Positions 1-64,000 of a DNA stretch of 64,000 nucleotides are shown here, in pieces (position 1 is the stretch's first letter; each line of letters begins with the position of its first letter). This DNA comes from Chitinophagaceae bacterium 26-R-25 (GTDB lineage Bacteria > Bacteroidota > Bacteroidia > Chitinophagales > Chitinophagaceae), in the NCBI GenBank assembly GCA_029906195.1, contig JARWSJ010000001.1, positions 1 to 64,000 of the forward strand, given 5' to 3'. Both the position numbers and the translations under genes were made by a program. The notes beneath the pieces were generated by a model. That model was not told the DNA's origin and did not search any database. It saw nothing but the letters and a program-made list of their open reading frames with translations.

Positions 1-1
1 T

Positions 2-259
2 GGTTGGGCAGACTATGTTTTTGAACCGTCATATAAGCTACCTGCATTAGATTCTATTGCAGCCTTTATTGGAAAAAATAAGCATCTACCTGAAATACCC
101 TCCGCTTCTGCAATTGAGAAGGATGGGCAAGATGTTGGAGAAATTCAAAAACAATTATTGAAGAAAATAGAAGAATTGACATTGTATGTGATCGAACAAA
201 ATAAACAGATTATGCAACTTCAAAAGGAAGTATCTGAGATGCGATCGACGAAACAATAG
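2..259 (+). CDS. C-terminal end of a tail-fibre / intramolecular-chaperone-like surface protein (partial)
   Basis: Open from the left edge in frame 2, 85 residues then TAG. The visible part has the block KNKHLPEIPSASAIEKDG followed by a heptad-rich helix (LLKKIEELTLYVIEQNKQI), the characteristic C-terminus of large secreted Bacteroidota proteins that often carry a tail-fibre or chaperone-of-endosialidase-like domain. The conserved block probably folds as a trimeric coiled coil. The start and main body lie outside the window, so function cannot be assigned. It sits 61 bp upstream of the next gene on the same strand and probably belongs to the RHS operon. Confidence 0.75.
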   Translation, partial: GWADYVFEPSYKLPALDSIAAFIGKNKHLPEIPSASAIEKDGQDVGEIQKQLLKKIEELTLYVIEQNKQIMQLQKEVSEMRSTKQ

Positions 260-320
260 TCAGTTATGATTCCCACGATGTTAAAAATGTTTCGATACAT
301 CATTAACTAAAAGCACGGTC

Positions 321-1811
321 ATGCAGATATTCACCATCTTTTTAAACGCTAAACAACGACACATTCAATGTTTGTCAGTTGTGTTGTTTTTGTTTCTAAT
401 AACCGAAGAAACAAATGCGCAAGCACCCACTCATTCGGGATTGGAAAATATCGCCAACGAATCATTTGCTGCGATGGACAAGAAATATTCTTCACTCAAT
501 GATCGAATGAATAAATATCTTGAAAAAGAACTTAAGGAGGAGCAAAAGTTTGAAAGCCGACTGGCAAAAAAGATTGCCAGAAAGGACAGCCTGGCCGCTA
601 CACAAATCGTTAAGGACATGGCATCCCGGTATGGCAAGTTGAGTAGTGCTATTAAAAATCCCCTGGAGAATAAAAGGGTATCAAAGTATATCCCGTTACT
701 GGACAGTTTGCAAACCGCGGGCAAATTCCTTGAACAGAGTAAAGCGCTTAATACAGATAAGCTTAATGAGGTCCAGCAACTCAATGGAAAGCTCAAGGAG
801 CTGGAAGGCAACCTGAACGCTTCTGAACAGGTTGAAAATTTTTTAAAGGAAAGAAAAGCTTTGTTGACTGCCCAGCTTGAACGGTTCGGTATGACAAAAG
901 AACTGGGCCAGTTAAAGCAACGTGTATACTATTATCGCCAGCAAATGGACGAATACAAGAATGTATTTAATGACGAGAAAACGCTGGAGGCCAAAGCTCT
1001 TGAAGCAGTAAGAACACTGCCCGCCTTTCAAAACTTTATGCAAAAAAATAGTTATCTCGCTGAGTTGTTTCCTTCTTCAAATGGGTCCACTGCAGCAGAC
1101 CCGTCTGCGCCTATTGCAGGTCTGCAGACACGTGCAAGCGTACAATCCGTGCTACAAGAAAGACTAGGTGCAGCGACCATGCCTTCCCCGAATGTAGCTG
1201 CAGGAGCAGCTGCTAATCCGTTAGATCAATCGATGCAAGCGGCACAACAGCAGCTTAGTACTTTAAAAGATAAGATCAACAAACTAGGGGGCAATAACAG
1301 CGATATGGAAATACCGGACTTCAAACCGAACGCCCAGAAAACAAAAACATTTTTTCAGAGACTTGAACCGAGCTTAATAATGCAAAGTAGCAGTAGCAGT
1401 AAATGGTTGCCTGCATTGATGGACGTTGGAGCTTCCCTGGGTTACAAATTGAATGATAAAAGTACTGTGGGGATCAAAGCTGCCTACAAACTTGGTTTCG
1501 GTCAGCCAATAAAGGACATTCATTTTAGTAGTGAAGGATTGAATATGGGGGTTTTTGGGGATGTTAAAATAAAAGGCTCCTGGTGGATATCGGGAGGCGC
1601 TGAATACAACTATCTAAGCGGCTTTAAGCGTTTACAGGAGCTTCATGACAATGTTCAGCTTTGGCAACAAAGCGCATTGTTAGGCATTAGTCGCAAAGTC
1701 AAGATCGGTAAGAGGACTAACAATGTGCAGATACTCTATGACTTTCTTTGGAAACAGCAAATCCCTGCAAGTGGAAGTCCATTGAAGTTCAGGATGGGCT
1801 TCGGGCTGTAA
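321..1811 (+). CDS. Secreted coiled-coil protein with C-terminal outer-membrane-barrel-like domain
   Basis: 496 residues. The N-terminus has a long hydrophobic stretch (LSVVLFLFLI) ending near NAQA, a plausible signal peptide with an unusually long basic n-region. Residues about 45-230 are highly charged and helical (Lys/Glu/Gln rich), consistent with coiled coil. Residues about 340-496 alternate hydrophobic and polar residues with many Gly and aromatic positions (SLGYKLNDKSTVGIKAAYKL, then WWISGGAEYNYLSG) and end in a short aromatic/Gly strand, as in small outer-membrane barrels. No family was recognised. It is placed directly before two RHS genes (84 bp gap), so a role in anchoring, export or display of the RHS proteins is an inference from position. 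Confidence 0.7.
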   Translation: MQIFTIFLNAKQRHIQCLSVVLFLFLITEETNAQAPTHSGLENIANESFAAMDKKYSSLNDRMNKYLEKELKEEQKFESRLAKKIARKDSLAATQIVKDMASRYGKLSSAIKNPLENKRVSKYIPLLDSLQTAGKFLEQSKALNTDKLNEVQQLNGKLKELEGNLNASEQVENFLKERKALLTAQLERFGMTKELGQLKQRVYYYRQQMDEYKNVFNDEKTLEAKALEAVRTLPAFQNFMQKNSYLAELFPSSNGSTAADPSAPIAGLQTRASVQSVLQERLGAATMPSPNVAAGAAANPLDQSMQAAQQQLSTLKDKINKLGGNNSDMEIPDFKPNAQKTKTFFQRLEPSLIMQSSSSSKWLPALMDVGASLGYKLNDKSTVGIKAAYKLGFGQPIKDIHFSSEGLNMGVFGDVKIKGSWWISGGAEYNYLSGFKRLQELHDNVQLWQQSALLGISRKVKIGKRTNNVQILYDFLWKQQIPASGSPLKFRMGFGL

Positions 1812-1895
1812 GCAAGTAGAATGAAATTTTTTGAATTTTCACCGAGCTGATTTTTAGCTAAACAATAAATACATCTTTTAAACTCGAAACCAACA

Positions 1896-4800
1896 ATGAA
1901 CAAGATCTTTTTGATCATTTTTTTATTCCTACACATATTTTGCGTCGGGCAACAAATTCAAACAGAGTTTGTTAAACCGACGTCTCCTGAAGTATATAAC
2001 CTGTATAAGTATTCGGAAACTCCGGTGAGTGAATTTTCTGGCTCTGTAAACTTGAGCATCCCTATTTACACGATTGATTTGGGAGATTTTTCCTGGCCTA
2101 TTACCTTGTCTTATAGATCAACAGGAGTGAAGGTGGAAGAGCTAGCTACTTGTTATGGTTTGAATTGGAGTCTAAATGCAACAGGATACAGGTCTACCAG
2201 AGTTTGTGGCCTTAATGATGAAATTACAGCTGGATTCCCCCACAGCAATTTTGTGTTGAATGAGACGAATGCGTATGACCCGATGGGCAATCCTTCTTTT
2301 ACATACGCTAATCTTAACGAGCAAAATAAGTATAATCATTATACCGCAGTGGCCGAAGGAAATGAAGATGCTCAACCTGATTTAACTTTTTTCAATCTCG
2401 GCAATATTAGCGGAAAATATTTTCAAGATCAATATGGTCAGTACCATACCATTCCCCTAACAAATATAAAAGTAACAAACGATGCCATCTATGACGAAAG
2501 CGGTGTAAAATATGTTTTTGGGACCGGCGATTTTTATGATACAAAAAATTGTCCCAATGACTCATACAGCCCACCAAATTGGTCAAATACGGGGTTTTTA
2601 TCTGCCATAACAACCCGGTACGGTCGATGGATCAATTTTGAATACGAAAACGCTAGCTATACCTATGATCATTTAAATGTAGAAATTAAATCAAGACTTT
2701 TGTCGGGGAAACCCCGCTTACTCGATGATCCTACAACGTTTTCCTGTCCTCAAACCAGCACAAAAGTTGACGGTAGTTTTATAAAAAAAATAACGACAAG
2801 TAAGGGTGATATAATCAGTTTCGTGTATGATAATACAAGCAGAAAAGATTTACCCGGGAGTAAAATATTGCAGTCAATAATAATTAGCAATTCATATGGA
2901 ACACTGGTAAAAAAGCTGAATTTCCAATACGCATATGCAGGCATTGGTCCGTTAGGAGTGCCAACGAGCAACCGGCTAATGCTTACTTCTATTGAGCAGG
3001 AAATGGCAAATGGTCAGAAGATAACTCTATACCAGTTTGAATATGACCGTCCCGAATTAATGCCTGACCGGCTTTCGAAATCTCAGGATTTTTGGGGTTT
3101 TTACAACGGTGCACATAACGAAACCTTGTTGCCCTCGAATTTCGATATGAATTTTGTCGGTGCCAATAGAGAAGTTGCTTTTGATTATGCCAAAATTGGA
3201 AGTCTAAAAAAAGTTATTTATCCCACCGGAGGTTACAGCATTTTTGAATATGAACCCAATGATGTTTATCTCAACAATGAAATGACTGAAACGATCGGTG
3301 CTGGTCAATCACCTCAATTCAACTCTGTTGCGAATCAAACAGTCTCTTATTCCGTTACAATTCCAACCAACGCGGTATATCTTAATTTATATCATGAGCT
3401 TTGGAACTGCGGCAATCAATCAAATCCGCCTGGAGGCCAGCATGATGATGAAGGTGAACTACCTCCTAATGCCGACAATTGTAAAATAGAATTTTCGGGT
3501 AATGGATACTACTACATCTGGGATTGTACAAGTATAAAGGAGAACAACTTTTTTGTTGACCTCCCTGCTGGAACATATAATGTAACGGTGACCACACAAG
3601 GCAGCCAGGTGTCAGGCTTTTTACAATTACGCTATATGCTAAGAACCGTAGAATATTTTACTGGCAACAAGATAACGGGTGGGTTAAGGATAAAACAGGT
3701 TTCCACTTTTGCTGCTGAGGGTGATTTACCGCAAATTGCGAAATATACTTATAGGAAATTTAATGCACCCGACCAGTCAAGCGGGAAGCAGATTGCCTCG
3801 GTAAATAGTTCCTATTACCAGTCTAAGTGGCACTGGTTTTCGAGTAATTATGGCTATTGGGATGACCTTTCAGCCGAGGTAAGAGGCGATGTTGCCAGCC
3901 TTATTCCCGCAGAAGTTAAATATTTGGTTCAAAAATCAAACCCAGTAATATCTCTTCAAACAGAAGCTGGGGACGTTGGTAATTATGAAAATGTCACAAA
4001 GTTTATTGACGGTAATGGGACCATGGGGAAAACCGAATATACATTTTCCATAGCAGGACTTGATGCCGGCGATTATGGATTCCCATTTACTCCCCGCGGT
4101 AGTTTTGACTACAAGAATGGAAAATTGTTAAAACAGATAGTGTATGGTTGGAAAGGAAGTTATTATCCAATTGAATCAACTGAAAATTTTTATTCAGAGC
4201 GACCCTATGAAAATTTCTGGAATAAGTTATACTCAGATCAGTCAAACGTACCGGATTTTTACAAAGGACTTGGGCTTAATATAAGTTATAAATTACCAAG
4301 GGTGGTTATTAATCTACTTGCTTACGATGCACAGTTTACTGTTGGCTTTTATCATTGGTATTCAAAATGGTATCGGTTAGACAAAACGACACACAAGCTG
4401 TATACAGGTGAAAATGCAATTGAAGAGACCACAAATTATGCTTTTAATTCTCCTTATCATTTACAAGTAAGTGATATAATTACAAAGAATAGCAAAGGAG
4501 ATGATATTGCAAAATCGATGATCTATCCATCTGATAAACCCTCTGATCCAATACTCACCAAACTTAAAAATGCCAATTGTTTTGTTCCGTTTTCGACGTC
4601 CACTTCAAATTTATCTAAGAATGCTTTGTTGGAAACAACGAGCACCACATTTAAAGAATGGAGCAATAATATAATAGCTCCTTTAATTACTGAGAAAGTA
4701 TTGTCAAATCAACGACCTGCGTTAAGAATGAACTATTCTGCATATGATAACTATGGAAATATTCTTGAAATGTCCAAGCAGGATAATGTTAAGCAGGTAG

Positions 4801-5123
4801 CAGTATATGGATACAATAAAAGTGTTCCGGTTGCCCTTGTGACTAACAGTAGTTATGCGATTGTTTCGCAAACGATTGATCAAGGCATTTTGGACAATCC
4901 TTCCAGCGATCAGGTGTTGCGTGCTGAACTTGACAAACTGCGAACTATTTCCGGAGCCTTGGTTACAACGTACACCTACAGTCCATTAATCGGCATAACC
5001 AGCCAGACAGATCCGAATGGGCGCACTACCTACTTTGAGTACGACACTATGGGCAGGTTAGCTTTGATCAAGGACCAGGATGGCAACATTGTTAAAACTT
5101 TTGAATACAATTATAAGCATTGA
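1896..5123 (+). CDS. RHS/YD-repeat secreted protein (first of the pair)
   Basis: 1075 residues with a clear signal peptide ([18 protein letters not shown], cleavage before QQ). The body is beta-rich with YD-type repeats, clearest near the end ([17 protein letters not shown], then [14 protein letters not shown]). RHS/YD repeats build large hollow beta-cages. This protein lacks the RHS-core signature and any toxin-like tail: it stops just after the last repeat. The next gene carries the core and tail, so the two may form a split RHS shell. The start was chosen for the signal peptide. Confidence 0.85.
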
Positions 5124-5208
5124 CGTAGATAGCCAGGAAATGATTCAACAAACAAAAGCATTGTATCAAGCCGCTATTAGCAGCTCAAACCTTAAGCAGC
5201 AATCAATC

Positions 5209-8200
5209 ATGCGAAATTTATCGTTATTGTTTTTCTCCGTAATGTTTTCAGTTGTAAAATTGAATGCACAATCCAATATAAATTACGTACGTACCTGGCA
5301 GCCAAACGTGCCTACTAATGACAGGAATTATGTGGTGGACGCCAGTCGTATATTTAAGGAAGTGACACTTAGTACCCTATACATGGATGACCTTGGAAGA
5401 CCGATGCAAACCATTGTCAAGGGCGGTTCCCTTGGTAAAGGCAGTACTTCCGGGAAAGACATTGTTACGCCTTTTACATACGATGAATTTGGCAGGGAGA
5501 CTAAAAAGTATTTACCCTATGTTGCGAATGGGACTTCGGGTCAATACAGAGAAGACCCTTTGACAGAACAAAAAAGTTTCTATGACGGTTTTTTATCCGA
5601 TCAGGCAGAAAGTCACTACTATGGACAAACTAATTTTGAACCATCGCCACTCAAACGCTTGGAGAAACAGCTTGCCCCAGGTAAAAACTGGGTAGGGAAT
5701 GACGTAGGAGTTCAATCAAATTATTGGACCAACACCACAAGCGATGGTGTGAGGGTATGGGATGTGTCAGATGCGGTAAATAATGCAGGAACATTTGGAG
5801 TATATACCAGCACCAAGTTTTATGGGGTGGGGGAGCTGTACAAAAATGTAACAACAGACGAGAACGGTAAACAGGTCATAGAGTTTAAGGATAAGCAAGA
5901 AAAGATTATCTTAAAGAAAGTGCAAAATACAGCCCCGGCTGACATTGGTACTGGTTGCGGTTACGATAACTGGATTTGTACGTACTACATTTATGATGAT
6001 TTTGGAAATCTTCGTTGCGTCGTACAACCAGAGGGGGTAAAAGCCTTATCATTAAATAATTGGCAATTACTAACGACCAACAACAATCAACCAACAACCG
6101 ACATCCTTGATGAACAATGCTTCCGTTATGAATACGACGAACGCAATCGTATGATCATGAAAAAAGTGCCTGGCGTGGGTGAGGTGTACATGGTGTATGA
6201 TAATCGTGACAGACTTGTGATGACGCAGGACGCAAATTTGCGTCCTGGAAAATGGCTGGCTACTTTATATGATCTGCTAAATCGTCCGGTTCTTACAGGG
6301 TTTATTAACTATAATGCTACGCTGTCTGAAATGAAGGAGTTGGTTAGGATACAAACAATTCCAGTTCTGGCGCCAGCTGGAATACAGGCAGATCGTATGT
6401 TAAATTGGGGCGATGTATCTGGCGTTTATCAAGCTACCAATAGCATCATATTGGATAATAATTTTACAAGCAGTAGCGAGTTTACTGCAGAAATTGTTAA
6501 CCCAATTGTTAATGAGAAAACAGAAGTTAATGGTGTAGTGATTAGTTATAATCCATTGCCTCCAGGCACCAATCTTGATGTGCTTACTGAAACGCATTAC
6601 GATGATTATGATAAACTTCCTCCTGGGTTATCTCCATCTCTAGCCTCTTATACAAATGCTGGATTTATTAATAGTTACAATGTCGCGCCCGCCTATGCCC
6701 AAGAGATAAAACCTACAGGTAAGATTAAGGGAATAATAGCGTGGACGCGTACCCGTACACTAGGGACAGATCAATTTATTGCCAGTGTAAACTTGTATGA
6801 TGATAAAGGAAGGGTAATACAAGCTCAGACCCTCAATGCAACAGGGGGAATTGATGTCGTTACTACCCAATATGATTGGACAGGTAAGCCACTGCGCAGT
6901 CTTCAAAAAATTGATAAAGAAGGAACGAGTGCTCAGAGTATAGAATTGTTAACTACTTATGGGTATGATGAACTTGGTAGATCTGCATCCATTAAAAAGA
7001 AAGTAAGTACAGCCGGATTCGCTGATGTGGAAAGGGTTATAGTGAAAAATGAATATGATGCTTTAGGGCAATTGAACGTGAAAACACTAGCCCCTGAGTA
7101 CAATAATGAATTTGGATTGGAAAGTATAACCTACGATTACAATATCCGAGGTTGGTTGCTCGGGGCCAATCGGAAATATGCAAAGAGCACGACCATCTCA
7201 AGTAGCAACAATTACTTTGGATTTGACTTGGGTTATGATAATAAGGTTACTTCTATTGCTTCAGGAGATTATGCAGAAGCTCAGCTAAACGGCAATGTAG
7301 CTGGTACGATATGGAAAACGAGGGGCAGTGGCGAATTGCGCAAATATGATTTTACTTATGATGCCGTGAATCGACTGGTCGGAGCAAACTTCGGGCAATA
7401 CACAAATGGTAATTTTGATGTGACCGCTAAAGTAGATTACTCTGTAAGTAACCTCAGTTATGATGACAACGGCAACATAAAGAAAATGTTTCAAAAAGGC
7501 TTGAAAGGGTTAAGTAGTGATTTTATTGACAAACTCATTTATGAATATCTGCCTGGTTCCAACAAGTTAAGCAAAGTCACAGATGAAATGCCCATTTCCC
7601 AAATTGTGTTAGGCGATTTTAAAGACGGGGAGAATACCGGAAATGATTATGTCTACGACAACAACGGAAACTTGACACAGGACTTAAACAAGAACATCAA
7701 TTTAAATGGAATCGAGTACAACTACCTGAATCTGCCTCAAAAGGTTACAACTAGTAAAGGAACTATAGAATACACCTACGATGCTGCTGGAAGTAAGCTT
7801 AAGAAAAAAACAAAAGAAACCAGTGCTGTAGTAAGGTATAACAATGCAGATTACACTACAGATATTACGACAGAAACAATCTACCTAAGTGGTATCGTCT
7901 ACTCTTCCAAGACTTATTCCAACATAGCTTTATCTGCCTTGAATGAAGCAGAAACTCTTCAATTTATAGCTCATGAAGAAGGAAGAGTAAGACTTGGGAC
8001 GAACAATGTCTTTGCTTTCGATTATTTTTTGAAAGATCATCTGGGCAACATCCGGATGGTACTTACTGACGAGCAGCAAACGAATGGCTATAATCCAGTG
8101 ACCTTTGAAGACGCCAATAAAACCTACGAACTGAGCTACTATGACAAAGCAGATGTATCCGTTGTTACAAAACCTCTGCAATTTGCAAACGAGCCCAATA

Positions 8201-9735
8201 GCAAGGCCCAGGTATTGCAAAAGACTAGCCAAAGCGTTGGCGTAGGTAAACTTATTAAGGTAATGTCAGGCGATCTGATTAATGCAATGGTTGATTATTA
8301 CACCCCCGATGTAATAACCAATAACGCGAATGCAGATGGTTTAAATAGCGTACTTGGCAGCTTAGGAAATCTGATAGATAACGGAGCGACCGGTGCGGTA
8401 TTAAAGGGTTCTGGAACATTAGTGACAAATGGTATAACGGCAGCAGGCTTTTTGGGCAGTTTACTGAATGATCAGGGTAGCGGAAATACTAGTGATAAGC
8501 CTAAAGCTTATTTGAATGTTTTATTTTTCGACGAGCAATTTAATTATGTGCCTGGAAGTGGCAGCTACGAACAAGTAAAAGTCATGGGCAGCAAAGATCA
8601 GGCAAGACTGACCAACAAGGAAGCGCAAAAGAATGGCTGGGCATATGTTTATGTCAATAATGAAAGTAATAATTTGGTTTATTTTGATAACTTTCAGGTT
8701 AGCCAGGAAAGAGGAAGAATATTGGAAGAGAATCATTATTATCCCTTTGGCTTAACAATGGCGGGAATAAGCTCGAAGGCTAGTGAGTTTGGAAAACCGG
8801 AAAATCATTATAAATACAATGGTAAAGAAGAACAGCGAAAAGAGTTTAGCGATGGTAGTGGTTTAGATTGGTTGGATTTTGGGGCAAGGATGTATGATAA
8901 TCAAATTGGAAGGTGGCATTGCCAAGATCCTTTAGCCGATATCAACCGCAAGTGGAGCCCATACGTTTATGGCAATAACAATCCCATACGGTTTATTGAC
9001 CCAGATGGAATGGATGCAACTTCTCTCGTAAATGATCTCTGGAATAAATCCGGTTCTGGGAACACAACCTGGACAAACAACAACGATGGCAGTTTTTCCA
9101 GTAATAATGGGCAAACGGTTTCTACAGAAGCTCCAGACAATGACATTACCATCAATACAAAATCAAAAGAAGTTACGGTGGTTCAAACTAATGACCAGTT
9201 TGATAGAGTTTTTGTGGATGGTGCGAAGCGGCCGATTATATCCAATAAAGGGAAAACGGTTGATAAATATAAGCGATGGGGTTTTTATATTTTTTATGAT
9301 TATAACTGCCATACAGGTGTAGGCGACGGGGCTTTTTGGGGAGCAATGAAAGTGTTAGGAGTTTTAAAATTGGGTTCGTTAGCTTTGGAAGGTCTATCGG
9401 GTTTGTTTACAGAAGGTGCCGCTGAGACGATAACTGAGGAGGCCGCTACGGGAACATCGGTTTTGGGACATTACCCTGAGTACGTAAATCTTGCAGAAAA
9501 TATGGGGGCACGGACCTTTCAAGTACCAACAAGTGTGTGGAATGAAATGTCAACGGCTGAACAATGGGAAGCAAATCAAAAGTTTCTTGATAGGATGATA
9601 TTGCGAGGTGATAATATCAGACTTGCAACTCCTCTTAATCAAGTTAAGCCAGGTAGTTTCTTTCAAAGGGAGTTGATTTATTTATTTGACAAAGGCTACA
9701 AACTAAGTTCTGACGGACTTTGGTTAGTTAAATAG
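5209..9735 (+). CDS. RHS repeat-associated core protein (DUF6443 type) with variable C-terminal toxin region
   Basis: 1508 residues from ATG 5209, chosen because it gives a signal peptide ([20 protein letters not shown]); the frame is open further upstream, overlapping the previous gene's end. YD repeats run through most of the protein (for example [26 protein letters not shown]). The RHS core lies around residues 1220-1265 ([19 protein letters not shown], then [18 protein letters not shown]), after which such proteins switch to a variable toxin. About 240 residues follow: a linker, a hydrophobic patch, and a last ~95-residue domain starting [20 protein letters not shown] and ending [15 protein letters not shown]. 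That last domain resembles small polymorphic-toxin RNase-like domains, but the exact family is uncertain. A small gene follows 6 bp later, as expected for an immunity gene. Confidence 0.88.
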
Positions 9736-9741
9736 GAAGCT

Positions 9742-10134
9742 ATGAAGAACAATGAAAAAATATATTACTTTTTAAAGTCAAACGGCTTTGAGCTAATTCA
9801 AGAAGGTGCATCTGCTTTTTTTGACGACTATTACGATACATTTTCGACTGACCTTTTACAACTAAGGTTTAGTAGTTCTAAATCTTTTAAAACGCTTGAT
9901 ATACGGTGTAATCGGCCAAATGAAAATTGGTATGATTTGGCATTAGTAAAAGCCTTGTTGTATAACGAAAGAGAGCTCAATTATGTAACAACCATTGAAG
10001 AACACAAGGACTTTTTACAAAAGGAACTTAGCAATATTGTTGAACTTTTTAACGACAGGAATTATCCAAATACAAAAAAGAAACTAGAAGAATTAGGAAA
10101 TCAACGAGCGAAACAAATGTTTCCTATGGCTTGA
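9742..10134 (+). CDS. Probable immunity protein for the upstream RHS toxin
   Basis: 130 residues, cytoplasmic by appearance (no signal peptide, no membrane segment), acidic/charged with a helical Lys/Glu-rich C-terminus. It starts 6 bp after the RHS toxin gene and is followed by a terminator, the standard layout of a polymorphic toxin-immunity pair. No sequence family was recognised. The assignment rests on position, size and lack of export signals. Confidence 0.7.
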   Translation: MKNNEKIYYFLKSNGFELIQEGASAFFDDYYDTFSTDLLQLRFSSSKSFKTLDIRCNRPNENWYDLALVKALLYNERELNYVTTIEEHKDFLQKELSNIVELFNDRNYPNTKKKLEELGNQRAKQMFPMA

Positions 10135-10384
10135 ATTGGTATTGCGATAGAATAGATAGTGAGTCCACAGATGATTATTTTCTGCCCTCGTTGGTGTTCG
10201 GGATCAGCCGTTGTTGCGTGTGTCGGGCAGGTGAATGTGTGATGGCACACCAACAACTAAGAGCCGTGATCAATTATCATAAAAGAATGCCGTTGGTGCG
10301 AGCCGGCGGCATTTGCCGGTTTAAATGGTTAATGGCAATGAGAAAAAAAGCAGTTAAAAGAAGTAATTTATTTCAAATGTTCCA

Positions 10385-10410
10385 AACCACTCTTCGGGGT
10401 GGTTTTTTTA
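10385..10410 (+). terminator. Rho-independent terminator of the RHS operon
   Basis: Eight-base-pair stem AACCACTC / GGGTGGTT (one G-T pair) closed by a C(TTCG)G loop and followed by a T-run. It lies 250 bp after the immunity gene. Confidence 0.85.
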
Positions 10411-10445
10411 TGCTCAAAACTTAAGCGATCTTGGTATAAGAAACA

Positions 10446-10800
10446 ACCAACCCTCACTGTTTTACTTACCAAACAGAAGAACTCCTAATTGAACTCTTAG
10501 GAGGTGTCAGAATAGAAGGATTAGGCAGGATGGGTAACCATAAAAGTAACAGTGGCAAACAAGAAACATGCGGCGTACTTAAACAATGAAGAACTGGCTG
10601 GATTATCAGTGGGGCATAACCTTGATCTGTACAATGATACACAGGTAGAGAAGTTTGTAAGACGAGTAGCAGAGAAACTGGAGACTGGCAGCATAGAATA
10701 CAAAAGTGATGGTTTATATAACCAAATATCCAGGCACAGAATACCATTGCAGGTCTATTCCAAAAGTTTTTTAAATGTTGGTTGTAAAAATGTTTCTTAA
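10446..10800 (+). pseudogene. Frameshifted remnant of a mobile-element primase/helicase-type protein
   Basis: Two plus-strand reading frames join into one recognisable protein. Frame one encodes QTEELLIELLGGVRIEGLGRM up to 10532; after one extra G at 10533 the second frame continues VTIKVTVANKKHAAYLNN, then HNLDLYNDTQVEKFVRRV and AEKLETGSIEY. The HNLDLYND...EK..RK/R..AE.LE.G pattern is one I associate with Toprim/primase-like proteins of Bacteroidota mobile elements; the family name is from memory. Both ends are missing, so it is a decayed fragment. An ATG at 10552 opens the second frame but is unlikely to make a functional product. Confidence 0.6.
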
Positions 10801-10887
10801 CTTTATTTATTCAACATTGTTCTTACAACTGTTAATGCATCTAGAACAATTCATTGAACAAAGCCAACTTGTAGGTTCCAAATAATT

Positions 10888-10934
10888 GCTAGTGAAGATA
10901 TTGCGGAGTCGGTTCGAATCCCACCCTCACTAGC
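10888..10934 (+). other. tRNA 3'-end-like fragment, candidate attachment site
   Basis: The segment GGTTCGAATCCCACC has the T-arm pattern of a tRNA, and outer arms GCTAGTGA / TCACTAGC are perfect inverse complements. D-arm and anticodon arm are absent, so it is not a functional tRNA. It lies about 400 bp before a decayed integrase, the usual spacing of an att site left by a tRNA-targeting element. It is not a copy of the tRNA-Arg end at 20777, so it would belong to a different insertion. Confidence 0.4.
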
Positions 10935-11086
10935 GTTTTGATATACTATAATGTTGCAAAAAGTAAATAGTTATCGCTTATTAAAGGCTGGCCAACGACT
11001 TGACTTGGTTTGAAATGAAAGGGTGCTGAAAAGGAAAATCTTTTGAATAAAATATATTACTAAATTGGAACTTTGAAAAAAGTGTT

Positions 11087-11120
11087 TTTGATTAACAACC
11101 ATCGAAATTTTTTATCTTTG
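11087..11120 (+). promoter_or_regulatory. Bacteroidota-type promoter upstream of the decayed integrase
   Basis: TTTG at 11087-11090 and TATCTTTG at 11113-11120, separated by 22 bases, match the -33/-7 primary sigma-factor pattern. Downstream lie two small hairpins (around 11265-11310, including AGTCCG...CGGACT) and the integrase remnant at 11330. The rest of 10935-11329 shows no gene. Confidence 0.5.
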
Positions 11121-11329
11121 TAAAGTTCAAGTCTGTTTGAAAAAGTAAGATAAGAACCGGCTCTTTTTAGATATGAGATCGACCAAAAATCGACTAAAAA
11201 ATTAAAGTTGTTGTAAATTAATCGATTATAAATTTATTATGAGGCCGCTCGGGACCTCGAAAAAAGGATTATAACTTTGTAATCCGTTTTAGTCCGGAAA
11301 AACGGACTGTATTAGGAATTTACAGGAAC

Positions 11330-11570
11330 ATGCGAGATCATTTAGAACAGTTTGAAGCCTTTCGCAAAAAGCCTATCACCTTCGATTGTTTGACATTGAC
11401 ATTTTATGAAGAGTTTGTTGAGTTTCTAAATGTATCACTTTGTACGAAGGGGCAGATATCCAGGTACAGTAGGAATTAAACAGCTACAGACATTTTTAAG
11501 AGATAGAATAAGGAAAAGAATAATTCCTCCAATAGATATGACTGGGTGGGTTATCGTTGAAGTTTATTAA
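11330..11570 (+). pseudogene. Fragment of a tyrosine recombinase (SAM-like core-binding domain)
   Basis: ATG 11330 opens 49 codons (FEAFRKKPITFDCLTLTFYE, then EFVEFLNVS) ending at TAA 11479. An overlapping frame continues GIKQLQTFLRDRIRKRI, then IPPIDMTGW to TAA 11570. Together these match the N-terminal SAM-like domain of Bacteroidota phage-type integrases, where a conserved helix reads like K.LKTFL..A. The catalytic domain is absent. It is a frameshifted, truncated integrase, and with the primase remnant and the tRNA-like fragment indicates an old decayed element. Confidence 0.65.
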
Positions 11571-11786
11571 ATTTTGTGTTAGAACTATAGGTTGACGGTA
11601 ATTTAGGAATTTCAAAAAAAGCCCGTACAGTCACGTGCATCAGAATATAACCTGACTTACTTAAACCCAATTGTGATGAATAAAAAAAACGCGGAAATTA
11701 TTCCAATCCAAATCATAAGAAGGAACCTGATATGAAGTATTTGGATGTAATTACATTTGATGCAAGCTATCGAGTTTGTTGTCTAT

Positions 11787-11817
11787 CACAATCCTATGTT
11801 GAGCAATGTGGATTGTG
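11787..11817. other. Hairpin downstream of the Cys-rich gene
   Basis: Arms CACAATCC / GGATTGTG enclose a 15-base loop holding a smaller TTG..CAA pair. It lies 17 bp past the stop of the minus-strand Cys-rich gene and may stabilise the operon's 3' end. No T-run follows on the minus strand, so it is not a standard terminator. I see no gene in 11571-11833. Confidence 0.35.
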
Positions 11818-11833
11818 TGCATTTTTTAATTCG

Positions 11834-13243
11834 TTATAGAATAGGGGAACTGCAAACCCCTTGATTACACCATTCATTTCGTCCACATTCATGTCCGCAA
11901 TATCCGCAGTTATTGTTGTCTGACCTCAAATTCATGCATTTGCCATTACAACAGTAATTGCGTCCGGCAGCCCCTTCATAATAACCGCAATCATAGTCGC
12001 AATTTCCGCAATTGCCTGGATTACTTTGTAAATTGGTGCAAACACCTCCGCAGCAAACTTCCCCTGGTTGACACTCAATTCGGCAGCCGCCGCAGTTAGC
12101 TCCGTCGCTTTCAGTATTGATGCACTTTCCGCCGCAACAGGAATAACCTAAATAGCATTTCTTACCGCAATATCCACAATTGTTACGATCGATATCAAAA
12201 TGTGTCGTAGAGCAATATTTATAACCAAGCTCATTGGAATAAACACAACAAGAACCTTCTTGGCAAATATTGCCACAAGTTCCACAATACTTGGAACCTG
12301 GATCTTGTAGATTCATACATTGCCAATCACACTCGTCTGGGATATTAGTAGGGCACACACACATGCCGCCAACACAAATTTTCCCGCTTACTGGTTCTGA
12401 TTCACAGGAGTGGCCGCATATTCCGCAATTGTCGCCATCTACCTCTAAATTAGAGCATGTCTTATTATTACAACACTCGACGTTAACACCCGTGTGTTTC
12501 TTTATAGTATCACAAGAGTAGCAACCTGGTCCAATGGATTCGGACAGCCAATCTCCAATCAATTTACCTAATCCAGCGCCTGCTGCACCCCCTAACAACG
12601 CGCCTGCAATCCCGCCGTATATACCCAAATCTGTCCTTGAGTCGCCGTTATACCATTCTTTACAATTGGGGCAGCAATGGCCATTTGAGCAATGTGAGTC
12701 GTCAGAGCACTTATTGCCACATGAACCACAATGTAAATTGTTCCAGAGAAAATCCTTAGGTGGGTACAAACACCGACCATTCTCACAGCAGCTTGTGAAT
12801 GATCTTGATTCGCCATCAAAATACACATCGCAAGGTTGGTTGCATCCGTAGCAATGTGCCGGATCTGATCCGACATCTCTACATATAAATTCATCCTGAG
12901 GACCCACTGGTCCTAGATCTGGGTCAACATATCCGACGCTGCAGCATTGTTGATATATACCACAGGAGAAATCAGGTCCGCAGCCGCCGCAATTGGTGTG
13001 TCTCGGTACACAATTTCCGCTGCAGCAAGTTTCATAATTTTTGCATTTGATATCGCAACTTCCACAATTCTGGTTGTCATTAGCCGTATTAGTAAGCATT
13101 CCCGAGCAGTAAGTAAGGTAGGGAAACTTTGTATATAAAGTCTCAGATTTTGAGTAATAAAAGTTACCTAGACTAGGTGAGACGTAGTTGCTCACCGTTT
13201 TTCTTAAGGCAGTCTCTTCTGAAATAAATATGGGAGCAAACAT
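11834..13243 (-). CDS. Cys-rich repeat protein with an internal glycine zipper (function unknown)
   Basis: 469 residues with no obvious signal peptide (starts MFAPIFISEETALRKTVS). Residues from about 60 onward contain roughly ten modules of the type NCGxCGxxC...CCxGxC, e.g. NCGYCGKKCYLGYSCCGGKC and NCGGCRIECQPGEVCCGGVC. Similar repeats occur in myxobacterial and planctomycete secreted proteins. Between the fourth and fifth modules, around residues 207-235, is a strongly amphipathic glycine zipper (GIYGGIAGALLGGAAGAGLG, then KLIGDWLSE), typical of membrane-inserting helices. It is the last gene of the S8-protease operon, 23 bp after the PatG-C-like gene. Possible roles are processed effector, surface protein or metal binder; none is shown by the sequence. 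Confidence 0.8.
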   Translation of the reverse strand: MFAPIFISEETALRKTVSNYVSPSLGNFYYSKSETLYTKFPYLTYCSGMLTNTANDNQNCGSCDIKCKNYETCCSGNCVPRHTNCGGCGPDFSCGIYQQCCSVGYVDPDLGPVGPQDEFICRDVGSDPAHCYGCNQPCDVYFDGESRSFTSCCENGRCLYPPKDFLWNNLHCGSCGNKCSDDSHCSNGHCCPNCKEWYNGDSRTDLGIYGGIAGALLGGAAGAGLGKLIGDWLSESIGPGCYSCDTIKKHTGVNVECCNNKTCSNLEVDGDNCGICGHSCESEPVSGKICVGGMCVCPTNIPDECDWQCMNLQDPGSKYCGTCGNICQEGSCCVYSNELGYKYCSTTHFDIDRNNCGYCGKKCYLGYSCCGGKCINTESDGANCGGCRIECQPGEVCCGGVCTNLQSNPGNCGNCDYDCGYYEGAAGRNYCCNGKCMNLRSDNNNCGYCGHECGRNEWCNQGVCSSPIL

Positions 13244-13266
13244 TGCAATAAAATTATTAACATATG

Positions 13267-14169
13267 CTAGTCTACTGATCGACTAAAGAAGGGTGATAGT
13301 TTAGTTACTAAAAATGGAAATTCATCAGTAACGTCTACCCTGACAAAAAATTTTTCTACCACATCAGTAGTCCTGTTTGTAAAAGAAAAAACAACGTCTA
13401 CTATCACACGTCCACCGTTACTAAGTCCCGAAGGAAAAACGTTTACTGAAGTAAGAGAATTGTTTTCACTATATGCTGCGGTAATACGGGCATATACTGC
13501 AGGGTATCGAACAATTAGATAATTTAAAGCTCGATTTGCATTTGAGGCTCCATTGTTATCAGCCAATTGTATAACCCGATGAATAAGTTCGTTAGCTGCT
13601 CGAGAAAATATCGCTGGGTCACCGTCTTTTGATTTGGGAATAGAGTTAACAAGTGAATGCTGATCAAACGAGTAAAGTTGGTTGAAGATAACTACTGGAA
13701 TTGCTAAGCCATTGCATATTTCCGGTGGCGCAACAGGGCCGCGTGTACCAATGACTACATCAATATCCAATGCAGATTGTTCAGGTCGCACTGACTCAAT
13801 TAATAAATCCAGGTCTAAAGGGTCTCGAGGTGACAGTAGATACGTCTCCATTCCTTCAACAGTAAACACCCAACAAAGTTGCCGAGCAATATACCTGTTT
13901 TCTCGAAGACTGATTACTTTATGCAAAGTTTGTTGATCTGTCAGTCCTTTAGTTTCCATTCTTCCTACGATTTGCATAAACTCCTTTTCTAGTGAACGAC
14001 TAGGGAAACGTGGTTCGATTTTTCCAATCGCATAAACAAATATACTTGTCGTTGAGGGTTGGTTATGACTAGAAGGATGTCCGCAAGTTGGACATGGATT
14101 TTCATCTTTTAAAGAATTTAGAGTCTCAAATTCAGGGAAAGATGAGCTAGGGTGCTTTTGATGAGTCAT
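13267..14169 (-). CDS. PatG C-terminal-domain-like protein
   Basis: 300 residues, cytoplasmic. The N-terminus has a CPTCGH knuckle at about residues 31-36. The rest (FVYAIGKIEPRFPSRSLEKE, ENRYIARQLCWVFTVEGMET, then YLLSPRDP; IGTRGPVAPPEICNGLAIPV; ending EFPFLVTKLSPFF) matches, from memory, the C-terminal domain of cyanobactin maturation proteases of the PatG type, found here as a stand-alone protein without the protease. That domain's biochemical role is not firmly established. It follows the 69-residue Cys-motif gene after 5 bp and precedes the Cys-rich gene by 23 bp, so all are probably translated from one mRNA. Confidence 0.65.
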   Translation of the reverse strand: MTHQKHPSSSFPEFETLNSLKDENPCPTCGHPSSHNQPSTTSIFVYAIGKIEPRFPSRSLEKEFMQIVGRMETKGLTDQQTLHKVISLRENRYIARQLCWVFTVEGMETYLLSPRDPLDLDLLIESVRPEQSALDIDVVIGTRGPVAPPEICNGLAIPVVIFNQLYSFDQHSLVNSIPKSKDGDPAIFSRAANELIHRVIQLADNNGASNANRALNYLIVRYPAVYARITAAYSENNSLTSVNVFPSGLSNGGRVIVDVVFSFTNRTTDVVEKFFVRVDVTDEFPFLVTKLSPFFSRSVD

Positions 14170-14174
14170 GTTTA

Positions 14175-14384
14175 TTATTTTATTGTTCTTTTTGAAGAAA
14201 ATATCATCCAGCTGTTAAGGGTTTTTACACGTTTTTCACAAGAGCTGCAAGCTTGTATTCCCAATTTATAGGTTGTATGCTTGATCACATCGCCTAGGCC
14301 GATTTCTTCAGTAACAATGAACCCAGGTAACCGTAACCGAAATGGCTTGTGTATGTTGCTTTTTTGGTGGTTGTATTTTGTCAT
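14175..14384 (-). CDS. Small Cys-motif protein, candidate processed peptide or precursor
   Basis: 69 residues from ATG 14384 (an in-frame TTG lies 15 bp upstream). Key segment: GFIVTEEIGLGDVIKHTTY, then KLGIQACSSCEKRVKTLNSW. The pattern GLGDxIKxxT...GIxxCxxCxxR...LN is one I have seen in short proteins of many unrelated bacteria, usually written with CGGC; its function is not known to me. It sits between the secreted protein and the PatG-C-like gene, with only 5 bp to the latter. Size, the CxxC core and association with an S8 protease and PatG-like domain suggest a substrate or precursor (inference). It could also be a small metal- or redox-binding partner. Confidence 0.65.
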   Translation of the reverse strand: MTKYNHQKSNIHKPFRLRLPGFIVTEEIGLGDVIKHTTYKLGIQACSSCEKRVKTLNSWMIFSSKRTIK

Positions 14385-14515
14385 AACCAAATTTTTCAAT
14401 TAGACAGAAACTGCGTAGGCAATAAAATGCAGAATAGTACCTTAAGATAATAGGAAATTAGAAAAAAGATGCTTCTTTAAAGTTTTTTATCATCTAATGC
14501 AAATAGACTGAATTT

Positions 14516-15400
14516 TTAAAATGAATCTTTAGGAGGAGAAATGGTATAATCAGGGCTTACTGATTCAAATTCGCTATTCGGATCTTTGAAGTCATGAACT
14601 TTTTCTGCTCCTTGTGGTAAAAAATTCTTCTGTTTCATTGTGTAAATCGCAAATACTACAGGTTTGTTTGAAGAGATTTTATATGTCCCTTGCTCAAAAT
14701 GCTTTATGCTAAAGCCAAGGGAGTCTTGACCGTTGAGAGAAAAGTTTTCGGTTATTTTGAGTAAAGAATCGAGCTTTGCTGCGACAGCAACTCCAAATGT
14801 ATCAACTAGAGCAATTTGCAAAGTGTAATTTAAAAGAACATAGTCACTTGTAGCAACTACAAGACGGTTTGAACGATAGGCATCAGCCAATCCCGTATTC
14901 CTTCCGGAGTTAACAAGTGATTTAAATTTGTCGTAGTTTAAATATCGAATGACAGCTGAATCAATAGTTAGTTGCACACTTTTAGTTTTGTCTGACTTTA
15001 CCCCAACATTTATGTTTAGGACTTTAAAAATTTTTGGTAATAACAATGCCAATCCATATCCATTCGCAATGGTATCAGTTAAAGTCAACGGGCCGGGAAC
15101 ATTGCCATAAAATGCAAAGCCATTGACACTTTTCCATAAATTTTCATCTTTAACCGTGTCTAATCCATAGCTACTAACCATGTCACAAAGCATTGCTCCC
15201 CGCGGGACCCATTTATTCCTGCATGCAGTTCCAACCCCAAAATTGGTCGTTGGCTGACTATATGTTGTATATTTATCAATACTACTACCAATAGCTTTTT
15301 TCATTGCCATTATCGCATTCGAAGATTCATTTTGGGAATAACAGGAATCCGAAATAAAATTCACTGCCAATAATAACGTCCATATTAACTTATTCATCAT
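14516..15400 (-). CDS. Secreted protein of unknown function in the S8-protease operon
   Basis: 294 residues with a signal peptide (MMNKLIWTLLLAVNFISDSC) cleaved near YSQ. A Cys occurs close to the cleavage region, but the context (ISDSCYSQ) is a weak lipobox. The mature part is mixed alpha/beta with no recognised domain; it includes TTNFGVGTACRNKWVPRGAM and a C-terminal proline-rich end (DYTISPPKDSF). Its start overlaps the end of the protease gene by 11 bp, so translation is probably coupled. 131 bp separate it from the next gene. Confidence 0.75.
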   Translation of the reverse strand: MMNKLIWTLLLAVNFISDSCYSQNESSNAIMAMKKAIGSSIDKYTTYSQPTTNFGVGTACRNKWVPRGAMLCDMVSSYGLDTVKDENLWKSVNGFAFYGNVPGPLTLTDTIANGYGLALLLPKIFKVLNINVGVKSDKTKSVQLTIDSAVIRYLNYDKFKSLVNSGRNTGLADAYRSNRLVVATSDYVLLNYTLQIALVDTFGVAVAAKLDSLLKITENFSLNGQDSLGFSIKHFEQGTYKISSNKPVVFAIYTMKQKNFLPQGAEKVHDFKDPNSEFESVSPDYTISPPKDSF

Positions 15401-17210
15401 AGATATAGTTTAGTGTTACAAATTGTTTATAGTTATTGTAAAAATCTTGAGTTTTAATTGTGATAAGTTTATCCGTACCCTCTAGCCTAACATGTAATAG
15501 GATTTTAGGCTTTGGCATTTCTTCCCATTTGATAGATTTCTCATCATTAAAAAACGCAAACACTTTATCATCTACTGCATAGATACTTCGTATAGTTTTT
15601 TGATTATCTATAGGTATCGATGTGAATCGAGTTATTTGTGGTTGACCATTAATTATATCATTAGTGAAATAAGAATTGTCAATAGAGTCAACAACGATAA
15701 TTGAATCATTCTTATTGACTAGATATCCGGCTTTTATCTGCAGTAGTTTTCTCATATCTATGCTACCAGCTGACGCAAACTTTCCAACGAATCTTTTATT
15801 TAAATTAGTTGCCATTAACATTCTTATGCGAGCTTCTTTGGCATCGAGTGTGATTCCATACATTCGCCAAAACGCTTTGGCAATAAATAATTTAGTTGCG
15901 ACCTCAGGTGTGGCGTAACTGGTACCTACATCGCGATCGAAGAGTATGCATCGTGTACAACTAGCCATTCCCCAATGGTTTCCCTTGCCCAGAATTGTAG
16001 CTTTAGTCCCGGTTTGAGAATATCCGCCAGCAAATGAGTCAATCGAAATTTGATTTCCAACAATGAAAGTTCCGAGGTCCACACTTCTATCTACAAAATC
16101 CTTGATTGGTTCGGTAAACTGCGGCTCCTCTCCGGTACGTCGAGATTGCTTAAGGAATAACTCAATTGAACTAGTATCGTTAGATGCAGCTGTAAAAAAA
16201 TTTGTTTTATAACCAACACTATCAACAGTAGCTGCCATTTCAAAAAACGGGAATTGGCTATCCACAACAAAAGAACTGGATACAATATCCGGAGTTGAGT
16301 CACAATATTTTTGGTACAAAGCGGCCAGATACACCGCCGGTGCATGATCGTCATTGTTTTGGTATTGACTTTTCATTTCATCAGTTACTTTCTCTAAAAA
16401 ATGTCCGGAAGTTTTACGATATTCTTCGATTATAGAATCAGCAAAAATTATATTTGAAAAGTAATTTACAGGTAGCGAGTCTACATTATTTAGTATTATG
16501 CTCTGATCGACTTTGTATGTTGCTAAAGTCTGACGAACTACATCCATCACTTTGTTTCCGTGCATGCAATTACTATCTTTTCTAAACACATCAAATAAGT
16601 AGTATTTACCAAAAAATGATGGTTTAATTATACTAAGATCAAGATTGTAATTATCTGATCTGTCATCAATTTCGCATTCCTTACAACTAGATTTTGTTGA
16701 TGTTAAATTTGTTGTACTTGTAGTCTCTTCTAGTAATTTGATCTTTAATACTTTTTCAGAAGATAATAGCATATAAGTTGACAACCAATCGGGGTTATTA
16801 ATTTTATAGTTTTTTATATTGTTAAAATTCGAATCTTTTAAAACACATAGAAAATTTTCAACAGTTAGATTTATTGCTTGGATATCAAGCCTATCGTGAA
16901 AATTATCGATTATGTCGAAAATAGGGGCCTTTGGTACAAAGCCACTAATTTGATTTTTCTGAAACCGTAGTTTATTTGTCGACTTTTGTTTTTCAGCTGC
17001 AATAGTTGTTTCAATTTTGTAATGTCGAGAAATAGAATCAAGATTAGCGTTCTTTGGAGGAATGCTAGCTGGATATGAAGGTTGAGGATCACGTCTTTTT
17101 GCTTTTGGAATCCAATTGAATATTAGGAAAATTAACGGAGAAATTATCGCAATTAGGTAGGTGAACAACCTCAAAATTCGTTCTCTTTTTTCTGTATTTA
17201 TTTTAGGCAT
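15390..17210 (-). CDS. Membrane-anchored subtilisin-like (S8) serine protease
   Basis: 606 residues. One N-terminal membrane segment (about residues 14-34, FTYLIAIISPLIFLIFNW) with no cleavage site predicts a signal anchor with the catalytic part outside. Two subtilase motifs are visible: the His box CMHGNKVMDVV near residue 215 and the Ser box DVGTSYATPEVA near residue 430; FFTAASNDTSS probably gives the oxyanion-hole Asn. The catalytic Asp is not secure, so the enzyme is either divergent or impaired. It begins the five-gene operon and is preceded by 850 bp of AT-rich DNA. Association with a PatG-C-like protein recalls cyanobactin loci, where S8 proteases remove leader peptides. Here the substrate is unknown. 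Confidence 0.75.
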   Translation of the reverse strand: MPKINTEKRERILRLFTYLIAIISPLIFLIFNWIPKAKRRDPQPSYPASIPPKNANLDSISRHYKIETTIAAEKQKSTNKLRFQKNQISGFVPKAPIFDIIDNFHDRLDIQAINLTVENFLCVLKDSNFNNIKNYKINNPDWLSTYMLLSSEKVLKIKLLEETTSTTNLTSTKSSCKECEIDDRSDNYNLDLSIIKPSFFGKYYLFDVFRKDSNCMHGNKVMDVVRQTLATYKVDQSIILNNVDSLPVNYFSNIIFADSIIEEYRKTSGHFLEKVTDEMKSQYQNNDDHAPAVYLAALYQKYCDSTPDIVSSSFVVDSQFPFFEMAATVDSVGYKTNFFTAASNDTSSIELFLKQSRRTGEEPQFTEPIKDFVDRSVDLGTFIVGNQISIDSFAGGYSQTGTKATILGKGNHWGMASCTRCILFDRDVGTSYATPEVATKLFIAKAFWRMYGITLDAKEARIRMLMATNLNKRFVGKFASAGSIDMRKLLQIKAGYLVNKNDSIIVVDSIDNSYFTNDIINGQPQITRFTSIPIDNQKTIRSIYAVDDKVFAFFNDEKSIKWEEMPKPKILLHVRLEGTDKLITIKTQDFYNNYKQFVTLNYIYDE

Positions 17211-18061
17211 TAATTACACTTTGTAGTAAACTTTGACAAAGACATTTCAAATATTAGTATTGATTTATTTGATACTTAAAGTTGTAAATAATATTTAATT
17301 GTCTTGAAGAAATGTATTTTGAAATACAGTTTTATAGGATAGTCATTTGTATTGTTGATGATTAATAGTACACAACATTCGAGAATACAAAAGACCTAAC
17401 TAAAATGATTAAATAAATCAAAAAATGACCTATACTTTAATAAAAAAATGCTTGCTCAATATTTCTGCTTGCTAAGAAAATATTCGATAATGCTATATCT
17501 AAAAGCAGACCATAGAACTTGGTTAATTACCAAGTTTCGAAATTGCTTGCTAATCTTTTATGTGTAAAAATTTATAGTGACGTATTTATAATATTGAGAA
17601 AGTCTTGCAGAGGGGAAGGAGTTTGGGGTATTTATACCATAAACCTAGATAAAATTTTTTAAATTTAAAATAGGTACAGTGAGTTTCTTAAATATAGTTT
17701 TATGCAATAAAGATTATATTATAATATATAACAAGAATCCTTAGGTAAATTTTAGAGTAGGTTGGAGACTTGTCGGAGGAGAATTAAAAAACGTTTGTTT
17801 TAAAGTAAATGTAGAAATAATACCGTTTTTTGATCTTAGCGTTAATGTAATTATCTATTTTGTAATAGATAATTTATAACATTAACTTCTTGATCATAAT
17901 TTGAGAAAATCTATGAAAATGTTTTTGTAGACTACATACATGTATGGTTATTAAATATTTATGCAGTTTGTTCGTATCCTGTCCACCCTATATTCAATGT
18001 TCCGATTCGTATCAAAACCCTTCCGTTCGATATGGTTGATACCTAAATCTGAGATAATCAT
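17211..18061. other. AT-rich gene-free stretch upstream of the S8-protease operon
   Basis: No convincing gene on either strand; an open plus-strand frame at 17961-18248 is the antisense of the small gene at 18062-18218. Two inverted repeats stand out: AACTTGG / CCAAGTT (17516-17536) and a bipartite one at 17841-17886 (outer GTTAATGT / ACATTAAC, inner TTATCTATT / AATAGATAA). The operon promoter must lie here, but no exact TAnnTTTG box was found on the minus strand. Confidence 0.5.
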
Positions 18062-18218
18062 CTACCGTGGCATTAGCTCCTTAATTACTTTTCGTACATC
18101 ATCCATATTTTCGTTTTTTGGGGAAGGAGTTTTGCCCTTAAGTTTGTTGAGTTCTTCGTTAACTGTAAAGGTCATTTCCTTCTTAATAATTCCGGTAGAT
18201 TTGTTTGCATTTTTTCAT
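18062..18218 (-). pseudogene. 52-residue DUF6934-partner-like small gene, frameshifted at codon 2-3
   Basis: From ATG 18218 the annotated frame stops after 11 codons, but with one A fewer in the A6 run next to the start the frame reads KNANKSTGIIKKEMTFTVNE, then ELNKLKGKTPSPKNENMDD and VRKVIKELMPR to TAG at 18062. The span is 157 bases (52 codons plus stop would be 156), so a single +1 insertion explains it. It is a paralogue of the small gene at 18368-18527: shared pattern KKExTxTxxEELxKLxG. No intact DUF6934 gene precedes this copy. Confidence 0.6.
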
Positions 18219-18315
18219 ATTTACAAGGCGTTCCTTTTTTATCAATGAATAGTCGAGAATATATTTTTTCGTATAAAATTCAAGCGATAAAATTCGTTCA
18301 TTGCTACAAACTAAA

Positions 18316-18344
18316 AATAATGCCACTATTTAAGTGGCATTATT
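18316..18344 (-). terminator. Terminator after the DUF6934 / small-gene pair
   Basis: Perfect 12-bp stem AATAATGCCACT / AGTGGCATTATT with a 5-base loop. On the minus strand it is followed by TTTTAG, so it probably ends the transcript of the DUF6934 cassette. Confidence 0.7.
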
Positions 18345-18367
18345 GAATATATATAGTCAATCGAAAT

Positions 18368-18527
18368 TTATCTCGGTATTGGAGACTTTAAATTCTTTAA
18401 AATTTTATTTGCCCGTTCCAATTTTTGGGGAGCAAGGTTTTGACCCCTCCAGTTTACTTAGTTCTTCACTAAAGGTATAAGTGATTTCCTTTTTGACAAT
18501 AACTTGGTCTTTTTTTGCCTTTTTCAT
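18368..18527 (-). pseudogene. 52-residue small gene downstream of DUF6934, frameshifted mid-gene
   Basis: ATG 18527 lies 10 bp after the DUF6934 stop. The uninterrupted frame gives 40 residues (KKAKKDQVIVKKEITYTFSE, then ELSKLEG, then an unrelated tail) to TAA 18405. Removing one G from the G4 run after KLE restores a longer end, QNLAPQKLERANKILKNLK, then SPIPR, stopping at 18368. That end is helical and Lys-rich like its paralogue at 18062. The span is 160 bases, one more than a 52-codon gene with stop. It is either a broken gene, a phase-variable one, or an assembly error. Confidence 0.65.
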
Positions 18528-18537
18528 AATTATAAAA

Positions 18538-18981
18538 TTACGTTTTTCTTTTGATTATAAATGCCTCAGCGTTGACGTTAGAGTTAAAATGTAATGGCTC
18601 GCCATCTACAATTGCATAGATATCAATGGTTTTGGACAGTTCCGTAAAATTGAGACTTATAGCCATTCGATAGAGCCTAGTCCTTTCGACTGTACTGCCG
18701 CTAAAAAGGATAATTCTATTCGGGAACTTGTCCAGATAATTTATGACAATACCAGCAATAGTTGCCAGTATTTTGTTACGATCCTTATCATTGCTGATTG
18801 CGTAGTCGTCAATTTTGCCATTCCCATCTAAATTGCCAAATGCAAGGTTGAATATTCCAGGCACGCTGGTTTCAGAAATTTGCACTCTCTTAGGTATGAC
18901 GCCTAATGGACCGATGCTGTTAAAATCATAAATGCTAAAACCAAAGGTTACCTCTACCTCTGTATATTTATCATATTTCAT
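18538..18981 (-). CDS. DUF6934 family protein
   Basis: 147 residues, cytoplasmic. Recognisable family features are the opening MKYDKYTEVEVTFGFSIY, the block NLAFGNLDGNGKIDDYAISN and the signature SGSTVERTRLYRMAIS. I know the family as a small Bacteroidota protein often sitting in mobile DNA and followed by a short Lys-rich gene, as here. Function is unknown; the two-gene layout resembles a toxin-antitoxin or other conflict cassette, which is inference. It starts 6 bp after the integrase stop, so it may be read from the integrase transcript. Confidence 0.75.
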   Translation of the reverse strand: MKYDKYTEVEVTFGFSIYDFNSIGPLGVIPKRVQISETSVPGIFNLAFGNLDGNGKIDDYAISNDKDRNKILATIAGIVINYLDKFPNRIILFSGSTVERTRLYRMAISLNFTELSKTIDIYAIVDGEPLHFNSNVNAEAFIIKRKT

Positions 18982-18987
18982 AGGTTA

Positions 18988-20556
18988 TTATTTTGAGAGG
19001 TGGATTACTTTTAGTGGATTCGTAGTCTTTGTTCTTTCGATATCGACAGACTGATTTTTATTGATCGTCCTCTTGCTGTGCCTTTTGAATTCTCCATCAT
19101 CATCAATCAGTTTGTCTGCTACTTTTTCCATGCTCTCACTGATATTCTTTTTGTTGGCCCATACATAAACCTCCGTTGTTTTTACGGATGTATGGCCAAG
19201 CATCCTGCTGACAGTTTTTAATTCCACTCCATTGTTGAAAGCAATCTCATTGGCAAAAAAGAATCTTGCCTTATGAGTGTTCAGCTTTATTTTGATTCCA
19301 GCCGCCGCGGCCACTTCTTTTAACGCTCGGTTATATGCCTGGTTGGTTGGAACTGGGAGCAAACGATTTCTTCTTACGCACACAGGATGATCGCTGTATT
19401 TATCCAGCAGTTTAATTGCTGGAGGTAATAAAGGAACAGCCTCTTCGTTGCTACTCTTTTGCCTGTTGGTGTTAATCCATAACTTTTCATCAAAACCTTT
19501 CACGATATCTTTTGCAGAAAGATTAAACAACTCGAGGTAGGAGAGACCTGTGTAGCAGCCAAACAAAAAAACATCACGCACTTCGTTCAGCATGCCTTTT
19601 TCAAACACCAACTCTTTCATATTATGCATCTGCTCCATCGTTGGCCATGATGGGATAGGGTTCTTATAGCCACATTTGAAAAGTGTAAACATGTTGCTGG
19701 ATATCCATCCATTTGCAACAGCGCGATCAAATATTTCTTTTATACTTTGGGAGTATTTTGATGCCGTGTTATTGCCTACACCGAAATGAGTCAATTGATA
19801 TTTATGCAAATCAGAAATGAAGTTATACTGCATCTCCTCTAAGAATAGGTCATGCTTTTTATACCGGTAGAAAATAAACGACTGATACCTCTTTTTTCTG
19901 CCAATCATTTTTTCGAGACTGTTGGGTGAGCGTTTACCTGCTAAGCATAGCTGTAAAAAATTGAGCAGGTATTCATTGATGGCAAGAAGGAAAGTCTTTT
20001 TATGTTTTTTGTTATCGAAGATTTTGTTGGCAAAAAAGGTAAGCGATTCAAGAGAAACTCGAAGGTGCTTGAAAGTCTGTTGTAATTGTTTGTTTTTTTC
20101 TTCGCTTGGTACGGCATCAAACGCATAAGCTTTTAGGTAATCATCATTGTGGGTCAGATACTTTGTTATTAGGGCATCTAGTTGCTCGCTTAAGGAAAGA
20201 TTATCCTCTTTGTCCTTTTCAATAGCCTGCGCATTTATAGGCGTTTTGTAATTGTTTTTAACCTGTGCTGGGGTGACTGCTTCAAATTGTGCCTTGAGGA
20301 TGTTAAAATGCTGCTCCAGGTCGGCTTGGATCTTTATGAGTCTTTTGTTAAGGTTTACGGCGCCGGGAAATGTAGTCCGTATCACCTTGCGCTCGGCATC
20401 CCAGGCCTGTTCTGGTAAACTAATACCTGTTGCGATTTCGTCTCTGAGACCGTCGATGCTGATGCGGACATAAATAGGCGCAATGCCTTTCTCGGATTTC
20501 CTTGTTTTTCTCAAATAGATGAGAAAAGAGAGCTTTTGTAACACTTGCATGTTCAA
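18988..20556 (-). CDS. Tyrosine site-specific integrase (IntDOT-like)
   Basis: 522 residues: N-terminal arm-binding domain (FLIYLRKTRKSEKGIAPIYV, typical of Bacteroidota integrases), a SAM-like core-binding domain and a C-terminal catalytic domain. Catalytic residues visible are a Lys in the beta-hairpin (NTNRQKSSNEEAVPLLPP), HKAR for the His-x-x-Arg box, LGHTS, and the nucleophile Tyr in TTEVYVWANKK. The usual first Arg is replaced: the segment reads CYTGLSYLEL, with Ser where most recombinases have Arg, as reported for the conjugative-transposon integrase IntDOT. Located 220 bp from the 3' end of tRNA-Arg, so it probably inserted the neighbouring island. Confidence 0.9.
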   Translation of the reverse strand: MNMQVLQKLSFLIYLRKTRKSEKGIAPIYVRISIDGLRDEIATGISLPEQAWDAERKVIRTTFPGAVNLNKRLIKIQADLEQHFNILKAQFEAVTPAQVKNNYKTPINAQAIEKDKEDNLSLSEQLDALITKYLTHNDDYLKAYAFDAVPSEEKNKQLQQTFKHLRVSLESLTFFANKIFDNKKHKKTFLLAINEYLLNFLQLCLAGKRSPNSLEKMIGRKKRYQSFIFYRYKKHDLFLEEMQYNFISDLHKYQLTHFGVGNNTASKYSQSIKEIFDRAVANGWISSNMFTLFKCGYKNPIPSWPTMEQMHNMKELVFEKGMLNEVRDVFLFGCYTGLSYLELFNLSAKDIVKGFDEKLWINTNRQKSSNEEAVPLLPPAIKLLDKYSDHPVCVRRNRLLPVPTNQAYNRALKEVAAAAGIKIKLNTHKARFFFANEIAFNNGVELKTVSRMLGHTSVKTTEVYVWANKKNISESMEKVADKLIDDDGEFKRHSKRTINKNQSVDIERTKTTNPLKVIHLSK

Positions 20557-20622
20557 TTCATTTTAAATTTTTAAAACGCTCTTCTAAATCGTAAAAATGC
20601 GTTGAAGTGCAGGTGTAGTCGC

Positions 20623-20660
20623 AGGTGTCCATAAAGTTATGGACACCTAATTGGACACCT
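20623..20660. promoter_or_regulatory. Palindrome and half-site upstream of the integrase
   Basis: AGGTGTCCATAA / TTATGGACACCT forms a perfect 12-bp inverted repeat with a 2-base centre (20623-20648). A further half-site GGACACCT follows at 20653-20660 and a partial AGGTGTAG at 20611. The spacing suggests an operator or a recombinase/excisionase arm site. It lies 67-104 bp upstream of the integrase start. Confidence 0.5.
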
Positions 20661-20743
20661 AAAATGCCACCTTTTTAATTAAAATGGTTTGAAATGTTTT
20701 GATATCGAAATCCGTGGAAAGCCTTACTGGGCGGGCTTATATG

Positions 20744-20774
20744 CAAAAAAATAGCGCAATGTGAATTGCGCTAT
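20744..20774 (-). terminator. Terminator of tRNA-Arg
   Basis: Perfect 10-bp stem ATAGCGCAAT / ATTGCGCTAT with a 4-base loop, followed on the minus strand by a run of seven Ts. It begins 2 bp past the tRNA 3' end. Confidence 0.85.
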
Positions 20775-20776
20775 CG

Positions 20777-20850
<74 letters not shown>

Positions 20851-20934
20851 TTTTTGAGATTTTTTTCCGAACATTTTGTTCGAGAAGGCTGCAAAAGTAA
20901 AAAATGTTTAGTTTGCACCCAAACAATTTTTCAA

Positions 20935-21606
20935 ATGGACGTAAAAATAGATGACAGTTGGAAGGAAGCGCTGAAGCAGGAATTCCCTAAAACCTACTTC
21001 CAGCAGATAGTTACGCACCTGAAAACCGAAAGAGTGACCGGCGAAACTATTTATCCACCGGGCTCATTAATCTTCAACGCCTACAATCTTACACCGTTTG
21101 AAAACGTAAAAGTGGTGATTATTGGCCAGGATCCTTACCACAACCCCGGTCAGGCGCACGGACTGAGTTTTTCTGTGCCAGATGGCGTTACCCCGCCGCC
21201 TTCACTCATCAATATTTTTAAAGAACTACATTCTGATATAGGTATGGCGATACCCAAATCGGGCAATCTTACCAAATGGGCGGAGCAGGGCGTAATGTTG
21301 CTCAATGCATCGCTCACGGTACGAAAAAACGAACCGATGAGCCACGCGAAGATCGGTTGGGCAGAATTTACCAACAGTACGATCAAAAGAATTTCCGAAC
21401 AGAAAGAGAATGTTGTTTTCCTGTTATGGGGAAAATTTGCGCAGGAAAAACAAGAATTGATCGATGAAACAAAACACCTCGTGTTAAAAGCTGCCCACCC
21501 ATCACCGTTCAGTGCAGAGAAAGGATTTTTCGGCTGTCAACACTTTTCTAAAGCAAATAATTACCTGGTAAAAAACGGCATCGATCCTATCGATTGGAAA
21601 CTGTAG
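20935..21606 (+). CDS. ung: Uracil-DNA glycosylase, family 1
   Basis: 223 residues from ATG 20935; the open frame extends upstream through the tRNA antisense, which is not coding. It removes uracil from DNA to start base-excision repair, in the cytoplasm. Motifs: water-activating loop VVIIGQDPYHNPGQAHGLSF (Asp 66 catalytic) and the DNA-intercalation loop AAHPSPFSAEKGFFG. The length is typical of the family. It stands alone, between the tRNA and plsC. Confidence 0.97.
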   Translation: MDVKIDDSWKEALKQEFPKTYFQQIVTHLKTERVTGETIYPPGSLIFNAYNLTPFENVKVVIIGQDPYHNPGQAHGLSFSVPDGVTPPPSLINIFKELHSDIGMAIPKSGNLTKWAEQGVMLLNASLTVRKNEPMSHAKIGWAEFTNSTIKRISEQKENVVFLLWGKFAQEKQELIDETKHLVLKAAHPSPFSAEKGFFGCQHFSKANNYLVKNGIDPIDWKL

Positions 21607-21694
21607 AAAAGTAAAAATTCAAAAATAAAAAGTAAAAAAAATGCTGACTTGCACGGTCAACAGTTTTTGAATTTTGACTTTTTATTTTTGACTT
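21607..21694. repeat. Word-type inverted repeat between ung and plsC
   Basis: Left arm 21607-21637 (AAAAGTAAAAATTCAAAAAT and continuing) is the near inverse complement of right arm 21664-21694 (TTTTTGAATTTTGACTTTTT and continuing). The 26-base loop is unrelated. Both arms repeat the same short words, a style seen at many gaps downstream. Confidence 0.75.
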
Positions 21695-21738
21695 ATGATT
21701 AATAAACCTGATTGACCAAATACAATTTTTCGCCATTC

Positions 21739-22485
21739 ATGAGAATCATTAAGGAGATACTTGGAAGAATATTCGCACTTTGGGGCCTGCTGATCTTTTT
21801 TATCACTATGCTGGTCGCGTTGCCTGTCATTTGGGCAACGGGTTCTTATGGCGAACCCAAAAGCACCGTCAGCTTTGTGAAAATTGCAAAAAGGTGGATG
21901 CACATTTACCTGTATCTGATTGGTTGTCCTGTGACGGCGAAAGGGCAGGAGAACTTTAAAGAAGGTGAAACATATATTGTGTTGTGCAACCACAACTCGC
22001 TGATGGATGTGCCGCTATCGTTTCCCGAAATTCCGGGGGGCAACAAAACCATTGCAAAGGCTGAGTTTGCGAAAGTGCCGCTCTTTGGCATGATCTATAA
22101 AAGAGGCAGTGTGCTGGTGGACAGAAAAAGCGATGAGAGCCGCAGGAAAAGTATCGATGCGATGAAGAAGGTCTTGCTTTCCGGTATGCACATGTGCATC
22201 TATCCGGAGGGTACGCGCAACCAAACCGATAAGCCGTTGAAAGACTTCTACGACGGTGCTTTTAAGCTGGCAACTGATACTAAAAAGCCCATCATTCCGG
22301 GCATTATCTTCAACACGAAAAAAACATTGCCTGCCAGCAAGTTCTTCTTTTTGTGGCCACACAAATTATCCATTCATTTCCTCCCACCCATACACATTGA
22401 AGATAACATTTCCAGCAAAGAGCTAAAGGAAAAAGTGTACAAGGTGATGGAGAAGTATTATGTGGAGCACAGTAGTACTGAATAA
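21739..22485 (+). CDS. plsC: 1-acyl-sn-glycerol-3-phosphate acyltransferase (PlsC family)
   Basis: 248 residues from ATG 21739 (an upstream TTG at 21712 is less likely). It transfers an acyl chain to lysophosphatidate to make phosphatidate at the inner membrane. Motif I CNHNSLMDVP has the catalytic His 85 and Asp 90 (HX4D); motif III appears as IYPEGTRNQ. An N-terminal membrane helix spans about residues 10-34 (RIFALWGLLIFFITMLVALP). Its last codons and stop run into a tandem repeat. Confidence 0.92.
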   Translation: MRIIKEILGRIFALWGLLIFFITMLVALPVIWATGSYGEPKSTVSFVKIAKRWMHIYLYLIGCPVTAKGQENFKEGETYIVLCNHNSLMDVPLSFPEIPGGNKTIAKAEFAKVPLFGMIYKRGSVLVDRKSDESRRKSIDAMKKVLLSGMHMCIYPEGTRNQTDKPLKDFYDGAFKLATDTKKPIIPGIIFNTKKTLPASKFFFLWPHKLSIHFLPPIHIEDNISSKELKEKVYKVMEKYYVEHSSTE

Positions 22486-22570
22486 CTGAATAACTGAATA
22501 ACTGAATAACTGAAAAGTTCGAATGTCGAAAAGACTTTCAAATATTCAACCCTTCAGTTAGTCAGTTCGG
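22478..22570. repeat. Tandem CTGAATAA repeat with inverse arm
   Basis: ACTGAATA is repeated about four and a half times from 22478, overlapping the plsC stop; a shorter inverse arm (TTCAGTTAGTCAGTT) lies at 22551-22565. Confidence 0.65.
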
Positions 22571-22602
22571 AGTCCGTATTGAAAGACATTGAATAAATAG
22601 TA

Positions 22603-22623
22603 GAGACGCGTTGAACGCGTCTC
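22603..22623. repeat. Palindromic repeat, copy 1 (GAGACGCGTT type)
   Basis: GAGACGCGTT, one central G, then AACGCGTCTC: a perfect 21-base palindrome apart from its centre. Copy 2 is at 22718 and an imperfect copy 3 at 37579. Confidence 0.85.
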
Positions 22624-22660
22624 CCTCTAGCACATCCAGCGTGTTCTCTTAACCAGATGT

Positions 22661-22706
22661 AAAATGCCCGATAAACGAAAATGTTTTCGTGTATCGGGCA
22701 TTTTTT
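22661..22706. terminator. Bidirectional terminator between plsC and the SIP gene
   Basis: Outer stem AAAATGCCCGATA / TATCGGGCATTTT with inner ACGAAAA / TTTTCGT pairing, A-run on one side and T-run on the other, so it can end transcripts from both convergent genes. Confidence 0.85.
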
Positions 22707-22717
22707 CAGGTGTTACA

Positions 22718-22738
22718 GAGACGCGTTCAACGCGTCTC
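22718..22738. repeat. Palindromic repeat, copy 2 (GAGACGCGTT type)
   Basis: Inverse orientation of copy 1 (centre C instead of G). With copy 1 it brackets the terminator symmetrically. Its last base is the first base of the SIP gene's stop codon complement. Confidence 0.85.
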
Positions 22739-23451
22739 TACTTTCCCCAAAACGGCGCCACCTTAATTTGTCCCCTGCCAACGCCTCTTTGCATCAGGTA
22801 TTTTCTAAAACGTTGAATGGAATATATTCTTCCCGCTAAATAGTAAGTGGCATTCTTCCAAACTTCCCAACAATTCTCATGCATATCTTCCATCCATTGA
22901 ATGCTGTTAACTGCGGGAGCGTCTGCAGATTCTTCCACACGTTCCAGCAACAGGCTCAGTTCTTTCAGCGCACATTCATTTTCCTCCCTTAGCTCCAGTA
23001 CTCCCAAGTATTCATGATCCAGATCTAGCGCAATTTCTTTAAAACCGTGGAACAAACCGATAGATGTTTCATCGCCAAAGAAGAAGTGATGCTTTGTGTT
23101 TTTGTTGTATTGCATGTTGCTTCGCTCCGCATGGAACTTAAGCATGTCGCCCTTTTCCAGGTGCGTTACCCAATCGCTTCCGGGGCCTTTTCTGTTTAAA
23201 TAGAATATCACCGTAAAACGGCCAAACAACTCATCAAACGTAGAAATGGTATAGTGACGGAAATTGTTATCGTCCACACGAAACTGTATTTCGTGTCCGG
23301 GTAAAAATCCGGTTCTGTAATAATCTCCGCTAAAGGTAACCGACAAGATATCTTGGGAAAGGTAAGTCATGCTTTCAACCTCTGCGGTATATAACCAGGG
23401 ATCAAACACGTTGACAACTGTATCTGCCAGCCATTTTGGTATTGTGGACAT
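22738..23451 (-). CDS. Siderophore-interacting protein (FAD-binding ferric-siderophore reductase family)
   Basis: 237 residues, cytoplasmic. N-terminal ferredoxin-reductase-like FAD domain with the flavin-binding R-x-Y-T box FRHYTISTFDE near residue 65 and GPGSDWVTHLEKGDMLKFH near 90-110, typical of the SIP family; the C-terminal half (YYLAGRIYSIQRFRKYLMQR) is the NAD(P)H side. SIP enzymes reduce ferric siderophores to release iron. Divergent from an AraC regulator and close to a TonB siderophore receptor, which supports the role. Expression probably responds to iron through the regulator. Confidence 0.85.
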   Translation of the reverse strand: MSTIPKWLADTVVNVFDPWLYTAEVESMTYLSQDILSVTFSGDYYRTGFLPGHEIQFRVDDNNFRHYTISTFDELFGRFTVIFYLNRKGPGSDWVTHLEKGDMLKFHAERSNMQYNKNTKHHFFFGDETSIGLFHGFKEIALDLDHEYLGVLELREENECALKELSLLLERVEESADAPAVNSIQWMEDMHENCWEVWKNATYYLAGRIYSIQRFRKYLMQRGVGRGQIKVAPFWGK

Positions 23452-23617
23452 ATAGATGTTGGTTTAAATGGTTTAATGAAATAGTGCAGTTGCAACAACG
23501 AAGCAATATTTAATACCCGGTCAACTGCTTTAAGTACTAATTTTATGCAATATTAATTCTGCTTGTCAATTCCTCTTTTACACTAACGGGATAGAAAATT
23601 ATATAAAACGGATTTTT
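23452..23617. promoter_or_regulatory. Divergent promoter region of SIP and AraC genes
   Basis: 166 bp shared by two divergent starts, so it must hold both promoters and probably the AraC-type binding site. I saw no exact TAnnTTTG box and no clear direct repeat. Confidence 0.5.
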
Positions 23618-24613
23618 ATGGCGATGGATGTATATGATTCCGGCGGCAAAAAATTTATAGTAGGCAGTGGCTTTTTTTATGATGCGATCGATAAACCTTT
23701 GGTGGCTGAAAGGCGCGAGAAATATAGCTTCCCCTTCGGAGATGCGGAACTCGTGCAAATTGCATTCTCAGGTATTTACATCGTATACGGCGACATGGTG
23801 ATGAAGGAAAACAAACGCCTTCGATTTGATGTGGTGGAACAGCATGACCTGGTGGAAATGCATTTTACCTTGAAGGGCATTGGCGCCATGACAAATTTTG
23901 CCAATGGCCAAACTTACATGTTCAAAGAAAATGAACACAACCTTCACTACACACCGCAGTTTTCAGGAGAGGGTAACTACAAGAAGGGACAGCAGCACAG
24001 ATTTTTTGAAGTTCATTTTACAACCGAATATTTTTTTGAGTTAACTAAGAATAGTAGTCCTGCACTCATGAGCTTTGCAGAAAGTGTGGCGGCAAACAAG
24101 ACCGCAGATTTTTGTAAAGAAAATCTTCCCATCACACTTGCTATGCATCAGTGCATTCATGAAATTATGAATTGCAAAGTAACAGGCGGACTCAAGTTGA
24201 TGTTCCTGCAATCAAAATGTGTTGAACTCCTCATATTGCAGGCGCAAGCTTATGAAGATGCGTTGGGTAAACCTTCATCGTCCATCATCAAAACAGATTT
24301 TGATAAGGAGCGCATTTTATTTGCAAGGGACTTTCTGATTCAAAATGCACAACAACCACCAACATTACGCGAGCTTTCAAAAATTGCCGGCATCAACGAA
24401 TTCAAATTAAAAAAAGGATTCAAAGAAGTGTTTAATACAACGGTCTTCGGCTTCCTTGCCGATCACAAACTAGGACAGGCAAAGGATTTGCTTGGCTCAG
24501 GAAACATCTCCATCAAAGAACTCGCCGATGATCTAGGCTATTCATCTGTGCAACATTTTAGTACAGCGTTTAAGAAGAAGTTTGGTGTATCGCCCGGTAG
24601 GGCGAACAATTAG
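23618..24613 (+). CDS. AraC-family transcriptional regulator of siderophore uptake
   Basis: 331 residues (ATG 23618; a second ATG at 23624 is equally possible). The N-terminal ~220 residues are a sensor domain of the PchR-like type (QHDLVEMHFTLKGIGAMTNF). The C-terminal ~100 residues hold two helix-turn-helix units: LRELSKIAGINEFKLKKGFK and IKELADDLGYSSVQHFSTAF, then KKKFGVSP, the AraC signature. PchR-like regulators sense ferric siderophores and activate the receptor gene. Here it is divergent from the SIP gene and followed by the TonB receptor, fitting that role. Confidence 0.9.
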   Translation: MAMDVYDSGGKKFIVGSGFFYDAIDKPLVAERREKYSFPFGDAELVQIAFSGIYIVYGDMVMKENKRLRFDVVEQHDLVEMHFTLKGIGAMTNFANGQTYMFKENEHNLHYTPQFSGEGNYKKGQQHRFFEVHFTTEYFFELTKNSSPALMSFAESVAANKTADFCKENLPITLAMHQCIHEIMNCKVTGGLKLMFLQSKCVELLILQAQAYEDALGKPSSSIIKTDFDKERILFARDFLIQNAQQPPTLRELSKIAGINEFKLKKGFKEVFNTTVFGFLADHKLGQAKDLLGSGNISIKELADDLGYSSVQHFSTAFKKKFGVSPGRANN

Positions 24614-24795
24614 GAATTAAGAATTGGGAATTAAGAATGCATTCTGCGTAGCTTTGGTTACTAATAAGTGCATAGTCCATGGGGAAGCTGATTGTGCAAT
24701 GACAATTGGTTTTTCTTAAACAGATAACATTTTAGTAAACACAAACGAGCCTGCCGAGCAACAATTCTTAATTCTTAATTCCTAATTCTTAATTG
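24611..24795. repeat. Word-type inverted repeat (GGAATTAAGAATT family)
   Basis: Left arm 24611-24640 (TAGGAATTAAGAATTGGGAA and continuing) begins in the AraC stop codon; the right arm 24761-24795 is its inverse (ATTCTTAATTCTTAATTCCT and continuing). The 120-base loop shows no gene. The same words recur at 52023-52253. Confidence 0.75.
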
Positions 24796-24886
24796 AATTT
24801 GTTTTTCCCATCCGCGTAAACCTTTTTCCCGATCGCGCTTTCCATTTAATTGTCATCGTTACAATTTTGCTGACAAATAAAAACTT

Positions 24887-27325
24887 ATGCGCAGGAAATA
24901 TTACCAGCAGATTTGTAGACTACTATTCACTTTCACACTAATTATATTTTCAACCCAGGTAATTTTTGCAAACGAAATAGAAGACGGTACCGGCGTCATC
25001 AAAGGGAAAGTCTCTACCAGCGATGGAAGCGCGGCAGTAGCTGTTTCGGTAAAAGTGAAAGGGACTAAGAGAGTGGTGGCTACAGAAGATGATGGTTCCT
25101 TCATTATTAAAAATATAAAACCCGGTAATTATCAACTTGAAGTTTCATTGATTGGTTATGACGACGTGCTACAGGATGTGACGGTTACGGAGAAAGCAAC
25201 TTCCAATGTTGCCATCAAATTGACTGTTACAAACAAGCAGCTGGAAGAGGTAATTGTTAGTGGCTCCGGTAAGTTGACAAAAAAGGAAAGCGACTATGTA
25301 GCAAAGATGCCTTTGAAGAACATGGAGAATCCGCAGGTGTTTGCCGTGATATCAGGGGCGACATTAAAAGAACAATTGATTTCCAGCTATGATGAAGCTG
25401 TAAAAAATGCGCCTGGTATTGATAAGCTTTGGTCATCAACAGGAAGAGAAGGAGATGGTACAAGTTACTATTCACTAAGAGGGTTTGCAGTGCAGCCAAC
25501 ATTGGTGAATGGCTTGCCAGGCTTGACAAACGGCGGTCTTGAAATTTCCAACATCGAACGCATTGAAGTGGTGAAAGGCCCTTCCGGTACATTGTATGGA
25601 AGCAGTCTGATTTCGTACGGTGGCCTTATCAATACCGTAACAAAAAAACCTTTCAGTAATTTTCGCGGAGACATCAGCTATACAGGCGGCAGCTATGGCT
25701 TGAACCGGTTTACTGCAGACATCAATGCGCCACTGGATAAGACAGGAAAAGTATTGCTGCGTGTAAATGGTGCCTTCCATAATGAAAACAGTTTCCAGGA
25801 TGCAGGCTTTAAGAAAATAAGATTCTTTGCGCCTTCACTATCTTACCAGGTGAGCGACAAGCTTTCATTTTTACTGAATGCTGAATTCCTTGGACAGGAA
25901 AGCACAAACCCGATGATGTTGTTCTTCGATCGCTCTGCACCCTTGCTGGCAAAGAACCTGGACGAGTTGGGTTACAATAAAAAGATGTCTTTCACCAGTA
26001 ATAACCTTAGCATAAAAACGCCGGTTACAACATTGCAGGCGCTGATGAATTACAAACTTTCAGATCACTGGACTTCACAAACTGTGGTGTCCCAAAGCAC
26101 TGCAAGATCAGAAGGATATTATTCTTACCTGTATGAGGTTTCGCAGTACATTCCCGGTTATCCAAACATTCCCGGTGTGTTCGGAAGATATATCAACAAG
26201 CAAAACGGATCGACAAATACGTTTGATGTTCAACAAAACTTCATGGGCGATGTGAAGTTTGGCAACATGCGCAACAGGCTCGTAGCGGGGCTTGATTACT
26301 TTAACAGAAACACGATCAGCAATGGAACAGATTATGCAGGTATGGGCATGGTGACAATGACAGATCCTCAAACTGATTTGCTTACACAGCCACATGTGGA
26401 TTCTGCTTTGCAAAGTGCAGCAGGTTCTAACTCAAATACTACGCAACAAGTGTACAGTGCTTATGCGTCTGACGTGTTCAACTTCACGCCGGAATTATCT
26501 GTAATGGCGAGCCTTCGCGTTGACCATTTTAAAAACGGCGGCATGACTTCAGCCAGTGCTGATCAATATGAACAAACTGCGTTCTCTCCCAAATTTGGTA
26601 TCGTTTACCAACCAATCAGAGATAAAGTGTCGTTGTTCGTTAATTACATGAACGGCTTTTCGAACACAGCTCCAAGGGAAGTCGTGGATAATGGCAAAAC
26701 AAGTATGAAAACTTTCAGACCCGAAAAAGCAAACCAGTTTGAAGGTGGTGTGAAACTTTCTTTGATAAAAAACAAGGTCGTAGCAACAGTAAGTTATTAT
26801 GACATCCTTGTTAGTAACATTGTAATGTCTGATCCTGCAAACGACTCAACTACCACCAAATACATTCAGGGCGGTAAAAGGTACAGCAAAGGTTTTGAAG
26901 CGGATGTTGCAGCAAATCCTGTGGCAGGCCTCGATTTCATAGTTGGTTATTCTTATAACAACAGCAAGGTTACAAAAACTGATGCGAAAGACTACATCGA
27001 CAGACGTCCTGAAGAAGCAGGTCCAAAACATCTAGCCAATGCATGGATCACCTATAAATTCACATCCGGTGCCGTTAAAGGTTTTGGTGCGGGCTTCGGC
27101 GGTAACTATGCAAGTGAAAACATGATTCTGAACAGAACAACAACAGGCGTGTTTACTTTGCCTTCTTACACGGTCTTGAATGCATCTTTGTTCTACAACG
27201 CAGATAAATTCACCATTACCGCAAAATTAGATAACATTACCAATAAAGAATATTACAAGGGCTGGTCCACTATCGAACCTCAAATGCCGAGAAGGTTTGC
27301 AGCCGGTATCTCTTTCCGCTTCTAG
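24887..27325 (+). CDS. TonB-dependent siderophore receptor
   Basis: 812 residues with a signal peptide (residues 1-28, ending VIFANE). Domains in order: carboxypeptidase-regulatory-like beta-sandwich (about 36-115, IKGKVSTSDGSAAVAVSVKV), a TonB-box-like LEEVIVSGSG, plug (about 135-245, with SYYSLRGFAVQPTLVNGLPG and IERIEVVKGPSGTLYGSSL), then a 22-strand-type barrel ending PRRFAAGISFRF with the terminal Phe needed for membrane insertion. It imports ferric siderophores across the outer membrane using TonB energy. Neighbouring SIP and AraC genes support this substrate class; the exact siderophore cannot be read. Confidence 0.93.
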   Translation: MRRKYYQQICRLLFTFTLIIFSTQVIFANEIEDGTGVIKGKVSTSDGSAAVAVSVKVKGTKRVVATEDDGSFIIKNIKPGNYQLEVSLIGYDDVLQDVTVTEKATSNVAIKLTVTNKQLEEVIVSGSGKLTKKESDYVAKMPLKNMENPQVFAVISGATLKEQLISSYDEAVKNAPGIDKLWSSTGREGDGTSYYSLRGFAVQPTLVNGLPGLTNGGLEISNIERIEVVKGPSGTLYGSSLISYGGLINTVTKKPFSNFRGDISYTGGSYGLNRFTADINAPLDKTGKVLLRVNGAFHNENSFQDAGFKKIRFFAPSLSYQVSDKLSFLLNAEFLGQESTNPMMLFFDRSAPLLAKNLDELGYNKKMSFTSNNLSIKTPVTTLQALMNYKLSDHWTSQTVVSQSTARSEGYYSYLYEVSQYIPGYPNIPGVFGRYINKQNGSTNTFDVQQNFMGDVKFGNMRNRLVAGLDYFNRNTISNGTDYAGMGMVTMTDPQTDLLTQPHVDSALQSAAGSNSNTTQQVYSAYASDVFNFTPELSVMASLRVDHFKNGGMTSASADQYEQTAFSPKFGIVYQPIRDKVSLFVNYMNGFSNTAPREVVDNGKTSMKTFRPEKANQFEGGVKLSLIKNKVVATVSYYDILVSNIVMSDPANDSTTTKYIQGGKRYSKGFEADVAANPVAGLDFIVGYSYNNSKVTKTDAKDYIDRRPEEAGPKHLANAWITYKFTSGAVKGFGAGFGGNYASENMILNRTTTGVFTLPSYTVLNASLFYNADKFTITAKLDNITNKEYYKGWSTIEPQMPRRFAAGISFRF

Positions 27326-27351
27326 TTTTTTATCATCTACGGTTTAATTGC

Positions 27352-27379
27352 AAATGCGTCCTTCGGGGCGCATTTTTTG
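27352..27379 (+). terminator. Terminator of the TonB receptor gene
   Basis: Stem AATGCGTCC / GGGCGCATT with a TTCG loop followed by T6, 27 bp after the stop. Confidence 0.88.
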
Positions 27380-27381
27380 TA

Positions 27382-27537
27382 ACCACAGAGTTAACAGAGT
27401 TTTTTTTCACAGAGGAAAGGAGAATGCTCACATTCATATGACCTTTTGTTTCCTGCCGTTGTCTATTGAGAATTTGCTACTTATGTTAGTTGCCCTTCTC
27501 CTTTCCTCTGTGAAAAAAAACTCCTTCTCTCTGTGGT
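27382..27537. repeat. Word-type inverted repeat (ACCACAGAG family)
   Basis: Left arm 27382-27422 (ACCACAGAGTTAACAGAG, T-run, CACAGAGGAAAGGAG) and right arm 27498-27537 (CTCCTTTCCTCTGTG, A-run, ending CTCTGTGGT). The arms are about 40 bases with few mismatches and a 75-base loop. Confidence 0.8.
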
Positions 27538-27586
27538 GAAAACAAGTGCCGAAGGCACTCAAAAAAAATCGTTTATTTGCAGCTCA

Positions 27587-28351
27587 ATGTCACTCTACAT
27601 CACATCTTTAAATTCGGGGAGCAACGGGAATTGTTACTACGTGGGCAACGAGACAGACGCTATTTTTATAGATGCAGGAATTTCCTGCCGTGAAACGGAA
27701 AAAAGAATGCGCAGGCTTGATTTATCGATGGATAAAGTGCGGGCAATTTTTATTTCTCATGAACATACCGACCATATAAAGGGCGTAGCGGTACTGGCAA
27801 AAAAATACCGGCTGCCTGTATATATTACCGCTGCAACGTTGCAGTACGCGGGACTCCTGCTGAATGATCATGTCGTAATGCCGCTGCAAGGTAATTCTGT
27901 GATAAACGTAGGTAACCTCGTGGTGACTGCTTTTCCAAAATTGCACGATGCAGCTGATCCACATAGCTTTATGGTAAGCTGCAACAATATCAACATTGGT
28001 GTTTTCACTGACATTGGTTTTCCTTGTGAGCAACTGATCCATCATTTTCAACAATGCCATGCGGCGTTTCTTGAAACAAATTATGATGAGGAAATGCTGG
28101 AAAAAGGACGCTATCCATATTTTCTTAAAAACCGCATCCGCGGCGGTAAAGGACATTTGTCCAATGCACAGGCATTGCAGGTTTTTAGAGATCATAGGCC
28201 TTCGTTCATGACGCACTTATTGCTTTCTCATTTATCAAAAGACAATAACAATCCTGAGCTTGTTCAAAATCTTTTCAACGAACATGCCTGTGGCACTAAG
28301 ATTATAGTTGCGTCGCGATTTGAAGAAACATCAGTCTATTGTGTGAGTTGA
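27587..28351 (+). CDS. MBL-fold metallo-hydrolase (YycJ/WalJ-like)
   Basis: 254 residues from ATG 27587, chosen because MSLYITSLNSGSNGNCYYVG is the family's conserved start; the frame is open upstream through repeat DNA. The zinc-binding motif SHEHTDH gives His58, His60, Asp62, His63; a later His is in FPKLHDAADP and an Asp in GVFTDIGFP. Known relatives are cytoplasmic phosphodiesterase or exonuclease-like enzymes linked to DNA or cell-wall maintenance. Substrate is not known. It stands alone between two word-type repeats. Confidence 0.88.
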   Translation: MSLYITSLNSGSNGNCYYVGNETDAIFIDAGISCRETEKRMRRLDLSMDKVRAIFISHEHTDHIKGVAVLAKKYRLPVYITAATLQYAGLLLNDHVVMPLQGNSVINVGNLVVTAFPKLHDAADPHSFMVSCNNINIGVFTDIGFPCEQLIHHFQQCHAAFLETNYDEEMLEKGRYPYFLKNRIRGGKGHLSNAQALQVFRDHRPSFMTHLLLSHLSKDNNNPELVQNLFNEHACGTKIIVASRFEETSVYCVS

Positions 28352-28356
28352 GGAGT

Positions 28357-28454
28357 TACCACTAAGTCACTAAGGGCACTAAGTTACACTAAGGGTATTC
28401 ATATTCTTCATGGATTTGCTTAGTGTGGCTTAGTGCCCTTTGTGACTCAGTGGT
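28357..28454. repeat. Word-type inverted repeat (CACTAAG family)
   Basis: Left arm 28357-28394 (TACCACTAAGTCACTAAGGG and continuing) and right arm 28419-28454 (CTTAGTGTGGCTTAGTGCCC and continuing). The loop is 24 bases. The same words form another repeat at 54613-54702. Confidence 0.78.
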
Positions 28455-28538
28455 GAAAAACAAATGCCGGAGGCACTCCCAAAGGTTGCTTCTAAACATA
28501 ATCCTCCCTAAATTGTATTACAATCAAAACAGCAACCC

Positions 28539-29069
28539 ATGTCTTTAAGACCACCGGTATCTGACCATGACCATATACAGGGGAATTTTTTTGCAGCCAT
28601 AGAATTGGTGGAATATGGCGACTATCAATGTCCGCACTGCGGACATGCATACCCGATAGTGAAAAAACTCCAGGAAACATTCGGCACCAAGCTTAAATTT
28701 ATCTTCCGCAATTTTCCGTTAGCCAAAATTCACCCCGAAGCAACAATAGCAGCCGTCGCTACAGAGGCTGCGGCGAGACAGGAGAAGTTTTGGGAAATGC
28801 ACGATATCATTTTTGAAAACCAGCAGGACCTTAGCCGCGAAGCGCTGCTTAAATATGCAAAGCGGCTGGGGCTTGATACAGAACAGTTTAATTATGATCT
28901 CGATGATGAAATGTTGTATGAAAAAGTAGACAGCGACTTTGAGACAGGCATCCGAAGCGGCGTCAATGCCACACCAACTTTTTTCATCAACGGAGAAAAA
29001 TATAACCTCGGTTGGGAAGGCAACAGGCTGGAGCAATACATCAAAACCAGTGTATTGGGAGAGGAGTGA
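28539..29069 (+). CDS. DsbA-family thioredoxin-like protein, cytoplasmic
   Basis: 176 residues without a signal peptide. The thioredoxin fold carries the redox motif CPHC (GDYQCPHCGHAYPIV) near residue 30, with helical insertion in the middle (ATEAAARQEKFWEMHDIIFE) and the cis-Pro loop GVNATPTFFING near residue 145. This is the DsbA/FrnE-like class of thiol oxidoreductase. Lack of an export signal suggests cytoplasmic thiol chemistry or detoxification rather than periplasmic folding. It stands alone; no partner DsbB-like gene is near. Confidence 0.85.
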   Translation: MSLRPPVSDHDHIQGNFFAAIELVEYGDYQCPHCGHAYPIVKKLQETFGTKLKFIFRNFPLAKIHPEATIAAVATEAAARQEKFWEMHDIIFENQQDLSREALLKYAKRLGLDTEQFNYDLDDEMLYEKVDSDFETGIRSGVNATPTFFINGEKYNLGWEGNRLEQYIKTSVLGEE

Positions 29070-29115
29070 AGAGGAGATTATTTCCTGAATTGTTTTAATT
29101 TACGCTGTATATAAA

Positions 29116-29189
29116 GGCTAACGCTTAATGGTTAACGCTAAACGCCGGTGCGGTATTCTGCGACTAGCGTTTAGCGTTAAGCATTAGGC
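29116..29189. repeat. Word-type inverted repeat (GCTAACGCTTAA family)
   Basis: Left arm 29116-29146 (GGCTAACGCTTAATGG, then TTAACGCTAAACGCC) and right arm 29164-29189 (CTAGCGTTTAGCGTTAAGC and continuing). Confidence 0.75.
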
Positions 29190-29218
29190 AGTGAGCTTTC
29201 CAGTATAAAACCACTCAT

Positions 29219-30442
29219 ATGAACTACGCCCAACTACTCGAAGATATAAGACATGAAGTCACGGGTTTTTTTCAGGTAAATGATAAAGGAGTTTATTCCT
29301 ACCACAATCTCGCACATACGCAAAACGTAGTGGCCAGTGTCGGAAAAATTGGCCGCTATTACAAGCTCGATGATAAAGATTCTTTCATTGTAAACGCTGC
29401 TGCGTGGTATCACGACACTGGTTATCAGATAGGAGGCGGAAGGGATCATGAACAGCAAGGAGCTGCAATGGCCGAAAATTTTTTACTTGCCAGGGGTGTA
29501 GATCAAACCACGGTTGAGGCTATTAAAAATTGTATACTCGCTACAAAGCTTCCTCAGGCGCCCCAGACATTGCTGGAGCAGATCGTATGCGATGCAGACC
29601 TTTATCATCTGGGAACGGATGAATTTGGTGAGCAAAATAAGCAGGTTAGAAAAGAAATGGAGCAGAGGCTCGGCAAGAAAATAACAAAGCACGAATGGCG
29701 ATTAGGAACGATAAAACTTTTTGAGTTTCATCATTATCATACAGATTATGCACACAAATTTCTTGATCCTGTTAAACAACAGAATCTTGAAAAATTGAAA
29801 AGCAAGGAACCAGAAGACGAATCAAACAAAGACAAGAAAGTGAAAAAATCAAACCACGAGCAGGTTGCAGTGCAACCCGTCGCAGCGGAGAACAAAAAAC
29901 AGAAACCAGACAGACCGGAAAGAGGTATTGAAACAATGTTTCGCATTACCTCTAACAATCACCAGCGATTGAGTGATATGGCCGACAACAAAGCGCATAT
30001 CATGATCACGACAACGTCCATCATTTTATCCGTATTGCTAAGTGTGATGTTGCGAAAGCTGGAAGACAACCATCACCTCATCATTCCAACCATATTGTTA
30101 CTCGCAGTGTGCGTCGTAACAATGACACTGTCTATTTTGTCAACGCGTCCATCCTTACCTCCCGGAACTTTTACACCGCAGGATATTGCAGATAAAAAAG
30201 TAAACCTTCTGTTCTTCGGCAATTTCTATCGCATGAATTATGAAGAGTACAGTGATGCCATGCAATACATGATGAGCGATCGTGAATTTTTGTACGGCAA
30301 TCTCACACGTGATGTGTATTCGCAAGGTGTTGTGCTGGGACGCAAATACAGGTTGCTTCGCGCAGGATACAATGTCTTCATGTTTGGAGTGATTGTATCT
30401 GTAATTGCTTACTCAATAGCGGCAATATTCTTCGCCCACTAG
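29219..30442 (+). CDS. HD-domain protein fused to a Pycsar-effector-like (PycTM) membrane domain
   Basis: 407 residues. The N-terminal ~190 residues form an HD phosphohydrolase with putative metal ligands His33 (YHNLAHTQNV), His65-Asp66 (AAWYHDTGY) and Asp125/Asp127 (IVCDADLYHLG). A charged linker (about 195-235) follows. The C-terminus has the conserved entry FRITSNNHQRLSDMADNKAH, two adjacent membrane helices (about 260-278 and 287-308), a conserved soluble loop (FFGNFYRMNYEEYSDAMQYM) and a last helix (381-404). That C-terminal part is the DUF5706/PycTM type found in Pycsar anti-phage effectors, which damage the membrane on binding a cyclic pyrimidine nucleotide. No cyclase gene is adjacent. 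Confidence 0.82.
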   Translation: MNYAQLLEDIRHEVTGFFQVNDKGVYSYHNLAHTQNVVASVGKIGRYYKLDDKDSFIVNAAAWYHDTGYQIGGGRDHEQQGAAMAENFLLARGVDQTTVEAIKNCILATKLPQAPQTLLEQIVCDADLYHLGTDEFGEQNKQVRKEMEQRLGKKITKHEWRLGTIKLFEFHHYHTDYAHKFLDPVKQQNLEKLKSKEPEDESNKDKKVKKSNHEQVAVQPVAAENKKQKPDRPERGIETMFRITSNNHQRLSDMADNKAHIMITTTSIILSVLLSVMLRKLEDNHHLIIPTILLLAVCVVTMTLSILSTRPSLPPGTFTPQDIADKKVNLLFFGNFYRMNYEEYSDAMQYMMSDREFLYGNLTRDVYSQGVVLGRKYRLLRAGYNVFMFGVIVSVIAYSIAAIFFAH

Positions 30443-30524
30443 TAGATTGAGTTGCTGGGCAAAAAGTTGTTAATACATAACGAGGCGATGACAAAAAATG
30501 CAACCTCGAAAGGAATTAAAGTAA

Positions 30525-31406
30525 ATGAAAATTATGACGTGGCATCGTAAGATATATTTTTTAAGTATGCTGGTGGCTCTGCTGGCTTTGTTTGCCTGCG
30601 ATTCTGTCGATGGTGATGATGGCGATAAGAAAAACAAATTGCCCCATTACGATTTGTCAAAACCTGAGCGTTTTACAATGCCTGAAACATTGCTGGAAAT
30701 TTCCGGCATTAGTTTCCACAAAGGTAGAAATGACACGGTTTACGCGATCCAGGATGAAGAAGGAAAATTATTTAGATTGGCATGGGGTACCAAAAAGCAA
30801 TACCATGCAAAGTTTGCAAAGGGTGGTGATTATGAAGATGTGAGCATTGCCAATGATAAAGTATATATCCTTAAAAGCAGTGGAAGTATTTATGTAATAG
30901 ATTTTGGTGATGCTGTGTATGAAGAAATAGACAGCACAACAGAATGGAAGGGCTTACTTCCAAAAGGTGAATACGAAGGTTTGTTTGCAGAAGAAGCTAC
31001 AAACAAACTATTCGTGCTTTGCAAAAACTGCGAGACTGATGAAAACAAAGATTTTGTAACCGGTTACATTTTGCAGGGCGGTGACTCTCTATACCAAACA
31101 GGAAGTTTTACCATCGATGTGCAGTCCATCAAACCTTTTACCGGCAAGGTTAAACGGGGATTCAGACCTTCTGCTTTGACTAAAAATCCAATCACAGGAG
31201 AATGGTTTATTTTGTCGGCAGTCAATAAATTATTGGTCATTACAGACGGTCAATGGAAAGTGAAAGGTGCGTGTCATTTAGATGGGAACATGTTCAATCA
31301 ACCAGAAGGTATCGCATTTGATTCGGAAGGCAACATGTACATATCAAACGAAGGAGATGATTTGTCTGCAGGAAATATTTTGAAGTTTAAGAGAAGAGAA
31401 AAATGA
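30525..31406 (+). CDS. SdiA-regulated-domain (YjiK-like) beta-propeller lipoprotein
   Basis: 293 residues. Lipoprotein signal: hydrophobic stretch ending LLALFAC with lipobox Cys at residue 25. The mature part is propeller-like, with ETLLEISGISFHKGRNDTVY, EGLFAEEATNKLFVLCKNCE and a closing blade FNQPEGIAFDSEGNMYISNE. These match the SdiA-regulated/YjiK family of exported proteins of unknown substrate. It starts 83 bp after the HD-PycTM gene, perhaps co-transcribed. Start alternatives at 30534 exist. Confidence 0.82.
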   Translation: MKIMTWHRKIYFLSMLVALLALFACDSVDGDDGDKKNKLPHYDLSKPERFTMPETLLEISGISFHKGRNDTVYAIQDEEGKLFRLAWGTKKQYHAKFAKGGDYEDVSIANDKVYILKSSGSIYVIDFGDAVYEEIDSTTEWKGLLPKGEYEGLFAEEATNKLFVLCKNCETDENKDFVTGYILQGGDSLYQTGSFTIDVQSIKPFTGKVKRGFRPSALTKNPITGEWFILSAVNKLLVITDGQWKVKGACHLDGNMFNQPEGIAFDSEGNMYISNEGDDLSAGNILKFKRREK

Positions 31407-31412
31407 TAGGCA

Positions 31413-31516
31413 ATGTGGGATGTTCGATGTAGGAAATACGATGTCCGAAATTGTCTATAGCGTAACACTCTAATGACTTTCGTACACCCTACATCGTACA
31501 CCGTACATCGTACACC
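31413..31516. repeat. Word-type inverted repeat (ACATCGTACACC family)
   Basis: Left arm 31413-31447 (ATGTGGGATGTTCGATGTAG and continuing) is an imperfect inverse of right arm 31480-31516 (ACACCCTACATCGTACACCG and continuing). It ends 22 bp before the next start codon. Confidence 0.7.
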
Positions 31517-31538
31517 AGAAACAACACCAAAGAACCAA

Positions 31539-34500
31539 ATGAAATTTCTATTTACCATACTAGCTATGCTATGCGCCAATCTGCTGCATGCACAGGACAG
31601 CATTGAGCACCGTGTGATATTTATTGGTGATGCGGGAGAAATGAATCCTGCACAGCAAAAGGCACTAATCCATGCTTCCAATCACATACTCCGGGGGAAA
31701 ACGACGGTGATGTATTTAGGTGACAATGTGTACCCCAGAGGAATGGCCCTGCCGGGAGAAAAAAATGCAGACAAAACAAAACAAATACTGCAGTCACAAT
31801 TTCAACCGATGCGTTCGAAAGGTGCGCCTGTATACTTTGTGCCGGGTAATCATGATTGGGACAAGATGGGACCTAAAGGGTTGTCGAAAATTAAATATCA
31901 ATGGCAGTATCTGGAAGAGCAGAACGATTCACTATTGAAGTTGATTCCACCAAACGGTTGCCCTGATCCAGTAGAGATACATCTCACCAATGATCTCGTG
32001 ATCATTGCCTTTGATAGCGAGTGGTGGTTGTTTCCCTTCGATAAAAAAAATGAAGATGCTGATTGTGACTGCTATACAAAGAAAGATGTGCTCGCTAAGC
32101 TTGCGGAAATGCGTTATCGAAACAGGGGCAAGATTGTTCTGCTCGCATCGCACCATCCGTTTCAAAGCTATGGTGTGCATGGCGGTAAGTTCACGTGGAA
32201 GGATCATATTTTTCCGTTAACATCGGTCAGCAAAAATTTATATATCCCATTGCCCGGTATCGGTTCACTGTATCCGTTTTTGCGTTCTACTTTTCCCAAT
32301 CCGGAAGATTTAAAACATCCATTGTACCAGGACATGATCAACCGCGTAAATGCAGTGTTTGAAGGTTCGGCCAACCTTGTGCATGTGGCAGGACATGAAC
32401 ATGGTTTGCAGTTCATTGAAGATAAAGGCACACAAGTTGTAAGCGGCGCAGGCGCAAAACATACCAATGCAAAAAAAGGAAAGGGCTCCTTGTTTGCAGA
32501 TGCCACGCAGGGCTATGTTACTGTTGATTTGTTGAACACTTCAGCATTGCGTGTGACTTACTACATCTACGAAAATGATGCGGTACATCAGGCATTTACC
32601 TATGCGATTCCTTATGCACCGGAGCAGGAAATAGTTGCACCAAACAATGTACCGATAAAAGAAGATAGTGTGGTAGTCAGTGTACATGCAGCGTACGATT
32701 CTGTTGGAAAAACGCATCGTTTTTTCTTCGGCGAAAATTATAGAAAAGAATGGGCAGCTCCCACTAAGCTGCCAGTCTTGCGTATCTCTGAATTGTACGG
32801 TGGTTTAAAGCCTTTGCAACTCGGTGGAGGTATGCAGTCAAAATCACTAAGGCTGGAAGATAAAGATGGAAAAGAATGGGTGATACGCAGCGTTGAAAAA
32901 TTGCCCGACGCACTATTGCCGGATGCCTTGAAAGGAACATTTGCCAGGGATTGGCTGGATGATGTAACAAGCGGCCAGCATCCTTTCTCTGCCCTGGTTG
33001 TACCGCCAATTGCGAATGCTGTAAAAGTGCCTCATGCATCGCCTGTTATTGGGGTGTTATCTCCAGACAAGAACCTTGGCGTGTATGGCAGAGTGTTTTC
33101 AAATCTTGTTGTGCTGTTGGAAGAAAGGGAGCCTTTGGGCAAATCTGACAACTCCGAAAAAATGAAAAAGAATTTGCAGAAGGACAACGATAATCAACTT
33201 CATGCAAAAGAATTTTTACGGGCGAGAATGCTGGATGCGTTGCTGGGCGATTGGGACAGGCATGAAGATCAATGGCGATGGTACAATGATAATGATGATA
33301 AGAAGGCCAAAGAATATCTTGCTGTGCCGCGCGATCGCGACCAGGTGTTCCACGTAGTGCAAGGCTTTATTCCTAAAATAGTTTCGAAAGAATATGTGCT
33401 GCCTACATTCAGAAATTTCGATGCGGAAATGTTGCACGGGAAATGGTTGCTGTATAAAACAAGATTTGGAAACGTCTATCCGGAGATGCAATTTAGCCGC
33501 GATGAGTGGAAGAAAGAAGCCGACAAATTTGCCAAAGCGGTTACGGATTCTGTGATTGAAGAAGCACTGAAACGATTGCCTGCAGCCTCCTACGCAATCC
33601 GGCATGATGAGTTGGCAACTATATTGAGAGATCGTCGAAACAGGCTTTCGGAAACGATGCTGCATTATTATGACTTCATTCAAAAGGTCGTTGACATAAG
33701 GGTAAGCAATAAAAATGAATTGGTGGAGATAAGTGATGCGCCTGACAAAGGAATGAATATCCGCATTTCAAAGATCAACAAAGAAGGGAAGGTGAAAGAT
33801 GAATTGATGAATAAAACCTATCCTGCCAACGCTACTAAGGAAGTGCGTTTATATCTGGGAGACGGTAACGATAGCGTGATATTGAACAGTCCGGCATCTG
33901 CTGTTAAGCTGCGCATTATAGGAGGTGATGACAGCAAGAGTTATAACATTGTTGATTCGAAGAACAAAGTAAAATTGTACGATAAGAATAACGGCTCGCA
34001 ATTTACAGGCGATACTACTTTGTTGAAACGACACATTTCTGATGATAGTTTGAATACGTCCTTCACTCAAACGAATCTTTACAATATCTGGATGCCGATG
34101 GCCTTGGTAGGTATTAATATTGATGATGGTCTTATTGTTGGTGCAGGCTTCAAATACACGAAGCAGGAGGGTTTCAGGAAGTTTCCTTATGCCAGTACCC
34201 ATCAATTGGTCGCGGGCCATTCGTTCTCAACAAAGGCCTACAGGATACGATATAATGGGGAGTGGATCGATGCAGTAGGTAAAGCAGATTTTACTTTACA
34301 GGCAGTAGTAAGGGCGCCGAATAACACCATCAATTTCTTTGGCCGAGGTAACGAAACCGTCTACGATAAAACTGGAGATTACAAAAGATATTATCGTACA
34401 AGATATGGTGCTTATCAACTTGATCCGGCACTGCGCTGGAACGGCAGGAAGGACGGTACTTTGAGCATCGGGCCATCATTGTACTACTATGCTTATGACT

Positions 34501-35144
34501 CAGAGGACAACAAAGGCAGGTTTATCGAAAATACTTCGCAGATCGGTTCATACGATAGTTTAATCATTGATAAAAACAAACTGCACCTTGGGGGGCAGAT
34601 AACATTGCTCAGCGACAAGCGAAACAGCAAGGTGATTCCGCAATGGGGCACCTATGTAAGCCTGCGCATACAAGCCTACAAAGGCATTGGCGAATATGCC
34701 AATGATTTCATGCAGTTTATACCGGAAGTAGCCTTGTACAAGAGCTTAAATCCACGTGCGACTGTCGTGCTGGCAGAAAGATTTGGCGGAACGGTAAGTG
34801 TAGGCAAAACAACGTTTTATCAATCTGCGTTTATCGGCGGACAAGAAAACTTGCTCGGCTACAGGCAATATCGTTTTGCGGGTCAACATAGTTTTTACAA
34901 CAACCTGGAACTCAGAATAAAAGTGGCAGATGTTGCCAATTATATTTTGCCGGGACAGTTGGGGCTCACTGGTTTTTGGGATATCGGCCGCGTTTGGGAA
35001 GTGCCTGACAATTCTAACAAATGGCACAATGGCGTAGGAGGTGGCATTTATTTTGCGCCTGCTTCCATGCTCTCTTTTAATTTTGTAATGGGATACTCTC
35101 CCGAAGGCTGGTATCCATATTTTACAATGGGATTTAGATTTTAA
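31539..35144 (+). CDS. Calcineurin-like metallophosphoesterase fused to an Omp85-type outer-membrane barrel
   Basis: 1201 residues from ATG 31539, chosen for the signal peptide MKFLFTILAMLCANLLHAQ; the frame is open upstream through the repeat. The N-terminal ~370 residues are a metallophosphoesterase with IFIGDAGEMN, MYLGDNVYPRGM, VPGNHDWDKMGP and VHVAGHEHGLQF supplying the two-metal ligands. The middle (~400-850) has no firm assignment (WVIRSVEKLPDALLPDALKG, LLGDWDRHEDQWRWY). The last ~350 residues read as a surface-antigen/Omp85-type barrel, with FGGTVSVGKTTFYQSAFIGG and a final strand YPYFTMGFRF. It could display a phosphoesterase in the periplasm. It is 4 bp from the next gene. Confidence 0.82.
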   Translation: MKFLFTILAMLCANLLHAQDSIEHRVIFIGDAGEMNPAQQKALIHASNHILRGKTTVMYLGDNVYPRGMALPGEKNADKTKQILQSQFQPMRSKGAPVYFVPGNHDWDKMGPKGLSKIKYQWQYLEEQNDSLLKLIPPNGCPDPVEIHLTNDLVIIAFDSEWWLFPFDKKNEDADCDCYTKKDVLAKLAEMRYRNRGKIVLLASHHPFQSYGVHGGKFTWKDHIFPLTSVSKNLYIPLPGIGSLYPFLRSTFPNPEDLKHPLYQDMINRVNAVFEGSANLVHVAGHEHGLQFIEDKGTQVVSGAGAKHTNAKKGKGSLFADATQGYVTVDLLNTSALRVTYYIYENDAVHQAFTYAIPYAPEQEIVAPNNVPIKEDSVVVSVHAAYDSVGKTHRFFFGENYRKEWAAPTKLPVLRISELYGGLKPLQLGGGMQSKSLRLEDKDGKEWVIRSVEKLPDALLPDALKGTFARDWLDDVTSGQHPFSALVVPPIANAVKVPHASPVIGVLSPDKNLGVYGRVFSNLVVLLEEREPLGKSDNSEKMKKNLQKDNDNQLHAKEFLRARMLDALLGDWDRHEDQWRWYNDNDDKKAKEYLAVPRDRDQVFHVVQGFIPKIVSKEYVLPTFRNFDAEMLHGKWLLYKTRFGNVYPEMQFSRDEWKKEADKFAKAVTDSVIEEALKRLPAASYAIRHDELATILRDRRNRLSETMLHYYDFIQKVVDIRVSNKNELVEISDAPDKGMNIRISKINKEGKVKDELMNKTYPANATKEVRLYLGDGNDSVILNSPASAVKLRIIGGDDSKSYNIVDSKNKVKLYDKNNGSQFTGDTTLLKRHISDDSLNTSFTQTNLYNIWMPMALVGINIDDGLIVGAGFKYTKQEGFRKFPYASTHQLVAGHSFSTKAYRIRYNGEWIDAVGKADFTLQAVVRAPNNTINFFGRGNETVYDKTGDYKRYYRTRYGAYQLDPALRWNGRKDGTLSIGPSLYYYAYDSEDNKGRFIENTSQIGSYDSLIIDKNKLHLGGQITLLSDKRNSKVIPQWGTYVSLRIQAYKGIGEYANDFMQFIPEVALYKSLNPRATVVLAERFGGTVSVGKTTFYQSAFIGGQENLLGYRQYRFAGQHSFYNNLELRIKVADVANYILPGQLGLTGFWDIGRVWEVPDNSNKWHNGVGGGIYFAPASMLSFNFVMGYSPEGWYPYFTMGFRF

Positions 35145-35148
35145 TACT

Positions 35149-37497
35149 ATGCAGAACACGATAATAAACGTCTTCCCTGATTTTCCGCCTGATTCAACTG
35201 TTGAAGTTGCATTGTCATTCGGGCCGTTTATCCGCTTTTTAAAAAGCAGGAACGACAAAGACAACATGCATAAAAATCATTTCTTCAGATACATCATTGA
35301 TCAGTTCGAGCGTCATCCGGAGCTGTTGAGCGCGATTGATGTAAAAGAAATGTACAAGTATTCAAAACCGTTGGAGCTGGTATATGCAGCAGTGTCGCCG
35401 GTTGTGGAAGATGAAGAAAGTCATTACTGGGCGCTGTGTACACCCGGTGTGCCATCACTATTTTTTAGCACCAATGCATTTTTCAATCTCATTACCAACA
35501 AAGATGCAAAGGGCGTGATCAACAATGCCATCACAAAAGACAACGAAGAGTTGCGCAAAGGACATGCTGAAATGTCCTATTCGCTCATTCTTGAAAGATT
35601 CTTCGACATTCCCTGTTTTTTCAACCGGGAAATGATCAAGCAGCTGGATGACAGGGGGACGGGTTTGGCCAAATACTACAAGATCAATCCTGATACAAGG
35701 TTTACTGACATCATTCCATTGAAACCTTTGCCGGATCTGGACATGACGATGTTTCAATCAAGACAAAACGATAAAGATGAGATACTTGCAAGGCTACGTG
35801 AGATCATGCCACTAAACATGTTCCGCTTTGAAGGTTTCGGCATCACAAACGCGGAAGATGTGACCTCTTCCTATGCGCTGGATACAATAAAAAATCTATT
35901 GCTGTCGCATTCTGATGATGAAAGCGAAGATTATGCAAAGATCACCAACGCTTTGAAAACACTGATAGGGAGCAAGGATATTGAATTTGGTGCGTTGCCG
36001 TTTTTGCAGATAAACAACAGACTCGTTTTTAAGGATAAGGCTTGTGCAAACAGCATGCTGATAAGATCTACAAAAGATTTCTTGGAAATGGACGCTGCCT
36101 ATGCAGCACTAACAGATAAATACTTCAAAAATCCCAGGGTTGTTTTTTATAATGACATTAGTGAAGAGGATGCGCAAAAGGAAAACTATCTGAAGGGAAT
36201 GAAAATGGCTGGTGTTCGTTCCTTTGCGTTTATTCCTGTTTATTTCAATAACCTGCTGGTTGGAATGTTAGAGGTGTTTTGTAAAAAAGAAGGCGTGTTC
36301 ACTGAAGGTTTATTGTCGCGCCTTGATCCTGCGATACCACTGATTTCCCAGTTAATGAAAAATACGATTGATGAGTTTGGAAACGGATTGAATAAAGTGA
36401 TCAAGGAAAAATTTACTGCCATTCAACCTTCTGTGCAATGGAAGTTCAATGAGGTTGCCTGGCATCATATGCGCGATGTATCTCAGCATGTTCCCAATCC
36501 GGAAATTGAAGACATTGTTTTCGAGAATGTATATCCTTTGTACGGTGCAGTTGATATTCGCAATTCAACGATAGAGCGTAACAGCGCACTTTACAAAGAC
36601 ATGCAGGTGCAATTCAATATTTTGGTGAAAGTATTACAGGAACTGAAAAAGCGTTCCGGTTTCGGATTGATCGACGAAAAGATATTTGTTACCCAGCAAT
36701 GGATTCAAAAGATAGCTGCAGTCAATGAGTTCAATGAAGAAGTAAAGTTGAATGACTTTCTTGAGAATGACATTACACCATTCCTGATCAATTTTACGGA
36801 AAGCAATCCAGCCTACAGACCTGTAACAGACGAATATTTCAGTGCGATCGATGAAAAAGCCGGTAAGGCTTACCACAATCGCCGCCAGCTTGAAAGGTCG
36901 ATGAATACTGTGATTTCATCGCTCAATAACTATTTTGAGTTGCTGAAGATAGAAATACAACAAGCATATCCCTGCTACTTTGAAAAGTTCAGAACGGATG
37001 GCGTTGAGTATGATATTTATATCGGTCAGTCCATTACACCCGATAGGCCGTACAACGACATGTATCTCAGCAACCTTCGCCTGATGCAACTTACATCAAT
37101 GGTTACTGTGGCGAAGTATTCGCACTCCCTGTTGCCGCATATACCAAGGCATGTAGAAACAACGCAACTGATTTTCATTCATTCACATCCGATCGATATA
37201 CGATTCAGAAAAGATGAAAAGCGTTTTGATGTGGAAGGGGCTTACAACATCCGTTACCACATTATTAAAAAACGAATTGACAAAGTGCACATTCGCGATA
37301 CGGGTGAGCGTCTTACACAACCGAACAAGATAGCACTCATCTATTTCAATCAAAAGGAAGCAGACGAATACATCTCTTACATTAAATATCTGCAAGGCGA
37401 AAAAATGTTGATGGACGATCTTGAATACCTTGATCTGGAAGATCTACAGGGAGTGTCGGGATTGAAGGCGTTGAGAGTGGGAGTGATGGTGGACTGA
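35149..37497 (+). CDS. Large GAF-domain protein of unknown function
   Basis: 782 residues, cytoplasmic. A GAF-like sensor domain is plausible around residues 300-420 (RVVFYNDISEEDAQKENYLK, FAFIPVYFNNLLVGMLEVFC). Before it and after it are long helical regions specific to Bacteroidota proteins; RPYNDMYLSNLRLMQLTSMV and the acidic end DDLEYLDLEDLQG are notable. No enzymatic output domain is visible. It begins 4 bp after the phosphoesterase-barrel gene, so they are translationally coupled, although one product is exported and the other is not. Confidence 0.75.
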   Translation: MQNTIINVFPDFPPDSTVEVALSFGPFIRFLKSRNDKDNMHKNHFFRYIIDQFERHPELLSAIDVKEMYKYSKPLELVYAAVSPVVEDEESHYWALCTPGVPSLFFSTNAFFNLITNKDAKGVINNAITKDNEELRKGHAEMSYSLILERFFDIPCFFNREMIKQLDDRGTGLAKYYKINPDTRFTDIIPLKPLPDLDMTMFQSRQNDKDEILARLREIMPLNMFRFEGFGITNAEDVTSSYALDTIKNLLLSHSDDESEDYAKITNALKTLIGSKDIEFGALPFLQINNRLVFKDKACANSMLIRSTKDFLEMDAAYAALTDKYFKNPRVVFYNDISEEDAQKENYLKGMKMAGVRSFAFIPVYFNNLLVGMLEVFCKKEGVFTEGLLSRLDPAIPLISQLMKNTIDEFGNGLNKVIKEKFTAIQPSVQWKFNEVAWHHMRDVSQHVPNPEIEDIVFENVYPLYGAVDIRNSTIERNSALYKDMQVQFNILVKVLQELKKRSGFGLIDEKIFVTQQWIQKIAAVNEFNEEVKLNDFLENDITPFLINFTESNPAYRPVTDEYFSAIDEKAGKAYHNRRQLERSMNTVISSLNNYFELLKIEIQQAYPCYFEKFRTDGVEYDIYIGQSITPDRPYNDMYLSNLRLMQLTSMVTVAKYSHSLLPHIPRHVETTQLIFIHSHPIDIRFRKDEKRFDVEGAYNIRYHIIKKRIDKVHIRDTGERLTQPNKIALIYFNQKEADEYISYIKYLQGEKMLMDDLEYLDLEDLQGVSGLKALRVGVMVD

Positions 37498-37941
37498 AAC
37501 AATTAATAATTAATAATTAAAAATTAATAGGTGTAGCGGAATGTCGTTTTTGTAACATGCCGGCAGGGTGTTATTGTAGAGACGCGTTGAACCCGTCTCC
37601 TGAATTTTGGCGAGCACGCTGGTAATTTGAAATTTCAAATCTGGCAATGGTTCGTGAAGACACGAACCTCCTTTCTGCGAAAAAAATCCGTTACCTCTGT
37701 GGTAAATACTCTTAGTGAACCTCAGTGCCCTTAGTGCCCGCCCGGATGACTCCAGTCGGACGGGCCTTAGTGGTAAATGTCCGCGATTACCTTAGCTTCC
37801 TTTGCGCCACCTTCGTTGCCTTTGCGGTTAAAAAGGAAAACCCTACCGACTTTCAGGCTGCTTCTACCTTACTTGTCGAAAGGGTTACTTCCATGTTTTA
37901 AGGGTCATGTTCTGTATCAAAAACTAAAAAACGAAGAGAAA
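37498..37941. other. Convergent intergenic region rich in repeat words, no gene
   Basis: Between two converging genes. Contents: AATTAATAATT tandem words (37501-37530); an imperfect copy of the GAGACGCGTT palindrome at 37579-37599 (one mismatch); a hairpin GGTTCGTG / CACGAACC around 37649-37667; half-repeats of the CACTAAG and CTCTGTGG families (37695-37775); and an inverted CCGTCCGA-type pair around 37741-37767. It looks like a dump of the repeat words that form full repeats elsewhere. Confidence 0.6.
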
Positions 37942-39213
37942 CTATTTTCTTTCAGGCATTGTAAAGCTCAGTGGAACATCCCCGCGCAGTGTTTTTCCCG
38001 CTTGTCCTGTGAGCCATAAATATTGATCAGATGGCGTTCCGCCCATTTTTAGGAACTCGACATTTTTTCCAACGGGCACATTGTCTGTACACTTAAAAAT
38101 GGCTGTACCTTCATTTACTTCATCAAACATTGCTACGTACAACATTTTGCCACCTGCTTTAATCGCTGTTGAAATAAGCTGCCAGTAGAAACGCCCGCCC
38201 TGGCGTGGAATAGAGCCAACTGGTTTTATGTCATCCGGGAAGGCATGTACGCTCAGGTTGTGCCAGCTAAACCCAGGGTATACACAAGGCACATAGTCAA
38301 TATTGTTTTGCCTGCACCACTTCATGTCCTCAATCATCAGGTCGCGGTAACGATCCATATCATTGTGTAGCAATGGAGAGAAGCGTTGAACAGTCCACGG
38401 TAAGATCATATCGGCCATGCGGATCAACTCATGCAGATAATTATCCTGCAGACAGTCGGCATTTAGTTCGCGCCATGCTGTAGGTACACCAAGCATTACA
38501 GTACAATTGCCATACACAGGATCATTCTTCAGGAAGTTGATCAGGCGCTCCAAGCCAATGTTGCGAATATTATAAGGCCTGTCAGGAAAGCCAACGCCCC
38601 AGATCACAACAACGGGTTTTCCGCGATGATGCAGGTATGTTTTTTCTCCGTCCTGGTTGGTGACTTTTAATTGATCAACCAGGTATTTCCAGTCATTAAT
38701 AATAGCGGAGCAATCTTCTCCACTACCCGGTAAGCCCGATAGGTCGTACATCACAGCGATTGCTCTTTTGTATTTAGAAGCTGCTTCGAATGCATTTTTT
38801 AAAATAGCAGAAGATTCTTTTTTGCGATTTTCATTTTTCACATCATCAAAAAAGCGCTGCATAAAAACTCCGTCAACACCATATTGCTGCATCCATTTAA
38901 AGTGTAGATCTGTTGTGCTCTTATCAACGGAACTGAAAAACTTTGCCGGTTTTCCATCTGCTAATTTCAAAGGTGTTTCATACGTCTTTTCGTATTCGCT
39001 TACATCCGGCCATGCATCAACGCCGGATCTGTTTTCATTTCCATAGGCATAGCCCTTTGCAGAACTGCCATCTCCCGCAGCCCTGAACCAGCCTTGGTAT
39101 CCGGCCATTACCAGGCCATCATATGTTGGATATAGTGTCGAGCTGCTGTGTTTTGATTGTGCATGGCTGCTTAAGGTGCAGGCTGCAAGAATGATTGCTA
39201 ATAGTCTTTTCAT
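37942..39213 (-). CDS. Glycoside hydrolase family 71/99-like enzyme
   Basis: 423 residues with a signal peptide (MKRLLAIILAACTLSSHAQ). Sequence features of the GH71/99-like group: GLVMAGYQGWFRAAGDGS, FKWMQQYGVDGVFMQRFFDD, KPVVVIWGVGFPD, YPGFSWHNLS and the catalytic-region YVAMFDEVNEGTAIFK. GH99 enzymes are endo-acting mannosidases; GH71 act on alpha-1,3-glucan, so the exact bond is open. Location with GH92 genes favours mannose-containing glycans. It is followed on the same strand by a GH3 gene upstream, 225 bp away. Confidence 0.8.
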   Translation of the reverse strand: MKRLLAIILAACTLSSHAQSKHSSSTLYPTYDGLVMAGYQGWFRAAGDGSSAKGYAYGNENRSGVDAWPDVSEYEKTYETPLKLADGKPAKFFSSVDKSTTDLHFKWMQQYGVDGVFMQRFFDDVKNENRKKESSAILKNAFEAASKYKRAIAVMYDLSGLPGSGEDCSAIINDWKYLVDQLKVTNQDGEKTYLHHRGKPVVVIWGVGFPDRPYNIRNIGLERLINFLKNDPVYGNCTVMLGVPTAWRELNADCLQDNYLHELIRMADMILPWTVQRFSPLLHNDMDRYRDLMIEDMKWCRQNNIDYVPCVYPGFSWHNLSVHAFPDDIKPVGSIPRQGGRFYWQLISTAIKAGGKMLYVAMFDEVNEGTAIFKCTDNVPVGKNVEFLKMGGTPSDQYLWLTGQAGKTLRGDVPLSFTMPERK

Positions 39214-39300
39214 ATTAGTTGTGAGTTATGATTAATGAGTTTTGAGTTGTTAGTTGACAGTTTGAGGTTTAGCATTCAATTCTTTATATGATCTGCTTTG

Positions 39301-39380
39301 TGTTTAACGACGCTTCGACAAGCTCAGCGTGACAGCGTACGCGGAGTGTCAGGCTGAGCTTGTCGAAGCGTCGTTAAACA
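39301..39380. repeat. Near-perfect 34-bp inverted repeat (CTTCGACAAGCTCA family)
   Basis: Arms 39301-39334 and 39347-39380 start TGTTTAACGACGCTTCGACA and mirror it with one mismatch in 34. The 12-base loop holds the palindrome GCGTACGC. The core resembles a widely dispersed repeat seen in several bacterial phyla. It lies upstream of the GH71/99-like gene and after the GH3 gene's stop side. Confidence 0.85.
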
Positions 39381-39438
39381 TTCAAGTATTCAGTATTAAT
39401 AAATAATGCAGCACCCATTAATTCTTAATTATTAATTA

Positions 39439-41697
39439 TTAATTCACCCGCAGTGTCGCATTCTGACGAATATCCTCCGACGAGCTTCCTAACATGATCT
39501 TAAAGTCTCCTGGCTCTACAACATGCTTCATTTCACGGTTCCAAAGTGCTAATTGTTCGAAACCGATTTTGAAGTCTACTGTTTTACTTTCGCCTGGTTT
39601 CAAAGTCACGCGGCCAAAGCCTTTCAGGGATTTCACAGGAGTGGTTACACTGCTCACAACATCACGGATGTACAATTGAACAACCTCCGTGCCTTCTGTT
39701 GTGCCTGTATTTTTAATGGTAACATGCACCGTCGCAGTTCCGTTAACAGGAATGGTTGCAGGAGAAATAATAAGATTGCTGTAATCAAAAGTTGTATAGC
39801 TTAAGCCGTGTCCGAACACAAACAGCGGAGTGTTTGCTTCATCCACATAAGCATGTCTTGATGTTGGTTTGTGATCATAATAAAATGGAAGCTGACCAAC
39901 CGAACGGGGAAATGTCATCGGTAATTTACCTGAAGGATTTACATTGCCGAGCAATATATCTGCAACAGCCAAACCGCCTTTCTCGCCAGAGAACCATGAT
40001 TCTACAATGGCTGGAATATTTTTAGCCACCCAGTTAATAGAAAGTGGTCTGCCATTGGCAAGTACTGCCGTTATTGGCTTTCCGGTCGCCTGCAGGGCTT
40101 TTAAAAGATTTATCTGTTTTTCATCAAGATCAAGATTTGCGCGATCCTTTCCTTCACCCACGATTTTCAAATCTTCTCCGATCACGACAACAACAGCATC
40201 TGCATTTTTTGCAATCGCAACCGATTTTTGTTGTAGGTCGTTTTCGTTTTCATTTTTCTCAGTTGAATAACCTTTTTCAAAGTTGATGGAAACATTGTTG
40301 CCTGCTCTTTGTTTTAATCCATCCAGAATAGAAATTGCTTTTCCTTCTTCGTTGGAATATCCGCCCAGGTAGCTGCTTTCGGCCAATGCACCAATCACTG
40401 CAATTGATTTCGCATCCTTTTTTATGGGCAACACATTGCCTTCGTTTTTCAACAAACAAATGCTTTCCTGTGCGGCTTTTAATGCCAGATCCTGGCTTGG
40501 TTGCGTATGAAATACTTTTGCTTTTAGCGAAGTGTCGGTGTAAGGATTGTCAAACAAGCCCAGCAAAAATTTTACACGCAATACATCGCTTACTGTTTTG
40601 TTTAATTGAGCGATCGAAAGTTTTTTGTCAGCAATTGCTTTATTCATCGCTGTTAAAAAGCCATCATGAGAAAAGTCGTAGAACTGCATGTTCAAACCGG
40701 CATTCAATGTCTGGGCCAAAGCATCGCTGGTATCACTTGCCACCTGGTGGTTTTCGAGACTCATTTTTATTGCACCAAGATCTGATAACACAAAACCTTT
40801 GAAGCCCCATTCTTTGCGCAATACATCTGTCAACAACCATTTGTTGTCAACGCACGGAATGCCATCAAGTTCACTGTATGCGGCCATCATAGACAAGGCA
40901 CCACCTTCTTTCACTGCTTTTTCGAAAACATACAGGAAAGAAGATCTTCCTTCACGTTCGCTCATGAAAACAGGAGAGGTATTGCTACCACCTTCCGGTA
41001 TGCCGTGTATGGCGAAGTGTTTGGGTTCTGCTACCACTGAGTTTGGCTGGCTCACGCCTTTGCCCTGCAAACCTTTTACCATGGCAACCCCATTCAATGC
41101 TGCGAGATAGGGATCCTCACCATAAGTTTCTTCTACGCGTCCCCAGCGTGGATCGCGTGGAAGGCAAAGCACTGGCCCGAGTATCATGTCTACGCCGTGC
41201 GCTCTTGTTTCTGTTGCGATGGTTCTGCCGATGTTTTGTACAAGCGTAGTGTCCCAGGCACCTGCCAGTTGCAGAGGAATGGGAAAGGATGTGCTACCAA
41301 AACCGCTGTAACCATGCAAGCCCTCTTCAATGAAAAGTACGGGAATGCCCAGACGCGTTTTTTCCATCGCATATTTCTGTATGCTGTTGGTAATGTCTGC
41401 AGTGAGGGGATATAGATCGTGAACCGAACCGATGCCGGTTTTGCCAATGGCTGCGGCTGTTTTTTCTTCGGAGTAAGCGGAGGCTTCGTGACCGCCCATT
41501 GTGGCAACTTCTTTTCCCCACCACATATCGAGCTGTTTGATCTTTTCTTCTGTGGTCATTCTGCCAACCAGGTCGGCCACTCGTTGATCAACGGGTAGTG
41601 ATGCGTTTTTGTAGGGTAGAACAGTGGGCCGCACCGGATCTTTTGCAAACGAACATAATGCCACCAGTGCAACCGCCAGAGAGATTTTTGCATTCAT
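39439..41697 (-). CDS. bglX: Glycoside hydrolase family 3 beta-glycosidase
   Basis: 752 residues, signal peptide (MNAKISLAVALVALCSFA). GH3 N-terminal barrel with RWGRVEETYGEDPYLAALNG, VVAEPKHFAIHGIPEGG and the nucleophile Asp in FKGFVLSDLGAI (usually SDW); the C-terminal sandwich domain with VVVIGEDLKIVGEGKDRANL; then a fibronectin-III-like end (VVQLYIRDVVSSVTTPVKSL). This is the BglX type, a periplasmic beta-glucosidase or similar exo-enzyme. Within the mannoside block it may finish oligosaccharide breakdown. Substrate specificity cannot be read from sequence alone. Confidence 0.9.
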   Translation of the reverse strand: MNAKISLAVALVALCSFAKDPVRPTVLPYKNASLPVDQRVADLVGRMTTEEKIKQLDMWWGKEVATMGGHEASAYSEEKTAAAIGKTGIGSVHDLYPLTADITNSIQKYAMEKTRLGIPVLFIEEGLHGYSGFGSTSFPIPLQLAGAWDTTLVQNIGRTIATETRAHGVDMILGPVLCLPRDPRWGRVEETYGEDPYLAALNGVAMVKGLQGKGVSQPNSVVAEPKHFAIHGIPEGGSNTSPVFMSEREGRSSFLYVFEKAVKEGGALSMMAAYSELDGIPCVDNKWLLTDVLRKEWGFKGFVLSDLGAIKMSLENHQVASDTSDALAQTLNAGLNMQFYDFSHDGFLTAMNKAIADKKLSIAQLNKTVSDVLRVKFLLGLFDNPYTDTSLKAKVFHTQPSQDLALKAAQESICLLKNEGNVLPIKKDAKSIAVIGALAESSYLGGYSNEEGKAISILDGLKQRAGNNVSINFEKGYSTEKNENENDLQQKSVAIAKNADAVVVVIGEDLKIVGEGKDRANLDLDEKQINLLKALQATGKPITAVLANGRPLSINWVAKNIPAIVESWFSGEKGGLAVADILLGNVNPSGKLPMTFPRSVGQLPFYYDHKPTSRHAYVDEANTPLFVFGHGLSYTTFDYSNLIISPATIPVNGTATVHVTIKNTGTTEGTEVVQLYIRDVVSSVTTPVKSLKGFGRVTLKPGESKTVDFKIGFEQLALWNREMKHVVEPGDFKIMLGSSSEDIRQNATLRVN

Positions 41698-41812
41698 ATT
41701 GCAAGCTTTTGATTTAATATGAATGCAAAGAAAGAAGCGGAGAATTAATTAATGCCTAATTATAGATTAATTGGAGGAAAAACCAGAGAAAGAACGCAGA
41801 TTTTCGTGAGGG

Positions 41813-41970
41813 AGCACACAGATAGCACTGATTAGACTGATTTGCACTGATCTTTTTTAATAATTGAATAACTGAGTAACAGAATAACTGAAATTGCTCC
41901 ATGAATAGGTTGACGATTATTGATGAACAAAATCAGTGCAAATCTGTCTAATCAGTGTCATCTGTGTGCC
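41813..41970. repeat. Word-type inverted repeat (CACTGATTAGACTGATT family)
   Basis: Left arm 41813-41852 (AGCACACAGATAGCACTGAT and continuing), right arm 41931-41970 (AATCAGTGCAAATCTGTCTA and continuing). The loop itself carries CTGAATAAC words like those at 22478. Nothing else is visible in the 336-bp gap. Confidence 0.8.
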
Positions 41971-42033
41971 CCAAAAAAGAAAACGGATCTTCACAAAATT
42001 AATCCGTGAAAATCCGTCTAATCCGTGTGCCAA

Positions 42034-44598
42034 TCAATTGATCACATCGTGGAAGGTCTTATCGAACTCTTCGCCATAAATGTCTTTATAATCTTTTACA
42101 AATTTCAGGTAAGTGTTATTCGCCAATGTATGACGCTTCAGTTGTATCAGGCTCTTGCACTTGTATGTTAATGCATCTTCATTCAGTTGATCGAAGTAAA
42201 AGACATAGTGCGTTAACTCGATAATGAACTCAGGGTCTTTGGTAATGTTTTGGTTCTTAATATAGTTAAGGCACAGATCAATTACAGAATTGGAAACTTC
42301 TGACTTTACATTGTCCAGCCAGTTGTATTCTGTTTGTGAAAGGAACGGTCCGCGTCTGATGACCTCTGCCAATGGATGAACGTATTCTTGTCCGTGTTCC
42401 GCCGCATACTTCAACTGCATGAAACGTTTGTAATCGATATGGATACTGTCGTCCGGCGTTTGGAACTGCCAGTAGCCCGCTTCTTTATTAATCACGCAAT
42501 TGCCCACTTTCTCAAGAATTACTTTCAGTTTGGCAATATTTACTGAACGGTTGTTCTTCGCATCTTTTGCGGATTTATCATGCCACAAAATTTCATCCAG
42601 CCCTTCTGAAGAAATACCTCTGCCATCTTTCACCGTGTAAATAAGAATGATGAGGAACAACTCTTTCAGCAAAGGAGTAAACAATCTTGTGATATCGTTG
42701 CCGTCTTTGTCGTATACCTGGAAGTGACCAAAAAGGAAGATCGAAGATTTGAACTGCTTCTCATTGCTCTGTGAAAATGCATTCGTGAATATAGGCTGAA
42801 AAACTTCTTCTTTCTCTGGTTGTGCCGGTGTTGATGCCATTTCTTTTTTATCCGGCTGGGCTTTCCTTTTACGGAGAAGATAAATAAGCAAGCCTGCCAC
42901 AAGCAATGCCGGAATGATCAGCCAGTAACGGTTCTGTTTTTTGATCGCCGTCACGAAAGTATTGCTGTCAGCGGCTTGCGGCGGAAAGTTAAGTGTGTAT
43001 ATTTTTACAATCGTGTTCTTGTCCTTTACTTCCTCTTTAGAATACAGCATAGTAACTGCAATCAGTTTGTTGCTGATCGGAGAATAGTACAGGTCCGCAT
43101 AAGATTCGATATCGTGAAAACTATATGGAATAGAATCTGCCACCAAATGCAATGTTGAATCAGTCAAGGAGCCTTTCACCAGTTGCAGCGCAGAGTTGAA
43201 ACGATCGTTGTTCGGGAAAATCAAGCCATAAAAATCATCTTTGCCAGGGCCTATAACAAGACTGTTGGCAAAAGCAAACTGAGAGCCAAATGGTTTGAAG
43301 TTGTATACTTTTTTGAAGGTTGACGTTTTAATATCAAACCTGTACAGGTCATAATAGTTCTTTGGGTCAAGCATCTGGTCGCCGGTTTGGCTGCCATAGC
43401 CACCAATGATGTAGGCGAGGTTTGCGTTCTTGTCTACACCAAGTGCGGACAAATAACGCGGAGGAAAATAATCTCCTTTGGTATGTACAGAATCCCATTG
43501 TTGTGTAGCAAAATTGTAGTGCAATACTTCGTTTTTATAACGCAATTGTCCGTAGCCACCTACAACATACAACGAGCCATCCGCGGGAGAAATGAATTTA
43601 TTGGCGTGCCAGAATTCTGTAAGTGGGCCGGGTGCAAAGGCTCCGCTCCACTGACGCTGATCAAAATCGTAACCGAACACCTGTTGCTTGTCTACATAAA
43701 CATCATAGAATTTTTTAGTGGCACTGTCATAAATCGCCTGATTTCCGGCGAGCAGATTTTGATGCTTCGCATTTGGTGTCCACTGCATTATACCGCGATC
43801 GCCTTTTAGCTGATACACACCCATAGAGTCATTTCCTCCAATGAAAAGCCTGTCCTGTACAGGATCATAGCCCACATTGGCAACGCCATTAATGGTGAAT
43901 GTAGCTGCCATTTCCCATTTCTGATGCTTTGGTTTTATCCAGACCGGATTTGTTACTTTGGCTTGCCTGTTACCATTTTTATCATTGCAAACCTCTCCGT
44001 CAATTTCATCCAGCGGCCAGTAATGTTTTAGTGTTCCCTGTTCAGATAATTTGATGTCTTTTATCTGCATGGGAGGGATGTCCCTTGTTTTGAATTTCTG
44101 AAAGTCGTTTGCACCCCACAAAAACTTATAACAATTCGCCGCAAAAGGCACATTGCTTTTGCCTACAGATTTTCCATTGACAAGTAACTCAACAGTATGC
44201 GCGGTGAGATCAAATTTGAAATCGATATTTGACCATTGCTTATAGAGATGCATACTGTCAATGGAGAAACTAATACCAGATAGACTTTCGCCGATGATCA
44301 CTCTGAAATCCGAGGATCGTTGATTGTATATAAGATCAATGTTTTGGTTGTCATGCGTTATCACACGCAGCACATAACCAAAGTATGTTTCGTGATTGGG
44401 AAGAAATTTGATGTCGAAATCGAGGTCGAAGTTTTTGGAGAAGCATATGGAATCTTCGGGGGACAGATCAAGAGCCGTTCTTTTTTCAAGTACGACTTCA
44501 TGACTATTAAAAGTTAACCCATAGGATTGGGAAAAACCAGTAACGTTCAGTAATAAAAATGCAAGCGCAAAACAGAATATATACCTCATCATAAGCAA
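42034..44598 (-). CDS. Membrane-tethered LamG/kelch sensor with C-terminal winged-helix regulator
   Basis: 854 residues. Signal peptide (about 1-23), then a concanavalin-like domain (about 30-215, LKHYWPLDEIDGEVCNDKNG), then kelch-type propeller blades (about 225-540, VGYDPVQDRLFIGGNDSMGV, NANLAYIIGGYGSQTGDQML), one membrane helix (about 553-574, YWLIIPALLVAGLLIYLL), and a cytoplasmic end (about 615-854) with a winged-helix/SARP-like fold (LFTPLLKELFLIILIYTVKD, SVNIAKLKVILEKVGNCVIN) followed by BTAD-like helices. It appears to sense extracytoplasmic glycan or protein and bind DNA from the membrane. It sits between GH3 and GH92 genes, which it probably controls. Confidence 0.75.
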   Translation of the reverse strand: MLMMRYIFCFALAFLLLNVTGFSQSYGLTFNSHEVVLEKRTALDLSPEDSICFSKNFDLDFDIKFLPNHETYFGYVLRVITHDNQNIDLIYNQRSSDFRVIIGESLSGISFSIDSMHLYKQWSNIDFKFDLTAHTVELLVNGKSVGKSNVPFAANCYKFLWGANDFQKFKTRDIPPMQIKDIKLSEQGTLKHYWPLDEIDGEVCNDKNGNRQAKVTNPVWIKPKHQKWEMAATFTINGVANVGYDPVQDRLFIGGNDSMGVYQLKGDRGIMQWTPNAKHQNLLAGNQAIYDSATKKFYDVYVDKQQVFGYDFDQRQWSGAFAPGPLTEFWHANKFISPADGSLYVVGGYGQLRYKNEVLHYNFATQQWDSVHTKGDYFPPRYLSALGVDKNANLAYIIGGYGSQTGDQMLDPKNYYDLYRFDIKTSTFKKVYNFKPFGSQFAFANSLVIGPGKDDFYGLIFPNNDRFNSALQLVKGSLTDSTLHLVADSIPYSFHDIESYADLYYSPISNKLIAVTMLYSKEEVKDKNTIVKIYTLNFPPQAADSNTFVTAIKKQNRYWLIIPALLVAGLLIYLLRKRKAQPDKKEMASTPAQPEKEEVFQPIFTNAFSQSNEKQFKSSIFLFGHFQVYDKDGNDITRLFTPLLKELFLIILIYTVKDGRGISSEGLDEILWHDKSAKDAKNNRSVNIAKLKVILEKVGNCVINKEAGYWQFQTPDDSIHIDYKRFMQLKYAAEHGQEYVHPLAEVIRRGPFLSQTEYNWLDNVKSEVSNSVIDLCLNYIKNQNITKDPEFIIELTHYVFYFDQLNEDALTYKCKSLIQLKRHTLANNTYLKFVKDYKDIYGEEFDKTFHDVIN

Positions 44599-44620
44599 TC
44601 GTAAAAATAAGTATCTTTTA

Positions 44621-44651
44621 CAAAGAAACCGTTATATCCGGCGCGAGGCCA
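44621..44651 (-). promoter_or_regulatory. Promoter of the LamG/kelch regulator gene
   Basis: On the minus strand TTTG (44651-44648) is followed after 19 bases by TTTCTTTG (44628-44621), one mismatch from TAnnTTTG. The start codon lies about 23 bases downstream, so the leader is very short. Confidence 0.55.
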
Positions 44652-45090
44652 AATTAAAATTTCTTAAACGAATAAGTTCGTGTTTTTTAATATTGAATCA
44701 ATGTTGATGTAATGCAAGCGTCAGGGTTAAAAATAAGGTAATTGATTGTTTTTCCCTCAAATAAAATGATAAAAAATGGGCGGGAGAGAGAATGCACACA
44801 GATGACACAGATAGGACTGATTTACATGGATTTTATTCTAATTTGAGGATGGTTACCCGATTATATGTAGGTATAACTGCTATACGTAAAGCCTAACACC
44901 CAAATCCTAACAAGGAACAACTCTTTAAAAAAAGCGAAAGGCCCGGATGATCTCCACCCAGGCCTTCGAAAGGTTCACAAAGTAAACGTCTCTAGAAAAT
45001 ATGTCTCAATAACTTTCAGCTATCAGTAGTTTGAGGGCGAATGCGATTCGCCCCTAACAATTTTCAATTTTCAATTTTCAATTTTCAATT
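44652..45090. other. Intergenic region after the first GH92 gene
   Basis: No gene seen. It holds half-words of the ACACAGATAG family (44790-44830), a GGCCCGG...CCAGGCC hairpin around 44940-44965 that may be a terminator for the minus-strand GH92 gene's transcript, and a tandem CAATTTT array (five copies) at 45059-45093 overlapping its stop. Confidence 0.55.
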
Positions 45091-47385
45091 TTAATTCGCT
45101 TTGGCAAACGGTTTCGCCGGTTTCACATCCGTGCCCCATGTCTTGTTGGGTTTCGGGCCCATTTCCAGTTCGATGGTACAGCCGCTCACCAATTGATCAT
45201 GAGTGAACCAAGGCGTTTTCAAAACTTTGCCATTCAGTTTTGCACTCTGGATATATTTGTTCACTTCATTGCTGTTGTGTGCAATAAGTGTAAAGGTTTT
45301 TCCATTTTCCAACGCTATCGAAACTTTGCTGAAAACGGGGCTGCCAATGGTATAGACCGGAATGCCCGGTGTTACAGGATAAAATCCCATGGAAGAGAAA
45401 ACAACAAAAGCAGACATTCCACCACCATCTTCATCACCCGGAATGCCAAACACGTTATCCTTGAACCACAGTGACAAAAGACTTCTTACTTTCTGCTGTG
45501 TTTTCCACGGAGAGGAAGTATAGTTATATAAATATGGTATGTGGAAACTTGGTTCGTTGCCCATGGAGTACTGTCCTACAAGGCCTGTAGCATCAGGGAA
45601 CTTCGCCCAGAATTCATATTTCGATCTGTCGAGCCCCTCGCGAAACAGTTGATCAAGTTTCAGTTCGAAACTGTCTCGTCCTCCCATTAGGTCAATCAGG
45701 CCGGGAATGTCCTGTTGCACCTGCCACATATAGGTCCAGCCGTTGTTTTCATCATAGTAGTCCCTGCCGCCGAGGCCGCCGTCAAACTTCGGATCGATCA
45801 AAATCCAATTGCCTTTATCATCCTTCGGCAAAAAGAAATTCTTTTGTTTGTTCCAAAGGGTCCTGTAGTTCTGTCCTCTTTTTTCGAAAGTGTTGTAGTC
45901 GCTTGTTTTATTAAGGTCCTTTGCAAGTTGTGCCAGTGCCCAGTCATCAAATGCGCCGCCGAGTGTTACAGCAACAGCTTGTCTTTTCTCGAATGAATGC
46001 ACTTCTGCAACGGTTTCTTTTTCGCCCTCACGAAGCGCAGGGAAGTAGCCGTTATTGTGATAGAAATCGTCGAGCGATGTTTTGGGTCCGTTTCTCCATG
46101 GCAACATCGTTGCGTCAGTAGCATTTTTTCTGATGCCTTCGTAGGCTTTTTCCACGTCATAATTTTTCAAACCTTTTCTATACGCATCGAGAAAAACGAT
46201 GGAAGAGTGGAAGCCGTTCATACAGGCATGATCGCCGAAAAGTACCGGAAATGTTGGCATCCAGCCGCTTTGCTCATACATGCGCACGTATGACTGCAAC
46301 ATGTCTTCTTCTTGTTTTGGATGTAGGATCGTTCTCAATGGATGCAGCGCCAGGTAAGTGTCCCACGACCAGTCATCTACATAAAAAGGACGATTGTCAG
46401 TATTGATCTTTTTATTGTACCCGCTGTAGTAATGCGCATCTTCGCTGATGTCTACCATGCGTTCGTGGCATCTGTACAGGGCCGTATAAAATGAGCGTCT
46501 TTGTGCGTCTGTACCACCTTCAATTTTAATTTGCGACATCAGATCGCTCCATGCAGTCTTTGCATTTTTTTCTACCGTTGCAAAATCTTTCCCGGCAATT
46601 TCTTCTTCAAAATTCTTTTTCGCCTGTTCAGCGCTTACGAAGCTGATCGCATATTTTAGTTCAACTGTGTGGGCACTTGCAGGGAAATTGATATACGGTC
46701 TCGCTCCTTTTTCGGTTACAGCTGATGCATTTTTGATCACTTTGTTGCTGTCCAAATATCCGGTTGTGCCTGCGACACTGAACACACCATAAGTGTAAAC
46801 CTTTATATCATCGTGGTAGGTTTCCATCCCTTGCAGCACGGTGCCGCTAAATTTCCAGGACGCTGCACCATCATTAAAGTTGCTGAACAGCAGGGACTTA
46901 TTTTTCCCCTCGGGAAATGAAAACCTGAAGTAGCCGGTTTTTTTCGAAGGGGTAAATTCCACTGTAATGCCGTCTTCAATCAAATACGTTGAATAGTACC
47001 ATGGGCGGGTAATTTCAAGGTTGTAGTCGTAAGGCATGCGCTTGCTCCAGCTCTCTGCTGCCAATTCTTTTACCGAAGGCTTTATAGAAAAAACCTCGCC
47101 CAGACGGTGAGAAACAACTGTTAACGGAAAACTCGATATCTGATCATCCAGGTAGTCCTTGCGAATAGGGTACATGCGGATAACCTGGTTGGGCAATTGC
47201 GCAGTAGGTCTTGTAGGTTCAAGCAGTTGGCCAATGTTGCCAATCGTAGGATCGATGTAATCTATGTTTTGCTTTTTGGGGCCCGTCGTATCTGTTGGGA
47301 CGTTTGCACAGACAACGCCTGTGAAAACCGCTTGTTGCAAAAGCAATAGAAAAATGCCCTGCTTGCTTAAAAATTTTTTCTTCAT
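45091..47385 (-). CDS. GH92 alpha-mannosidase, divergent subgroup
   Basis: 764 residues, signal peptide (about 1-27, ending VVCANV). GH92 blocks: YVDDWSWDTYLALHPL, GGAFDDWALAQL, the acid-region DENNGWTYMWQVQQDIPG, GNEPSFHIPYLYNY and GDEDGGGMSAFVVFSSMGFY. GH92 enzymes are calcium-dependent exo-alpha-mannosidases. The N-terminal block differs from the usual GTGGHGHTYPGA of the family: here it reads IDPTIGNIGQLLEPTRP, as in a separate GH92 subgroup. The other GH92 gene in this locus is of the canonical kind. Linkage preference (1,2, 1,3 or 1,4) cannot be told. Confidence 0.88.
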   Translation of the reverse strand: MKKKFLSKQGIFLLLLQQAVFTGVVCANVPTDTTGPKKQNIDYIDPTIGNIGQLLEPTRPTAQLPNQVIRMYPIRKDYLDDQISSFPLTVVSHRLGEVFSIKPSVKELAAESWSKRMPYDYNLEITRPWYYSTYLIEDGITVEFTPSKKTGYFRFSFPEGKNKSLLFSNFNDGAASWKFSGTVLQGMETYHDDIKVYTYGVFSVAGTTGYLDSNKVIKNASAVTEKGARPYINFPASAHTVELKYAISFVSAEQAKKNFEEEIAGKDFATVEKNAKTAWSDLMSQIKIEGGTDAQRRSFYTALYRCHERMVDISEDAHYYSGYNKKINTDNRPFYVDDWSWDTYLALHPLRTILHPKQEEDMLQSYVRMYEQSGWMPTFPVLFGDHACMNGFHSSIVFLDAYRKGLKNYDVEKAYEGIRKNATDATMLPWRNGPKTSLDDFYHNNGYFPALREGEKETVAEVHSFEKRQAVAVTLGGAFDDWALAQLAKDLNKTSDYNTFEKRGQNYRTLWNKQKNFFLPKDDKGNWILIDPKFDGGLGGRDYYDENNGWTYMWQVQQDIPGLIDLMGGRDSFELKLDQLFREGLDRSKYEFWAKFPDATGLVGQYSMGNEPSFHIPYLYNYTSSPWKTQQKVRSLLSLWFKDNVFGIPGDEDGGGMSAFVVFSSMGFYPVTPGIPVYTIGSPVFSKVSIALENGKTFTLIAHNSNEVNKYIQSAKLNGKVLKTPWFTHDQLVSGCTIELEMGPKPNKTWGTDVKPAKPFAKAN

Positions 47386-48431
47386 TCAAGTTCTTTTTAG
47401 AATATGCTATTCAGCCTGGCATTCATAAACCGCTCGTGGTTTCCCTGAGAAAATGGCAAGGCGTAACAAATTGGTTGTTTTAGAAAATGATTACCACCCA
47501 AAGCCTTGGGTTTAAGGCCGGGTGAAAAAGATATTTTACCGGTATTTCTTACATGAAAAATGAAAGTTGGAATGCTCAGATGGATCAGGCCCGTTGAAAC
47601 TTTTTTCAGACCTTCTGGTGCAAACGCCGGAAGAAGAGCCGGCAAAAAATACATTTCCGAATATAAGCGAACGTTACTCAGTGATGGATTATTCAAACGC
47701 AGAAGTACTGCATAGATCCCCAAAAGGCCCATTGCCAAAAACAGCAAAACCATTTTTTCCATAACAAGCAATTGTTTAAAAAATGAGAATCTCCGATAGA
47801 CGGAACACTGTGAATTTCAAAATGCAAATAAGCGGGAGAGGTATTAATAAATGATCTAACAAACTATTAATACAGAAATTAATTAACGGGAAATGGAAAT
47901 TAATGCATCAACTGACTAATAATTAGCGGGTTAACCACCAAAAAAGTCTTCCCGGGCAGGTCATCTGGCAACCAACAACTATCGACTAACAACCAATTAA
48001 TAGTGTCTTTTTGACAATCTTTAGATGGCTAGCCCCAACATAATTTCTTATTAATAGAAAAAAGTGGCATTAATTTTTTCAATTAAGCAGTTTTTAGCCC
48101 TCCTGTTAAGGTCGCGGTAGTTTCTTGCAGGCAGTTACGAAACAAAACGATTGCCGTATGAGGTTAATGCTTTCCGGCGGACTGCCGCTAAATGAATTTT
48201 TTTATAATGGACGAATGCGATTCGCCCCTGCAACAACGGTTATTCAAAAATTTCAACGATATAATATTTATATAGACAACCCCTGACTTTTTAACTCACC
48301 TCTTTCGTTGGAATAACAAAGTAGTCTCTTTCTCTCCTTACATGCAAGCAATCATTCGTCATACTACTAGTTGTTCCGACGAAAGAGGTTTTAAGAAATT
48401 AATACTTCACCCTTCGTTAAACGATTTCAAC
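47386..48431. other. Long divergent intergenic region between two GH92 genes
   Basis: A minus-strand frame of 124 codons (47397-47771) is open but has no recognisable domain and an equally plausible antisense frame; I do not call it a gene. The region must hold both GH92 promoters. In the right part, CCTCTTTCGTTGGAAT (48299-48314) and GTTCCGACGAAAGAGG (48373-48388) make a 16-bp stem with two mismatches just before the plus-strand start, a candidate leader element. Confidence 0.5.
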
Positions 48432-50627
48432 ATGAATTTTTCCCGTTCCAAAAAAATATTACTGCAGACGGTTTGCCTTTTTTTCGCACTACAGGGTAAA
48501 ACGAATGCACAGCAACTGATTTCCTATGTTGATCCCTTCATCGGCACCGGTGGTCATGGACATACATACCCCGGCGCCACCGTACCTTTTGGCATGGTGC
48601 AGTTAAGTCCAGACAATGGCACTTCCGGCTGGGACTGGTGCAGCGGCTATAATTACAGCGATACGGTGATTGCAGGGTTTTCGCACATGCACTTAAGCGG
48701 AACCGGTATTGGTGACTGGGCAGATATTTCGGTATTACCGCTTACGCAAACGGTTTCCGGAAAGGAGGAAATGTATAAAATCGGGTTTAGTCATGCCAAT
48801 GAAAAAGCGAGGCCCGGCTTTTATTCCGTAAAATTAAACAATGGTGTACAGGTCTCTCTTACTGCAACTGAAAGATGCGGGTTGCATAAATATGAATTCC
48901 CGCAGGGAGATCAGTCGGTGATCAGGTTTGACCTTGGCTTTAGAATCAACGGCGATCATCCAACGGACACCTATATTCGCCAGGTAAATGATTCCACCAT
49001 TGTTGGTTACCGCTTTTCTTCGGGCTGGGCCAGGGTACAGCGTGTATATTTTGCCGCAAGAACTTCCGCTCCAATCAAAAAGATTGAAACTACCAACACG
49101 AGCGACAAGGTTGCCAAAGCGCAACTGATCTTCGATGGTGGCAAAACCATTTTAATGAAAGTAGGGCTTTCGTCTGTTGATGAACAAAACGCGCTGCTGG
49201 CATTGAATGAAATTAGTGACTGGAATTTTGACAACGTATCGCAAAAAGCTGCTTCAAAGTGGGAAAAAGAATTGGAGAAAGTAAAAATAGAAACGGCAGA
49301 TGAGCACCTTAAACGCGTTTTCTATACAGCATTTTATCATACCTGCATGGCACCGGTTTTATATTCCGATGCAGATGGAAGCTATAAAAATGTAGAGGGC
49401 AATGTTACAAAAATGGCTTCAGGGCAGCGTTACACGGTTTATTCTTTGTGGGATACATTTCGTGCACTAAATCCTTTGATGAGTGTTACACAGCCCGATC
49501 GTTACGGCGATATCTTAAACACGATGCTCGCATTTTATGATGAAAACGGACTGCTGCCGGTTTGGGATCTCAACACTTACGAAACCAACACGATGACCGG
49601 CTATCACGCCATTCCTGTACTGGCCGATGCAGTGTTGAAAAACTGGCCGGGCGTGGATGCAGAGCGCGTTTACAAGGCTATGCAAAAAAGCGCTTATCAA
49701 TCCATAAGAGGCATTCCTGATTATATAAAATATGGCTTTTTGCCGCAGGACAAAGAAGCGAGTAGTGCATCCATTACGCTGGAATACGCGTACGATGATT
49801 GGTGCATTGCGCAGGTGGCCCTGAGGCTTGGGAAAAAAGAAGATTACAACCTGTTTATGAAAAGATCACAGTCGTACATCCATCTTTTTGACAAAAGCAC
49901 AGGGTTCATCCGCGCAAAAAATTCCGACGGACAATTTGTTTCGCCTTTTGATCCATACTACTCAGAACACAACGGTAGAAGGGCCGCATATACAGAAGGA
50001 AACGCATGGCAGCATTCATTCTTTGTGCCGCAGGATATTCGCGGACTTGCAAAATTGCATGGTGGTAATGATAAGCTTGGACAAAAACTCGATTCGCTTT
50101 TTTCCGTAACATCCAATGTAACAGGAGAGAATGCTTCTGCCGACATCAGCGGGATGATAGGCCAGTATGCACATGGCAACGAACCGAGCCATCACATTGC
50201 TTATATGTATGACTTCATTGGCCAGCCCTGGAAAACACAAAACATTGTTCGCCTTATCATGGACTCATTATATCATGATGCACCAGACGGTTATTCAGGA
50301 AATGAAGATTGCGGACAAATGAGTGCATGGGCGGTGTGGAGCATCGTTGGCTTGTATCCTGCAAACCCGGCAAGTGGCAGATACGTGTTTGGCAGCCCAT
50401 TGATTGATAACGCTGTTATCACGGTGAAGGGCAACAAACAATTTACTATCAAAGTAAAAAACAATAGTCGCGAAAATAAATATATCCAGTCCGTAGTACT
50501 AAACGGCAAAAAATACGATAAGGTGTATGTTGATCACGCTGATCTGATGAAAGGCGGAACGCTTGAATTTACGATGGGCAAAGAGCCTAATAAGAAATTT
50601 GGGATTGAAGTATCACAATGGCCGTAA
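48432..50627 (+). CDS. GH92 alpha-1,2-mannosidase family, canonical type
   Basis: 731 residues from ATG 48432, chosen for the signal peptide (RSKKILLQTVCLFFALQG, cleavage after NAQ); the longer frame from 48342 would translate the leader hairpin. GH92 motifs are complete: DPFIGTGGHGHTYPGATVPF at the mature N-terminus, YTEGNAWQHSFFVPQDI with the acid Glu, GNEPSHHIAYMYDF and SGNEDCGQMSAWAVWSIVGL. It trims alpha-linked mannose from N-glycans or yeast mannan in the periplasm. Next gene is a sugar transporter on the same strand, 130 bp away. Confidence 0.93.
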   Translation: MNFSRSKKILLQTVCLFFALQGKTNAQQLISYVDPFIGTGGHGHTYPGATVPFGMVQLSPDNGTSGWDWCSGYNYSDTVIAGFSHMHLSGTGIGDWADISVLPLTQTVSGKEEMYKIGFSHANEKARPGFYSVKLNNGVQVSLTATERCGLHKYEFPQGDQSVIRFDLGFRINGDHPTDTYIRQVNDSTIVGYRFSSGWARVQRVYFAARTSAPIKKIETTNTSDKVAKAQLIFDGGKTILMKVGLSSVDEQNALLALNEISDWNFDNVSQKAASKWEKELEKVKIETADEHLKRVFYTAFYHTCMAPVLYSDADGSYKNVEGNVTKMASGQRYTVYSLWDTFRALNPLMSVTQPDRYGDILNTMLAFYDENGLLPVWDLNTYETNTMTGYHAIPVLADAVLKNWPGVDAERVYKAMQKSAYQSIRGIPDYIKYGFLPQDKEASSASITLEYAYDDWCIAQVALRLGKKEDYNLFMKRSQSYIHLFDKSTGFIRAKNSDGQFVSPFDPYYSEHNGRRAAYTEGNAWQHSFFVPQDIRGLAKLHGGNDKLGQKLDSLFSVTSNVTGENASADISGMIGQYAHGNEPSHHIAYMYDFIGQPWKTQNIVRLIMDSLYHDAPDGYSGNEDCGQMSAWAVWSIVGLYPANPASGRYVFGSPLIDNAVITVKGNKQFTIKVKNNSRENKYIQSVVLNGKKYDKVYVDHADLMKGGTLEFTMGKEPNKKFGIEVSQWP

Positions 50628-50630
50628 TGG

Positions 50631-50732
50631 AACGCAGATTTTCATGATCGTCATGATTTGTCAAGATTTTTTTTTGATTTGAAATTTTGATTTCAGATCT
50701 TTCCAGATCATGACAATCATGAAAATCAGCGT
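50631..50732. repeat. Word-type inverted repeat (CGCAGATTTTCATGAT family)
   Basis: Left arm 50631-50667 (AACGCAGATTTTCATGATCG and continuing) and right arm 50705-50732 (AGATCATGACAATCATGAAA and continuing). A second copy of the family lies at 52770-52938. The right arm includes an ATG in frame with the transporter. Confidence 0.8.
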
Positions 50733-50757
50733 GCTTGTCTTAACGATTCAAAACTAT

Positions 50758-52044
50758 ATGATGAATAAAGTATCTTTTACAGAGAAGAAATTCCTGGTAA
50801 CGTTTGTTTTTGTGACTTCTCTTTTTATGCTCTGGGGTATTGCCCATTCTATGAGCGATGTATTGAACAAGCACTTTCAAAATGTATTGAATTTATCCAA
50901 AGCCAACTCCGGTTTAATACAATTTTCCGTTTTCGGAGCTTATGCCGTTATGAGCATTCCGGCTGGTATCTTCATGAAGAAGTTTGGCTATAAAGCCGGT
51001 GTGTTGTTTGGTCTTATATTATTTGCCACAGGAACATTTTTATTTGTGCCAGCGGCAAATGAAAAGTCTTTTACTTTTTTCAGGGTTGCGTTATTCATAT
51101 TGGGTTGCGGAATGGCAACGCTTGAAACGGTGGCGCATCCATTCGTTGCATCACTTGGCGACCAGAGAGCCAGCGATAGAAGAATCAACTTTTCACAATC
51201 ATTCAATGCTGTGGGAACGATGATCGGTCCTGCATTGGGTTCGTATTTCTTATTGCGTGCCAATACAGAAGTAGCAGGAGATTTGTCTTCTGTGAAAGGC
51301 TTGTATGTTGGTATCGGTAGTTTCATCGCATTGGTGGCAGTGTCGTTTGCTTTTGTAAAAGTACCTGCACTGGTAGACCCACACGGCGCCTCTGCTGCTG
51401 ATCTCGAAAAAGAAAATGTGGACGCAGAACCGGGTAAGAAATTATTTCAACACCGCCATTTTGTGTGGGCCGCTATTGCGCAATTTTTCAACGTTGCCGC
51501 ACAAGCAGGAACATGGAGTTACTTCATTAACTACGGACACGAGAAAATGGGTTTCACCGATCAAAAGGCGGGCAACTTCATGATTGTGTTTATGGGCATG
51601 ATGGCACTCGGCCGTTTTGTAGGCACTTTCTTAATGAAATATATTGCACCAAATAAACTGCTGGCTTACTTCGCGTTGGGCAGCATTGCCATGTGTTTGA
51701 TCGTTGCACAAAGCTGGGGCTGGCCTTCGTACATAGCACTGTTGATGATCAACTTTTTCTTCAGCATTATGTTCCCAACCATTTTCAGCTTAGGATTAAA
51801 AAATCTTGGAAGCCATACGCAGCAAGCTGCTCCATTTATTTCAATGGGCGTTGTAGGTGGCGCATTTTTTCCGTTTGTAATGGGGCTTATCGCTAACCAG
51901 GATGTTGCCAAAGCATACTATCTTCCCATCATTTGTTATTTCGTTATCTTCCTGTTCGGCTACAAGTTTTATGAAGTGAAGAAGACCGGTGCACCAAAGT
52001 TAAGAGCAGTTCATGCGGAGGAGGAATTAGGGATTAGGAATTAG
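50758..52044 (+). CDS. FucP/GluP-type sugar:proton symporter (MFS)
   Basis: About 428 residues from ATG 50758 (or 50761, MNKVSFTEKKFLVTFVFVTS); a frame start at 50710 falls in a repeat arm and is rejected. Twelve hydrophobic segments are expected; visible signatures are LFMLWGIAHSMSDVLNKHFQ (the FucP-family opening), GAYAVMSIPAGIFMKKFGYK (GxxxD/RxGxR-like loop 2-3) and ATLETVAHPFVASLGDQRAS. It imports a monosaccharide with protons; with two GH92 enzymes next door, mannose is the likely cargo (inference). The last codons (ELGIRN) are encoded by repeat words. Confidence 0.88.
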   Translation: MMNKVSFTEKKFLVTFVFVTSLFMLWGIAHSMSDVLNKHFQNVLNLSKANSGLIQFSVFGAYAVMSIPAGIFMKKFGYKAGVLFGLILFATGTFLFVPAANEKSFTFFRVALFILGCGMATLETVAHPFVASLGDQRASDRRINFSQSFNAVGTMIGPALGSYFLLRANTEVAGDLSSVKGLYVGIGSFIALVAVSFAFVKVPALVDPHGASAADLEKENVDAEPGKKLFQHRHFVWAAIAQFFNVAAQAGTWSYFINYGHEKMGFTDQKAGNFMIVFMGMMALGRFVGTFLMKYIAPNKLLAYFALGSIAMCLIVAQSWGWPSYIALLMINFFFSIMFPTIFSLGLKNLGSHTQQAAPFISMGVVGGAFFPFVMGLIANQDVAKAYYLPIICYFVIFLFGYKFYEVKKTGAPKLRAVHAEEELGIRN

Positions 52045-52253
52045 CAATTAAGAATTAAGAATTAGGAATTAAGAATGCTTTTAATAGTTTCTTAGCGACA
52101 AACGCATAAATCCAAAAAGGCATCGATAGTCTAAGCTGTCGATGCCTTTTTCTTTTAAACCAAATATTTTGTTGCACATGCTTAAAAGTTCAAAAGCATT
52201 TGATCTCCCGCACTTGAAGCATTCTTAATTCTTAATTGCTAATTCTTAATTGC
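52023..52253. repeat. Word-type inverted repeat overlapping the transporter's stop
   Basis: Left arm 52023-52078 (GGAATTAGGGATTAGGAATT and continuing) starts inside the transporter gene; right arm 52219-52253 (GCATTCTTAATTCTTAATTG and continuing) ends just before the next gene's stop. Same words as 24611-24795. Confidence 0.78.
52114..52151. terminator. Bidirectional terminator inside the repeat loop
   Basis: AAAAAGGCATCGATAG / CTGTCGATGCCTTTTT, a 16-bp stem with one mismatch, serves both converging genes. Confidence 0.87.
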
Positions 52254-52254
52254 T

Positions 52255-52701
52255 CTAAAGTCCTGTACTCGACTTTATTTCCTTCCCGTCCTTATCTAAA
52301 TACAAATACTTTTTCTCAATGCCTTTTTTAAGATTAAAGCGATACAGGCTTTGTCCCTTATTGTCCTCCACAAAATCTGTAGAGTTCAGTTGCCAGTCTG
52401 CATAGCGGCTTTTCGAGAACGACTCTTTAACGTCTTTTGGCAGATCGTCCTTATCTATTTTTGTTTCCGTGTTATCCCAGGTGCCGTCCACGTTATAATG
52501 TGCCACATAATCCTGTTTCTTTTGCTTAAACTTGGCAGTGTAGTTTGACACATTGTTGCTCCATTTTACATCTGTCGCTTTGGGGTATCTTTCGGCAAAG
52601 CTGTTTTTTGCTTTGTCGGGGATGTTAACTACCTGTGCCCGGGATACATTGGTTGCCAACAACATAAGGGCTGCAAGAAATGAAAAGATCGCGAGTTTCA
52701 T
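52255..52701 (-). CDS. PepSY-like (DUF2874) exported protein, copy A
   Basis: 148 residues with a signal peptide (MKLAIFSFLAALMLLATNVS, cleavage near RAQ). Repeated PepSY-like half-domains: AERYPKATDVKWSNNVSNYT and KESFSKSRYADWQLNSTDFV. It is 60-70% alike by eye to the protein at 53552 and in opposite orientation around DUF6526. The family is periplasmic, of unknown function, often described as inhibitors or ligand-binding modules. Confidence 0.85.
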   Translation of the reverse strand: MKLAIFSFLAALMLLATNVSRAQVVNIPDKAKNSFAERYPKATDVKWSNNVSNYTAKFKQKKQDYVAHYNVDGTWDNTETKIDKDDLPKDVKESFSKSRYADWQLNSTDFVEDNKGQSLYRFNLKKGIEKKYLYLDKDGKEIKSSTGL

Positions 52702-52769
52702 AAATGTTTGTTTTCAGTATGAAATCTATAACAGGGTTATGGGATTTTGGTTCAGCAACCGAGAGAGGG

Positions 52770-52938
52770 AACGCAGATTTTCATGATTTTCATGATTTAG
52801 TATGATTATAATGTGATCTGCACCATTGCTGATCAAAGCCTTGCAGCTGAAGTGTGCAACGCAACGATGTTGAAATAAGTTGTGTCGCTCATCTCCCAAA
52901 AATCTTGTCAAATCATGACAATCATGAAAATCTGCGTT
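52770..52938. repeat. Word-type inverted repeat (CGCAGATTTTCATGAT family), second copy
   Basis: Left arm 52770-52800, right arm 52908-52938 ending ATCTGCGTTCC. Its 107-base loop carries no gene. The arms use the same words as 50631-50732. Confidence 0.8.
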
Positions 52939-52948
52939 CCGTTTTCGC

Positions 52949-53386
52949 CTACACCCTCATATCATCTGCCACCCAGTTTTTAATCGATTTCTTTATTGCA
53001 CTCGGAGCTAGATTTTCTGCGAGCGTTTTTTCGACAAGTGGCAATAATTCTTCATCAGAAGCAAAGCGCAAAGCCGCAATTTGTCCGAAACTTAGTTTGC
53101 TTTCCAGCTCATCCATTTTCTTATTCGTCAAAATGAAATAGCGCAAACGCATTTCAAGACGCACGATCCTGTTTTGATTGTTCAATGCATAATGTTGCCT
53201 CAACATAAAAGACAGCCAGCCTATAATAGCGAATGTGGCCGCAATGGTTATCCAGAGATCATGTTGCACAGGATATTTATAACTGCTTCGCACACTAAAA
53301 ATGATGGCAATTAAAATGACGGGATAAAATATAAAATGATGAGGCGCATAGTACTTGTGGTGGTTACTGTAATTCTGGGCTGGCAT
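52949..53386 (-). CDS. DUF6526 family membrane protein
   Basis: 145 residues from ATG 53386 (MPAQNYSNHHKYYAPHHFIF is the family's typical start; 20 upstream codons are rejected). Two membrane helices (about 17-34, HFIFYPVILIAIIFSV, and 44-63, DLWITIAATFAIIGWLSF), then a cytoplasmic helical tail with LRYFILTNKKMDELESKLSF. Function is unknown. It lies between two divergent PepSY-like paralogues. Confidence 0.8.
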   Translation of the reverse strand: MPAQNYSNHHKYYAPHHFIFYPVILIAIIFSVRSSYKYPVQHDLWITIAATFAIIGWLSFMLRQHYALNNQNRIVRLEMRLRYFILTNKKMDELESKLSFGQIAALRFASDEELLPLVEKTLAENLAPSAIKKSIKNWVADDMRV

Positions 53387-53551
53387 GTTTATGTTTTTTG
53401 TAAATCTAGCGTAAAAAAAGTAGCTGAATTCCTCAATAATGGGCACGGTAAGGTTTTTGCATCTACTCTAATAAACCTTTGATAAATACCGATCCCGATA
53501 ATAAGCATCGGGATGAGGGAAGTAATTTGTTTACCATTAAAACTAGAATTT

Positions 53552-53998
53552 ATGAAACTTACAATGCTGTCGTTTTTTGCGGCCATTATGTTGCTGGCTA
53601 ACAATCTGTGCGTGGCCCAGGTAGTTAATATTCCTGATAAGGCGAAGAAAGCCTTTGCAGAAAAGTATCCGCATGCAACGAATGTAGACTGGGACAATAA
53701 TGTATCTAATTACTCCGCCAAGTTTAAAGAACACGGAAAAGGATACGAGGCCCACTTTAATGTAGATGGTGTATGGGACAACACCGAAACACAAGTAGAA
53801 AAAGGCGATGTACCTGGTGAAGTTAAAGAGTCTTTTAACAAAAGCCGTTTCAAAGATTGGGAAATAGCTTCTACGGATTATGTAGTTGATAACAAGAACA
53901 ATCACTATTATCGTTACAACCTTAAAAAAGGAATTGAAAAGAAATTCTTGTATTTCGATAAGGCCGGTAAGGAAGTGAAGGTGAACACGGGAATATAG
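53552..53998 (+). CDS. PepSY-like (DUF2874) exported protein, copy B
   Basis: 148 residues from ATG 53552 (MKLTMLSFFAAIMLLANNLC signal peptide, cleavage near VAQ). Co-linear with copy A without gaps: AEKYPHATNVDWDNNVSNYS, KESFNKSRFKDWEIASTDYV and KKGIEKKFLYFDKAGKEVKV. Copy A and B probably arose by duplication with inversion. Confidence 0.87.
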   Translation: MKLTMLSFFAAIMLLANNLCVAQVVNIPDKAKKAFAEKYPHATNVDWDNNVSNYSAKFKEHGKGYEAHFNVDGVWDNTETQVEKGDVPGEVKESFNKSRFKDWEIASTDYVVDNKNNHYYRYNLKKGIEKKFLYFDKAGKEVKVNTGI

Positions 53999-54002
53999 AG
54001 AA

Positions 54003-54043
54003 ACTAGAAATTAGGAATTAGGAGTTAGGAGTTAGGAGTTAGA
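54003..54043. repeat. Tandem GGAGTTA / GGAATTA words
   Basis: Four to five copies of a 7-8-base word directly after the copy-B stop. Confidence 0.65.
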
Positions 54044-54050
54044 ATATTGA

Positions 54051-54099
54051 GGCTTTGATAAGTTTGGCGGATGCTAAACTTGTCAAAGCCTTTTATTTT
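54051..54099 (+). terminator. Terminator after PepSY-like copy B
   Basis: Stem GGCTTTGATAAGTTT / AAACTTGTCAAAGCC, 15 bp with one mismatch, 10-base loop, then TTTTATTTT. Its downstream side lies 37 bp before the next start codon. Confidence 0.87.
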
Positions 54100-54135
54100 C
54101 AAACAATTAATTTTGAAGAACAGGAAATTATAGAA

Positions 54136-54585
54136 ATGACTCTTAAACAACAGGTATACAATCAATGCATGAGTATCGTTTCTCAAAGAATTACTGACGT
54201 TCAAAAAACGTTAGATGATTTGAGAGAAAGCATCGTGAACGAGACGAAAAGCACAGCAGGTGATAAATACGAAACAGCCAGAGCAATGCTTCATATAGAG
54301 CAGGAAAATGTGACGAAGCAAATGGCCGAATTGCTTGAGCAAAAAAAACAACTCGAAAAGCTCTCAATGGTTGAAGCAAGTGATTCTGTTATAAAAGGAA
54401 GCCTTGTAAAAACAGATCGAGGATATTTATTCCTCAGCATTGCGCTGGGTAAAATAAAGGTGAGTGACCAAACTGTTGTTGCTCTATCTCCACAATCGCC
54501 ATTGGGTAAGCAGTTGACGGGACTGAAAGCAGGAGAGAGTGCATTGATGAATGGGATGAAGTATGTCATCGATACAATTGAATAG
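54136..54585 (+). CDS. GreA/GreB-like protein (often mislabelled 3-oxoacyl-ACP synthase)
   Basis: 149 residues from ATG 54136; upstream codons belong to the terminator. The N-terminal half is a long coiled coil with the conserved stretch VNETKSTAGDKYETARAMLH; the C-terminal half is a small beta domain (KGSLVKTDRGYLFLSIALGK, then VALSPQSPLGKQLTGLKAGE) like the Gre-factor C-domain. Proteins of this kind in Bacteroidota are often database-labelled 3-oxoacyl-ACP synthase, but no ketosynthase motif is present. A role at RNA polymerase's secondary channel is inferred from the fold. Confidence 0.75.
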   Translation: MTLKQQVYNQCMSIVSQRITDVQKTLDDLRESIVNETKSTAGDKYETARAMLHIEQENVTKQMAELLEQKKQLEKLSMVEASDSVIKGSLVKTDRGYLFLSIALGKIKVSDQTVVALSPQSPLGKQLTGLKAGESALMNGMKYVIDTIE

Positions 54586-54612
54586 AACCTTTTTGCGGCG
54601 CAATATTTTTAT

Positions 54613-54702
54613 TACCACTAAGGACACTAAGGTTCACTAAGAGATGCCTATAAATTAAAGCAAACCTTAGTGAGGCTTAGTGCACTTGGTGCCTTAGTGG
54701 TA
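54613..54702. repeat. Word-type inverted repeat (CACTAAG family), second copy
   Basis: Left arm 54613-54641 (TACCACTAAGGACACTAAGG and continuing), right arm 54665-54702 (CCTTAGTGAGGCTTAGTGCA and continuing). It sits between convergent genes. Confidence 0.8.
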
Positions 54703-54714
54703 AAGCTTAGAGAC

Positions 54715-55959
54715 CTACGGCTCATACTTTTTAAACACCGTCGTCGCAATGTGACCGCCAAAGCCAAATGTATTGCTCATTGCATAGTTTACATTCTTTC
54801 TAACGGCTTTGCCCAATGTATAATCATAAGCATCTGCAAATTCAGGCTGCACATTTTCAGTGTTGATCGTTGGTGGAATAATACCATGCACGATAGCATT
54901 CACACAAGCGATCGCCTCAACCGCGCCAGCCGCACCAAGCAAGTGTCCTGTCATGGATTTGGTAGCACTGATATGCAATTTTGATTTGTCAGTAAATATT
55001 CTTTGCACAGCTTTCAATTCACTGTTGTCACCAAGCGGAGTAGAGGTAGCATGCACGTTCAGGTAGTCGATATCAGACGCAGAAATGCCTGCATCGTTCA
55101 TCGCTTCCAGCATACCCAGGTAAGCGCCTTCGCCTTCAGGGTGCGTGCCTGTTAAGTGATACGCATCGGCAGCCATACCGCCGCCCACAACTTCTGCAAT
55201 GATTGGTGCACCTCTTTCGAGTGCATGTTCAAGACTTTCCAGGATAAGCGTGCCTGAACCTTCGCCCATAACAAAGCCATCGCGTTTCACATCAAACGGA
55301 CGTGAAGCCTTTGCCGGATCGTCGTTGTAAGTCGACAATGCTTTTGCCGCATTGAATCCACCCATACCAGATTTTGTGATCGGCGCTTCAGAACCACCGG
55401 TGATGATCATATCTGCCTTGCCCCATTTGATATAGTTGAATGCATCAATGATCGCCGTGTTGGATGTAGCACAGGCAGACACCGTAGTGAAGTTTACACC
55501 GCGCAAACCGTGCTTAATGGAAATGATACCAGATGCAATATCAACGATCATTTTAGGAATGAAGAACGGATTGAAATGCGGCGTACCATCACCTCTTTCA
55601 AACTCAGCTACCTGTGTTTCAAATGTGCCAATACCGCCGTTACCGGAACCCCAGATAACACCAATGCGGTTTCTATTCAGTGTAGAAAAATCGATCTGTG
55701 CATGCTTAATTGCTTCCTCAGTAGAAATAACCGCATACTGGGTAAACAGATCATATTTTCTTGCTTCAGATTTTTCGATGAAGGTATGAGGATCGAAGTT
55801 TTTCAACTCGCAGGCAAATCTTGTCTTGAATTTAGAAGCATCGAATTTAGTGATAGGAGCAGCACCGCTAACGCCATTTTCAAGCGCAGTGGTAAAGTCT
55901 TTCAGATTGTTACCAATAGGAGTCAACGCTCCCATACCGGTAATTACAACTCTTTTCAT
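54715..55959 (-). CDS. fabF: Beta-ketoacyl-ACP synthase II
   Basis: 414 residues, cytoplasmic. Claisen condensation of acyl-ACP with malonyl-ACP in fatty-acid elongation. Catalytic triad Cys163 (TTVSACATSN), His303 (LNVHATSTPLGD) and His339 (TKSMTGHLLGAAGAVEA). The length and motifs are those of FabF. No acpP or fabG is beside it; it stands alone, divergent from the GntR-type regulator. This is the only true ketosynthase here. Confidence 0.97.
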   Translation of the reverse strand: MKRVVITGMGALTPIGNNLKDFTTALENGVSGAAPITKFDASKFKTRFACELKNFDPHTFIEKSEARKYDLFTQYAVISTEEAIKHAQIDFSTLNRNRIGVIWGSGNGGIGTFETQVAEFERGDGTPHFNPFFIPKMIVDIASGIISIKHGLRGVNFTTVSACATSNTAIIDAFNYIKWGKADMIITGGSEAPITKSGMGGFNAAKALSTYNDDPAKASRPFDVKRDGFVMGEGSGTLILESLEHALERGAPIIAEVVGGGMAADAYHLTGTHPEGEGAYLGMLEAMNDAGISASDIDYLNVHATSTPLGDNSELKAVQRIFTDKSKLHISATKSMTGHLLGAAGAVEAIACVNAIVHGIIPPTINTENVQPEFADAYDYTLGKAVRKNVNYAMSNTFGFGGHIATTVFKKYEP

Positions 55960-56006
55960 TGAGATGAAGTGTATTTAATTTTAGAATGAGAAAGGATAAG
56001 AAGCCG

Positions 56007-56014
56007 CAAATGTA
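56007..56014 (-). promoter_or_regulatory. Probable -7 element of fabF
   Basis: On the minus strand TACATTTG matches TAnnTTTG exactly, 48 bp from the start codon. The expected -33 position has TTTT rather than TTTG, so the match is partial. Confidence 0.5.
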
Positions 56015-56157
56015 TGAAATTATTATTTAATAAAATACCGATTGGTATATTTTGAGGTTTCCGTTCAATAATCTATTGTATTAAATCACAACCATTTATC
56101 GTATCTTTCCTTTTTCCCGCCACAGGCAAGATTTATTTAATTATCCCTCCTTTTTAT

Positions 56158-56188
56158 TTGGTAACATTCAATTGATGTTTATATTTGT
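56158..56188 (+). promoter_or_regulatory. Consensus promoter of the GntR-type regulator operon
   Basis: TTTG (56158-56161), 19-base spacer, TATATTTG (56181-56188): a perfect Bacteroidota -33/-7 pair. Transcription would start near 56195, leaving a leader of about 125 bases with no evident structure. Confidence 0.75.
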
Positions 56189-56320
56189 GGTATAGAATAG
56201 GATAGTATAGTTTGAAACGATGTTGCCATTCCTCTCTTACCAAGTGATAGTATGTCACCGTCTTTTTAACTATTTTACGATCTAACGTTATCCCAACATT
56301 TTAGACGATTGAGTTTCTTT

Positions 56321-57337
56321 ATGAGAAATATTTTTGAACAAATTCACGAACTTGATGGCATTCCCGGTTTGTCAAAGCATGAGCAACTCGTGCAGGGAAT
56401 CATCAACTCCATAAACGAAAAGATTGTAACGCAAGGCGATCCTCTTCCCTCAGTAAATACATTAATAAAAGAAGTGGGCTTTGCCCGTGAAACCATAGCA
56501 AAAGGATATAAAGAATTGGTGCGAAGAGGCATTGTAGAATCTAAGAACCGTGTGCGGTTTTACGTAGCAAACGAAGCGACCGGCCAACAATTGAAAGTCG
56601 CTCTGCTGCTTTTTGCTTTTGATAGTTTCCAGGAAACATTTTACAAAACCTTCCGCTCCAAACTCGGTGAGAATGTACACATTGATGTGTTTTTTCATCA
56701 CAATAATATTGACGTATTCGAAACCATCATTTCTAACATGCGTGGTAAGTACGGAATGTATGTGATAGCGCCGATACCGCATCCAAGAACTGCAGGCATA
56801 CTGAAAACACTGCCTATGAACATGTTCCTGATGATCGACCGGTACGAGCCCATGGATGTTGAGTTTTCTTATGTTACACAAGAGTTTGAGCAAGCTTCCT
56901 ACGATGCATTTGCTCAGCTGGCAGAGACGATCAAGAGCTTTGATGAAATGATTTTTTATCACCGTCCTGCGGCTGATACCCCCATTGAAATACTCAATGC
57001 ATTCAAGCGATTCATAAAAGACTACAAGGTAAAAGGTATTGTCAAAAATGAGTACCTGCCCGGTGCTTTGGAAAAAGGGAAAGTTTACTTCACAATAAAT
57101 AACGCCGAGTTGTGGTTGATGCTGAAGGATTCGAAGACGAAGAAAATGAAGCTCGGTAAAGATGTTGGTATTTTGTCGCACAACGACGATGTGGTGAAAG
57201 AAATTATTTGTGATGGCATTACCACTTACTCCACTGACTTTAAAGTGATGGCCGAAAAAGCGGCAGAGTTTGTGTTAACGCGCAACAAGGTGCAGGAGAT
57301 CGTTCCGACAGTTTTGATCAGACGTAATTCCATTTAG
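56321..57337 (+). CDS. GntR-family regulator with LacI-type sugar-sensing domain
   Basis: 338 residues from ATG 56321 (a TTG at 56309 is also in frame). N-terminal GntR winged helix: KHEQLVQGIINSINEKI, LPSVNTLIKEVGFARETIAK, GYKELVRRGIVES. The rest is a periplasmic-binding-protein-like sensor (MYVIAPIPHPRTAGILKTLP, KDVGILSHNDDVVKEIICDG). This layout is that of Bacteroidota sugar repressors of the AraR type. It starts an operon with the sodium symporter after 1 bp, and probably controls that and the galactosidases. Confidence 0.88.
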   Translation: MRNIFEQIHELDGIPGLSKHEQLVQGIINSINEKIVTQGDPLPSVNTLIKEVGFARETIAKGYKELVRRGIVESKNRVRFYVANEATGQQLKVALLLFAFDSFQETFYKTFRSKLGENVHIDVFFHHNNIDVFETIISNMRGKYGMYVIAPIPHPRTAGILKTLPMNMFLMIDRYEPMDVEFSYVTQEFEQASYDAFAQLAETIKSFDEMIFYHRPAADTPIEILNAFKRFIKDYKVKGIVKNEYLPGALEKGKVYFTINNAELWLMLKDSKTKKMKLGKDVGILSHNDDVVKEIICDGITTYSTDFKVMAEKAAEFVLTRNKVQEIVPTVLIRRNSI

Positions 57338-57338
57338 A

Positions 57339-58943
57339 ATGCGCTGGCAAATAGTCATCAGTTTTTTGTGTTGCTCTTTGCTCGTGGCAGTTATTTCGTG
57401 GATCAAAACGCACAAGCAAAAGCTTCGCACTTCCACAGATTATTTCCTGGGAGGAAGAAGCCTTGGCTTTATAGTAGTAGGCGGCTCGCTTTTTTTAACT
57501 AACATCAGCGCCAATCAGTTCATTGGAGAAAATGAATCTGTCTATATAAACAACATGTCGGTAATGGCGTGGGGAATGACTTCCATCTTTGCCATGCTGA
57601 TTGTGTCGGAATTTTTTCTTCCTATTTATTTACGGATAGGAGCCATAACAACACCCGATTTTCTGGCAGTGCGTTTCGACAGCGCCACCAAGAAAATTGT
57701 ATCCGTAATTTTCCTGGCAAGCTATATCATAAGCCTTATTCCTGCTGTGTTATACGGCGGAGCAGTGGCTTTTGAAGGGATGTTTCACATTCAGGAAATG
57801 TTACAGATCAGCTACTGGGAAACGATATGGTTTTTGGTGATTTCCATTGGCGTAGTAGGAGGATTGTATTCGCTGCTTGGCGGGCTAAAAGCCATCAGTA
57901 TATCAGATACCGTGCTGGGCCTGGGTTTGCTGATAGGAGGTTTGTTATTGCCTTACTACGGATTCAAATACCTTGGTCGTGGCAATGTGCATGAAGGATT
58001 GAATGTGGTGCTGAGTTCAAAGCTGTCTCACCTCAATTCAATTGGCTCGAAAGAAGATGCGGTGCCTTTGTCAACCTTGTTTACCGGCATGCTGCTCATC
58101 AATCTTTACTATTGGGGAATGGAGCAATATATTATGCAGCAGGTACTGGCATCAAAGAATTTGGCAGAAGGACAAAAAGGAATTGCACTCGCATGTTTTT
58201 ATAAATTGATTTCACCATTGTTGCTTAATGTGCCCGGGCTTATTGCGGTGCATATTTATGCGAACCTCAACAATACTGCCTCTGTGTTTCCCACATTGGC
58301 GGGAGATGTACTGCCACCGCTGTTTACAGGACTTATTGCAGCGCTTGTTTTTGGTGCGGCGCTAAGCACATTCAGTGCAGGTATTAACAGCGTTGGTACT
58401 TTGTTCATCATGAACCTGTACAAACCCTGGGCAGAGGCAAAAGGAAAAAATAGCAGTGAGAACCAATTGCTGAGAGTAGGGAAGCGATTTCAATTTGCAG
58501 TGATATTGATAGGTATTTTAATTGCGCCGTTCATTATTTTTTCGTCCGGCGGATTTTATACTTACATACAAAAGGTGTCGAGCTTTTTTAGTGTACCGGT
58601 GTTTACGATTTTAATTGTTGGGTTTACCACTAAAAGAGTGCCGCCGATAGCGGCGAAAGTAGGCGCATTGTTTTTCATCATCGCTTACTCGATCACGCAG
58701 TTTGTAGTCGACACAGGCATTCATTATTTACACATGGTCGCAATATTATTTGTTGTAACCGTATTGCTCATGTTGTTGATGGGAAAACTTTGGCCCATGC
58801 CGGTGCCCTACAATCGCGCCATGCAGCCCGCAGGTACAGTGGATCTCAAGCCATGGAAACATCGCTACATTTTCGGGATCATTTTGATAGTGCTGATGGT
58901 GTTGACGTTTGTGATCTTTTCGCCCGTGGGACTTGCGAGGTAA
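57339..58943 (+). CDS. Sodium/solute symporter (SSS family), sugar transporter
   Basis: 534 residues with about fourteen membrane helices. Family signatures: TDYFLGGRSLGFIVVGGSLF, ANQFIGENESVY and ISISDTVLGLGLLIGGLLLP. SglT-like members import galactose, glucose or related sugars with sodium. It starts 1 bp after the regulator's stop and precedes the alpha-galactosidases, so a galactoside is the likely cargo (inference). Confidence 0.9.
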   Translation: MRWQIVISFLCCSLLVAVISWIKTHKQKLRTSTDYFLGGRSLGFIVVGGSLFLTNISANQFIGENESVYINNMSVMAWGMTSIFAMLIVSEFFLPIYLRIGAITTPDFLAVRFDSATKKIVSVIFLASYIISLIPAVLYGGAVAFEGMFHIQEMLQISYWETIWFLVISIGVVGGLYSLLGGLKAISISDTVLGLGLLIGGLLLPYYGFKYLGRGNVHEGLNVVLSSKLSHLNSIGSKEDAVPLSTLFTGMLLINLYYWGMEQYIMQQVLASKNLAEGQKGIALACFYKLISPLLLNVPGLIAVHIYANLNNTASVFPTLAGDVLPPLFTGLIAALVFGAALSTFSAGINSVGTLFIMNLYKPWAEAKGKNSSENQLLRVGKRFQFAVILIGILIAPFIIFSSGGFYTYIQKVSSFFSVPVFTILIVGFTTKRVPPIAAKVGALFFIIAYSITQFVVDTGIHYLHMVAILFVVTVLLMLLMGKLWPMPVPYNRAMQPAGTVDLKPWKHRYIFGIILIVLMVLTFVIFSPVGLAR

Positions 58944-59169
58944 TTTGAAAATTTGAAGAATTGAAAATTTGAAAATGGGAGGTGTTGCATTTCTCATTTA
59001 ATTATATAGGGTTTGAAGTTTGAATTTTTTATTTGGTGACAAGCAGTATTGCTACTATTGGACTTTGCTTGCGTCGCACACTTCAGCATTTGTATTTCTA
59101 TTCAGCAAAGGATAGTTCGGCATTTGTATTGAAACTTGCACAGAATGAATTTTCAAATTTTCAAATTAA
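58943..59169. repeat. Word-type inverted repeat (TTTGAAAAT family) in a 335-bp gap
   Basis: Left arm 58943-58979 starts in the symporter stop (AATTTGAAAATTTGAAGAAT and continuing); right arm 59147-59169 (GAATTTTCAAATTTTCAAAT and continuing). No gene in 58944-59278. Confidence 0.7.
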
Positions 59170-59278
59170 CATATTAGCACATTGCTGTTGCCCGTAGGGC
59201 ATTAATGTCAATAGTGCGAATGCAGTGCAAAACAACGTTGAATTGAAATCTCAAATTGTACAATAAACTTGAAAGGTA

Positions 59279-61435
59279 ATGAAGAAGAATCTCTTTTTAT
59301 CGATGGCGTTTCTCATGACTGTTTGCGCAAACGGCTTTGCTCAAAAACAAAAGATCGTTATTGAAACGCAGAATGCTGCAATGGTTTTTTCCGTGAAAGA
59401 TGACGGTAAGTTGTACCAGACTTATTTTGGTGAAAAGCTGATGGGCGGTGATGCTTACGCACAACTATCAGATGAAGGCAGAGAGAGTTACATTCCTGCC
59501 GGAACAAACAATCTGTTTGAACCCGCGGTCAGGATGGTGCACGCAGATGGCAATCCTTCGCTAGAGCTGAAATATAAAAGTTCAAAAACCGATAAACAGG
59601 GAGATGTTTCACATACGTCCATTGTTTTAAAAGACAACAAATATCCCGTAACTGTAGTGCTGCATTTTGAAAGCTACTTCAAAGAGAATACTTTCAAAGA
59701 GTGGACAGAGATCACACAGAATGAAAAGAAGGATGTTCAGTTAACCCGCTATGCATCTTCTATGTTGCATTTTAGTGCAAACGATTACTGGCTTACACAA
59801 TTTCATGGCGATTGGGCCGCGGAAATGCGTATACAGGAAAGTAAACTAACAAACGGCATCAAAACTATTGATACCAAACTTGGCACTCGCGCCGATATGT
59901 ATGCTTCGCCAACGTTTTTCCTCGCACTCAACAAACAATCCGATGAAACAAGCGGTGAAGTAATTGCAGGAACGCTTGCATGGACGGGCAACTTTCAATT
60001 CACTTTTGATGTGGATGAAAAAAATGACTTGCGCGTAATCTCTGGCATTAACCCTTTTGCTTCAGAATATTCATTGAAATCCGGTGAAGTGTTTACAACA
60101 CCTGCATTCATTTTTACATACTCTCACAATGGTAAAGGCGAAGCCAGCAGAAGCTTGCATGCATGGGCCAGGAACTATGGTGTACTCGATGGGAATGGCA
60201 GCCGCCTTACATTGCTGAACAATTGGGAGTCAACACAATTTGATTTTGATGAGAAAAAACTCTCGGGTTTATTTACTGATACAAAGAAACTGGGTGTTGA
60301 TATGTTCCTGCTGGACGATGGTTGGTTCGCCAACAAATATCCGCGCAATGACGACCACGCCGGCCTCGGCGACTGGCAGGAGAACAAAGCAAAATTGCCA
60401 AACGGCCTCGGTCATTTGGTGAAGGATGCGGAAAGCAAAGGCGTTAAATTCGGCATCTGGATAGAGCCTGAAATGGTGAATCCGAAAAGCGAGTTGTATG
60501 AAAAACATCCTGATTGGATCTTGAAACTTCCTAACCGCGATGAAGATTATTTCCGTAATCAATTAGTGCTTGATCTTACAAATCCTGTGGTGAAAGAATT
60601 TGTGTACAACATGGTGGATGATATGATGACGAAGAATCCCGGCATCGCCTACATCAAATGGGATTGTAACCGGATGATGACAAACACATACTCTCCGTAT
60701 CTTAAAAACAAACAATCACACGTATACATTGAGTATGTGAGAAACTTGTACATTATATTGGAAAGACTCAGACAAAAATATCCGACACTTCCAATAATGC
60801 TTTGCTCTGGTGGTGGTGGCAGAACGGATTACGGTGCATTGAAATACTTTACAGAATTCTGGCCAAGCGATAATACAAACGCAGTTGACCGCGTGTTTAT
60901 TCAGTGGGGTTACTCATATTTTTTCCCGGCAAACACGATCGCGAATCACATCACATCATGGGGCAAACAATCACTCAAGTATCGCACAGATGTTGCTATG
61001 ATGGGCAGACTTGGTTATGACATCGATGTGGAGAAAATGAGTCCTGATGAATTTGCTTTCAGCCAGGAAGCAGTTAAAAATTACAAAAGACTAAGTGATG
61101 TGATCTGGCACGGCAATCTGTACAAACTTGTTTCTCCATATGAAGAGAGTCGCGCAGTGTTGATGTTCTCCAACGATGCAAAAAGTAAAGCCGTTGTCTT
61201 TGCTTACAACCTTAACTTCCTTTACGGGAAAAGATGGGAAGCAGTAAAACTACAGGGCCTTGATCCTGCAAAAAAATACACTGTAAAAGAAACGAATCTC
61301 TATCCCGGCCACAAATCATCGGTTCCTGAAAATGGAAAAACTTTTACAGGCGACTACCTGATGAAAGTGGGCATCAATCCAAGTTCCGGCAGTGAGTTGA
61401 CAAGTACTGTAATTGAAATAACAGAAGCTCCGTAA
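59279..61435 (+). CDS. GH36 alpha-galactosidase
   Basis: 718 residues with signal peptide (MKKNLFLSMAFLMTVCANGF, cleavage after AQ). The GH36 fold is clear: N-terminal beta domain, then the catalytic barrel with DMFLLDDGWFANKYPRNDDH, FGIWIEPEMVNPKSELYEKH, nucleophile Asp in YIKWDCNRMM, LCSGGGGRTDYGAL and acid/base Asp in FWPSDNTNAVDR. It releases terminal alpha-galactose from raffinose-type sugars or galactomannan. Probably controlled by the upstream GntR-type regulator. Confidence 0.94.
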   Translation: MKKNLFLSMAFLMTVCANGFAQKQKIVIETQNAAMVFSVKDDGKLYQTYFGEKLMGGDAYAQLSDEGRESYIPAGTNNLFEPAVRMVHADGNPSLELKYKSSKTDKQGDVSHTSIVLKDNKYPVTVVLHFESYFKENTFKEWTEITQNEKKDVQLTRYASSMLHFSANDYWLTQFHGDWAAEMRIQESKLTNGIKTIDTKLGTRADMYASPTFFLALNKQSDETSGEVIAGTLAWTGNFQFTFDVDEKNDLRVISGINPFASEYSLKSGEVFTTPAFIFTYSHNGKGEASRSLHAWARNYGVLDGNGSRLTLLNNWESTQFDFDEKKLSGLFTDTKKLGVDMFLLDDGWFANKYPRNDDHAGLGDWQENKAKLPNGLGHLVKDAESKGVKFGIWIEPEMVNPKSELYEKHPDWILKLPNRDEDYFRNQLVLDLTNPVVKEFVYNMVDDMMTKNPGIAYIKWDCNRMMTNTYSPYLKNKQSHVYIEYVRNLYIILERLRQKYPTLPIMLCSGGGGRTDYGALKYFTEFWPSDNTNAVDRVFIQWGYSYFFPANTIANHITSWGKQSLKYRTDVAMMGRLGYDIDVEKMSPDEFAFSQEAVKNYKRLSDVIWHGNLYKLVSPYEESRAVLMFSNDAKSKAVVFAYNLNFLYGKRWEAVKLQGLDPAKKYTVKETNLYPGHKSSVPENGKTFTGDYLMKVGINPSSGSELTSTVIEITEAP

Positions 61436-61441
61436 ATAAAT

Positions 61442-61472
61442 ATCCATGCAGGTTACTGTCACCTGCATGGAT
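61442..61472. other. Perfect 12-bp hairpin between the two galactosidase genes
   Basis: ATCCATGCAGGT / ACCTGCATGGAT around a 7-base loop, 6 bp past the GH36 stop and 27 bp before the next start. No T-run follows, so it may be an mRNA processing or partial-termination element. Confidence 0.6.
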
Positions 61473-61498
61473 CTATTCCAAATAAACAAAAATGCGTT

Positions 61499-63532
61499 AT
61501 GAAGTATAATGTAATGTTATGCAAGCTATTCGTATTGACTTTATTGTCGTTTAATTTATTTGCACAAAACGGCTCAGGCATAAAAACAATTTCCTTTGGA
61601 AAGAACAATGTCATTCGCTATGATCTTTCCAAAGGTTTATACGATGTTGTTGTTAATGGCAAAACCGTTATCCATAAAGCGTTTGCGGAGGGTCGTTCAA
61701 CTGCGTCTTTCACCAGCAAGGATTTATCGAAACGAACATTTTCTTCCAAAGCCATCACAGATAAATTCGGCAAAGGAACCTGCAGCATTGTGACACTAAC
61801 AGCTACTGATAATTTGCAAATGCAACAATTGTTCTTTACTTATCCTGGTAAAGAATATTTCTTCACACAGCTTGTTGTTAACGGCGAAAATGGAGGCTGC
61901 AACTATCTTTCCGTATTAAACAGCGACGCGGTTGACATGGAAAAAGATGGAGACAATCGCGCAGTTTTCATTCCGTTTGATAACGACGCGTGGATGCGTT
62001 ACAGCTCTTTCAATTTGAATAAAAGTGATTTCACTGGTTCTGAAGTAGGTGTGGTCTATAACAATAAAAACGACCATGGTTTTATTGCGGGCTCACTTGA
62101 TCAGGATGATTGGAAATCTGGTGTAGCGATTAAAGGAAAAAGCGAATCAACTCTGTCATTGAATGTTTTTGCAGGATTCACAGACAGCCTTGTAACCCGT
62201 GACCACACGGCTCATGGCTTTGTGGGAGTAAATCAAAAGTCGTCCACCTCTCCGAAATTTTTAATTGGTTTTTTTGATGACTGGAAAGATGGAATGGAGA
62301 CTTACGCAAAGAGTGTGCGAACGCAATCACCCCGCTACATTTTCAAATGGAATAAAGCAAAGCCAATGGGATGGAACAGCTGGGGTGTACTGCAGGAAAA
62401 AATAAATAAGGAGAACACAGGCGCGGTGATTGATTTCTTTGCGGACTCCTGTAAAGGCTTTCGCAACGCTGACAACACGTTATATATCGATCTGGATTCG
62501 TTTTGGGACAACATGACAAGCGGTGGAATTGGGGGCGATATCGGCACATTAAAAGCTTTTGCTGAACATTGCAGAGCAAAAGGTTTGCGTCCCGGTGTGT
62601 ATTGGGCACCTTTCACCGACTGGGGCAAAAATGCTGACAGAAAAGTGGAAGGATCTGATTACAAATACAAGGATTGCTGGCTCACTGTGAATGGGCAATA
62701 TCACGACTTTGACGGTGGAAGAGCAATGGATCCAACACATCCGGCGACACTGGCAAAGATTGCGTTTTACATGAAACGCTTTAAAGAATGTGGCTTTGAA
62801 ATGATCAAAATAGATTTTCTTGGACATGCAGCTATCGAAGCCGATCATTATTTCGATAACAACGTTCACACTGGCATGCAGGCATACAGAAAAGGCATGC
62901 AATATCTGAACGATCAAATGGCCGGCACTATGCTGGTGTATGCGGCTATCTCCGCCAACATTGCAACGAGCAAATATGTTCACATGCGCCGTATTGCCTG
63001 TGATGCATTCAAACAGATAAATGAAACTGCCTACACGCTTAATAGCTCAGGGTTGGGCTGGTGGCAAAACAAATTATATGATTTCGTGGATGCGGATCAT
63101 GTCGTTTTTGGAAACGAAAGCGAGGGCGTTAACAGAGCCCGGCTGACTTCATCTCTCATTACAGGCACTTTGATAACAGGAGATGATTATTCAAAAGACG
63201 GCCAATGGAAAGAACGTGCAAAGAAGTTCCTGCAGAATAAAGACATTATTCAGCTTGCACAGGCAGTGAATAATTTCCGTCCGGTTGGGATTGAAGTAGG
63301 AGACAAGGCGCCTAACATTTTTGCGAGTGTCGGTAAACAATACACTTACGTAGCAGTATTGAATTACGATGACGCGGAAAAACAATTTGCGGTTGACTTG
63401 ACCAAGCTTGGTTTGAAGAATGCAAGTCACGCGACAAAAGAACTTTATTCAGGTAGTGAGAAAAATGTGGGGAATACTTTGCAGCTGTCATTGCCCGGGA
63501 AGGATGCGGTCATTTACAGGATTAAAAACTAG
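61499..63532 (+). CDS. GH27/GH36-like exported alpha-galactosidase
   Basis: 677 residues, signal peptide (MKYNVMLCKLFVLTLLSFNL, cleavage after FAQ). After an N-terminal beta domain, the barrel opens with the family mark KPMGWNSWGVLQ, followed by TLYIDLDSFWDNM, GLRPGVYWAPFTDWG and EMIKIDFLGHAAIEADHYFD, where the Asp of KIDF is the probable nucleophile. It differs from the neighbouring GH36 and may act on another linkage or substrate. The C-terminal domain is beta-rich. It lies 63 bp after the GH36 gene and probably shares its mRNA. Confidence 0.82.
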   Translation: MKYNVMLCKLFVLTLLSFNLFAQNGSGIKTISFGKNNVIRYDLSKGLYDVVVNGKTVIHKAFAEGRSTASFTSKDLSKRTFSSKAITDKFGKGTCSIVTLTATDNLQMQQLFFTYPGKEYFFTQLVVNGENGGCNYLSVLNSDAVDMEKDGDNRAVFIPFDNDAWMRYSSFNLNKSDFTGSEVGVVYNNKNDHGFIAGSLDQDDWKSGVAIKGKSESTLSLNVFAGFTDSLVTRDHTAHGFVGVNQKSSTSPKFLIGFFDDWKDGMETYAKSVRTQSPRYIFKWNKAKPMGWNSWGVLQEKINKENTGAVIDFFADSCKGFRNADNTLYIDLDSFWDNMTSGGIGGDIGTLKAFAEHCRAKGLRPGVYWAPFTDWGKNADRKVEGSDYKYKDCWLTVNGQYHDFDGGRAMDPTHPATLAKIAFYMKRFKECGFEMIKIDFLGHAAIEADHYFDNNVHTGMQAYRKGMQYLNDQMAGTMLVYAAISANIATSKYVHMRRIACDAFKQINETAYTLNSSGLGWWQNKLYDFVDADHVVFGNESEGVNRARLTSSLITGTLITGDDYSKDGQWKERAKKFLQNKDIIQLAQAVNNFRPVGIEVGDKAPNIFASVGKQYTYVAVLNYDDAEKQFAVDLTKLGLKNASHATKELYSGSEKNVGNTLQLSLPGKDAVIYRIKN

Positions 63533-63600
63533 TCAAGAAAGAGTTGCAGTAAAAAATAAACCCAGGCAAAACAAGCTGACCGAAGAATTAAACGACTATC

Positions 63601-63690
63601 GCTTGTCATCCCGAGGAACGAGGGATCTGAGTCTGTGCTGGCGGTATGTTGAAGCAATCACCCGGATCCCTCGTTCCTCGGGATGACAAG
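63601..63690. repeat. Perfect 26-bp inverted repeat (CCCGAGGAACGAGGGA family)
   Basis: Arms 63602-63627 and 63665-63690 (cores CCCGAGGAACGAGGGATC and its inverse) match exactly over 26 bases; the loop is 37 bases. Dispersed repeats with the same core are known in several bacterial groups. Confidence 0.87.
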
Positions 63691-63792
63691 TACGTTTGCT
63701 TATTGATACTATCTTTCAATCAGGCGAAGTAAAAAATGATAAACAATAAACTTTCATAACAAAGACAGAATAGGCAGGAATTGTTCATTAGC

Positions 63793-63822
63793 AAAGCGTT
63801 TGAGTGAATGCTCAGGCGCTTT
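63793..63822 (+). terminator. Terminator before the thioredoxin gene
   Basis: AAAGCGTTTGAG / CTCAGGCGCTTT (two G-T pairs), 6-base loop, then TTATTTTTTT. It closes the galactosidase block. The rest of 63691-63910 holds no gene. Confidence 0.8.
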
Positions 63823-63910
63823 TATTTTTTTCCGAATTTTATGGTATGAATCTTCAGCTGATAAAAGTGGTTGCGGTACAATTTTTTGGCAATTAACTTA
63901 AATCAATGTT

Positions 63911-64000
63911 ATGGAAGGAAATCAAAGCTTTGGTAATCTGATAAATGGAAACAAACCGGTAGTGGTTGATTTTTTTGCGGAATGGTGCGGCCCTTGTAAA
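63911..64000 (+). CDS. trxA: Thioredoxin (partial, runs off the right edge)
   Basis: 30 residues visible, ending in the active site [14 protein letters not shown]. The WCGPC box and the preceding strand are those of thioredoxin, a general cytoplasmic disulfide reductase. No signal peptide is seen. The remaining ~70 residues are outside the window. Confidence 0.9.

Follow-up and report, generated by a model that had tools for sequence, protein, structure and literature searches.

The window, by which we mean the entire 64,000-nucleotide stretch of DNA that was analysed, carries on its minus strand a short gene whose product, P0001, is followed by a gene for a stand-alone PatG domain, P0002, and by a gene for the cysteine-rich protein P0005 (Table 1). 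A sequence-only reading of this DNA had described a 69-residue open reading frame (ORF) with a GLGD-CxxC-LN motif 5 bp before a PatG-C-like gene; the positions, spacing and motif that it gave are right, and it named no strand. The plus-strand frame over the same stretch is interrupted by stops. P0002 matches PF18047 (PatG_D, E = 3.9e-30) and PF18065 (PatG_C, E = 6.8e-31), both above the Pfam cut-off, and its best PDB sequence match is the PatG DUF (PDB code 4uvq, E = 1.1e-4). Its N-terminal linker carries a CPTC sequence. P0005 scores 108.9 bits with the Stig1 model (cut-off 24.1) and 91.8 bits with NF041328 (cut-off 100). On the upstream side, family searches with P0003 returned no family, and no Pfam family was found for P0004.

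Table 1. Features of the P0001 locus, in window coordinates.
Feature	Coordinates	Strand	Description
P0005	11834..13243	minus	469 aa, 68 Cys, Stig1 family; 23 bp after P0002
P0002	13267..14169	minus	Stand-alone PatG D + C, 300 aa; start 5 bp past P0001
P0001	14175..14384	minus	69 aa, MTKYNHQKSNIHKPFRLRLPGFIVTEEIGLGDVIKHTTYKLGIQACSSCEKRVKTLNSWMIFSSKRTIK; ATG at 14384, stop ending at 14175
CxxC (CSSC), P0001 residues 46-49	14238..14249	minus	N-terminal end of predicted helix 2
GLGD, P0001 residues 29-32	14289..14300	minus	Opens the module common to phage proteins
PGF motif, P0001 residues 20-22	14319..14327	minus	Inside RLPGFxx(D/E); also in leaders of downstream ORFs
P0003	14516..15400	minus	294 aa; upstream neighbour, cassette membership uncertain
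P0004	15390..17210	minus	606 aa; predicted N-terminal helix, GTSYATP

A tblastn search with P0001 returned four plasmids (Mesorhizobium, Sinorhizobium and two Streptomyces) with 45-53% identity and E values of 2e-11 or lower, and a pattern scan of genome contigs yielded 48 loci encoding the small protein, so that the ORF is more than a chance frame. Because the scan pattern, [DTE][EG][ED][IV]GLGD[VA][VIA], includes cassette-type residues, these 48 loci favour the PGF-bearing form found in the cassettes described below and are not an unbiased sample. They include Brocadia, Nitrosomonas, Nitrosospira, Nitrosovibrio and Methylobacter, as well as Acidobacteria, Verrucomicrobiota, Chloroflexota, Abditibacteriales and many Actinomycetota; relatives of the cassette fall into six named phyla. 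Together with the four plasmids and the window, the 48 genome contigs make up the 53 loci that were scored, with profiles derived from the plasmid and window copies.

The relatives share a recurrent gene order of a subtilisin (S8), the small protein and PatG D+C. An S8 peptidase is annotated just upstream of the small gene in three of the four plasmids, the PatG-type gene directly follows it in all four, and a reverse search with the PatG protein retrieved the identical four plasmids and one distant Photobacterium record, in whose stretch neither S8 nor small protein was seen. A Photobacterium plasmid (L071, 5560-7723) has two or more PatG-C-like ORFs; the 12.7 kb fetched for it gave no match to S8 or to the small protein. 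With a second query a fifth plasmid was obtained through a weak match (E = 0.3) to the CxxC module alone; this Streptomyces plasmid protein (L067, 4704-5138) has GLGD...CxxC...LN at its C-terminus, and no S8 or PatG match was found in 10 kb around it. Of the 53 scored loci, 50 have a PatG-domain gene behind the small gene and 49 have an S8 gene, the exceptions for S8 being L005, L022, L028 and the window; both genes occupy their usual places in 42 (L003 counted from its annotation). The S8 gene instead follows the PatG gene in L029, L047, L051, L052 and L053. PatG is missing from L012, where the contig edge is reached ~0.8 kb beyond the small gene, and from L014, in which the small protein is accompanied by S8, while L022 has the small protein with neither gene. 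This last locus, from Candidatus Brocadia pituitae, has no S8 or PatG within the fetched 16 kb; a CGCGCGC-containing ORF and an ORF that is presumably radical-SAM-like lie beside its small protein (locus positions 8001-8153 and 8399-10617). The functional pairing with the PatG-C-like gene that the sequence-only reading had suggested is thus borne out by the four strong plasmids, the reverse search and the genomes described below, and PGF-bearing homologues were not seen mostly away from S8/PatG-C genes, in a scan that itself favours that form.

An alignment of 45 cassette S8 proteins shows conserved D, H, N and S regions. These proteins have about 290 residues and start almost at the catalytic domain, in a frame with no visible pro-domain. 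For the L003 protein the nearest PDB entry is the N-terminal cyanobactin protease (PDB code 4h6w, E = 4.9e-30), yet it stays under every NCBIfam cut-off, with a mycosin model scoring best (127.9 bits, cut-off 278.75). A CxxC in the N-terminal linker of the PatG protein, as in P0002, occurs in only 27 of 50 loci, which argues that a metal site formed jointly with the small protein is not general. A comparison of 52 loci for ORFs of at least 90 codons that lie outside the cassette found no fourth widely shared gene; the most widespread ORFs reach five other loci. Consensus promoters and terminators were no commoner than in shuffled sequence. Small PatG-C-terminal-like fragments lie downstream in L013, L017 and L024 and are perhaps recombination remnants. 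The Nitrosospira/Nitrosovibrio cassettes L027, L034 and L041 have upstream genes in common, including an ORF that is presumably tyrosinase-like.

A less biased view of the pairing was obtained by searching PF18065 and the small-protein alignment separately in 369 genomes of one class. PF18065 was found in six and the small protein in five (E ≤ 0.001), and the four genomes with strong small-protein matches (E ≤ 2.4e-31) coincide with the four in which a stand-alone PatG domain is complete. In each of these (G578, G606, G754 and G862) S8, small protein and PatG domain are adjacent; G578 was the chosen centre and known beforehand, and G606 is apparently the genome of L009, which leaves two new cases. 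The fifth small-protein genome, G845, matches weakly, over the CxxC part alone (E = 7e-4). As for the other PF18065 genomes, G617 encodes a fused S8-PatG protein and the small protein was not found in its whole genome, while in G613 the contig edge cuts off all but the tail of a PatG gene, after which come two leader-type ORFs. A PF18065 search of 395 genomes from the window's phylum found the domain in two, the window's own and that of the fused protein L056. Among genomes near the window the small protein was found in one of 196, again the window's own, and phrog_32048 likewise in one of 198. Through PF18065 a second cassette with S8, small protein and leaders (L083) was found in the genome of L023, which had already been chosen for L023. 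In the flanks of the fused proteins L056 (1.5 kb) and L084, no small protein and no PGF leader was found. By these sequence searches, the small protein goes with the stand-alone PatG domain and did not turn up with either of the two fused proteins seen. The L056 fusion lies on the minus strand at 1489-3321, and the ORFs following it start with MRIPIQARPIER and MTIPIQAAPVLR; in the first of these, GSVMPQ precedes the cysteine-rich part. Such starts (IPIQAxPxxR) may represent a second leader type that goes with fused PatG proteins.

The alignment of the 53 loci confirms that the N-terminus of the small protein is variable and the remainder conserved. The initial 20-30 residues vary, and from R(V)RLPGF to the C-terminus the family is nearly invariant. 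The D of GLGD, both cysteines, an R and an L are kept in all 53 loci, and the G, L and G preceding the D in 52, the missing row being the broken L055; within PGF, P and F are present in 52 and G in 49. AlphaFold2 (48 sequences) gave a mean pLDDT of 78.7 for P0001, with block means of 91-93 over residues 31-60, and placed helices at residues 30-40 and 47-59, the CxxC beginning the second. P0001 is thus predicted to form a compact helical hairpin. When this model was compared with known folds by Foldseek, nothing in the PDB matched at E ≤ 0.001. The top two hits among viral proteins, with E = 0.03 and 0.14, are to uncharacterised proteins of Caudovirales that are 44-47% identical to P0001 across 32-39 columns. 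No significant match to Pfam or NCBIfam was found, and an arrestin-like Pfam match under its cut-off (E = 0.084) was taken as chance. The family has one invariant CxxC, compared with the four metal ligands expected of a zinc finger, and a zinc finger was set aside as the sole explanation of P0001 for this reason. With a variable part at the N-terminus and a nearly invariant remainder in 53 loci, a RiPP precursor with a hypervariable core was rejected. The conserved part had been proposed to be the product of a leader/core peptide. Its near-invariance across phyla and its predicted helical hairpin are unlike a variable RiPP core and do not sustain that proposal; the uniform conservation typical of a domain, which the same reading had set against itself, is close to what is seen.

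Part of the small protein recurs in phages. P0001 matches phrog_32048 with E = 9.7e-6 over 38 residues (profile positions 12-49 of 119), and small phage proteins such as that of Nonlabens phage P12024S (JQ823122) share GLGD..T...GI..CxxC..R...LN with it but, unlike P0001, have no PGF segment. This GLGD-CxxC-LN module lacking the PGF part was found on at least nine viral contigs and in Nonlabens phages, and no S8 or PatG match was found near it in the 11 loci searched (10 viral, one plasmid).

ORFs with a leader/core architecture usually follow in the same row of genes; they lie downstream of the PatG gene, and not at P0001, where the sequence-only reading had placed a putative one. They start with M..(I/M)PGFTAEASLYxTxxxY, and the first is often found ~13-45 nt past the PatG stop. 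The strict leader pattern, written after such ORFs had been seen and tested on both strands of 52 loci, matched 46 ORFs. Of these, 44 share the strand of the cassette and lie no more than 3.5 kb beyond PatG, an area that covers one strand of 153,048 out of 661,672 bases, and none is on the opposite strand; this count, like the leader profile, comes from the same loci from which the pattern was built. The other two are in L012, the PatG-less contig, and elsewhere in L033. A [VILM]xP[QA] sequence occurs at about residue 30-35 in 56 of 83 leader ORFs (500 shuffled runs gave a mean of 7.4 and a maximum of 16), and in those 56 ORFs cysteine makes up 8 of the 1814 residues that precede this sequence and 422 of the 3303 that follow it. 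Across 600 pairs drawn from 53 ORFs that the leader profile had selected, identity was 0.458 in the leader and 0.244 in the core, compared with 0.231 for shuffled cores. As judged from sequence, the downstream ORFs thus combine a conserved leader with a hypervariable core, as is expected of RiPP-like precursors. The leaders often form arrays, whereas the small protein is present in one copy per cassette.

The cores mostly have an even number of cysteines. Beyond residue 25 the cysteine count is even in 62 of 67 non-redundant leader ORFs (binomial P = 7e-14), where ORFs more than 50% identical beyond residue 25 had been removed, and in 72 of 77 at a looser leader threshold. Among ORFs with at least two cysteines, the count is even in 62 of 64; among the other short ORFs of these loci, whether coding or not, it is even in 564 of 859. 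These even counts suggest disulfide pairs. Eight leader ORFs compared with Pfam and NCBIfam gave no significant match. The L026 core matches CBM_14 above its cut-off, and those of L018, L019 and L033 contain Stig1/MXAN_6577 repeats that score below the cut-offs. The [VILM]xP[QA] sequence is also found in the N-terminal linkers of 29 of 50 PatG proteins (shuffles: mean 8.0, maximum 15), or 19 of 50 for the PQ-only form (mean 5.0, maximum 12), suggesting that PatG proteins may be cut too. An hhalign comparison of the P0001 family with the leader profile aligned nine columns in the PGF region (P = 2.6e-4, probability 42.5%).

In the window, the substrate is probably P0005, with a divergent leader. 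Its N-terminus reads MFAPIFISEETALRKTVSNY, its first cysteine is residue 46, and its repeat type is shared with leader proteins of other phyla (L018, L019 and L033). It ranks first among 101 ORF N-termini of the window against the leader profile, with only 5.9 bits (next 3.6), in a ranking in which 76 of 104 entries received a score and three of the 104 are repeats. P0005 is absent from the leader-HMM matches, and a clear VxPQ was not seen in its leader.

A recognisable cassette S8 was not found in the window. P0004 was considered for this part and rejected, as neither profile, profile-profile nor structure comparisons supported it: it reaches E = 0.3 against the S8 profile with filters off and a score below zero, hhalign gives P = 0.63, and its structure model is unusable (pLDDT 33). 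GTSYATP is its sole recognisable S8 feature, and P0004 could be a very divergent S8. A search of the rest of the genome with the L008 S8 returned two weak matches elsewhere (29-32% identity). The window may therefore hold a diverged cassette, or one that relies on another protease. It lies on a long branch among PatG sequences, which points to no donor group.

The surroundings of the locus have features of a mobile element. A tyrosine recombinase gene (PF00589, PF17293, PF13102) in the 18988-20850 region starts 219 bp from a tRNA-Arg (20776-20850). The segment 20740-20796, comprising 21 bases of the tRNA 3' end and 36 beyond, recurs at 98% on contig 2 of the same assembly (G000, 1503877-1503932), about 68 kb from the end of that contig. 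GC content is 30-37% at 14-20 kb, compared with about 40-43% beyond 20 kb. The recombinase, the repeat of the tRNA end and the low GC indicate that the cassette probably lies within an integrative element that crosses the contig break, given a contig order that we infer. Elsewhere in the window, at 5080-9735, a 1551-residue RHS-repeat/DUF6443 protein is encoded, followed by a 130-residue ORF (9742-10134) that could be its partner.

The closest known system is that of the cyanobactins. Every cyanobactin pathway characterised up to 2014 contained the PatG DUF, whose role was then open (PMC4259220). The cassette resembles cyanobactin PatA/PatG (TIGR03895, PF18047/PF18065, PDB codes 4uvq and 4h6w) in the type of its S8 (L003), in PatG D+C and in its variable substrates with leaders. 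Its leader sequence AEAS recalls the PatA site G(L/V)E(A/P)S, behind which enzymes of the PatA kind cleave (PMC10885120). It differs in having S8 and DUF as separate genes together with an invariant 69-residue protein, in cores with even cysteine counts, and in having no widely shared other gene of at least 90 codons. With TIGR03895 (cut-off 421), P0002 scores 29.2, the L003 S8 98.2 and the L008 DUF 31.9 bits, compared with 673.8 bits for the fused L084. The cassette probably works like cyanobactin leader processing, yet by the tests made it is not a member of that system, because it is unfused, falls below the TIGR03895 cut-off and has no widely shared tailoring gene among ORFs of at least 90 codons.

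Other likenesses are more distant. MXAN_6577-like/Stig1 proteins (NF041328, PF04885) resemble the core of P0005 and, below the cut-offs, those of L018, L019 and L033; here, however, such cores are adjacent to a cassette and stand behind a PGF-type leader, which is divergent in P0005. The subtilisin-like maturation protease QhpE removes the leader from a cysteine-cross-linked protein. With the QhpE model (NF049966) the L003 S8 scores 62 bits, below the cut-off of 165, and unlike QhpE the cassette loci have no widely shared radical-SAM partner among ORFs of at least 90 codons in 52 loci. In a search of mainly open-access journal papers, and of Pfam and NCBIfam, we found no paper or family that describes the leaders or the cassette.

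We favour, with moderate confidence and on the strength of sequence comparison, a role for P0001 as the invariant third component of a split leader-processing cassette derived from PatA/PatG. We read it as a leader-mimicking accessory protein and infer its biochemical step as follows. The small protein would dock on the protease/PatG machinery through PGFxx(D/E), the same element that is present in the leaders, and the docking site shared with the substrates would most simply be the PatG domain. It could thereby bridge the separate S8 and PatG domain, bringing S8, PatG domain and substrate together, parts that fused PatA/PatG proteins partly combine in one chain. The CxxC helical hairpin might hold the complex through a metal or a disulfide, or might act on the cysteines of the core. 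The protease would then cut the leaders and release disulfide-rich mini-proteins. The known cleavage by PatA-like enzymes behind G(L/V)E(A/P)S makes AEAS-L a candidate site, and VxPQ, which borders the cysteine-rich part, is a second one.

P0001 might instead be a precursor of an invariant product, in the way that PqqA is a precursor giving one cofactor, with the PGF part as leader and GLGD...CxxC...LN cut out and used. The resemblance of its PGF element to true leaders, the protease of a leader-removing kind that accompanies it and its variable N-terminus are consistent with this. However, the variable part lies ahead of PGF and not after it, P0001 is predicted to fold as a domain, and there is a single copy per cassette where the leaders form arrays. 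Phage proteins moreover hold the module with no PGF, some in frames of just 44-64 residues, so that it seems to work without a leader. We regard such a precursor as improbable.

We give about as little credence to an inhibitor or propeptide acting in trans, which would silence the S8 until substrates are present, and to a generic phage-derived CxxC domain, binding metal or DNA/RNA, that regulates the operon. The former would suit a small gene that directly follows the S8 gene in most loci, an S8 of ~290 residues beginning almost at its catalytic domain, and a leader mimicry that could occupy the substrate groove, but five loci have the S8 gene downstream of PatG, and no S8 accompanies the phage forms in the 5 kb fetched on either side or up to the contig ends. 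The latter draws on the phrog_32048 match, the at least nine viral loci, the Foldseek matches to uncharacterised Caudovirales proteins (E = 0.03-0.14) and the presence of one CxxC only. Against it stand the link of P0001 to a stand-alone PatG domain, the absence of the PGF element from the phage forms seen and the lack of a PDB match at E ≤ 0.001, although a binding fold is still compatible with this last result.

The leader-mimicking accessory role would extend to a bolder proposal, which we put forward tentatively: that the S8, the freed PatG domain and the leader-mimicking CxxC mini-protein alone make hypervariable disulfide-rich mini-proteins from PGFTAEASL precursors. Just as speculative is the idea that, within this unrecognised cross-phylum three-protein system, the CxxC mini-protein makes the cysteine pairs, proofreads them or protects them ahead of cleavage.

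The cassette is probably a bacterial gene set for protein processing that apparently has no name yet, and its likely products are the neighbouring, highly variable cysteine-rich mini-proteins with their common start tag. The downstream ORFs, found in nitrifiers, Streptomyces, rhizobia, Acidobacteria and others, form a reservoir, apparently also unnamed, of natural mini-proteins with even numbers of cysteines. A stand-alone PatG DUF is here tied to one invariant 69-residue partner and to its own leader type, which turns the role of the DUF into a simple binding experiment. If the proposed docking is true, the long-unexplained PatG domain would be a docking platform for leader-type sequences.
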